Shown: piece by piece, positions 1 through 34,626 of the stretch
Position numbering within the stretch: the first letter of the stretch is position 1
Layout: each line of letters starts with the position of its first letter
The notes under the pieces: generated by a model
Databases searched by the model: none
Told to the model about the DNA's origin: nothing
Seen by the model: only the letters and a program-made list of their open reading frames with translations
Source of the DNA: Candidatus Frackibacter sp. WG13
Lineage (GTDB): Bacteria; Bacillota; Halanaerobiia; Halobacteroidales; Acetohalobiaceae
Assembly: GCF_900114655.1 (NCBI RefSeq)
Contig: NZ_FOTT01000028.1
Location: 1-34,626, forward strand
Reading direction: 5' to 3'
DNA: 34,626 bases
Program-made: the position numbers and the translations under genes

Positions 1-2078
1 TCTTTATCTTGATTCTTAATACTGCCATACATTATATTCCAGTTAGGTCCAAAAAAATTAGGCTCTTTAGCAAAGAGACTATCTTCTATCATAATATAAT
101 CATACTTCATACCATCCTGACCAAAGACATTGCCTACTAAACCTTCTTTTATAAACTTTCGATTATTATATTGATTTAATATCTCTTTATAACTTATATC
201 ATCCTTTGCTAGATTTAGTCCATATTCTTTCGCTTCTTTGTTTAATAGACTCTTTAATGAAACCATATGGTAATAGTCATTATCATACCATGACTCACCA
301 TACCCTACTTCTATCCTCTGCCTTAATAACTTTCTTAAGTGACCTTTTGAAAAGCTCTTTTTTAATTGCTCTAAATATGGTTTGGGTCTAGTTTCAACTT
401 TTGTTTCAGTATTTGCCGCTTTATACATTTGGGCTGCGCCTGGGGCAGCTCTTTTAAAGTAAACTGGAGCAGTCCCTTTCTGTTCTTTAGTTCGATAAAC
501 TACTATCTGATTACTTTTGCTTCTTTTATTGTAATGGATTAACCGGGGGATATCCTTAGCATGTTCTACTTCTTTATAAGCATATACTTGGTATTTCTCT
601 TTGCCATCTATTCTTTCAAAGGTATTCTCGATAATTCTGTCCATAATCGTTGCTGCTTTTTCTTTACAATCGAAAAAAGCAACAAATGAAAAGTCCTTAT
701 CTTTATCCTTAATAAACTCCCCAATCGTTGCTAATGGTCCGTAATGCATTGCTATATCTTTTAATTTAGTTTCAACGTGATACTTTTCTTCTAACTGTTG
801 ACCATAGGTTTTAGCATCAAAGGCTTTAATATCTTTACCTAACACTAAATTTTCTAGTTGAATAAATAACTTCTCAAATGGTCCATCTTTGATAAACGCC
901 TTCATACCAGCGATTAATCCAGGAGCATCTATCCTTCTTTCTTGGATTAGTGGTCTATTATTATATTCTTGTTTTAAACAGAGATTACTATCTCCTACGA
1001 ATCTAGTCATATCGAACCATTCTACTATGTTATTAATTACTATCGTTGTATAATCCCCAAGTCTTAATTCATTACCTTGGTCATTATTCTCTTTGATCAA
1101 TATCTCTTTTACCGAATTAGAGATAGGCTGAGCTAGGACTATTAGAATTAAACCAGCTAATTTCCCGATTGGTATAGTACTTTGAATTAATAGTGACCCT
1201 AACATCATCATTGTCTCCATTACATGGGCGGCAATCCTGTTATATTTGACGATTAATTGGACGTCTTTTTTGAACTCTTCTATCTTCTTAGCCCTTTCTA
1301 CTTTCCCAAGGCTTTGTAAATTATTATACTTATCCCAACCTTTTACCTCAACTATTGCTGGAGCCCAAACCGCAAAGAATGCCCCTAACTGTTCTCGACC
1401 AAATTCTTTTGTTTTAGCTAAGTCTTTCTCAAAATTTATCCTCTTACCTTTATTAAATTTATCATAGACCTTCTTAGCCTCATTGATTGTCTCTACCATA
1501 CTATTAATATCTTCTACTCTATCCTTCGTCTTACTAATTACTGCCCCTACTATATTACCTGATATCCTTTCATTCACCACTTTGATATCTTCATCCTTAA
1601 TCAAGCCACCTTCCACCTCTCGATTTGCTAATTCTACTTCTATTTCACTGTGTAATAAGGTACCATCTACTGCCTTTTCACCAACTTTAGATAAAATCGG
1701 ATGCCCTTTAGAATAAGGGATGTAATTATTCTTTCCTATGCCTGTTCTACCTTTTAGTTGATATGGCTTCTTAGCAATATCAAATGTAAGTTCGCCAGTT
1801 TCTGTTATTAACTCACTAGCACTATTCCATGAATCTATAGCTGTGATACCTAAGTCAGTTAATGCTAAGAAGGCTTGTTGAGCTTTATTCTGTTCTTCTT
1901 GTTGGATGTTGTTGATTGTTCTGGTGTAGAATTCTGCTTGTTTATTTAATTGGTCATTGGTAGCATTATTTGATAATGTATTGTGAGCAAAAGGTTTGCC
2001 TTCACCATACTCTTGGTCTTTCTTTCTTATCCAATATGAATCTGTTTCTGCATAATAATAAACTATTTTCGTTACCAC
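1..2078 (-). CDS. Large unrecognised protein, C-terminus beyond window edge
   Basis: An open frame runs on the minus strand from a GTG at 2078 to the left edge, 692 codons without a stop, so the gene is partial at its 3' end. The GTG is preceded by AGGAG with 8 nt spacing and lies 5 nt past the stop of the upstream lipoprotein gene, so the two are probably translationally coupled. The start reads VTKIVYYYAETDSYWIRKKD. The protein is rich in Lys, Glu and Asn. One clearly hydrophobic stretch lies at about residues 295-322 (LGSLLIQSTIPIGKLAGLIL) and could be a membrane or pore-forming segment. There is no signal peptide at the N-terminus. I do not recognise a family. A secreted or polymorphic toxin is possible given the YD-repeat lipoprotein next door, but nothing catalytic is visible. 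Confidence 0.8.
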   Translation of the reverse strand, partial: MVTKIVYYYAETDSYWIRKKDQEYGEGKPFAHNTLSNNATNDQLNKQAEFYTRTINNIQQEEQNKAQQAFLALTDLGITAIDSWNSASELITETGELTFDIAKKPYQLKGRTGIGKNNYIPYSKGHPILSKVGEKAVDGTLLHSEIEVELANREVEGGLIKDEDIKVVNERISGNIVGAVISKTKDRVEDINSMVETINEAKKVYDKFNKGKRINFEKDLAKTKEFGREQLGAFFAVWAPAIVEVKGWDKYNNLQSLGKVERAKKIEEFKKDVQLIVKYNRIAAHVMETMMMLGSLLIQSTIPIGKLAGLILIVLAQPISNSVKEILIKENNDQGNELRLGDYTTIVINNIVEWFDMTRFVGDSNLCLKQEYNNRPLIQERRIDAPGLIAGMKAFIKDGPFEKLFIQLENLVLGKDIKAFDAKTYGQQLEEKYHVETKLKDIAMHYGPLATIGEFIKDKDKDFSFVAFFDCKEKAATIMDRIIENTFERIDGKEKYQVYAYKEVEHAKDIPRLIHYNKRSKSNQIVVYRTKEQKGTAPVYFKRAAPGAAQMYKAANTETKVETRPKPYLEQLKKSFSKGHLRKLLRQRIEVGYGESWYDNDYYHMVSLKSLLNKEAKEYGLNLAKDDISYKEILNQYNNRKFIKEGLVGNVFGQDGMKYDYIMIEDSLFAKEPNFFGPNWNIMYGSIKNQDK

Positions 2079-2083
2079 TTTTT

Positions 2084-3100
2084 TCACTCCTTTACTTTTA
2101 TTCTTTTGTATTTATATTTGAAAACCTGAAATATATCTCCATTTCTTTTTTTAAATCTAGTAAACAATTCATATTTATTTTTCTTAAATTTTGATTCAGT
2201 CCAACCTGTTAATGTTAACTCATTATCTATCCTTCTTTTTTCTAAATATCTTATTTTATTACCATTCACATCGTATTTATACTCTTTGTACTTCTTTATT
2301 CTTCCATTTTTATCTTTAGAAATAAACTTTACTAAATCACCATTTTTATTATACTCTTGTTCACACCAATATGATATTGTGTTACCTTCTTTCTCTATAT
2401 GTTCTATTTTCTTACCTTCTTTATTGTAATCGCTAACCTCTGTTTTAATAGTTTCTCCATTATAAACTGCTTCTTTAACCTTTTTCTTTTTATTACCATT
2501 TGGATAATAATCTATCTTATATTTTAGTTCTATCTTTTTCCCTTCCGTGCTAATAATTAATCCTTCTTTTGGGTCACCTTGTTGATTATAAAATATTTCT
2601 TTTCTTCTTCCTAGAAAATCTTCTATTTTTTCATGTTTCAAATTACCATTTTGCCAATACTCAAATTCAGCCTCTTCTACTGTCTCACCATTTTTATCCT
2701 TCTTAATATAACCTATCTTTTGACCTTGACTATTATATGAATATTCTTGATAAAAATATTGCCAGCCTGTAAAGACCCTTTTTAACATATTACCATGCTT
2801 ATCATATTCCCATCTCTTTATCAGTTTTTTGGGCTCCTTTGAGTTATATACTTTCACATTATAAGATGTTTGTTTTATCATATTTCCATACTTGTCATAC
2901 TCATATTTTCTTTTTACATATTCCTCTCCTGTCTCTATATTCTCATATATCCTTGCTGCTACCACATACTTCTCATTAGGACCTAACTTTGACATATCTA
3001 ACTCTGAGCCATCTAATAACTTATCTTGACATCCGGTAAGCATCACTAAAATCATTAAAATACTTAATACAAATGCTATTCGTCTAGTCTTTTTTCTCAT
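2084..3100 (-). CDS. YD-repeat lipoprotein
   Basis: The 338-residue protein begins with a lipoprotein signal peptide: basic MRKKTRR, a hydrophobic core, and lipobox LTGC with the Cys near residue 24. The mature protein would be anchored on the outer face of the membrane. The rest is a chain of about nine degenerate repeats of about 20-30 residues with a Y-x-x-x-G-(N/K/D/Q) core, for example YDKYGNMIKQ, YDKHGNMLKR, YNSQGQKIGY, YNKEGKKIEH and YDVNGNKIRY. These resemble RHS/YD repeats and the YwqK-type MORN-like antitoxin repeats. GGGGAG precedes the ATG. The gene sits between a small membrane protein gene and the large unknown gene, 5 nt from the latter. A role as surface binding or immunity protein for that neighbour is inference from context only. 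Confidence 0.75.
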   Translation of the reverse strand: MRKKTRRIAFVLSILMILVMLTGCQDKLLDGSELDMSKLGPNEKYVVAARIYENIETGEEYVKRKYEYDKYGNMIKQTSYNVKVYNSKEPKKLIKRWEYDKHGNMLKRVFTGWQYFYQEYSYNSQGQKIGYIKKDKNGETVEEAEFEYWQNGNLKHEKIEDFLGRRKEIFYNQQGDPKEGLIISTEGKKIELKYKIDYYPNGNKKKKVKEAVYNGETIKTEVSDYNKEGKKIEHIEKEGNTISYWCEQEYNKNGDLVKFISKDKNGRIKKYKEYKYDVNGNKIRYLEKRRIDNELTLTGWTESKFKKNKYELFTRFKKRNGDIFQVFKYKYKRIKVKE

Positions 3101-3127
3101 TTTCTATATCTCTCCCCTTTTCAGTAA

Positions 3128-3469
3128 CTACCTCTTCATCTTCCAACTTTTCTTCTTCATTCGCATTATAAAAACTCCAATCGCCATACCTATAAGTAAT
3201 ATAGCTACTCTAGTAATACTTTCCTTTAAGCTATTATAACTCATAGTTTCAATAACCAAAAATACAATTACTGTCTTCCAATGTACTTCCCTAATTTTAA
3301 TACCAATAATTAATCCCGCTATCAATACTAAGCCCATTGAAATAAGAATATATCCTAAAATCCCTATACCTCCACTATTTAAAAGTGTAATAGATAAAAT
3401 CAAATTAACCACAACCATTATAGACAGAATTCCTAATGAAGTCTTAAACTTTGAATTAAAATTAAGCAT
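3128..3469 (-). CDS. Small integral membrane protein
   Basis: The 113-residue hydrophobic protein has about four predicted membrane segments (roughly residues 12-30, 36-57, 64-78 and 86-103) and ends with a strongly basic tail, KKKSWKMKR. AGGAAGGG lies upstream of the ATG. It is the first gene of a three-gene unit, 27 nt ahead of the lipoprotein gene, and follows a good promoter at 3570-3598. I recognise no family. Its position suggests it acts with the lipoprotein and the large unknown protein, but its function cannot be told from the sequence. Confidence 0.65.
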   Translation of the reverse strand: MLNFNSKFKTSLGILSIMVVVNLILSITLLNSGGIGILGYILISMGLVLIAGLIIGIKIREVHWKTVIVFLVIETMSYNSLKESITRVAILLIGMAIGVFIMRMKKKSWKMKR

Positions 3470-3569
3470 TTAGATTTTCCCTTCCTAATAAGTAATTATT
3501 TTCAATTTTTTTGCTTACCGACTTCTTTTCTACCAAACTTAATTATATATGTTATATAATTACAATAAC

Positions 3570-3598
3570 ATTATATTATAATTAATTTTATCAATCAA
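3570..3598 (-). promoter_or_regulatory. Sigma-A type promoter for the 3469-to-1 operon
   Basis: On the minus strand there is TTGATT (3598-3593), a 17-nt spacer and a perfect TATAAT (3575-3570). It lies about 100 nt upstream of the small membrane protein start. The surrounding 3480-3640 stretch is extremely AT-rich and holds no other gene. Confidence 0.55.
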
Positions 3599-3641
3599 GA
3601 AAAAATTACCATTAAATGTGAAATATTAATTCCCTATACAG

Positions 3642-3671
3642 TAAAAAAGGTCTACCCAAAAAGATAGACCT
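3642..3671 (-). terminator. Rho-independent terminator after phenylacetate-CoA ligase gene
   Basis: The 7-bp stem AGGTCTA/TAGACCT has a 10-nt loop. On the minus strand it is followed directly by TTTTTTA. It starts 9 nt past the stop codon of the ligase gene. Confidence 0.85.
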
Positions 3672-3679
3672 ACAGATTA

Positions 3680-4984
3680 TCAACTTGCTTCTATTCGTTT
3701 ATCTATTACTCGTTTGCTCTTGCCTACTGTTCTTTCTAAAGACTTAGGTTCTAATAGCTTAACTTCTGGGTGTAATGATAGTACACTACTTAATTTCTTA
3801 TATATCTTCCGCTCAATCTCTTCTAAATTACGAAAGCTACCTGTAAATTGATCTGGCTTTAATTCAACCTGAATCTCTAATTCATCTAGATGTCCTTCCC
3901 GTTTAATAATCATCTGATAATGAGGAGCTACCTCCTCTACTTCTAATAGCACACTCTCTACCTGAGATGGGAAGACGTTAACTCCACGAATGATTAACAT
4001 ACTATCAGTTCTGCCAGATACCTTTTCCATGCGGGCAGTCGTTCTGCCACAGACACATTGCTCAGTTGTTAAACGAGAGATATCCTTCGTCCGATATCTA
4101 ATTACCGGAAACCCCTCCTTAGTTAGCGTAGTAAAAACTAACTCTCCTTTTTCTCCTGGTGCCACTGGCTCTTTAGTTTCAGGATCAATCACTTCCGGAA
4201 TGAAGTGATCTTCGGAGATATGAAGTCCTTCTCCTTCTACACACTCTCCGGCCACTCCAGGTCCAATTAACTCACTTAAACCATAATTATCTGTTGCATT
4301 CATCCCCCACAATTCTTCTAACTCTCGACGCATCTCTTCAGTCCAAGGTTCACCGCCGAAGAGTCCGGTTTTAATACCTAAATCATGAGGATTAATCCCC
4401 ATTTCTTGGGCGACCTCACCGATATATAATGCATATGAAGGAGTACTAACTAAAGCGGTTGTGCCAAAATCTTTCATCATCATAATCTGTCGTTCAGTAT
4501 TCCCTGCCGAAGCAGGAACGACAGTTGCACCTGCTTTTTCTAAGCCATAATGCAGACCAAAACCACCAGTAAACATACCATAACCAAAACAGATCTGTAC
4601 TATATCCTCATCAGTAACTCCAGCTTGAGTAACAATCCTTGCAATCAGATCAGACCAAGTTTCTAAATCGTTAGCTGTATAACCGACTACTACTGGTTTA
4701 CCGGTAGTTCCTGATGATGAATGCACCCTAACGATATCCTTCATCTTTCTTGCAAAGAGACCATAAGGATAATGCTCTCTTAACGCATCTTTAGTAGTAA
4801 AAGGTAACTTTCTTAAGTCGTCTAAAGTCTGAATATCTTTTGGTTTAACACCTTCTTCATCGAAACGTTCTCTATAAAAAGGGACTTCTTCATAAACATA
4901 ACTAACTACCTGCTTTAATCTTTCTAATTGTAATCTTTTTAACTGCTCCCTACTTATCTGTTCACACTCTGTATCCCAAATCAT
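3680..4984 (-). CDS. paaK: Phenylacetate-CoA ligase (AMP-forming)
   Basis: This is an adenylate-forming enzyme that joins phenylacetate, or a related aryl acid such as indole-acetate, to CoA using ATP. The 434-residue form starting [11 protein letters not shown] is chosen because AAAGGAGAG lies 5 nt before that ATG and the length matches the family. An in-frame extension up to 5110 would translate a non-coding repeat. Visible motifs include the phosphate-binding SSGTTGKP near residue 91, YGLSE near residue 234, and the C-terminal [20 protein letters not shown] typical of PaaK. A sodium:solute symporter gene lies 238 nt upstream in the same direction, which suggests uptake followed by CoA activation of an aromatic acid in the cytoplasm. 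No other phenylacetate-pathway genes are present. In anaerobes such enzymes often act in aromatic amino acid fermentation. Confidence 0.9.
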
Positions 4985-5079
4985 TATTTTACTCTCCTTT
5001 CCTACCATTCTACAAAATAAGGATCTTACATCAATCAATTGATAACACACTGCATATATGCCGTCAATATGATTCCACC

Positions 5080-5180
5080 GCTTGTCGTTCGCTTCGCCTC
5101 CGACGAGCATGGACGCTCTAGTGTCCCGAAAGGCACAGGACGTGCCGATTTTGAGGGACCTGCTACACTCACTCTCAAAA
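5080..5180. repeat. GC-rich, strongly folded non-coding element
   Basis: This stretch is much richer in GC than its surroundings. It can form an 8-bp stem (5080-5087 with 5101-5108, one G-T pair) and then a two-level hairpin: GTCCC 5123-5127 with GGGAC 5155-5159, enclosing GGCAC 5132-5136 with GTGCC 5142-5146. A competing pairing joins TTTTGAG (5149-5155) to CTCAAAA (5174-5180). It lies between the symporter and ligase genes. No open frame in it looks like protein. It may be an interspersed repeat or a structured RNA; only one copy is in this window, so repetition is not shown. Confidence 0.45.
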
Positions 5181-5222
5181 ACAAGATTTAGATGGAGTTT
5201 CTTTGCTAGATTTTAGATGAAA

Positions 5223-6737
5223 TCATCTCCTACTAATCAACTCTTTAACTTTAAAATTACTATCTTCTTCATAATACTCACCATATACCTGCTTTAAATG
5301 CTGCTTATCATAACCTGGAGTTAATAGACTGACTATTGGTACGATTACTAAAGGAATTAAAATTGCTAGGGAGCCGATTAGTGGTATATATTGAGCTTTC
5401 ATCTGAAAGTATGCTGATAAACCTAAAGAGATTCCTAAACCACTAATTAACCCACTCCAAGCACCTACCTTCGTAATCCCTGACCAATATAGACCATATA
5501 AATATGGCGCTAAGAAGGAGCCGGCCACTGTTCCCCAAGAAACAGCCATTAAAGTTAATATAACCGCTGGTCTTGTGATGGCTATTACAAATGATAATAA
5601 GACGAAAGCTAAGCATAAGAGCCTCATCAATAACATACTATGCTTATCAGACATATCTGGTTTAATAAATCCTTTAAATAGATCAATTGCTAAAGTAGAA
5701 CTAGAAACTAAAACGAGTGAAGATAAGGTTGACATCGAAGCTGAGAGAACTAGTAATAAGATTAAGAAGGCCACAGCTTCTGGCATCACCTTAACTATTA
5801 ATTGAGGAATTAATAAGTCAGCATTGGCTACACCATTAACTAACGGCAATTGGTCAAAGAAGACATGGGTTGTCGCCCCGATAAAGTAAGCTGCCCCCGT
5901 CACCAAAACTCCAAAGAGAGTAGCTACAATCATAGCCGCTTTAATTGATTTTTCATCTTTAATTGTGTAGAAACGCTGAACCATCTGTGGTAAGCCCCAA
6001 CTCCCTAAACTAGTTAGGACTACTAAAGATAAGAGAGGAATCCATCCTGGAGGCCCTACTATATCTACTAACTCAGGATTAACCTGCTTCAAGCTATCCC
6101 AAATACCAGCCAATCCACCGGCTGCTGGATGAGTAAGAATAAAATAAATCATCACTACAATACCGATAACCATCACAATTCCCTGCACAAAATCGGTAAT
6201 TGCCACCGCTAAATAACCGCCTAAAAGCAGAAATAAAGCAGTTAACGCTACCATAATTGCTAATGCCCAAATATAAGGAATTGCAAATACTTGTTCAAAG
6301 AAGTAACTTAAGCCCATATAGACTGACGCAGAATAAGGTACAAGAAAGATAAAGATAATTAAAGAAGAGAATATCTTTAAGCCTGATGATTGATACCTAC
6401 TCTCTAAAAATTCCGGCATAGTCATTGCGTCTAACCTCATTGTAATCTGCCGTGTTCTTTTAGCCAATACTTTCCAGGCTAATAGACTTCCAACCACACT
6501 ATTACCAACCGCAATCCACAACGCAGATAATCCAAAGCCCCAACCTATCTTTCCAGCATAACCGATAAATAAGACAGCTGAAAAGTAAGTAGTGCCATAA
6601 GTAAAGGCCGAAACCCACGGACCAATACTTCTATCACCAAGAAAATAATCGTTAAGCGTACTCACCTTCTTCATACTTAAATAACTCAAAAACAATAAAC
6701 CACCTGCAAATAACGCTAAAATACCATATTTAATCAT
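5223..6737 (-). CDS. Sodium:solute symporter family permease
   Basis: This 504-residue polytopic membrane protein of the SSS family (PutP/PanF type) has about 13 hydrophobic segments. Family features include LNDYFLGDRSIGPWVSAFTY near the N-terminus, followed by TTYFSAVLFIGYAGKIGWGF, MTMPEFLESRY, and the GGYLAVAITDFVQG segment. It would import an organic acid or amino acid driven by sodium. The start at 6737 (MIKYGILALF) is preferred because GGAAGGTAGG lies about 9 nt upstream; an ATG at 6788 adds 17 hydrophilic residues but has its only G-rich sequence touching the start codon. The downstream neighbour is a phenylacetate-CoA ligase gene, so an aryl acid substrate is plausible but unproven. 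Confidence 0.88.
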   Translation of the reverse strand: MIKYGILALFAGGLLFLSYLSMKKVSTLNDYFLGDRSIGPWVSAFTYGTTYFSAVLFIGYAGKIGWGFGLSALWIAVGNSVVGSLLAWKVLAKRTRQITMRLDAMTMPEFLESRYQSSGLKIFSSLIIFIFLVPYSASVYMGLSYFFEQVFAIPYIWALAIMVALTALFLLLGGYLAVAITDFVQGIVMVIGIVVMIYFILTHPAAGGLAGIWDSLKQVNPELVDIVGPPGWIPLLSLVVLTSLGSWGLPQMVQRFYTIKDEKSIKAAMIVATLFGVLVTGAAYFIGATTHVFFDQLPLVNGVANADLLIPQLIVKVMPEAVAFLILLLVLSASMSTLSSLVLVSSSTLAIDLFKGFIKPDMSDKHSMLLMRLLCLAFVLLSFVIAITRPAVILTLMAVSWGTVAGSFLAPYLYGLYWSGITKVGAWSGLISGLGISLGLSAYFQMKAQYIPLIGSLAILIPLVIVPIVSLLTPGYDKQHLKQVYGEYYEEDSNFKVKELISRR

Positions 6738-7066
6738 TTTTAACAACCTACCTTCCTTCCGTTCTCCATAAAGATATTCTTTCTTCATCCTACTATTTAT
6801 AGAGTCTACTATGAAGCTAAAATGTGCATAATCAATTGATTATGCTCAACAGCTAACTTTTAACTGCTGCTACTCCTCAACTACCATATCCCTACAGACC
6901 TACTAACAACCTACTCTTAGTGATACAACACTTTCCTTTTACTCCTACTAATTATTTATCTTTCTATAAATGCTTTAATTTTCCTTCTTGTTAGATGGAT
7001 TTTATTAAAGAAACAAATTTCATAATTAATACAAAATTTTTGGGCGTCAGCAATTAATTATGTGCA
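6738..7066. other. Intergenic region with a 20-bp perfect palindrome
   Basis: No gene is seen here. The only clear structure is GCATAATCAATTGATTATGC at 6826-6845, a perfect 20-bp palindrome about 90 nt upstream of the symporter start. Its core TCAATTGAT recurs at 5035-5043 and 17248-17256. It could be an operator for the symporter gene or a fragment of an interspersed repeat. Confidence 0.4.
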
Positions 7067-8422
7067 CTAGTGCAAGTTTCCTTCCCTATGCTCTACATCA
7101 TACGCAAAGAGTGCATAACCTATCTCTGCTACTGTCAAATCTACCTCCATTGATAATCGCCTAACGATAGTTATAATCTTTAAGTAATCATCTGCTGTGA
7201 ATGATTCTTTCTCTGTATCAAAATAGCCGATTCGCCAAAGGGTTGCCCAGACTCTAGTATCAATTACACAATGCTTCTCTGGGTCTAAGCTAGTTAGGAT
7301 GGCTGACGCTGTTGGAACTCCAACTCCAGATAGACTGGCTAGTAGCGTTAATTGGGCAAATTCATCTTCTAGTTGATAGACGATCTCTGTTATCTTTTCG
7401 ACACGATAAAGAGAGTTCTTCTTAACATGGTAAGAGCTACGAGTTGAATTTAGATGAGCTAGGCGATATAGCTCGTCTTTAGTCATATAACCTTTCTTAT
7501 GATACTCTGCTCCTAGTTCTTGTAATTTGGCCGGATACAGACCAGAAGTATTAGGATACAACTGAAGATACTTGCTGAGATCTATTGACCCGATATTATT
7601 CTTCTTTCTATACTTCTCTTTTAAGTCAGCAATTATCCAATCTGGTGCTTTAATAGTTCCTAAAAGAACTTCGTCTTTATTCTTGGGGCCATGACAATCA
7701 GACCCACCGGTAGTTAATAAGCCATTCTTCTTTGCTAATTTAAGATATCTACTAGTCGCAGATTGGTCATGCTTAGAATAATAAGTTTCTAAGCCTTCAA
7801 TCCCCGCTTCGATTATCTTCTTTACTAGTTGATCATCCTTTAATAGACTTGGATGAGCTAAGACAGATACTCCCCCAGCTCGATTAATGATCTCAATTGC
7901 CTCTTTTGGCGTCAATTGAGCTTTAGGTACATAAGCCGGGCCGTTATCACCGATATACTTATCAAAGGCAGCTGATATATCCTTAACCTGCTTAGCCTCT
8001 ACCAAAGCTCGAGCAATATGGGGTCTACCTACGGCACCAGAATCTGCAATCTCTTTTACTCTTTCCCAGGATACCTCTATCCCTAATTCATTTAACTTAT
8101 CTACCATCTTTTCGCCTCGTCTACGCCGAAATTCTTTCAATTCAGTTAATTTAGCTAATAAATCTTTATCGAGATAGTCAACATAGTAACCTAAGATATG
8201 AACTTCCTTATCTCCAACATAAGTGGTAAACTCAATCCCAGCAATCACTTCCAATCCTAGCTCCTTAGCCTGAGCCATAGCTGGCTCAACTCCTGCTAAT
8301 GTATCATGATCAGTAATTGCAATCGTCTTAAACCCTTTCTTCTCTGCTTCTACAACTAACTTCTGGGGAGTAAATGAACCATCAGAAGCAGTAGTATGTA
8401 AGTGTAGATCTACATTCTTCAT
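7067..8422 (-). CDS. PHP phosphoesterase fused to HhH-GPD glycosylase-like domain
   Basis: The protein has 451 residues. The N-terminal 280 or so form a PHP metal-dependent phosphoesterase domain: HLHTTASDG (H7, H9, D14), TDHD (D38, H39, D40), GIEF (E64), H75, LAHP near residue 190 and GGSDCHG near residue 240. Stand-alone relatives (TrpH/YciV type) act on nucleotides or RNA 5' ends and are about 280 residues long. The C-terminal 170 residues contain LSGVGVPTASAIL, a helix-hairpin-helix, followed by CVIDTRVW with an Asp at about residue 387. This matches the HhH-GPD base-excision glycosylase pattern LPGVGxxTAxxxL...VDTHV. The lyase Lys is replaced (GVGVPTA) and no Fe-S Cys cluster is visible. 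GGAGG lies 8 nt before the ATG. This domain combination is unusual; DNA repair is inferred. Confidence 0.8.
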   Translation of the reverse strand: MKNVDLHLHTTASDGSFTPQKLVVEAEKKGFKTIAITDHDTLAGVEPAMAQAKELGLEVIAGIEFTTYVGDKEVHILGYYVDYLDKDLLAKLTELKEFRRRRGEKMVDKLNELGIEVSWERVKEIADSGAVGRPHIARALVEAKQVKDISAAFDKYIGDNGPAYVPKAQLTPKEAIEIINRAGGVSVLAHPSLLKDDQLVKKIIEAGIEGLETYYSKHDQSATSRYLKLAKKNGLLTTGGSDCHGPKNKDEVLLGTIKAPDWIIADLKEKYRKKNNIGSIDLSKYLQLYPNTSGLYPAKLQELGAEYHKKGYMTKDELYRLAHLNSTRSSYHVKKNSLYRVEKITEIVYQLEDEFAQLTLLASLSGVGVPTASAILTSLDPEKHCVIDTRVWATLWRIGYFDTEKESFTADDYLKIITIVRRLSMEVDLTVAEIGYALFAYDVEHREGNLH

Positions 8423-8455
8423 CTTTTAACCTCCATCTCCTATTCTATTCTTTGC

Positions 8456-10429
8456 TTAGCACTTCTTATTAAATTCGGCTAATTTATTCTGATACTTAAT
8501 CATTATACCAACAAAAGTAGCATGTGACCAGGTTAAAGGAGCTACCGATAGTCCTTCATTCTTGTAAGGATGGATCTGTTCGGGTAATAGATTATCACTA
8601 TAAGTATGATCGACAACCCAATTAATTAATTCTTCAGCTCGCTTTAAGTCCTCTTTACCTTTGGCTATCTCTATATACCAATCAGCTAACCACAAGGTAG
8701 AGATAATCCATGGATTACCTGGCACTCTTTCTAAATAATCAGTACTTCTAAAATAATAGTCTCCTTCATACCTCGCTATGCCACCAACTGTTGTCTTTAC
8801 CCATAACTTTTCCTCAATCGCTTGCATCGTATTGACTACGCGTGGATCATCAGGAGGCAGAACACCAAAGTAATAAACTCCAAAGAGACTACTTTCAACA
8901 GCTTCATCATTTATGATCTGATCATCTACAGTACTAATCATTCTTATAAACCTACCTAAATCTTGATCATATAGATGACTTAACATGCCTTCTTTAATCT
9001 CCTGAGCTGCTTTTTGATATCTGTCAACTTTCTTTTTGTCACCGAACATATCAGCAAAAGTAGCTGCTTCCTGCAAAGCACCATAAACTGCTGCCGTAGT
9101 AAAGGTTAAGATACCTCTTCTTTCTTCCCAAAGATCATAACTAGGTCGTGGTAACTTCAGTTTTTGATCTCTATAATCAACAAGAAAATCAGCGGCTTTC
9201 TTAATTAAAGGTTCGTATAGCTGTTGGATAAATTCTAGATTCCCACTTTGGCGATAATAATTACCCAAAGCAAAGATTACCAAAGCTGTTTCATCCTCTT
9301 GAATCGGTAGTTGAATTTTGCCATCCCTAATCCAAGGATGCCAACTAGAACCAACCGAGCCATCAGGATTATATTTATGTAATAGATAACCATCAGGATT
9401 AATAACATCCTTGCAGAAATTAAAGAAACGTTCAGTAACCGTATGATAGCCAGCTTGATCAAGGTAATAAGCAACTAAAGCACCATCCCTAGGCCATAGG
9501 TAGCTATAATGGTCACGATTAAAGTCCAAGATATCAGAATCATTAGCCGCCGTAATAGCACCACGATTATCTATCTGGGTTCTAACGGTCAGTAAGCTCC
9601 GGTTAAATAATTTCTGCCATTCTTCAGGAATTTCTACACTGGGAATATAGCATGCACCATTCTTATTAACCCAAGAAGACCAATAATTATCAGTCTCTTT
9701 AATAAGCTTATCTATTCCGTGCTCCAAGACATAATTATTCAAATCCTTAACTTCTTGGTACTTAGTTCCTGCAGCTATCCAATAATCAACTTCACTACTC
9801 CCATTAGAAGATAGTTTCAATTTAAAACTGATAGTGCTATCCACAGAGCCCTGAGCAATCGGATTACTAGCTAAATCTCCATCTTCAGCGTCGCGCCAAG
9901 TTCCTTCGGCGCCCTTAAAGCCTTTAATTCCCGTAGAATAATTATAGATACCATCTGTTCCATTTTGACCATTAATTAAGAAGTAACGTTTGCCTTTATA
10001 ATGCATAACTCCTTGTAACATAGGCTCATACAGAGCCGTATTCCCTATATCTGAACCAGAAATCCGAAAGTCATGGGAGAAGAATAATTTACAACTGCGC
10101 TCTTTTTCACTTAGATTCTTTACTTTAACCTTCTTAAGGTAGATATCTTGATTATAATGAACCGCATCGATCATCTCTAATTCTAATTCTGCTTCTGAAT
10201 TAATTAGAGTAGTGTCAGTTACTAAGCTATTCTTTTTATATCCTAGTTCCTGCTCCCAACTCTCATCTACCCAATAAAAATTGTCATCAATCATAACTCC
10301 TATTCTCATTTTATGACCATTCAAATGATTCTCAGATCCCACATAGGGATAATAGAAATCTCTCATAATTGCATGTTGATCAAAGTTAATTAAGATATTT
10401 CCATTACCAATCACTAAATCTCTAGCCAT
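8456..10429 (-). CDS. Glycoside hydrolase family 15 (glucoamylase-type)
   Basis: The 657-residue enzyme has the two-domain plan of bacterial GH15: an N-terminal beta-sandwich (about residues 1-260) and an (alpha/alpha)6 barrel. Visible motifs are YLWPRDGALVAYYLDQAGY, HPWIRDGKIQLPIQEDETAL, LWEERRG with the likely general-acid Glu near residue 435, and LLPEQIHP with the likely general-base Glu near residue 616. Family members release glucose from the non-reducing ends of alpha-glucans or hydrolyse isomaltose or trehalose. There is no signal peptide, so it probably acts in the cytoplasm on glycogen or oligosaccharides. AAGGGGA precedes the ATG. It lies 33 nt upstream of the PHP gene and may be co-transcribed with it. 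The exact substrate cannot be read from sequence. Confidence 0.88.
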   Translation of the reverse strand: MARDLVIGNGNILINFDQHAIMRDFYYPYVGSENHLNGHKMRIGVMIDDNFYWVDESWEQELGYKKNSLVTDTTLINSEAELELEMIDAVHYNQDIYLKKVKVKNLSEKERSCKLFFSHDFRISGSDIGNTALYEPMLQGVMHYKGKRYFLINGQNGTDGIYNYSTGIKGFKGAEGTWRDAEDGDLASNPIAQGSVDSTISFKLKLSSNGSSEVDYWIAAGTKYQEVKDLNNYVLEHGIDKLIKETDNYWSSWVNKNGACYIPSVEIPEEWQKLFNRSLLTVRTQIDNRGAITAANDSDILDFNRDHYSYLWPRDGALVAYYLDQAGYHTVTERFFNFCKDVINPDGYLLHKYNPDGSVGSSWHPWIRDGKIQLPIQEDETALVIFALGNYYRQSGNLEFIQQLYEPLIKKAADFLVDYRDQKLKLPRPSYDLWEERRGILTFTTAAVYGALQEAATFADMFGDKKKVDRYQKAAQEIKEGMLSHLYDQDLGRFIRMISTVDDQIINDEAVESSLFGVYYFGVLPPDDPRVVNTMQAIEEKLWVKTTVGGIARYEGDYYFRSTDYLERVPGNPWIISTLWLADWYIEIAKGKEDLKRAEELINWVVDHTYSDNLLPEQIHPYKNEGLSVAPLTWSHATFVGIMIKYQNKLAEFNKKC

Positions 10430-10560
10430 AAGTAAATTTCCCCTTTTCCTTATTCATTATTTTAATCCTGTTGTCCTATGATTATGATTGCTACAATTGT
10501 CTTATACCCGTTGTTACTTTCTGCATATTATAGCAATAATAATTTAAACTGTCAATTATG

Positions 10561-10592
10561 TAAAGACCGCCAGCCTGATTAGACTAGCGGTC
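10561..10592 (-). terminator. Probable terminator after the SpoIID-family gene
   Basis: The inverted repeat GACCGC (10565-10570) with GCGGTC (10587-10592) extends by two more pairs past a mismatch. On the minus strand it is followed only by TTTA, so the tail is weak. It lies 10 nt past the stop of the SpoIID-family gene. Confidence 0.55.
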
Positions 10593-10602
10593 AATTTTAT
10601 TC

Positions 10603-12741
10603 CTAATATTTATCTATTAACTTTACTCCGCTATAGAAATGAAGCAAAATTCTATCATAATTATAACCTGCTTGGGCCATATTAGCCGCTGCTACCTGAT
10701 CCATTCCTACATTATGTCCCCAGCCGCCACCATAAAAGATGAACTGTTCTGGTAGGCCATCATTTCCATACTGCGTAATAATAAAGAACCGACTACTCCT
10801 TAAACCACCAAAGAAAGAACGTAAACCTCGCTCAATTATTTCTTCTCCAGTTGTTCCTACTACTCGAATCGCTTTAACTGTACCTCCTTCAGCCCTAGAG
10901 ATAGGTATTAACCTCTTAACCTTACCAACCTCTAATTTATCAGCAATATCCTCAGCTTTAATGATTCGTTGCCATCGATAACGATTAGGGCTTCCATAAC
11001 TTAACTGAGCAGAGTAAGACTGTGGAGAACTCTTTAACCAATTCTGTAACTCATAAGGAGGTAGTGGAAATTCTCTCTTTAAATCTCCTTTTTTAGTTGC
11101 ACTCTGTCCACTTGTCAAGGTCGTAGTCACTCCTTGTAAATACGGAACCTTACCGCCCCAGACATCAGCACTACTTTCAGTATGCCCACCGGAATTAGCA
11201 CTATAAACAGCATTAACTGGCTTTCCTTCATAGGTCATAACCTCACCTAAAGTCTCATTAACTGCCTTAGTTGAATTAGGATGTTCTCGAGTTATACCTC
11301 GATAAGATGCACAATGTACTGTAGCACATAAGTCATAACCATCTTCAGCATGTTTACCTAAATGAAAGAGTGTATAACTCCTTGCAGCTACCGCTTGCAC
11401 TTTTAAAGCTTCTAACGGCCAACTTGCCATCATCTCCGATGGTACTACAGAATATAGATAGGCTTCTAGATTCACTAAGTTAATGACTGTAAATGAATCA
11501 CTATTTGGATTAATTTCAATCTCCCCACGATACTGCCGATCTTCTTGCCCAGCCCAATAATAGCCTTGACCATACTTTATATTATGAAGCAAGATCGGTG
11601 CTGCTTCACCTTGAGCTTCAATAATTACTGGTTCAAAAAATTGCTGCTCTAAGTTGCCTTCTTTATCTAAGAGTTTTACTCTTCCATCTTCTTGAGCAAC
11701 TAACTGCCACGGTTCTTTCGCTTTACCTTTAAAAAGAATCTCTTGAGTATCCTTCCTCTTAATAACAAATTGCGATTTAACTCTAAAGGCTAAATACTCT
11801 CTTGCTTCAGCTAAACCAATTCTTAACTGTGGTAAATCACCCTTATTCGGTACCGGCTCTATTTGGGCGAAAGTAACCTTCTTTTCTAATACTTTCTCTT
11901 GCTCTTCTTTTTCCTCTTCTTTCTCTTGCTCCGGAGGTAAGAATAATTTAGGTTTTAAATCCTTTAAAAACTGCAGCCTCCTCTTAGCCAATAGATGCCT
12001 TGGATTATCAGCTAAAACTTCTTTATATTTACTAATTGCTAACTTGTATTCTTTTAATTTCAAATAGTCTTCGGCTAAATTAAGGTGTATATTTTCAAAG
12101 CTACCATCTTTATTAAGAGCTTTCTTATAAGCATCAATCGCTGCTTCTCTCTGACCTAAGTCATCCTTAATTAACCCAAGATAATAATAAGCCATCGCTG
12201 TATCAGAATCTAATTCCAAAGCTTCATTAACAGCATCTAAAGCTAATTGATACTCTGTTTGATTACGGTAGATCTGAGTTAAATATAGATAAGCTGATGT
12301 TAAGATTTCCTGATCATTTAGATTTCTTACCGCCTTCTTTAAATATGGGAGTGCTTGCTGATACTTCCCTAGATTATAATAAAGTTCCCCCAAACTATAG
12401 TATACTAAATAATCTTCAGTTCCAGCTTTAACTACCTGCTGATACTCTTCAATTGCCGCCTGATAATCATTAATTGTGGTATAGAGAACAGCTAGATTCT
12501 TCCTAGCTTCTAAATCAGTCTTCGACTCTGTTAATATCTTCTTATATAGTTGAATACTCTCCTCGTATTTACCTTGATAATACTTCAGTTCAGCCTCTTT
12601 TTCTAACTGATTTAAGTTATACTTATAGGCTAAAGTAAAGTTTTGATTCTTAGTTTTAAAGACGAAAGTTACTGTAAATAATATTAAAAAGAATATAACT
12701 GTAATAAATAGTAAGTTTCTGCTTCTTTCTGTATTAATCAC
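10603..12741 (-). CDS. TPR and SpoIID/LytB domain protein
   Basis: The protein has about 712 residues. An N-terminal hydrophobic segment (about residues 10-30) anchors or exports it. Six or so TPR units follow (about 38-265, e.g. LAVLYTTINDYQAAIEEYQQ), then a Glu/Lys-rich linker and a SpoIID/LytB domain (about 400-705). SpoIID hallmarks are NLVNLEAYLYSVVPSEM, SANSGGHTESSADVWG and the C-terminal GWGHNVGMDQ. Family members cut glycan strands or stimulate cell-wall amidases at the outer face of the membrane. The GTG at 12741 is preferred over the ATG at 12747, because GGAGG lies 7 nt before the GTG but almost touches the ATG. The start faces the divergent manA gene across about 300 nt. A role in wall remodelling rather than sporulation itself is inferred. 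Confidence 0.85.
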   Translation of the reverse strand: MINTERSRNLLFITVIFFLILFTVTFVFKTKNQNFTLAYKYNLNQLEKEAELKYYQGKYEESIQLYKKILTESKTDLEARKNLAVLYTTINDYQAAIEEYQQVVKAGTEDYLVYYSLGELYYNLGKYQQALPYLKKAVRNLNDQEILTSAYLYLTQIYRNQTEYQLALDAVNEALELDSDTAMAYYYLGLIKDDLGQREAAIDAYKKALNKDGSFENIHLNLAEDYLKLKEYKLAISKYKEVLADNPRHLLAKRRLQFLKDLKPKLFLPPEQEKEEEKEEQEKVLEKKVTFAQIEPVPNKGDLPQLRIGLAEAREYLAFRVKSQFVIKRKDTQEILFKGKAKEPWQLVAQEDGRVKLLDKEGNLEQQFFEPVIIEAQGEAAPILLHNIKYGQGYYWAGQEDRQYRGEIEINPNSDSFTVINLVNLEAYLYSVVPSEMMASWPLEALKVQAVAARSYTLFHLGKHAEDGYDLCATVHCASYRGITREHPNSTKAVNETLGEVMTYEGKPVNAVYSANSGGHTESSADVWGGKVPYLQGVTTTLTSGQSATKKGDLKREFPLPPYELQNWLKSSPQSYSAQLSYGSPNRYRWQRIIKAEDIADKLEVGKVKRLIPISRAEGGTVKAIRVVGTTGEEIIERGLRSFFGGLRSSRFFIITQYGNDGLPEQFIFYGGGWGHNVGMDQVAAANMAQAGYNYDRILLHFYSGVKLIDKY

Positions 12742-12865
12742 CCTCATCCCTCCATATTATAATTATATCTTAATCTATATCAATTCACAATCTTTATTAT
12801 TAAAATTTTAACTAGTAATTCAAGGAAAATATTTTGTTATATAGAAATAATAAGGTTGAGACTGA

Positions 12866-12911
12866 GGTTAAGATTAAGATTAAGATTAAGATTAAGATTA
12901 AGATTAAGATT
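12866..12911. repeat. Hexanucleotide tandem repeat (AGATTA)n
   Basis: Six complete AGATTA units and one partial unit run from 12871 to 12911, flanked by degenerate GGTTGAG/GATTGA units. A similar degenerate run (GATTGAGGTTGAGGTTAAGG) lies upstream of ugd at about 32776-32796. Confidence 0.9.
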
Positions 12912-12933
12912 GAAATTGAGGTTCAATGGTTTT

Positions 12934-12974
12934 AATTGTCAATTGTCAATTGTCAATTGTCAATCGTCAATTCA
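12934..12974. repeat. Heptanucleotide tandem repeat (AATTGTC)n
   Basis: Four perfect AATTGTC units and one with a single change (AATCGTC) lie at 12934-12968, followed by a partial unit. The same unit recurs between galU and manC at 18281-18313. Otherwise the 12748-13047 divergent intergenic region shows nothing I can name. Confidence 0.9.
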
Positions 12975-13047
12975 AACTCCAAACTAACCTCTTAAATATC
13001 AGATTTATTCAACCGATAACATATTATAAATAAAATGAGGTGTTATA

Positions 13048-14061
13048 ATGTTCTATCCATTAAAGTTTAAACCGATCTATAAAGAAAAAATCTGGGGTAG
13101 CGAAAGTTGGAAATTAGCTGCGCATGAGAATGGAAATAGTGTTGTTATTAATGGTCATTTCAAAGATAGAAGTTTAACTGAGCTAGTTAATGAATACTGG
13201 ACTGAAATTATGGGTACTGAAATCAGTAAAGATAATTATGATAAATTCCCTCTGTTAGTCAAAATTTTAGATGCTAATGATCGGCTTTCGGTACAGGTTC
13301 ACCCTGATGATGAATATGCTGCTAAGTATGAAGACGGTGAATTAGGCAAAACCGAAATGTGGTATATTATTGACGCTGAACCTGGTGCTGAACTGATCTA
13401 TGGACTTAAAGAAGAAGTTACTAAAGAAGAGTTCACTAATAGTATTGATAACGACACGTTAGTCAATAAGCTAAATAGTATTCCAGTAAAAAAAGGGGAT
13501 ATCATATTCATACCGACTGGAACGGTCCATACAATTAAATCCGGAATCTTGCTAGCGGAAATCCAACAGAACTCGGACACTACTTATCGTGTCTATGACT
13601 GGAACCGACTAGGTAATGATGGCAAACCTAGAGCACTCCATATAGATAAAGCTTTAGATGTTATTGACTTTGACAGGACAAGATATGAAAAATCTAAAAG
13701 CATTAAATATAGTACTGATAGATACCAACGTGAGATTCTAGCTATCTGCGAATACTTTGTTGTTGAAAGACTAATCGTAAGTGATAAGTTCATCGGTGAG
13801 CTAAAAAAAGAAAGATTCGAAATATTACTCTGTTTGGATGGTCAAGCTAAAATTGAATATGATTCTAGTGTAATACGGCTTAATAAGGGAGAAACAGTAC
13901 TAATCCCTGCAGCATTAAATAAGTATACTATTCAAGGAGAAGCTGAAATCTTAAAGTCATATATTACTAATAGACCGGGGGACTTAGTTACCCAATTGCT
14001 TGATGATGGCCTTTCTAAAGAAGAAGTTGCTCAAATTGGAGGAGCAGCAGAATTTTTATAA
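13048..14061 (+). CDS. manA: Mannose-6-phosphate isomerase, class I
   Basis: This zinc enzyme interconverts fructose-6-phosphate and mannose-6-phosphate, the entry to GDP-mannose. The 337-residue cupin-type protein carries the class I metal-binding set: Q83 and H85 in VQVHPDD, E103 in KTEMWY and H161 in PTGTVHTI. The conserved NSDTTYRVYDWNR segment follows. The length fits the short bacterial form (B. subtilis ManA/YvyI type). GAGGTG lies before the ATG. It is the only plus-strand gene in the central region and runs convergent with the polysaccharide operon that includes manC, which uses the product after isomerisation to mannose-1-phosphate by the phosphohexomutase encoded nearby. Confidence 0.92.
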   Translation: MFYPLKFKPIYKEKIWGSESWKLAAHENGNSVVINGHFKDRSLTELVNEYWTEIMGTEISKDNYDKFPLLVKILDANDRLSVQVHPDDEYAAKYEDGELGKTEMWYIIDAEPGAELIYGLKEEVTKEEFTNSIDNDTLVNKLNSIPVKKGDIIFIPTGTVHTIKSGILLAEIQQNSDTTYRVYDWNRLGNDGKPRALHIDKALDVIDFDRTRYEKSKSIKYSTDRYQREILAICEYFVVERLIVSDKFIGELKKERFEILLCLDGQAKIEYDSSVIRLNKGETVLIPAALNKYTIQGEAEILKSYITNRPGDLVTQLLDDGLSKEEVAQIGGAAEFL

Positions 14062-14073
14062 ACTCTTATAAAA

Positions 14074-14111
14074 ATAGTCGATATACTTCAAATTCGAAAT
14101 ATATCGACTAT
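14074..14111. terminator. Bidirectional terminator between manA and the wzz-like gene
   Basis: A perfect 12-bp stem (ATAGTCGATATA with its complement) encloses a 14-nt loop. On the minus strand it is followed by TTTTTAT, a good terminator for the wzz-galU operon. On the plus strand, 12 nt past the manA stop, the T-tract is weaker. Confidence 0.8.
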
Positions 14112-14189
14112 CTAATTTAATTTCAAATATATTTTTTGCCCAAAATTAAAATATTGTACTCTCTTAATTTAAACCTCCACTAATTATTC

Positions 14190-15443
14190 CTATTCAATAC
14201 CGTCTTCAGCCATGAATTCTTTAAAGAAGACAATGAAGACGCCAAGCATTAAAGCCAAAACCCCAGCAATAGCTATATTAAGCTTTGTATTAGGGCTAAC
14301 TGGATTTTGCGGAGCTATAGCTGAATTTACTATATTAATTTGATAAGTCACTTGATTCAATCGTTGCCTAGCTTTGTTATATGCTACTTTAGCACTTTGA
14401 TAATTATTTCTGCTTGTTTTTAAGCTATCTTGTAATAGCTCTTCTTGTTGTCTATAATCAGCTACTTGCTTCTGCAAATTAGCTATATCCTGCTTTAATT
14501 CTTTAACCTCTGATGTAGAAGAAGCTAATTCTGATTCTGCAGCAACTAATTGTTCTTCTAAATTACTCTTCTGCTGTTGTAATCTGTTATATAACGGATT
14601 TAATATTTCATTTTCTGTGATTAAACTATTTATCAGCTTTTCATCCTTAATAATTAACTCTAGTTTTCTTAAACTTCCTTCACTAATTCTTTCTTCAGTT
14701 ACTAAGAATTGATTAATACTGTTTAATTGACTTGCAACTTCCTTTAACTGTGAATTATTGCTTTTAATTTTCATCTTTAAATTAGCTACCTTCTCTTGAA
14801 AACTAATTAATCTCTGTTGCTTATTTTGAAGTTGAGAAACTAATAATTGTAAGTTAATCCGCTTTTTAAAATCAGTCCATTTGTTTAAAGCAATTTTATA
14901 ATCTCTTTTAATCTTATTCATACTAGTCTTTAGGTTTTGAAGATATCCTCTATTATTTTCTTCTATAAAACCTATTACACGTTCTTGAAATAGATATAAC
15001 CACTTATTTAATATCTTTTGGGCTAATTGTGGGTCATTATCCTTAAAATTGACTGTTACTAAATTAGTATCTTCTTTAATACTTAATTCGGCTGACTTTT
15101 CAAGATTTTTAATAGAAGTTTCAGACCGTTCTTTTAAATTAAACTCATTTATTATTTTTTCTTCTATACCAGCATTCTTAAAGAAGGACAGATATTCACC
15201 CTTACCTATCTCTTTATTACTTAACAAAGTGAAAGAAGGGGCTAAAAATTGTGCCTCTGTCTGATAAACTGGTGCAATAAAGAACTGACTAACTAACCCT
15301 GCAATTAATATGGCCGCTATGAATAATCCAATAATGATTCCTTTGCCATCCCATAATAGATTAATATATTCTCTTAAATCGATCTCATATTCATCATAAT
15401 ACCTTTCCTCATTAACTACTACTCTTCTTTCATCATTATTCAC
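14190..15443 (-). CDS. Wzz-type polysaccharide chain-length / co-polymerase protein
   Basis: The 417-residue protein has the polysaccharide co-polymerase layout. A cytoplasmic N-terminal segment (DEYEIDLREYINLLWDGK) precedes a first membrane helix (about 34-55). A long extracytoplasmic part with extensive coiled coil (about 150-370, rich in Gln, Lys and Leu) follows, then a second membrane helix (about 388-408) after the Pro-rich APQNPVSPNTK. Such proteins set chain length of O-antigen, capsule or exopolysaccharide. No tyrosine-kinase domain is fused at the C-terminus. The start is GTG, with GGAGG 8 nt upstream. It is the last gene of an operon with the phosphohexomutase (21 nt gap), galU and manC genes, which supply sugar nucleotides. 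The glycosyltransferases and flippase are not in the window. Confidence 0.87.
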   Translation of the reverse strand: MNNDERRVVVNEERYYDEYEIDLREYINLLWDGKGIIIGLFIAAILIAGLVSQFFIAPVYQTEAQFLAPSFTLLSNKEIGKGEYLSFFKNAGIEEKIINEFNLKERSETSIKNLEKSAELSIKEDTNLVTVNFKDNDPQLAQKILNKWLYLFQERVIGFIEENNRGYLQNLKTSMNKIKRDYKIALNKWTDFKKRINLQLLVSQLQNKQQRLISFQEKVANLKMKIKSNNSQLKEVASQLNSINQFLVTEERISEGSLRKLELIIKDEKLINSLITENEILNPLYNRLQQQKSNLEEQLVAAESELASSTSEVKELKQDIANLQKQVADYRQQEELLQDSLKTSRNNYQSAKVAYNKARQRLNQVTYQINIVNSAIAPQNPVSPNTKLNIAIAGVLALMLGVFIVFFKEFMAEDGIE

Positions 15444-15464
15444 TATTATTTCCTCCTTCTAAAA

Positions 15465-17198
15465 CTAATCTATAATCCCTTGCACCATTTTTAGAGCTGC
15501 AGACTTAAAATCTTTTAATTTAGCCTCAGATTGCTCTTGGTCATCACCAACTACAGTAAAATAGATCTTAATCTTTGGTTCCGTTCCCGATGGTCTAACC
15601 GTTAAAAGACTATTATCTTCCAATAAAAATTGAAGCACATTTGCTTCTGGCAAATTCAATGTCGATTCTGTATCTTCTCTTAAGTTATACTTCTTACTAA
15701 CTAGATAGTCTTTGATTACATCCACTCTCTTATTAGCGATCTCTTCTGGTCTTTTAGTCCGTAGTGTCTCTAATATCTTCTCTATCTTCTTTTGCCCAGT
15801 CTTGCCTTTAAGTACGATTGATTCTAAGTCCTCTAAATAATGACCATACTTATCCATTAACTGATTTAATCGTTGGTATAAAGTCAATCCTTCTTGCTTA
15901 TAGTATGCTGCCATCTCAGCCACTAAGGTTGCTGCTATTACTGCATCTTTATCCCGGACAAAAGTCCCCACTAGATAACCATAGCTCTCTTCAAAACCAA
16001 GTATAAAGTCTTTATCTCCTCTTTCTTCAAACTCTTTTATCTTTTCGCCAATAAACTTAAAACCGGTCAGAGTATCGATTACTTCTACTCCATACTCCTT
16101 AGCAATAGCTCTGGTCATCTCGGTAGTTACTATCGTCTTTACGATAACACCTTGGTCTGATAAGGCACCTTGTGTCTGTTGCTGGGATAAAAGGTAATCG
16201 GTCAATAATATACCTATCTGATTACCAGTTAGTGAGATGTAGTCTCCTGTCTCACCCTGCACCAAAACCCCTAGCCGATCAGCATCAGGATCAGTCCCCA
16301 TAATTAAATCAGCAGGGTCTTTCTTCGCCATATCTAAAGCTAAGTTAAAGACTTCGGCCTCTTCAGGATTCGGATAGTCAACCGTAGGAAATTCAGGGTC
16401 TGGAGCTTCCTGTTCAGAAACTACCCGTACATTACTAAAGCCAACCTCTTTTAACGCTCGGCGTACTAATTTGTTACCGGTTCCATGGATAGGAGTATAG
16501 ATAATATCAAGTTCTGAGCCATTTTCGTTAATAAACTCTGGATTAGTAATCAAGCCTTTAAGTTTAGCTATATACTTATCATCAATGCTAGAACCTATCA
16601 TCTCAAATAATCCTTCATCTATTGCTCCTTCTTTAGATTGACGCTTAATCATAGCAAAGTCATCAATCTCTTTAATCTCAGCTATGATCTCTTCAGCTCG
16701 CTGAGGCACTATCTGTCCCCCATCACTCCAATATACCTTATAACCATTATACTCCGGCGGATTATGACTAGCAGTAATCACAACTCCCGCCGTAACTTCT
16801 AATTCTCTAACTGCAAATGACAACTCTGGCGTTGGTCTTAATTCATCAAAGAGATAGACCTTAATTCCGTTGCCGTTTAGAACCGCTGCTGTTTCTAAAG
16901 CAAATTCTCTTGATTTAAACCGTGAATCATGAGCAATAACTACTCCTTTAGCTTCATCACCTTGATTTAATATATAGTTAGCCAAACCCTGGGTAGCTTT
17001 ACGGATCGTATACTTATTAATACGGTTCGTTCCAGCACCGATGATACCACGTAAGCCCCCGGTTCCAAATTCAAGGTCAGTATAGAAACGATCTTCAATT
17101 TCGGTTTCATCATCAGCAATGCTCCTTAATTCTTCTTTAGTTTCTGTGTCAAAATAATCGTTTTCTAACCATTCTTGATATCTATCGCGATAAGACAT
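15465..17198 (-). CDS. pgcA: Phosphoglucomutase/phosphomannomutase (alpha-D-phosphohexomutase)
   Basis: This enzyme interconverts hexose-6-phosphate and hexose-1-phosphate, giving glucose-1-phosphate for GalU and possibly mannose-1-phosphate for ManC. The 577-residue form starting MSYRDRYQEW is chosen because AAAGGAGGT lies 8 nt upstream; an in-frame extension to 17261 has no such site. Four superfamily motifs are visible: the catalytic Ser loop TASHNPPEYNGYKVY near residue 143, metal-binding GTDPDADRLG, sugar-binding FEESYGYLVG and phosphate-binding RPSGTEPKIKIYF. Length and motif spacing match the B. subtilis PgcA group rather than the shorter GlmM/ManB group. Substrate preference between glucose and mannose phosphates cannot be settled by eye. 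Confidence 0.92.
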   Translation of the reverse strand: MSYRDRYQEWLENDYFDTETKEELRSIADDETEIEDRFYTDLEFGTGGLRGIIGAGTNRINKYTIRKATQGLANYILNQGDEAKGVVIAHDSRFKSREFALETAAVLNGNGIKVYLFDELRPTPELSFAVRELEVTAGVVITASHNPPEYNGYKVYWSDGGQIVPQRAEEIIAEIKEIDDFAMIKRQSKEGAIDEGLFEMIGSSIDDKYIAKLKGLITNPEFINENGSELDIIYTPIHGTGNKLVRRALKEVGFSNVRVVSEQEAPDPEFPTVDYPNPEEAEVFNLALDMAKKDPADLIMGTDPDADRLGVLVQGETGDYISLTGNQIGILLTDYLLSQQQTQGALSDQGVIVKTIVTTEMTRAIAKEYGVEVIDTLTGFKFIGEKIKEFEERGDKDFILGFEESYGYLVGTFVRDKDAVIAATLVAEMAAYYKQEGLTLYQRLNQLMDKYGHYLEDLESIVLKGKTGQKKIEKILETLRTKRPEEIANKRVDVIKDYLVSKKYNLREDTESTLNLPEANVLQFLLEDNSLLTVRPSGTEPKIKIYFTVVGDDQEQSEAKLKDFKSAALKMVQGIID

Positions 17199-17279
17199 AG
17201 TTATAACCTCCTTTACATAAATAAGCGAAATATAAGCTCTTGCATAATCAATTGATAACACCTATTATTAATTATTAGA

Positions 17280-18197
17280 TTACTTTATTTCTTGTGTTGA
17301 TGCTACTTCTTTATAAAAGTCATCTTTTAGCTCTGTTTGTAGATAACCTAATAAATAATCTTTGAAGTCATCCCTAATATCGTCACGGTCAAAAGCGAAT
17401 TCTACGACTGCTTCTAGAAAACCTAATTTATTCCCTATATCATAACGTCGTCCTTGAAAGACATGAGCATAAACTTCTTCTTGACCTAATAAGGTCTTAA
17501 GGGCATCAGTTAGTTGAATCTCGTCACCTTTACCTGGGTCAGTATTCTCTAGGATATCAAAGATAGCTGGCGTAATTACATAACGTCCTAAGATAGCTAT
17601 ATTTGATGGTGCTTCTTCTAAAGCTGGTTTTTCTACTAAGTCCTGTACCTGATAGTCGTCTCCATTTCCATTAGAATAGTCAACTATCCCATAGTTATGG
17701 ACTAATTTATCTGGTACTCGTTGTACCCCGATAACTGTAGACTCTTTCTCTTCAAAAGCCTCAATTAATTGCTTAGTAACCGGTTTCTTAGCTTTTACGA
17801 TATCATCACCTAATAAGACAGCAAATGGCTCGTTGCCAACAAAAGTCTTAGCACAAAGGATAGCATGTCCTAAACCTAATGGCTCCTTTTGACGAACATA
17901 GTGAACATCTACTAAGTTAGAAATATCTTGTACTATCTTTAAACGCTCCATCTTACCTTGTTCTTCTAAAGTAACTTCTAGTTCAAATGACTTATCGAAG
18001 TGGTCTTCTATAGCTCGCTTATGTCTTCCAGTAATGATAATTACATCTTCTATTCCTGCCTCTACTGCTTCTTCTACTATATATTGAATCGTTGGTTTAT
18101 CAACAATTGGTAACATCTCTTTTGGTTGTGCTTTAGTTGCTGGCAAGAATCTAGTTCCTAATCCTGCCGCTGGTATAACTGCTTTTTTGACTTTCAT
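17280..18197 (-). CDS. galU: UTP-glucose-1-phosphate uridylyltransferase
   Basis: This enzyme makes UDP-glucose from UTP and glucose-1-phosphate. The 305-residue protein begins with the nucleotide-binding signature [20 protein letters not shown] and contains [27 protein letters not shown] with metal-binding Asp, and LVEKP, all typical of bacterial GalU/GtaB. The length is usual. AAGGAGG precedes the ATG. Downstream, 81 nt away, lies the phosphohexomutase gene that supplies its substrate; upstream, across a 119-nt spacer with heptamer repeats, is manC. UDP-glucose made here would also feed the UDP-glucose dehydrogenase encoded at 31574-32740. Confidence 0.95.
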
Positions 18198-18280
18198 TTT
18201 AAGTAGCCTCCTTAAGATTTATTGAACGTGTTAATTATGCTCGAGATCTAATTGCACAATTCACTTATTTAAAGCATTTT

Positions 18281-18313
18281 AATTGTCAACTGTCAATTGT
18301 CAATTGCTAATTG
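18281..18313. repeat. Heptanucleotide repeat between galU and manC
   Basis: Units AATTGTC, AACTGTC, AATTGTC and AATTGCT run in tandem. This is the same unit as the repeat at 12934-12974. Confidence 0.8.
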
Positions 18314-18316
18314 AAT

Positions 18317-19393
18317 TTACAAGCAATCTTCAAACCCAGCTTCTGCTAATTTTCTTCTCAGTTCTTTTATCTCCTGTGCTTTCTTCTTATCACAGATTAA
18401 GAGTGCGTCTTCGGTATCGACAATGACTACATCATCTAAACCGACGGTAGTGATAAGTTTTCCATTGCCATGGATAATTGAATTTTTAGTTTCAATACCG
18501 ATATGTTCTCCTTTGATTAGATTATTATATTTATCTAATTCTTTAAGACGCTCTAAGGCAGGCCAGCTACCTACATCATCCCATCCAAAGTCACCAGGCA
18601 ATACATAGATATTATCTGCTTTTTCCATAATTCCATAATCAATAGAGATACTATCTAGCTTTTCAAATTCCTCAGTCAATACGACAAATTCATCTTCAGT
18701 ACCGATTGCCCTTTTCATCTTTTCTAAACTCTGGTCTAACTTAGGCATATATTCTTTGAACATCTTCCGGATAGTAGAAACCTTCCAAAGAAACATACCG
18801 CTATTCCATAGATAATTACCTGCTTGCAGAAACTCTTCTGCTCTTTTGCGGTCAGGTTTTTCGGTAAACTCGTTAACTTTAAATATATTCTCATCTTTTC
18901 CCTGAACACTATCTTGATCATAATGTATATAACCATAACCGGTCTCGGGATGAGTTGGCTCAATACCGATAGTTACTAGATTCTCTCCTGACTTAGCTAC
19001 TTCGGCTGCCTTTTCTACTAACTTTAAGTAAGTTACTTCATCTTTGATTAAATGATCAGAAGGTAGTACAACCATCACTGCATCTGGATATTCTTGTTCT
19101 ATATAGATAGCTGCTAAGCCGATACAAGCAGCTGTATTCTTCCCCATAGGCTCGACAATGATATTATCTTCTGCTAGTGTTGGTAACTGTTTTTGAATAG
19201 CAGTTGCATAATCCTGGTTAGTAGCAATAAATATACTCTCTTCATCAGTCAATCGACTAATTCTATCTACTGTTGCCTGAATCATACTCTTATCATCATC
19301 AACTAAGTTTAAAAACTGCTTTGGTCTATCCTTCCTGCTCAATGGCCAGAATCTACTACCAATGCCTCCAGCCATAATTAGTGGTGTAATCAT
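18317..19393 (-). CDS. manC: Mannose-1-phosphate guanylyltransferase
   Basis: This enzyme makes GDP-mannose from GTP and mannose-1-phosphate. The 358-residue protein starts with MAGGIGSRFWPLSRKDRPKQ, the nucleotidyl-transferase signature of the family, and contains VLPSDHLI, FTEKPD, LWNSGMFLW and FGWDDVGSW, all diagnostic of ManC. It lacks the C-terminal cupin isomerase domain of bifunctional enzymes, which fits the separate manA gene nearby. GAAAGGAGATATA precedes the ATG. It is the first gene of the manC-galU-pgcA-wzz unit; the promoter presumably lies in the 150 nt between it and the terminator at 19542-19565. Confidence 0.95.
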   Translation of the reverse strand: MITPLIMAGGIGSRFWPLSRKDRPKQFLNLVDDDKSMIQATVDRISRLTDEESIFIATNQDYATAIQKQLPTLAEDNIIVEPMGKNTAACIGLAAIYIEQEYPDAVMVVLPSDHLIKDEVTYLKLVEKAAEVAKSGENLVTIGIEPTHPETGYGYIHYDQDSVQGKDENIFKVNEFTEKPDRKRAEEFLQAGNYLWNSGMFLWKVSTIRKMFKEYMPKLDQSLEKMKRAIGTEDEFVVLTEEFEKLDSISIDYGIMEKADNIYVLPGDFGWDDVGSWPALERLKELDKYNNLIKGEHIGIETKNSIIHGNGKLITTVGLDDVVIVDTEDALLICDKKKAQEIKELRRKLAEAGFEDCL

Positions 19394-19537
19394 TATATAT
19401 CTCCTTTCAAACTAAATTAATATCAAAATAGTTCTACCTATCACAAGTTCTAAGTTACTTATTCTGTAAAAGTTCTACAATTTCCTTTTATAATTATGAA
19501 TCATTTTACTAAATTCAAATTATAACCCCTACATAGA

Positions 19538-19565
19538 GTAAAAGCCTCCTAATATTAGGAGGCTT
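19538..19565 (-). terminator. Strong terminator after the 5'-nucleotidase-like gene
   Basis: A perfect 24-nt palindrome (AAGCCTCCTAAT and its complement) is followed on the minus strand by TTTTA. It lies 13 nt past the stop codon and separates this gene from manC. Confidence 0.9.
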
Positions 19566-19577
19566 AAGAGTTAAATA

Positions 19578-21335
19578 TTATGGAATATAGATAGTCTGCC
19601 CAACGATGATTAAATCTGGATTAGATATCTGATTATATTCAAGTAGTCTATCGATAGTAATATCAAATTTATTTGCAATCTCCCATAGAGTGTCGCCTTC
19701 TTTTACTATATACTTACTGCTAATATCCTTTTTAAGTGTGATCTGTTTAATACTACCTGTTACTTGAGGCGGAGTATTATCTTCACGGCTAAGAGCAATA
19801 TATTCTTCTAATGCTTTCTTAAGAGAGATATTAGTCCTCTTAATAGTCGGCTCATCCTCTAATAATGATAGATAACGGCTACCTTCATTTAATACTGAAC
19901 TATTGAAAGCGACCTTATACTCTTTTGCATTATGGAGTTCTTTACCATTAACTTTTACATAAACGACTCTATTATTTGATGGTTTATTAGCATCAAATTT
20001 GACTTCAATTCCAGCTAATTGTAAGAATTCATCATTTGCATTAGGATAAGAAGCTACCGCCTTCTCTAAAGCTTCCCGTAATGTTGTTCCTGAGATCCTT
20101 TTGACTATTATGTCTTCTCTTTCTGGTAGTTTGATTACTGCTTTGCCGTCTTGTTTAGAACAGTTGACCTGTTCACTACTTACTAAGACTAAATTAACAC
20201 CTATCTTATTTGCTATTGAGTCAGCTATTAGCTGTTTAGCATTGATATCTTTTACTTTTACCTTAACTTCTTCTTGCTTTGGCTTTAACTTCTGTTTTGG
20301 TTTCTGCTTTTGCACTTTAGTTTCTTTTTGCTTAAATGCTTCTTTGACCTTAGGTTGCTTTCTATTTTTAGACTTGTCCTCTTTATTCCTTTGTACTGCC
20401 TTTAGAATCTCTGATTTACTTATCTGTGAAGGTAACATAGTCTTATTTAGTTTTTCTACAGCCTTATCTAATGCTTCTTCGTCGATCTCTGGAAGATGAT
20501 AATCAGCATTATTATAATAACTACTTAAAAACTTAAGCTTCTGGTTATCAACTAATGCTTGCTTCCCTTGCATCAAATTCTTAGACTTAATTAAGGTTGA
20601 ATCTAGCTTTTTGACTTTACTTCCTTCGACAGCTAATTCTATCTTCTCTATGGCTCTTAATCGTTTCAGTTCACTTTTCTGCTTAATAACTAAATCGAAG
20701 CCTGTTAACTGCTCTATCACTTTCTCATTGGTTAAATTAGTTAGAGCGATAGTAAAGTCTACATTTGGTTCTAACTTTGGCAAGTACTCTTTAGCCACAT
20801 CTACTGGATTGAGTATCTTTAACCCTGTAATCATATCTTTATATTTAATATCTGTTGATGTAAGGCCCAGTACCGCAAATTTGACACCTGCCCGTTCAAT
20901 TACTGTATATGGTGGTAAGACTAAGCCTCCATCCTTACGGATATTAGCAGATAAGATTGGAAAGTTACTCAATCGATTTAATTGCAATAACTGATAGTAG
21001 CCATAGCTTATCTCACTACCTCCAGCCACTAGCGCATCATAATTAACTTTATTCATCGCTTTAACCGCACTTTCTCCATAAAACTCCTCGGCTAATACGC
21101 CTTTTGCTACGCTATCTCCCCCATCAAGTAAGATAGTAGCATTCTTTGTCTTTAACTTACTTACTAAAGTAGTAAGTTTCACAAATCCTAACTCATTTTT
21201 CTGCTTGTTAGCTGCAATAATTCCTTGCGTATCATTAGTATGTAAGATAGTAACTTGCTTTGGAGCAGCAAAAAGAGTAGGTGTTAATAACAGAGTTGAT
21301 AATAAAAGAACAAGTACTACTTTCTTTAACATCAT
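19578..21335 (-). CDS. Secreted 5'-nucleotidase-like pseudoenzyme with LysM domain
   Basis: The 585-residue protein has a signal peptide (about residues 1-24, ending LFAA), a calcineurin-like metallophosphatase domain (25-220), a Lys-rich linker (about 300-350), a 5'-nucleotidase C-terminal domain (350-520) and a C-terminal LysM module (about 538-585, EGDTLWEIANKFDITIDRLL) that would bind peptidoglycan. The fold resembles UshA/YfkN-type nucleotidases, but metal and catalytic residues are altered. LHTNDxHG is LHTNDTQG (H to Q37), the GNHEFDYG motif reads GGSEISYG (N to G106, H to S107), and the GHxH motif is absent; D35 and D74 remain. Catalysis is therefore unlikely and a wall-binding or structural role is inferred. 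It follows rmlD by 56 nt. Confidence 0.82.
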   Translation of the reverse strand: MMLKKVVLVLLLSTLLLTPTLFAAPKQVTILHTNDTQGIIAANKQKNELGFVKLTTLVSKLKTKNATILLDGGDSVAKGVLAEEFYGESAVKAMNKVNYDALVAGGSEISYGYYQLLQLNRLSNFPILSANIRKDGGLVLPPYTVIERAGVKFAVLGLTSTDIKYKDMITGLKILNPVDVAKEYLPKLEPNVDFTIALTNLTNEKVIEQLTGFDLVIKQKSELKRLRAIEKIELAVEGSKVKKLDSTLIKSKNLMQGKQALVDNQKLKFLSSYYNNADYHLPEIDEEALDKAVEKLNKTMLPSQISKSEILKAVQRNKEDKSKNRKQPKVKEAFKQKETKVQKQKPKQKLKPKQEEVKVKVKDINAKQLIADSIANKIGVNLVLVSSEQVNCSKQDGKAVIKLPEREDIIVKRISGTTLREALEKAVASYPNANDEFLQLAGIEVKFDANKPSNNRVVYVKVNGKELHNAKEYKVAFNSSVLNEGSRYLSLLEDEPTIKRTNISLKKALEEYIALSREDNTPPQVTGSIKQITLKKDISSKYIVKEGDTLWEIANKFDITIDRLLEYNQISNPDLIIVGQTIYIP

Positions 21336-21391
21336 TCTTCCCCCTTAAATGAATTTATTCCCTTTTTTATATTTTTCTTCAATTAATTGAC

Positions 21392-22231
21392 TTATTCCTT
21401 CTTTAGCACGTAATCTTTTAAAGCCTTTTCCCAGTGACGCATTATATATAGATTCTGGTTTTCTAGAAGAAAGTTATGAAGTACTGAATAAGAAGGACGT
21501 TTGGCTGGTCGATCTAACTGTTCTGAAGTTATAGGCTTTACTTTGATGGTTATCTCTTTCAATTCAAATATCTTGTTAGCAAATTGATACCAGGTACAAC
21601 TACCGGCATTGGAGGCATGGTAGGTCCCATATAAGTTACTTCTTATCAGCTCTGTAATAGCTTTAGCTAAGTCATAAGTATAGGTAGGAGTGCCTATCTG
21701 GTCATCTACTACTTCTAAGGAATCTCGTTCCTTTGCTAAACGAAGCATAGTGCGGACAAAGTTATGACCATCACCATAAAGCCATGAGGTTCTGACGATA
21801 TAATATCTATTCAATAAATTACGCACATATTCTTCACCAGCTAATTTACTCTTTCCATAGATGCTTATTGGATTAGGAGGGTCAAATTCAAGGTAAGGCT
21901 TGGTCTGCTGACCGGAAAAGACGAAATCGGTACTAATGTAAAGTAGTTCAATATCCGACTGCTGACAAGCCAGCACTAAATTCTGAGTCCCTAAGGCATT
22001 AATTCGATAAGCCACGTCTGGATCTTCCTCACAACCATCTACATCGGTCATAGCAGCGGAATGAATGATCAGCTCAGGATTGAACTTTCGGATTGCTTGC
22101 CAGACTTTACTTCTATTAGTTATATCAAAATCGTCTCGGTCAATACCTAGTATTTGGTGATTATTATCAGCAAGAGTCTTGGTTAAAGCTTTGCCTAGTT
22201 GGCCTTTAGCACCGGTAACTAAAATTTTCAT
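21392..22231 (-). CDS. rfbD: dTDP-4-dehydrorhamnose reductase
   Basis: This is the last enzyme of dTDP-L-rhamnose synthesis, an NAD(P)H-dependent short-chain reductase of the extended family. The 279-residue protein shows the Rossmann motif GAKGQLGKAL at residues 7-16, the conserved HSAAMTDVDGCE segment, STDFVFSG, and the catalytic YGKSK (Tyr and Lys). FVRTMLRLAKE and the C-terminal RPAKRPSYSVL are also typical of RmlD. GAGGTGG precedes the ATG. The usual partners rmlA, rmlB and rmlC are not in the window. With the sugar-nucleotide operon to the left it fits surface polysaccharide synthesis. Confidence 0.92.
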   Translation of the reverse strand: MKILVTGAKGQLGKALTKTLADNNHQILGIDRDDFDITNRSKVWQAIRKFNPELIIHSAAMTDVDGCEEDPDVAYRINALGTQNLVLACQQSDIELLYISTDFVFSGQQTKPYLEFDPPNPISIYGKSKLAGEEYVRNLLNRYYIVRTSWLYGDGHNFVRTMLRLAKERDSLEVVDDQIGTPTYTYDLAKAITELIRSNLYGTYHASNAGSCTWYQFANKIFELKEITIKVKPITSEQLDRPAKRPSYSVLHNFLLENQNLYIMRHWEKALKDYVLKKE

Positions 22232-22302
22232 AATACCACCTCGCGATAGATTTTAACACTCACTATCTACTATATGTGGGTATCATGAAAGTGTTGAGTA
22301 AC

Positions 22303-22722
22303 TCATCTATCTTTATAAGAAGTGTCCAAAATCACCTGAGAAAATTCTAATATATCATCAATTTCATTCTCTACAATTGCCTGTACTATTTTTAAGTTTA
22401 CTTTCTGATAGTCATGCACTGCTATATTTCTAAAACCGACCATTGCCTTGAGATTCTCTGTCATTTTAGAGTCAATAATCTCGTTTTCGTATAACATTTC
22501 AAAAGCATCTCTACTATTTTGGGGAATACCAAGCTTTAATTCTGCTACTACATGCATTGCAGTATCGATAGCTGCTTCACATAATCTTTGTAAATTTAAT
22601 ATTATTGAGTCTTGCTTAGTATGATTTTTTAAATTTTCGGGATTATCTTGATACTCTTCGCTAATTCTTCTTATACATCTTTTTATGGTTTCATTTTTAT
22701 TTAGTAGAACATCATCAATCAC
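22303..22722 (-). CDS. hepT: HepT-type HEPN ribonuclease toxin
   Basis: This is the toxin of an MntA/HepT (type VII) toxin-antitoxin pair, an RNA-cleaving all-helical HEPN protein. The RX4HXY active site is visible as RNIAVHDY (R98, H103, Y105), and the Tyr is the residue that the partner AMPylates in studied systems. A GTG at 22722 is chosen, giving 139 residues, because GAGAGG lies 8 nt upstream; the earlier GTG at 22731 is part of the ribosome binding site. The gene overlaps the 3' end of mntA by 8 nt, which suggests translational coupling. The family is known; toxicity of this copy is inference. Confidence 0.87.
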   Translation of the reverse strand: MIDDVLLNKNETIKRCIRRISEEYQDNPENLKNHTKQDSIILNLQRLCEAAIDTAMHVVAELKLGIPQNSRDAFEMLYENEIIDSKMTENLKAMVGFRNIAVHDYQKVNLKIVQAIVENEIDDILEFSQVILDTSYKDR

Positions 22723-23128
22723 TAACGACACCTCTCTTTAAATTATCAATTATCACTTGTCTCTCTTCATTTAACTTGGCATACTTCTTCATGGTTTCCA
22801 GTTCAAAGTTCATCTTTTTTAGATTATCAGCGTTATAGATTAACTTTCCTTGTATAATCTGAGCTTTTAAGACGGTTGAAGCTTTATTAATATCTACTAA
22901 ATCAACTTCTCTGTTTAACTGATCAGCTAACTTTTGAGCTATTAAAAATACTTTGTATTCATCTAAATTCTTTTGAGATAAAAAAGCAATATCTATATCA
23001 CTATCTGGTCTTCCAACGCCTTTAGCAAAAGATCCAAATAAATATATTAATGTAGGTGATAATTCATCTATTAAAAAAGATTTGATTAGTTCTATTTTGT
23101 CACTACTTATATTCATTGTTTTTCTCAT
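22715..23128 (-). CDS. mntA: MntA-type nucleotidyltransferase antitoxin
   Basis: This minimal nucleotidyltransferase has 137 residues and the signature GSX10DXD: G32, S33, then D44 and D46 in GSFAKGVGRPDSDIDIA. A third Asp lies in EVDLVDI. In studied pairs MntA transfers AMP to a Tyr of HepT and so silences the toxin. GAGGTGG lies 4 nt before the ATG. The gene begins 20 nt downstream of the TATAAT of promoter copy 1 of the repeated cassette and overlaps hepT at its 3' end. Confidence 0.87.
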   Translation of the reverse strand: MRKTMNISSDKIELIKSFLIDELSPTLIYLFGSFAKGVGRPDSDIDIAFLSQKNLDEYKVFLIAQKLADQLNREVDLVDINKASTVLKAQIIQGKLIYNADNLKKMNFELETMKKYAKLNEERQVIIDNLKRGVVSD

Positions 23129-23145
23129 CTAACCACCTCTTGTGC

Positions 23146-23186
23146 TTATTATATAATAGTTTATATGTGTTAACAAATTTTTCTTG
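23146..23186 (-). promoter_or_regulatory. Repeated promoter element, copy 1 (mntA-hepT)
   Basis: On the minus strand there is TTGTTA (23176-23171), a 17-nt spacer and TATAAT (23153-23148). The whole 41-nt block is nearly identical to blocks at 30506-30546 and 31241-31281. Unlike those two, this copy has no CCCATAACA hairpin beside it; the M14 remnant begins there instead. Confidence 0.75.
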
Positions 23187-23189
23187 TTA

Positions 23190-23436
23190 ATTATTAAGTT
23201 TAAGTTATGTCTTTCTAAGCTTTATAGGTTGTCAAAATGAACCTCCAAAGGAAAACACTAAACCTAAGAAGAAAGCTGCTGGATATAAAGACTGGTTTAT
23301 TAAAGAGTTCAAAAAACCTGGGTTTACTATTGAGATAGGTGATGAACAGATTGAAGGACCTCTGCCTGCGAATAAGCTAGATGAGTATTTTATGGAAAAT
23401 CGTAGAGTGTTGTTGGAGTTAGCAAGGGGGATGTAA
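23190..23436 (+). pseudogene. Remnant of an M14 zinc carboxypeptidase lipoprotein
   Basis: An open plus-strand frame ends at TAA 23434-23436 and translates, from 23230, as CQNEPPKENTKPKKKAAGYK and then a C-terminus with KKPGFTIEIG, EGPLPANKLDEYF and RRVLLELARGM. This matches the end of M14-family carboxypeptidases (F-T-I-E-x-G followed by PLP). The upstream codons read VFLSFIGC, which resembles the end of a lipoprotein signal, yet no start codon exists in frame before the stop at the repeat boundary. The catalytic core is missing. It looks like a gene that lost its start and middle, lying convergent with the DUF4130 gene. The family assignment is by eye. Confidence 0.5.
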
Positions 23437-23441
23437 TAATT

Positions 23442-24203
23442 TCATTCCATACATTGACCTTCAGCCAACCAAGACCAATATTTTTGTGGCAAATTCTGCA
23501 TGGCTAGGCGGCGATTTTTTCTACTTTCTATGAATTGAGACTTGTAGTAAGTTAACCAGTATTCTTTAAATTCATCTTTACTTTGCTCTTCCTCTACGAG
23601 TTTAGAAAAATCTTTACTAGGAACTTTGGAGATGTAAACTCCTTTTTCATCACCTATATATGTATTATCCGGTGTGTTAATAATTATTACCTTGTCTTGA
23701 TACTGCTTTCGAAAACGAGCAACTATTAAGTCACCGATATTATGTTCTGGTTCTGCATATCCAGTCATTATTCTGCTATCACCACAGGGGGTTAGACGTA
23801 TGAACCCATGCATTCGGTGCAACTCTTTTTTTACAGAGCTTGCTTGCTCTCGAAATTTACAAGCTTCGTTGGAGACCTTAGAGAGAACATAACCTACTCC
23901 CTGCTCTAAAGCTTGTTTGCAGACCTTAACCATTAAACCAAAGGAGACTTGCTGATGACGATCATAGAAGAAGATGCTTTTTTGTAAAGCATTTATCTTA
24001 CCTGCTTCTAACCACTCTATTCGTTTATATTCTTGAATATACTTTAGATATACTGTTTTAAAATCGTAATTATCAACTTTAGTACCTGTTTGAAATAAGC
24101 TGTTCTTTTGTTGCTTTTGATGGATAATAGCTGCGTTGTCTGCTAATTTGCTCAACATGATTGCTTTTAGGATTGATTCTAAAGTTGAAGTAGCGATATA
24201 CAT
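23442..24203 (-). CDS. DUF4130 (TIGR03915-type) putative DNA repair protein
   Basis: This 253-residue protein of the family is always found paired with a radical SAM protein of TIGR03916 type; in many genomes it is fused to a uracil-DNA-glycosylase-like domain, absent here. Visible family features are ELHRMHGFIRL near the middle, YAEPEHNIGDLIVARFRKQY and the C-terminal RRLAMQNLPQKYWSWLAEG. The role, DNA modification or repair, is known only from association. The ATG at 24203 is chosen because GGAGGT lies 8 nt upstream; the earlier in-frame ATG at 24218 contains that site. The partner radical SAM gene lies 0.7 kb upstream, separated by an RHH/PIN cassette. The PIN gene ends 29 nt before this start. 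Confidence 0.83.
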   Translation of the reverse strand: MYIATSTLESILKAIMLSKLADNAAIIHQKQQKNSLFQTGTKVDNYDFKTVYLKYIQEYKRIEWLEAGKINALQKSIFFYDRHQQVSFGLMVKVCKQALEQGVGYVLSKVSNEACKFREQASSVKKELHRMHGFIRLTPCGDSRIMTGYAEPEHNIGDLIVARFRKQYQDKVIIINTPDNTYIGDEKGVYISKVPSKDFSKLVEEEQSKDEFKEYWLTYYKSQFIESRKNRRLAMQNLPQKYWSWLAEGQCME

Positions 24204-24232
24204 TTCTTTGACCTCCATATGAATATTATCGG

Positions 24233-24646
24233 TTAATAAGCGAAAATATTTTTTACATATTCATTTCTGATATTTCGATAAATATAAAAATCTGTATCAA
24301 TCGAAATAATTTCTTTAATGCCTTCTAACTCTGATAATATAATTAATGTTGCATCTGCAAAATCCATTGGCACATCTGAATATTTGTTTGATAATTGAAT
24401 AATCCTTGATATATTTTCTTTGGCAATTTGAATTACACTTAAAGCATCTCTTTCTATCCATTTTAGAAAATCAATCTGTACTTGAACATTAAAATCCAAC
24501 ATATGCAGCACTTCGGTGATGACTGGCCATGAAGTATATAAACGTCCTTCATATGTCCTTAGAAATTCTCTAATAGGTTGATGATACTTGTCATCCTTAT
24601 CAAATAATGCGATTAATGGACCGGCATCAATCAGACATCTTTTCAT
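24233..24646 (-). CDS. PIN-domain toxin (VapC-like)
   Basis: The 137-residue PIN-fold nuclease, probably an RNase, has acidic metal-binding residues in order: D7 in LIDAGPL, E45 in VITEVLHM, D95/D98 in MDFADATL and D117/D119 in ISIDTDF. It overlaps the upstream RHH antitoxin gene by 20 nt, a usual arrangement for toxin-antitoxin pairs. The ribosome binding site is weak, consistent with coupling to the antitoxin. It sits inside the radical SAM/DUF4130 operon. Toxicity is inferred from family and arrangement. Confidence 0.83.
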   Translation of the reverse strand: MKRCLIDAGPLIALFDKDDKYHQPIREFLRTYEGRLYTSWPVITEVLHMLDFNVQVQIDFLKWIERDALSVIQIAKENISRIIQLSNKYSDVPMDFADATLIILSELEGIKEIISIDTDFYIYRNIRNEYVKNIFAY

Positions 24647-24875
24647 TTATCTTTTCGCTCACTTTCTTTTTATATTGTGTAGATAAATCCCCTTGACCGC
24701 TACCATATTTGCCAAAAAACTCTTCGCCTAATTCATATGGTTTCTTTTGTTCTTCTTCTTTTTCAATATACATTTCAAGCGCTTCTTTAACTATATCTGA
24801 TTTAGTAAGGTCTTTTTGCTGAGATAATAAGTTAATTTTCTCTTCTAATTCCTTAGATAATCTTACACTAATCAT
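24627..24875 (-). CDS. Ribbon-helix-helix (CopG-type) antitoxin
   Basis: The 82-residue protein has an N-terminal ribbon-helix-helix DNA-binding domain (MISVRLSKELEEKI, then LTKSDIVKEALEMYIE) and a C-terminal toxin-binding tail with PYELGEEFFGKYGSGQGDLS, a segment seen in CopG-like partners of PIN toxins. The ATG at 24875 is chosen because AGGAGG lies 8 nt upstream; the GTG at 24884 is within 2 nt of that site. It has its own promoter (24899-24927) overlapped by a 10-bp inverted repeat, the likely autoregulatory operator. Confidence 0.83.
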   Translation of the reverse strand: MISVRLSKELEEKINLLSQQKDLTKSDIVKEALEMYIEKEEEQKKPYELGEEFFGKYGSGQGDLSTQYKKKVSEKINEKMSD

Positions 24876-24898
24876 GGGTAGCACCTCCTGTATTACAT

Positions 24899-24937
24899 AT
24901 TGTATTACAACTATGATGAAATGTCAATCATAGTTGT
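24899..24937 (-). promoter_or_regulatory. Promoter and operator of the RHH/PIN cassette
   Basis: The minus strand carries a perfect TTGACA (24927-24922), a 17-nt spacer and TACAAT (24904-24899), 24 nt upstream of the antitoxin start. An inverted repeat CAACTATGAT / ATCATAGTTG (24908-24917 and 24927-24936, 9-nt gap) covers the -35 and spacer, a position expected for autorepression by an RHH antitoxin. Confidence 0.75.
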
Positions 24938-24941
24938 GAAA

Positions 24942-26105
24942 TCAAAAAAGACTCAATTGCTTATACTCTTTGTTAGCTAAAAGATTATCTATGTCCCCAA
25001 CTTTTTTGCCGTTGATGGTGATGAAAGGTGCTGCTCGTTTGGTGACTGCTCCTATGTTTTTTAGTTGATTAAGGGTTTTTATAGAAAATTTCTTTCTTCC
25101 TCTTATTATCCTTTTGGCTGATACAGGACCGATTCCTGGTACTTCAAGGAGTTCATGATAGGAAGCTTTATTAATCTCTAAAGGAAATTTATCTGCCTTA
25201 TTTAAAGCTATTGCTAATTTAGGGTCTATGTTTTCTGATAATTGTCCGTTCTCTTCAAATATAAGGTCATTAAAATTAAAATCGTATTTCCTTAATAAGA
25301 AATCAGCTTGATAAAGTCGATGTTCTCGCTTAACCGAAGATGAGTTATTCTTTGCTAAAGGGGTTCCTTTTATAGGCTGAAAAGCACTAAAGTAGGCTCT
25401 TCTGAGTCCTACATCTTTATAAAGTTGATTGGTGGTAGCTAAGATCTCTTTATCTTTTTCCCCGGCTGCTCCCACAATGAATTGGGTAGATTGGGTAATA
25501 TAATTTTTCTTTTGACTTAAGTTATCGATCAATTTCATCGGTTCTACAATATCATTATTGAAATCTTTAAGTTCTGAAAGCTTATGTAAATATTCATTAT
25601 TAGGAACTTCAGCATTGATTGATAGCCTATCAGAGAGTTCAACTGCTTTTTCTATGTATTCTTGACTTGCTCCTGGTAAGACCTTTAGATGGATATAGCC
25701 CTTAAACTTATGTTGATAACGTAAAATTTCGATGGCCTTTAGCATCTTCTCTAAAGTCCTTTGCCGATTAATTGCTATTCCTGAACTTAAGAATAATCCA
25801 GAGACATAGTTGCGTTCGTAAAACTGCATGAAAAGCTTACTTAATTCTTCCGGAGTAAAAGAAACTCGCTGAATATTTTGGTCGAAACGATTCGGACAAT
25901 AAGCACAGTCAGAGACACATTCATTGGTCATTAAGACCTTAAATAAGGATATACAACGCCCATCAGGGGTAAAACTATGACAGATTCCACTAGAAGGAAG
26001 TTTGCCCCAAGGTCGCTTTCGATTGTCAGACCTATTAGCTGTGGTTGCACAGACATCGTATTTAGCCGCTGAGCCTAAAATCTTTAATTTTTCAAGTAGT
26101 TCCAT
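24942..26105 (-). CDS. Radical SAM putative DNA modification/repair protein (TIGR03916 type)
   Basis: The 387-residue radical SAM enzyme carries the 4Fe-4S motif CxxxCxxC as CVSDCAYC (C63, C67, C70), preceded by further Cys at 19, 42 and 51. A SAM barrel follows to about residue 300, then C-terminal helix-hairpin-helix DNA-binding motifs (about 312-365: LLEVPGIGPVSAKRIIRG). This layout is that of the family linked to DUF4130/uracil-glycosylase-like partners, with an inferred role in DNA repair or base modification. GAGGTG precedes the ATG. The promoter upstream overlaps a near-consensus SOS box, so damage induction is likely. Its obligate partner gene is at 23442-24203, beyond an inserted toxin-antitoxin cassette. 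Confidence 0.88.
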   Translation of the reverse strand: MELLEKLKILGSAAKYDVCATTANRSDNRKRPWGKLPSSGICHSFTPDGRCISLFKVLMTNECVSDCAYCPNRFDQNIQRVSFTPEELSKLFMQFYERNYVSGLFLSSGIAINRQRTLEKMLKAIEILRYQHKFKGYIHLKVLPGASQEYIEKAVELSDRLSINAEVPNNEYLHKLSELKDFNNDIVEPMKLIDNLSQKKNYITQSTQFIVGAAGEKDKEILATTNQLYKDVGLRRAYFSAFQPIKGTPLAKNNSSSVKREHRLYQADFLLRKYDFNFNDLIFEENGQLSENIDPKLAIALNKADKFPLEINKASYHELLEVPGIGPVSAKRIIRGRKKFSIKTLNQLKNIGAVTKRAAPFITINGKKVGDIDNLLANKEYKQLSLF

Positions 26106-26133
26106 ATTTTCACCTCATTTAAAATTATTCTAG

Positions 26134-26162
26134 ATTAGAACAAATGTTCCCTTCTTGTGCAA
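26134..26162 (-). promoter_or_regulatory. Promoter with SOS (LexA) box before the radical SAM gene
   Basis: The LexA-type operator GAACAAATGTTC lies at 26138-26149 on the plus strand. With flanks (A...C) it matches the B. subtilis consensus CGAACRNRYGTTYC at 13 of 14 positions. On the minus strand TTGCAC (26162-26157), a 17-nt spacer and TCTAAT (26139-26134) form a promoter that the box overlaps, 29 nt before the ATG. A 9-bp inverted repeat (TGCAAAAAA with TTTTTTGCA) lies just upstream, about 26158-26184. Confidence 0.7.
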
Positions 26163-26196
26163 AAAAATTTATTTATTTTTTGCATCTTAGATTGAA

Positions 26197-26231
26197 ATCC
26201 CATAACACTGTATTAGACAATGTTATGGGAT
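26197..26231. repeat. Repeated hairpin element, copy a
   Basis: An 11-bp stem ATCCCATAACA / TGTTATGGGAT with inner TGT/ACA pairs, one C-A mismatch and an ATTAG loop. It lies between the unknown gene ending at 26269 and the SOS promoter. It is the same element as copies b, c and d to the right. Confidence 0.85.
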
Positions 26232-26268
26232 AATATGTTATCATCTATTGTAGATGATCTCTATTATC

Positions 26269-26709
26269 TCAAGAGACAAATTCTAAACTATCTAAATTCA
26301 CGTTAACTTCACCAAGTTCCTCTTTTAATTGTTTAATTTTATTTCTTCTAGTAAAATCACATAGGAATTTACAATAACCTTCTAATAGCTCATTATCATA
26401 AACAGGATCTATAGAGGTATTGTCAAAATACTTATTTAGCAAAGAATTTGCTACCTGTTTTATCTCTTGAGAACCGTATAGTTCATGATCTCGAACATTA
26501 TTTAACACATATTTTGCTATTCCTAAATATTTTCGTCCTAATTCATTGGAAAAAAAGGATTTAAAAGTTTCATGATTCTTTAATCCATAAAATACCGCAA
26601 GCTTTTTTACCCTATAATTTACTTTGCTTTCTTCTAACATATCATCAGTTTCAACTAGTCGACCCTTATAATCATCAAGAAATTTCACAAACTCTTTTTG
26701 ACTAAACAT
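26269..26709 (-). CDS. Unknown protein, partner of a DUF6036-like fragment
   Basis: The 146-residue, mostly helical and charged soluble protein begins MFSQKEFVKFLDDYKGRLVE. I recognise no family, and there is no signal peptide or membrane segment. AAGGAGGT lies 11 nt before the ATG, and the gene starts 19 nt after the stop of the DUF6036-like gene, so the two form a unit bounded by hairpin copies a and b. Other units in this region are toxin-antitoxin pairs, so this could be one half of such a pair, but no motif supports that. Confidence 0.65.
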   Translation of the reverse strand: MFSQKEFVKFLDDYKGRLVETDDMLEESKVNYRVKKLAVFYGLKNHETFKSFFSNELGRKYLGIAKYVLNNVRDHELYGSQEIKQVANSLLNKYFDNTSIDPVYDNELLEGYCKFLCDFTRRNKIKQLKEELGEVNVNLDSLEFVS

Positions 26710-26728
26710 TGTATTTTGACCTCCTTCC

Positions 26729-27040
26729 TTAAAAATACCTGTCTTTAAAAGTTTGCCAATACCCTTGTATTCTTTCCTGCCCTACTTGAAAACTTATAGC
26801 TTCTTGCATTAGTTTATCCAACTTTATTTTATCTATACTATTCAACACACCTGATTGTGTAATATCTTCAAAGTCTTTTGGAGTTCCTCTTCCTATTTTA
26901 GTTATAATTAAATCATAGTCTCCAAGGACAAAAACATTAAGAAACTTGAAATTATAATCAATATTAATTTTTTCCAGTCTATTTTCATAATCAGGATGAA
27001 GCATTATTATACCAGCACACCTATCATTAATACCAAACAT
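26729..27040 (-). CDS. DUF6036-like protein, apparently N-terminally truncated
   Basis: The 103-residue product contains IIMLHPDYENRLEKI and FVLGDYDLIITKIGRGTPKDFEDI, a pattern typical of the second half of DUF6036 nucleotidyltransferase-like proteins of toxin-antitoxin and abortive-infection loci. The first half of the fold, with the GG...D.D nucleotidyltransferase motif, is missing. Before the ATG at 27040 there is no ribosome binding site. The frame stays open for 18 more codons upstream, still looking like family sequence (LRDYLNNFDFD), then hits a stop next to the promoter and hairpin copy b. I read it as a remnant cut at the repeat boundary; expression is uncertain. Confidence 0.5.
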   Translation of the reverse strand: MFGINDRCAGIIMLHPDYENRLEKINIDYNFKFLNVFVLGDYDLIITKIGRGTPKDFEDITQSGVLNSIDKIKLDKLMQEAISFQVGQERIQGYWQTFKDRYF

Positions 27041-27093
27041 ATCAAAGTCAAAATTGTTTAAATAGTCACGCAGTGTCCTTACTATGTACTCTA

Positions 27094-27176
27094 ATTATAA
27101 CATATAGTACTTGAAAATCAAATTTTTTCTTGTTGCAAATTACCCCCCCATAACACTGCGTTGGGCAATGTTATTG
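27094..27176 (-). repeat. Repeat cassette copy b: diverged promoter plus hairpin
   Basis: The minus strand has TTGATT (27121-27116), a 16-nt spacer and TATAAT (27099-27094). Next to it lies hairpin copy b, 27144-27176, with the same ATAACACTGCGTTGGGCAAT core as the other copies but a shorter outer stem and a run of seven C. The AAATTTTTTCTTG and GCAAATTA segments beside it match cassette copy d. Confidence 0.65.
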
Positions 27177-27197
27177 AATTTAGGTTAAAATATTATA

Positions 27198-30100
27198 CTA
27201 TTCATACTTTAACAATTCTTTAATATCTTCCCAATTAATTTGATCCATAGGATTAGCATTATCTTCGATTACGTTTTCAAAGATATCCTGTTTTCTCTTT
27301 TGTAATTTTAGTATCTTCTCTTCTACTGTTCCGGTAGTAATTAGTTTATAGACAACTACTTGATTCTCTTGACCAATACGATGGGTCCGGTCGGTAGCTT
27401 GTCTTTCTACCATGGGATTCCACCAAGGATCTACATGAATGACGATGTCGGCTGCGGTTAGGTTTAAACCGGTACCGCCTGCTTTTAGACTGATTAGAAA
27501 GACTTCTACTTCGGGATCTTCATTAAAATGCTTAACCCGTTCCATGCGATTTTTAGTGCTGCCATCTAGATATTCGAAATTAATGCTGCTTTTTTCGAAT
27601 CTTTCTTTAATCAACTTTAACATCTGAACGAATTGACTGAAGACGATCAATTTATGACCGCCGGCAATGGCATCTTGGACTATCTCTAATAAGACATCTA
27701 TCTTACCGGAGCTTAAACTTTTATCAGATTCATCAAGTACTAACTGTGGATGGTCACAGATTTGACGTAACTTAGTTAAGGCTGCTAAGACATTAATTTG
27801 CGAACGATTAAAGCCTCTCTCTTCAATAGTCTCCATTAGATTAGCCTTAACCTCTTCGAGGATTAAGCGATAAGTATCCTCTTGGGCTTTGGTCATCTGT
27901 ACTGATTGAATATTGATAATCTTATCAGGTAGTTCAGTAAGTACTTCTTCTTTCTTACGCCGTAGGATAAACGGTGCGATCCGTTCTTTTAATTCATTTA
28001 GTTTCTGTTGATCTTGCCATTTATTGATCGGGTTTAAATATCTACGCCTAAATTCTTGATAACTCCCTAAGTATCTAGGCATGAGAAAGTCAAAGATAGA
28101 CCATAATTCTTCTAAAGAATTCTCTATTGGCGTACCGGTTAAGGCTAGTCTATTCTTAGCTTTAATCATCTTAACTCCTTTAGCTCTCTTAGTACGTCGA
28201 TTCTTAATATGGTGAGCTTCATCTAAGACTACATAAGAAAAAGAAATATCTTCTAAATCTAAATAATCACGACTGATTATCGAATAAGAAGTAATTAGCA
28301 CCTGATATTGATCGAAATCTTGGCGCATCTCTTCTCTCTCATCTGGAGTTCCGTAATAGACTAAGTAATCGAGGTTAGGGAAAAACTTTTTAATCTCTTC
28401 ACCCCAGTTATAGATCAAAGTCCGGGGACAGATGATTAAAGCTGGCTTCTCTAAGGAAAGACTCTTTAGAAGAGTAAGGGTCTGTAACGTCTTTCCTAAG
28501 CCCATATCATCGGCTAAGATGCCACCAAAATAGTACTTAGCTAAGAAACTCAACCAGTAGTAACCGTTCTTTTGATAGTTTCGTAAGATATCCTGAACTT
28601 CTAGAGGTATCTCAACTTCTTTAACTAAGTTTTCAGCAGTGATATCTTGGTCCAATTCATTATATACTCGATTACCGACAAAGTTAATTCCAGCTTCTTT
28701 TACTAAGTTACGATAGTATAAGAGCTGATAATGGCTACTACGATAGCTACCGTCCTCTTGTTTTTCAGCGGATACAAGCATATCATCGACCTTCTCTTCT
28801 TGGATAGTATCCTCTAAGATTAAGTATTGATTCCCAACCTGGAGATACTGCTCCCCCCGATTATTACGACGTAGAAGTTTCTTTAGTTCTTCACGACTAT
28901 AGCTCTTCCCTCCTAAATTATAGACTACTCTAAATTCGAACCAATCTATCTCTCCTTCAGTATCTTCTAATTCGATTATCGGTTCGAGCTTAACCGGTTT
29001 GACCTTTACTTCCTCAAAGTCAGTGGTAGTACTTACTTCCCATTCATCTGATAGCTGCTCAACACCTTCAGTAATGAACCTTTGAATATCACTTTCATCC
29101 TTAATATTAAAAGCTTCTGGTGAGACATGAAATTCATAATCCTCTAAGAAATTTATAAATTCTTCTATTGGTTCAGTATCCCAGACAGACCAGGTTTTAG
29201 GCTGATCTTTGTTTGGTGTATAATTCTTATCACTAAAATCAAAGCCTAAAAGCTCAGTACTTTTATAAATCTTATTAGCAATCTTAACTTGGGTTTGACA
29301 AAGAATCTTATTATCTTCATAATCAAACTCTACTTCGATCTCAGGTTGCTCTTTGACTAATTTATAATCTTGTAATTCCTCATCAACTTCTAAATTTAAC
29401 TCTTGCTGCATAGTAGGTAAGATTTCAAAGAGAAAGTCTCCTCTTTTACCCTCAGGAATAGGAATATTAGCTGGTATCTTTTCAATTATATCTGCTTTAA
29501 CAGGATGAAGATGGGAGTCTATTACTGTCCACTTTAACCCTTTACCTAAATGAGTATCTCCTTCATAGACTGAATAATCAACTTCCTTAGTCTTCACCTC
29601 AACCTTGTCTAAATTGCCTTCTATAATCAGATTAGGATAGAGAACTTTACCTCTTTTTAATCTAGCCTTTGTCTCTTCTAGATAGACAACGCTCTCCTCG
29701 ATTAATCTTAATAAGAAGTTAAAGTTAGCTTGGCTTTTAGGAAAGAGAATAGCACCTGGAGTCTGACTCCTACTGGTTTCAGTATTACTTAAGTATTCGA
29801 TATTAACTATATCTTCATCACTTAAGCCTGGAGCTATAGTATTTAGATCTCGATAAGCATAAGAAACATGGATATAAGCAGCAATCCCATCTAATTCATT
29901 CATTGTTAATTGGTTAGAGTTTAAAGTGAGCTTAAAATTAACCATGGATTTAGTTGCTAAGCCTTTAATATGGTATTGTAAAGAGATTGGTTCTGTTGAT
30001 TGAATGGTTTTACTTAGCTCCTCTAATTTGGTGAAGTTATTATTATTAATAGGAGTAGATAGACCAAGTAAATGATGATCTTCATTTAGAAATTTATATA

Positions 30101-30365
30101 AGACAGCTACCTCATGTTTACAGACTGGTCCCCAATCGTAAGGACAGGTGCATTCATTCTCAAAATAAAGATCACTACCCTCTAATGCTAGATCAATCTC
30201 AACTTGATAATCGCGGGTTCCTTCAACCTTAGCTAAGATTTGATATTTATCATTATTTAAAGGTAGGACATTATAATCGAATATTCTATTTTCGTTATAA
30301 TAGTTTCTTCCGCGCCTAAATATTTTATTTGGTACTTGTTTGGCGAGTGCGTTGACGTAAGACAT
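27198..30365 (-). CDS. SWIM zinc finger and SNF2 family helicase/ATPase
   Basis: The 1055-residue protein has an N-terminal SWIM zinc finger with C72, C74, C82 and H84 (CTCPYDWGPVCKH), a long middle region found in SNF2-associated bacterial proteins, and a C-terminal Swi2/Snf2 ATPase. Helicase motifs include Walker A DDMGLGKT near residue 618, DEAH in VVLDEAHHIKNRR near 713, LTGTPIEN, and motifs V-VI GGTGLNLTAAD and RTHRIGQ near 985-1010. Such proteins translocate on double-stranded DNA and remodel protein-DNA complexes; the bacterial role is probably in repair or transcription. It is a single-gene module bounded by repeat cassettes b and c, with promoter copy 2 about 145 nt upstream. Confidence 0.93.
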   Translation of the reverse strand: MSYVNALAKQVPNKIFRRGRNYYNENRIFDYNVLPLNNDKYQILAKVEGTRDYQVEIDLALEGSDLYFENECTCPYDWGPVCKHEVAVLYKFLNEDHHLLGLSTPINNNNFTKLEELSKTIQSTEPISLQYHIKGLATKSMVNFKLTLNSNQLTMNELDGIAAYIHVSYAYRDLNTIAPGLSDEDIVNIEYLSNTETSRSQTPGAILFPKSQANFNFLLRLIEESVVYLEETKARLKRGKVLYPNLIIEGNLDKVEVKTKEVDYSVYEGDTHLGKGLKWTVIDSHLHPVKADIIEKIPANIPIPEGKRGDFLFEILPTMQQELNLEVDEELQDYKLVKEQPEIEVEFDYEDNKILCQTQVKIANKIYKSTELLGFDFSDKNYTPNKDQPKTWSVWDTEPIEEFINFLEDYEFHVSPEAFNIKDESDIQRFITEGVEQLSDEWEVSTTTDFEEVKVKPVKLEPIIELEDTEGEIDWFEFRVVYNLGGKSYSREELKKLLRRNNRGEQYLQVGNQYLILEDTIQEEKVDDMLVSAEKQEDGSYRSSHYQLLYYRNLVKEAGINFVGNRVYNELDQDITAENLVKEVEIPLEVQDILRNYQKNGYYWLSFLAKYYFGGILADDMGLGKTLQTLTLLKSLSLEKPALIICPRTLIYNWGEEIKKFFPNLDYLVYYGTPDEREEMRQDFDQYQVLITSYSIISRDYLDLEDISFSYVVLDEAHHIKNRRTKRAKGVKMIKAKNRLALTGTPIENSLEELWSIFDFLMPRYLGSYQEFRRRYLNPINKWQDQQKLNELKERIAPFILRRKKEEVLTELPDKIINIQSVQMTKAQEDTYRLILEEVKANLMETIEERGFNRSQINVLAALTKLRQICDHPQLVLDESDKSLSSGKIDVLLEIVQDAIAGGHKLIVFSQFVQMLKLIKERFEKSSINFEYLDGSTKNRMERVKHFNEDPEVEVFLISLKAGGTGLNLTAADIVIHVDPWWNPMVERQATDRTHRIGQENQVVVYKLITTGTVEEKILKLQKRKQDIFENVIEDNANPMDQINWEDIKELLKYE

Positions 30366-30505
30366 TCATATCATCTCCGAGTTTTTCTAGATTTCATTTG
30401 AGGTGCTTGCATAATCTATTATTTTTAAACTTATCGTATTCTAAACCAATCATTTGATTATATTCCTTGAAAACACTTTACTCATTTAAACTATCTCTTG
30501 TTTTT

Positions 30506-30592
30506 TTATTATATAATAGATTATATGAGTTAACAAATTTTTCTTATAGATCTAAAAATCCCATAACACTGCGTTGAGCAATGTTATGGGAT
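30506..30592 (-). repeat. Repeat cassette copy c: promoter copy 2 plus hairpin
   Basis: The 41-nt promoter block at 30506-30546 has TTGTTA (30536-30531), a 17-nt spacer and TATAAT (30513-30508) on the minus strand and would serve the SNF2 gene. Eleven nt away is hairpin copy c (30558-30592): 11-bp stem ATCCCATAACA / TGTTATGGGAT, inner TGC/GCA, loop GTTGA. On the minus strand the hairpin is followed by TTTTAGA and lies 10 nt past the vapC-like stop, so it can also terminate that gene. Confidence 0.8.
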
Positions 30593-30601
30593 GATAATTA
30601 A

Positions 30602-30979
30602 TCAAACATCAAAAGGATTATATATGTTAATTTCTAATTTTTGAAAATCCTTTGTATTGCGAGTTACTAAGTTATAATCATTAAATATAGCTTTAGCTGC
30701 AATAATAGCATCTGGCAACTTAATATTATGATTTCTTCTAATATCTATTACTAAATTAACTATATCATCATCAAGACCAACAACACTACAATACCCTAAA
30801 AAATGCTTGGCTTTTCTAAAACTTTCTTCCGTATGCTTTCTAAATCCTAAGAATTCCATTTCTGTTATTACTGAAATATTAAAGTCTTCTTTAAAAATTT
30901 TATTTACTTTAGTTGCTGATTCATCCGGAATAGTACCATTAAAGTGATATATAAGGATATTAGTATCAATTAAATACAT
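30602..30979 (-). CDS. vapC: PIN-domain toxin (VapC)
   Basis: The 125-residue PIN-domain RNase starts MYLIDTNILIYHFNG. Metal-binding acids are D5 in LIDTN, the Glu in ITEMEFLGF, the Asp in IKLPDAIIAA and the Asp in TRNTKDF, a complete VapC set. The ATG at 30979 is chosen because GAGAGG lies 5 nt upstream and it overlaps the antitoxin stop as TAATG. The in-frame ATG at 30994 has no such site. It is the second gene of a two-gene toxin-antitoxin module bounded by repeat cassettes c and d. Confidence 0.9.
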   Translation of the reverse strand: MYLIDTNILIYHFNGTIPDESATKVNKIFKEDFNISVITEMEFLGFRKHTEESFRKAKHFLGYCSVVGLDDDIVNLVIDIRRNHNIKLPDAIIAAKAIFNDYNLVTRNTKDFQKLEINIYNPFDV

Positions 30980-31200
30980 TATATCCTCTCCCATTCATCT
31001 CTCATAATTTTTAATTCCGTTTCAACATCTTTTATATCCAATATATTTGTAAAATCTTCAGGATTAAAATTTTCTTTTTTCTTCTCATCATCGTTAATAG
31101 GCAAAATCAATACTTCTACTCTTTGATTTTTTAAATTCTGCGGCAATTTTATTATTTTATCTATTTCATTGCTATTAATGATTTTTCTTATGAAGTCCAT
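30979..31200 (-). CDS. vapB: Antitoxin of the VapC pair
   Basis: The 73-residue protein begins MDFIRKIINSNEIDKIIKLP and continues NLKNQRVEVLILPI, a short beta-rich start like antitoxins of the DUF2281/VapB-like type, followed by an acidic C-terminal tail that would bind the toxin. GGAGGT precedes the ATG. The stop codon overlaps the vapC start by one base. Promoter copy 3 lies about 45 nt upstream. Naming as VapB rests on arrangement and general pattern, not on a sure family match. Confidence 0.75.
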   Translation of the reverse strand: MDFIRKIINSNEIDKIIKLPQNLKNQRVEVLILPINDDEKKKENFNPEDFTNILDIKDVETELKIMRDEWERI

Positions 31201-31240
31201 AACAATGCACCTCCATTAATTAGAATTAGTTCTATATTAA

Positions 31241-31324
31241 TTATTATATAATAGATTCTATGAATTAACAAATTTTTCTTGCAAATTAAAAACCCCATAA
31301 CACTGCGTTGGGCAATGTTATGGG
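31241..31324 (-). repeat. Repeat cassette copy d: promoter copy 3 plus hairpin
   Basis: The 41-nt promoter block at 31241-31281 has TTGTTA (31271-31266), a 17-nt spacer and TATAAT (31248-31243) for the vapBC pair. Hairpin copy d (31294-31324) has the 9-bp stem CCCATAACA / TGTTATGGG, inner TGC/GCA and loop GTTGG. On the minus strand the hairpin is followed by GTTTTTAATTT and is a good intrinsic terminator. Confidence 0.8.
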
Positions 31325-31344
31325 AAAAATAGTTAGATCTAACC

Positions 31345-31509
31345 GTTACCTAACCTTTTTTGACTAAAAAAACAGTAAGCAGTCAAATTAAATTCATTCC
31401 GCTCAAGGGATATTTAAAACTCCCTTCGGTCAAACAAAAAATATCCTTTCCTTTCGCTCTATGAATTTAATTTGACACTGTTTTTAAGATCGGCAAAAGG
31501 ATAGGTAAC
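31345..31509. mobile_element. MITE-like long inverted structure
   Basis: About 165 nt fold back on themselves. The ends GTTACCTAACCTTTT and AAAAGGATAGGTAAC pair with one mismatch, the inner arms GTCAAATTAAATTCAT (31382-31397) and ATGAATTTAATTTGAC (31461-31476) pair perfectly over 16 bp, AAAAACAGT pairs with ACTGTTTTT, and AAGGGATATTT nearly pairs with AAATATCCTTT. There is no open frame. It may be a MITE or a structured RNA; it could also end ugd transcription. The rest of 31325-31573 shows nothing else. Confidence 0.55.
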
Positions 31510-31573
31510 TCTACATGTAATTAAAAGATTACACTAGGAATTAGCTCAGGAGCCGAGATTATAAATGAAGTCT

Positions 31574-32740
31574 CTAATCTCTTCTATACAAATCCCTTGT
31601 ATATACTTTCTCTTCAACATTTTCTAGTTCTTGACTCATTCTATTTACAACTATCAAATCTGACATCTCCTTGAACTCTTTTAAATCTGTGATTACTCTG
31701 AACCCAGCAAACTCTTCTTCCTCTAGTGTTGGTTCATAGATAACTAATTCTACATCTTTATTTTCTAATCTATCCATTACTCCTTGGATAGCCGAGGCTC
31801 TAAAGTTATCTGAACCTGATTTCATGATTAGTCTGTAGACTCCTACTACTTCTGGTTCTTTCTTCAATATAGAATTAGCGATATGATCTTTTCTCGTATC
31901 ATTAGATTCTACTATTGCTGTAATAATATCATTTGGTATTCCTTCATAGTTGACTCTAAGCTGCTTAGTATCTTTGGGTAAGCAATAACCACCATAACCA
32001 AAGGAAGGGTTATTATAATGATCACCTATTCTTGGGTCAAGACAGACACCATCTATTATCTGTTTGGTATCAAGACCTTTTAACTCGGCATAGGTGTCTA
32101 ATTCATTAAAGTATGATACTCGCATTGCTAAGTATGTATTGGCAAATAACTTAATAGCCTCTGCTTCTGTAGGATTAGTAAATAAGACTGGAATCTCTTC
32201 TTTGATAGCTCCTTCGACTAATAAATCGGCAAATTCTTTTGCTCGCTGAGATTCTTCTCCTACTACTACTCTCGAAGGATATAAGTTATCATATAAAGCC
32301 TTTCCTTCTCTTAAAAACTCTGGTGAAAAGATAATATTATCAGTATTATATCTTTCTCTAATCGCCTTGGTATAGCCGACTGGTATTGTTGATTTGATAA
32401 CCATTGTTGCCTTAGGATTTATCTCTAAGACATCTTCAATAACAGCTTCTACTGTTTTAGTATTAAAGTAGTTCTTCTCTGTATCATAATCTGTAGGTGT
32501 AGCAATGATTATAAATTCTGCACCTTTGTAAGCTTCTTCTTTATCTAAGGTTGCTTTAAGATTTAATTCTTTGTTGGCTAGGTAGTCTTCAATCTCTGCA
32601 TCGACGATTGGTGATTGATTATCATTGATTAGATCTACCTTTTCTTGATCAATATCTAATGCTACTACTTCGTTATTTTGAGCTAAGAGGACTGCATTGG
32701 ATAGTCCTACGTAGCCTGTTCCGCTAACAGCAATTTTCAT
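31574..32740 (-). CDS. ugd: UDP-glucose 6-dehydrogenase
   Basis: This enzyme oxidises UDP-glucose to UDP-glucuronate with NAD+. The 388-residue protein is of the short Ugd type (E. coli-like length). It starts with the Rossmann motif [15 protein letters not shown] and contains [33 protein letters not shown], and the catalytic-Cys motif [15 protein letters not shown] near residue 250. GGGAGTG lies upstream of the ATG. It uses the product of GalU, encoded 14 kb away, and completes the sugar-nucleotide set for acidic polysaccharide. It is a single-gene unit between the MITE-like element and the IS region; a related GDP-mannose dehydrogenase is unlikely given its length and motifs. Confidence 0.92.
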
Positions 32741-33080
32741 AGTTTAAATTCACTCCCTGTATGTTAATTGAAAATAAGATTGAGGTTGAGGTTAAGGCTA
32801 AAACATTAAAACCTAAAAATAATTAGACACTGACTTTCACGTGACTAAGAGCCGACTTAAACCATTGATAATTTAATTCTTCACTTAACTATGATTGATT
32901 TGAGTTCGTTTGAAATAGTGAATAAAGACACAAAGATTTATTTCTACATTTGTAAGATAAATTCCTCTGGGCTAATTGCCTTCACTTTACCGAATTTAGT
33001 CGAGAAAGCCTCGCTCATGATAATGGACGGGGATGAATCGGCTATTTTAATTTTTCGTCAATCTGAAAATTAAAATTGTT
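32741..33080. other. Intergenic region with possible decayed IS end
   Basis: The ugd upstream part holds degenerate GATTGA/GGTTAA hexamers (about 32776-32796). Read on the minus strand, 32930-33060 contains GCCGATTCATCCCCGTCC and a CGAG-GCTTT-CTCG hairpin, which to my eye resembles the right end of an IS605-type tnpB element. No gene belongs to it in the window. The 60-codon plus-strand frame at 32891-33073 has no ribosome binding site or family resemblance and is not called. Confidence 0.3.
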
Positions 33081-33098
33081 TTGTATATAATCCAGTTA

Positions 33099-33160
33099 TT
33101 GAATACGAATCCCTTTTATGGTATAATAATATTAATAGTTGACACTAAAGGGGTTTTAGT
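33099..33160 (+). promoter_or_regulatory. tnpA promoter and hairpin covering its ribosome binding site
   Basis: TTGAAT (33099-33104), a 17-nt spacer and TATAAT (33122-33127) form a promoter. A hairpin ACTAAA-GGGGT-TTTAGT (33144-33160) contains the AAAGGGG ribosome binding site of tnpA in its stem and loop. It would limit translation, and may also be the subterminal palindrome of the left end of the element. Confidence 0.6.
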
Positions 33161-33161
33161 C

Positions 33162-33551
33162 ATGAATACCTATAAAAGTACAAGACATGCAAAATTTCTT
33201 TTAAATTATCATTTTATATGGATACCTAAGTACAGAAAGCAGATTTTAGATAACCCTCAAATTAAGCAATTAATCTTAGATACCATCAATGAATTAGCTG
33301 ATAAACATAATTTTGAAGTATTAGCTACTGAGATAATGCCAGACCATATACACCTTTTTATATCAGCTTTGCCTAAATATTCTCCCAGTAAATTAATGAA
33401 TATTATTAAAGGTACAACTGGGAGAAGAATATCAAAGCATTTTCCAGAGTTAAATATTAAGGGTTCTGTGTGGACTAGAGCTTATTTTGTAGCTACTGCT
33501 GGTAATGTAAGTTCTGAAACTATTCAACACTATGTTGAAAATCAAAGGTGA
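33162..33551 (+). CDS. tnpA: IS200/IS605 family transposase TnpA
   Basis: The 129-residue Y1 HUH single-strand transposase has the HUH pair H62 and H64 in MPDHIHLFI and the nucleophile Tyr124 in IQHYVENQ. Other family features are YHFIWIPKYRK, the GTTGRRISK segment and SVWTRAYFVATAG. The length is near the usual 130-155. The start at 33162 (MNTYKSTRHAKF) follows AAAGGGG by 8 nt; an in-frame ATG at 33081 lies upstream of the promoter. It is followed after 5 nt by tnpB. All catalytic residues are intact, so the element may be active if its ends are. Confidence 0.95.
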   Translation: MNTYKSTRHAKFLLNYHFIWIPKYRKQILDNPQIKQLILDTINELADKHNFEVLATEIMPDHIHLFISALPKYSPSKLMNIIKGTTGRRISKHFPELNIKGSVWTRAYFVATAGNVSSETIQHYVENQR

Positions 33552-33556
33552 TTAAT

Positions 33557-34626
33557 ATGCAATTGACTTATGTTCTAGAGTTGTTAAAACCAACCAAAAG
33601 AAAAGAGAATATATTCTTTGAAAATATTGCAGAAGTAGTTAAGAATCGTCAAAGCATTGCTAACAAACTTAAAGCAGGAAAAACTAAATTGAGCTCTGCT
33701 GACTTCAAAGAAATAAACCTCCCCTCGGCTGTTAAGAATCAAAATATCAGAGAAGTTAAAGCACTCTATAAAAGGTTTTTAAAATCTAATTCTGATAAAG
33801 AGAATCTAGAATTTAAAGATAATCAACCTATTTGCTATAATAATCAAAATTATAAAATTGATAATCATATAATCTCAATACCTCTCTATACTAGCAAATG
33901 CCAAAGATTTGCTTTTCCTGTTAAAGAGACTAATAGATTAAAGGAATTGCAAAATCATATTAAGAATAGCTGTAAATTAGGCAAAGCCAGCCTTTTCTAT
34001 AAAAGAGGCAAATGGTACTTTGCTGTCACAATTAAAATAGACAATAAAAAAAGCACTAACTCTAATGTAATGGGAATTGATATAGGACTTCGTCAATTAG
34101 CTGTTGCTAGTATTAAAACTACTAAAGGTAAAGAGATTAATCGTCAATTCTATGATGGTAAAGAAGCAGGTTTCATTCGTAAAAAATATCGTTCATTAAG
34201 AAGAAAGTTAGGTAAATCTAAAAAGATTAAAGCTATTAAGAATATTAATGACAAAGAGCAGAGATGGATGAGAGATTTAAACCATAAAATTAGTAAACAA
34301 CTTATTAATCTTGCTGTGCAAGAGCAAGTTGGCACTATAATTATGGAGAATCTAGAGAATATCCGTAATACTGCTCAAAGTCTTAATAAAGCAGATAGAA
34401 ACCTTCATAGCTGGACTTTCTATCAACTTCAACAATTTATTGAGTATAAAGCTAAATTAACTGGGATTAAAGTGGAATATATTAATCCTAAATATACATC
34501 CCAGAGTTGTTCTAAATGTGGTGAAGTTAAGAAATCAAATCGTAAAGCTAATTTATATTCTTGTGTGTGTGGTAATAATATCCACGCTGATTTAAATGCA
34601 AGTAGAAATATAGCAAATAAATATTT
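33557..34626 (+). CDS. tnpB: TnpB RNA-guided nuclease, C-terminus cut by window edge
   Basis: An open frame from ATG 33557 runs 356 codons to the right edge, slightly short of a full TnpB. RuvC-like catalytic residues are all present: D175 in GIDIGLRQLAV, E264 in IMENLENI and D345 in HADLNASRNIA. A zinc ribbon has C318 and C321 (CSKC) and C336 and C338 (CVC). TnpB proteins are RNA-guided DNA nucleases that cut the donor site and help keep the element; their guide RNA usually overlaps the 3' end of the gene, which is outside this window. AAAGGTG lies before the ATG, and the gap to tnpA is 5 nt. Confidence 0.93.
   Translation, partial: MQLTYVLELLKPTKRKENIFFENIAEVVKNRQSIANKLKAGKTKLSSADFKEINLPSAVKNQNIREVKALYKRFLKSNSDKENLEFKDNQPICYNNQNYKIDNHIISIPLYTSKCQRFAFPVKETNRLKELQNHIKNSCKLGKASLFYKRGKWYFAVTIKIDNKKSTNSNVMGIDIGLRQLAVASIKTTKGKEINRQFYDGKEAGFIRKKYRSLRRKLGKSKKIKAIKNINDKEQRWMRDLNHKISKQLINLAVQEQVGTIIMENLENIRNTAQSLNKADRNLHSWTFYQLQQFIEYKAKLTGIKVEYINPKYTSQSCSKCGEVKKSNRKANLYSCVCGNNIHADLNASRNIANKY

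Follow-up and report, generated by a model that had tools for sequence, protein, structure and literature searches.

RNase AM-type PHP enzymes have been characterised on RNA and on short 5′-phosphate oligomers, not on repair intermediates, and the Mag2 homologues are HhH-GPD proteins that act as inactive abasic-site binders. In the OGG2 8-oxoguanine DNA glycosylase/AP lyases, D194, W198, and a strictly conserved C-terminal Lys serve as 8-oxoguanine contacts or sensor (PMC3397491). The roles of the residues that form the metal site and the 5′-phosphate/base pocket of RNase AM are likewise described (PMC9410882). The gene analysed here, located in a 34,626-nt window (the whole stretch of DNA that was analysed) from Candidatus Frackibacter sp. 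WG13, joins domains related to these two enzymes in one polypeptide. Neither the fusion nor the halophile family to which its C-terminal domain belongs was found described in the open-access literature searched.

The fused ORF is one intact frame with a GGAGG upstream of its start (about 8430-8434). The same 452-453-codon frame (stop included) is found, at 65-71% identity, in five genomes, including one assembled as a single contig, and an assembly artefact or frameshift as the source of the fusion is rejected on these grounds. A clear Shine-Dalgarno sequence is lacking at every ATG, GTG, and TTG codon near the PHP-HhH junction, which makes a separate C-terminal product unlikely; an internal start yielding a separate HhH protein was rejected. 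The full-length model has a pTM of 0.72, a value at which the mutual placement of the PHP and HhH domains is uncertain, and its block-mean confidence is 71-72 at residues 241-250 and 271-280. Among the five fusions, the HhH half is better conserved than the PHP half (mean identity 76% versus 64%).

Features of the fused gene, with positions in the window
Feature	Residues (aa)	Positions	Strand	Basis or remarks
Fused gene, PHP phosphoesterase + OGG2-like HhH-GPD domain		7067..8422	(-)	451 aa, ATG start; conserved in G001-G004
PHP domain, RNase AM/CV1693 type, with insertion domain (aa ~95-180)	1-270	7613..8422	(-)	profile, PDB, and Foldseek matches
PHP motif I VDLHLHTTASDGS, ligands H7, H9, D14	4-16	8375..8413	(-)	aligned to RNase AM H13, H15, D20
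R99 and R102, 5′-phosphate/base pocket	99-102	8117..8128	(-)	RNase AM alignment
PHP C-terminal metal motif GSDCHG, D242 and H244	240-245	7688..7705	(-)	RNase AM D255, H257
Junction/linker	271-280	7583..7612	(-)	model confidence drop around linker
OGG2-like HhH-GPD domain, all-helical	281-451 (start ~277 by other estimate)	7070..7582	(-)	model and VIA
Helix-hairpin-helix LSGVGVPTASAIL, Pro370 at lyase-Lys position	364-376	7295..7333	(-)	MjaOGG2 129 alignment
GPD segment VIDTRVWATL, Asp388 at 7259-7261	386-395	7238..7267	(-)	MjaOGG2 D147 alignment
C-terminal helix end and tail YALFAYDVEHREGNLH; F439, D442, R446, His451	436-451	7070..7117	(-)	MjaOGG2 alignment

The C-terminal half is OGG2-like in sequence and in predicted fold. 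Single-sequence searches led to OGG-type families through weak matches: PRK01229 (N-glycosylase/DNA lyase, 3e-8) and PF22175 (Ogg-HhH, 1.6e-5), the latter at 25.0 to 26.4 bits, below its gathering cut-off of 27; the MjaOGG2 structures 3knt and 3fhf match by sequence at 1.1e-5. An AlphaFold model of the C-domain, built from 57 relatives, has a mean pLDDT of 93.2, with low confidence at domain residues 173-175 in the tail. Foldseek places OGG2 structures best (3knt, 2.1e-4), and VIA gives its highest Z values to four OGG2 crystal structures (3knt, 10.9; 3n0u, 10.8; 3fhf, 10.1; 3fhg, 9.7), followed by endonuclease III (Nth, 8.0), with OGG1 and others lower. Z values of this size for a helical fold are not proof alone; the sequence matches name the same OGG2 family. 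The HhH-GPD fold that the preliminary description had proposed thus withstood structure prediction, and of the MutY, OGG, and AlkA folds that it had named for comparison, OGG is the nearest, in its OGG2 form, and MutY and AlkA are not.

The helix-hairpin-helix and the CVIDTRVW segment that follows it are present as first read. Specifically, Asp388 is the counterpart of MjaOGG2 Asp147 in the alignment and does not vary among the 57 relatives, in agreement with the catalytic-Asp pattern that had been predicted from the letters. Also invariant across bacteria and archaea are S329, H332, N336, G366, T371, S373, R390, W392, G435, F439, D442, R446, and H451, a pattern that, with Asp388 and the Pro or Ala at the Lys site, suits a maintained active site. 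The absence of the lyase Lys holds as well: the position of MjaOGG2 K129, which is Gln in the mutant represented by 3knt, is Pro in 55 of the 57 relatives and Ala in the other 2, and, with Pro370 in place of the Lys, a Schiff-base lyase reaction at the usual site is not expected. Archaeal members have a Lys two residues ahead of the Pro, at a hairpin Gly; bacterial members are without it, and it is therefore not a family-wide nucleophile. The preliminary description had also read the Fe-S cluster as absent, in accord with the presence of only two cysteines (C243 and C385) in the whole fused protein.

The residues with which OGG2 reads 8-oxoguanine are all changed, so that an 8-oxoguanine substrate is not to be assumed. 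In particular, MjaOGG2 D194 is replaced by Gly435 and W198 by Phe439, both invariant, with F439 placed by ungapped extension of the alignment; and the chain, three residues longer in its tail, ends in His in 57 of 57 relatives where OGG2 has Lys207. Membership in the canonical AP-lyase OGG2 family was rejected, the lyase Lys, the C-terminal Lys, D194, and W198 all being altered. No OGG2 above the curated cut-off was found among 17 relatives, and the fused protein may supply an OGG-like activity.

The N-terminal half belongs to the RNase AM/CV1693 type of PHP enzymes, nucleases or phosphatases that act at 5′ ends. It matches Pfam PHP (1.1e-14) and the NCBIfam models for nucleoside-bisphosphatase (1.5e-59) and RNase RNM (8.8e-55), both below the equivalog cut-offs (NF041577 and NF047791, 400 and 375 bits, against 201 and 186 reached). 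Its sequence relatives in the PDB are 3e0f, 7ug9 (RNase AM), 9etk, and 2yb1 (CV1693), at about 3e-33 or better, and the best Foldseek match of the full-length model is 9etk (Vibrio cholerae RNase AM, 4.9e-22), with 2yb1, 3e0f, and 7ug9 also matched. The full PHP metal site first read from the letters is borne out by alignment to RNase AM: all nine ligands of the three-metal site (H7, H9, D14, H39, E64, H75, H190, D242, and H244, corresponding to RNase AM H13, H15, D20, H45, E72, H83, H198, D255, and H257) are present and invariant in the five fusions, and those of motif I are invariant across 23 rows of fused and free PHP domains. The pocket residues R99, R102, R133, and F153 (RNase AM R107, R110, R141, and F161) are kept in 23 of 23 PHP rows. 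The phosphate-stabilising R201 of RNase AM is Leu or His in the fusions and is not Arg in 18 free relatives either; since R201 is not conserved, the PHP half is not classed as an RNase AM equivalog. At metal ligand His75, the free PHP sister copies show Asp in 7 of 7 rows (L035, L036, L037, L131, L132, L133, and L134), and the fusions retain His.

The nearest characterised PHP relatives, the RNase AM enzymes of V. cholerae and Escherichia coli, are 5′-3′ exoribonucleases, consistent with a role on RNA, in which the HhH half would recognise RNA that is damaged or structured, for 5′ to 3′ degradation by the RNase AM-type half. OGG2-type HhH-GPD domains, however, are known as duplex-DNA readers, and nothing in the gene context points to RNA; we consider a role on RNA very improbable.

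We propose instead that the fused protein is a two-domain damage-processing enzyme, with an RNase AM-type PHP domain and an OGG2-like HhH-GPD domain that has the Asp and lacks the lyase Lys, and give this reading a probability of about 0.45. The HhH half is most likely a monofunctional glycosylase or a lesion reader coupled to the PHP nuclease, and the fusion suggests an undescribed coupling of damaged-base recognition with strand processing. The HhH half would bind DNA through its hairpin, and the damaged base would be flipped into a pocket whose lining includes Phe439 and which lies close to the invariant -Leu-His end of the chain. Removal of the base by a water-based monofunctional reaction using Asp388 would leave an abasic site; after nicking of this site, possibly by Endo IV, the tethered PHP half would trim the 5′ end. 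Endo IV is encoded in the same genome, so that the cell need not depend on the fused protein alone for AP-endonuclease function; lack of an AP endonuclease as the reason for the fusion was rejected for the same cause. The interpretation in the preliminary description, of a monofunctional glycosylase or damage-sensing domain tied to an end-processing phosphoesterase, is supported, with glycosylase activity and the base-pocket position of Asp388 as predictions from sequence.

A fuller version of the two-domain reading, in which one polypeptide removes the damaged base and then processes the strand end, and in which the glycosylase family is restricted to hypersaline habitats, where bacteria, haloarchaea, and Nanohaloarchaea have it in common, and has an undescribed base specificity, seems to us somewhat unlikely. 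Because the Mag2 homologues are inactive abasic-site binders, an HhH-GPD fold with an Asp does not prove catalysis. The HhH-GPD half might be a reader without catalysis of its own, recognising lesions, abasic sites, or distorted DNA and recruiting the PHP nuclease there to make the first cut, in the manner of EndoQ or Mag2. The presence of a PHP domain in a damage-specific enzyme has a precedent in EndoQ (PMC4357722, PMC8307549), the Mag2 structures 4b21-4b23 are among the VIA fold matches of the C-domain, and the alteration of the OGG2 base-reading residues fits a reader. An Asp388 invariant in all relatives over a very deep split would, however, be needless for a pure reader; the RNase AM-type 5′-phosphate pocket suits end trimming over internal cutting; and the four-Cys zinc-binding C-terminal region of EndoQ is not found in the fused protein. 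We regard a non-catalytic reader as unlikely.

The fused form is present in 5 of 5 genomes of the window's family, a group of halophilic anaerobes, and in no others of the 61 genomes compared (its own and 60 relatives). In the rest of the class, the C-domain is a free protein of ~178 aa, with a match in 30 of 59 genomes, decayed and split copies included. Broken copies are seen at G008:C5:386399-386494 and G046:C7:55662-55887 (decayed) and at G044:C3:14124-14647 (split frame), showing that the free HhH gene has been lost repeatedly in the class. Coupling to the PHP domain is not obligatory: most of the class and the archaea run the HhH protein without a fused PHP domain, and the protein is lost or decayed in several genomes.

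Synteny and trees suggest, as the simplest reading, one fusion event in which a nearby PHP gene was joined to the resident HhH gene. Genomes of the sister family have, on one strand, a PHP gene followed by UDP-sugar genes, galU, a TPR-SpoIID gene, and the HhH gene; the distance between the PHP and HhH genes is about 9-11 kb in three of them and about 20 kb in another. In the window's family, it is the fused gene that follows the TPR-SpoIID gene, at the place of the HhH gene, and a GH15 gene sometimes intervenes. The fused PHP domains group together (100/98), with the nearby free PHP as their sister at modest support (80/82), and the fused HhH domains make up a single clade (98/95).

This history also bears on mere tethering, in which the PHP half would carry out RNA 5′-end or pAp metabolism, the HhH half would do its own job, and the fusion would be a local rearrangement with no cooperative function. 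The free versions of both genes at 9-11 kb on one strand in three sister genomes, the single fusion event suggested by the trees, and the unrelated neighbours (polysaccharide genes, the TPR-SpoIID protein, and GH15), which offer no repair context, are as tethering would have it. Against it, the fusion is intact in all five genomes of the family that were compared, and in G005, G008, and G046 the free HhH gene is missing or has decayed; retention of the fusion while the free gene was lost elsewhere in the class suggests that the fused state is useful. We judge tethering quite unlikely.

Gene neighbourhood was rejected as a guide to function, no neighbour being conserved enough; in bacteria, the neighbours are polysaccharide genes and the TPR-SpoIID protein. 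In four Halanaerobium genomes (L058, L061, L064, and L065), the free HhH gene has, 2-5 kb downstream of it, genes for an SbcD-like metallophosphoesterase and an AAA protein (SbcC/YhaN-like). In three Nanohaloarchaea (L071, L094, and L127), an HD-domain phosphohydrolase gene lies directly upstream and runs into the free HhH start, with an overlap of 4 bases in L127 (about 8847-10522), suggesting co-translation. Adjacent small genes at 22303-23128 of the window resemble a HEPN/MNT (HepT/MntA) toxin-antitoxin pair, and both have homologues close to the free PHP gene of two sister genomes (L133 and L134). A role in phage defence was rejected, PADLOC giving one match at E<1e-3 (PDC-M49A, 4.7e-4, in the PHP stretch) and none in the HhH half.

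Beyond the class, the C-domain family follows halophilic lineages. A phylum-wide sample of 398 genomes yields the C-domain in 7 (E<=1e-5), each of them within Halanaerobiia. Its two best-conserved peptides identify 77 loci in 84,980 species genomes, all in halophilic lineages (Halanaerobiia, haloarchaea, Nanohaloarchaea, and two unclassified euryarchaeal MAGs); such patterns would miss divergent members, and "halophile-restricted" accordingly describes this clade rather than lysine-less OGG-like proteins as a whole. Among 295 sampled genomes of the haloarchaeal phylum, 14 have matches at E < 1e-80 and one at 4e-46, the remaining matches (1e-3 to 1e-18) being more distant OGG-like proteins; in the Nanohaloarchaeal phylum, the C-domain is present in 16 of 28 genomes. 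Plasmids yielded a partial haloarchaeal copy, 44% identical, plus weak matches, and two scans of viral contigs found no relatives. The haloarchaeal pleolipovirus HHPV3 has an ORF with no assigned function (L130:180-713(+)) that encodes a C-domain relative (P0001) and whose open frame runs upstream of the annotated start; it reads VPMASSIL...VIDYRVL, with the Lys site occupied by Pro and the Asp retained. The protein family phrog_24538 matches the window C-domain at 2.3e-22.

If the two-domain reading is correct, the fused protein would represent a new base excision repair architecture, glycosylase plus PHP 5′-end nuclease, and its C-domain a family of repair proteins whose occurrence follows high salinity in both bacteria and archaea. 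The free HhH protein occurs in culturable haloarchaea and in Halanaerobium, which makes its substrate and the effect of the fusion directly testable.

With the OGG2 enzymes MjaOGG, SsoOGG, and TmOGG, the C-domain shares the fold over ~160 residues, the HhH hairpin, the catalytic Asp, and a conserved C-terminal chain end; it differs in having Pro370 for Lys129, Gly for D194, Phe for W198, and His for Lys207, at 14-17% identity. With RNase AM (YciV/Rnm) and the CV1693 3′,5′-nucleoside bisphosphatase, the PHP half shares the PHP and insertion-domain fold, the metal ligands, and the Arg/Phe 5′-nucleotide pocket; the fused protein differs in having Leu or His for R201, in its scores of 186-201 bits, and in its C-terminal HhH-GPD domain. 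EndoQ is alike in that its PHP domain is tied to damaged-base recognition, but has a C-terminal zinc/cysteine module, has no HhH-GPD domain, and incises 5′ of the lesion. PF22175 (Ogg-HhH), PF21790 (OGG-like), and phrog_24538 belong to one domain superfamily with the window C-domain; the window protein lies just under the cut-offs of both Pfam families, and a wide score gap separates the halophile clade from other OGG-like proteins. RadC-fused proteins of an archaeal phylum (UPF0758_N + JAB; L153:3844-5184(-), L154:4591-5922(+), and L160) likewise combine a lysine-less HhH-GPD-like domain with a putative DNA-metabolism metalloenzyme, but their partner is RadC/JAB, their catalytic Asp is replaced by Asn (FNTHVY or FNTRVY), and their match is only about 1e-17; they are a second joining of the HhH-GPD superfamily to a putative DNA-metabolism enzyme.
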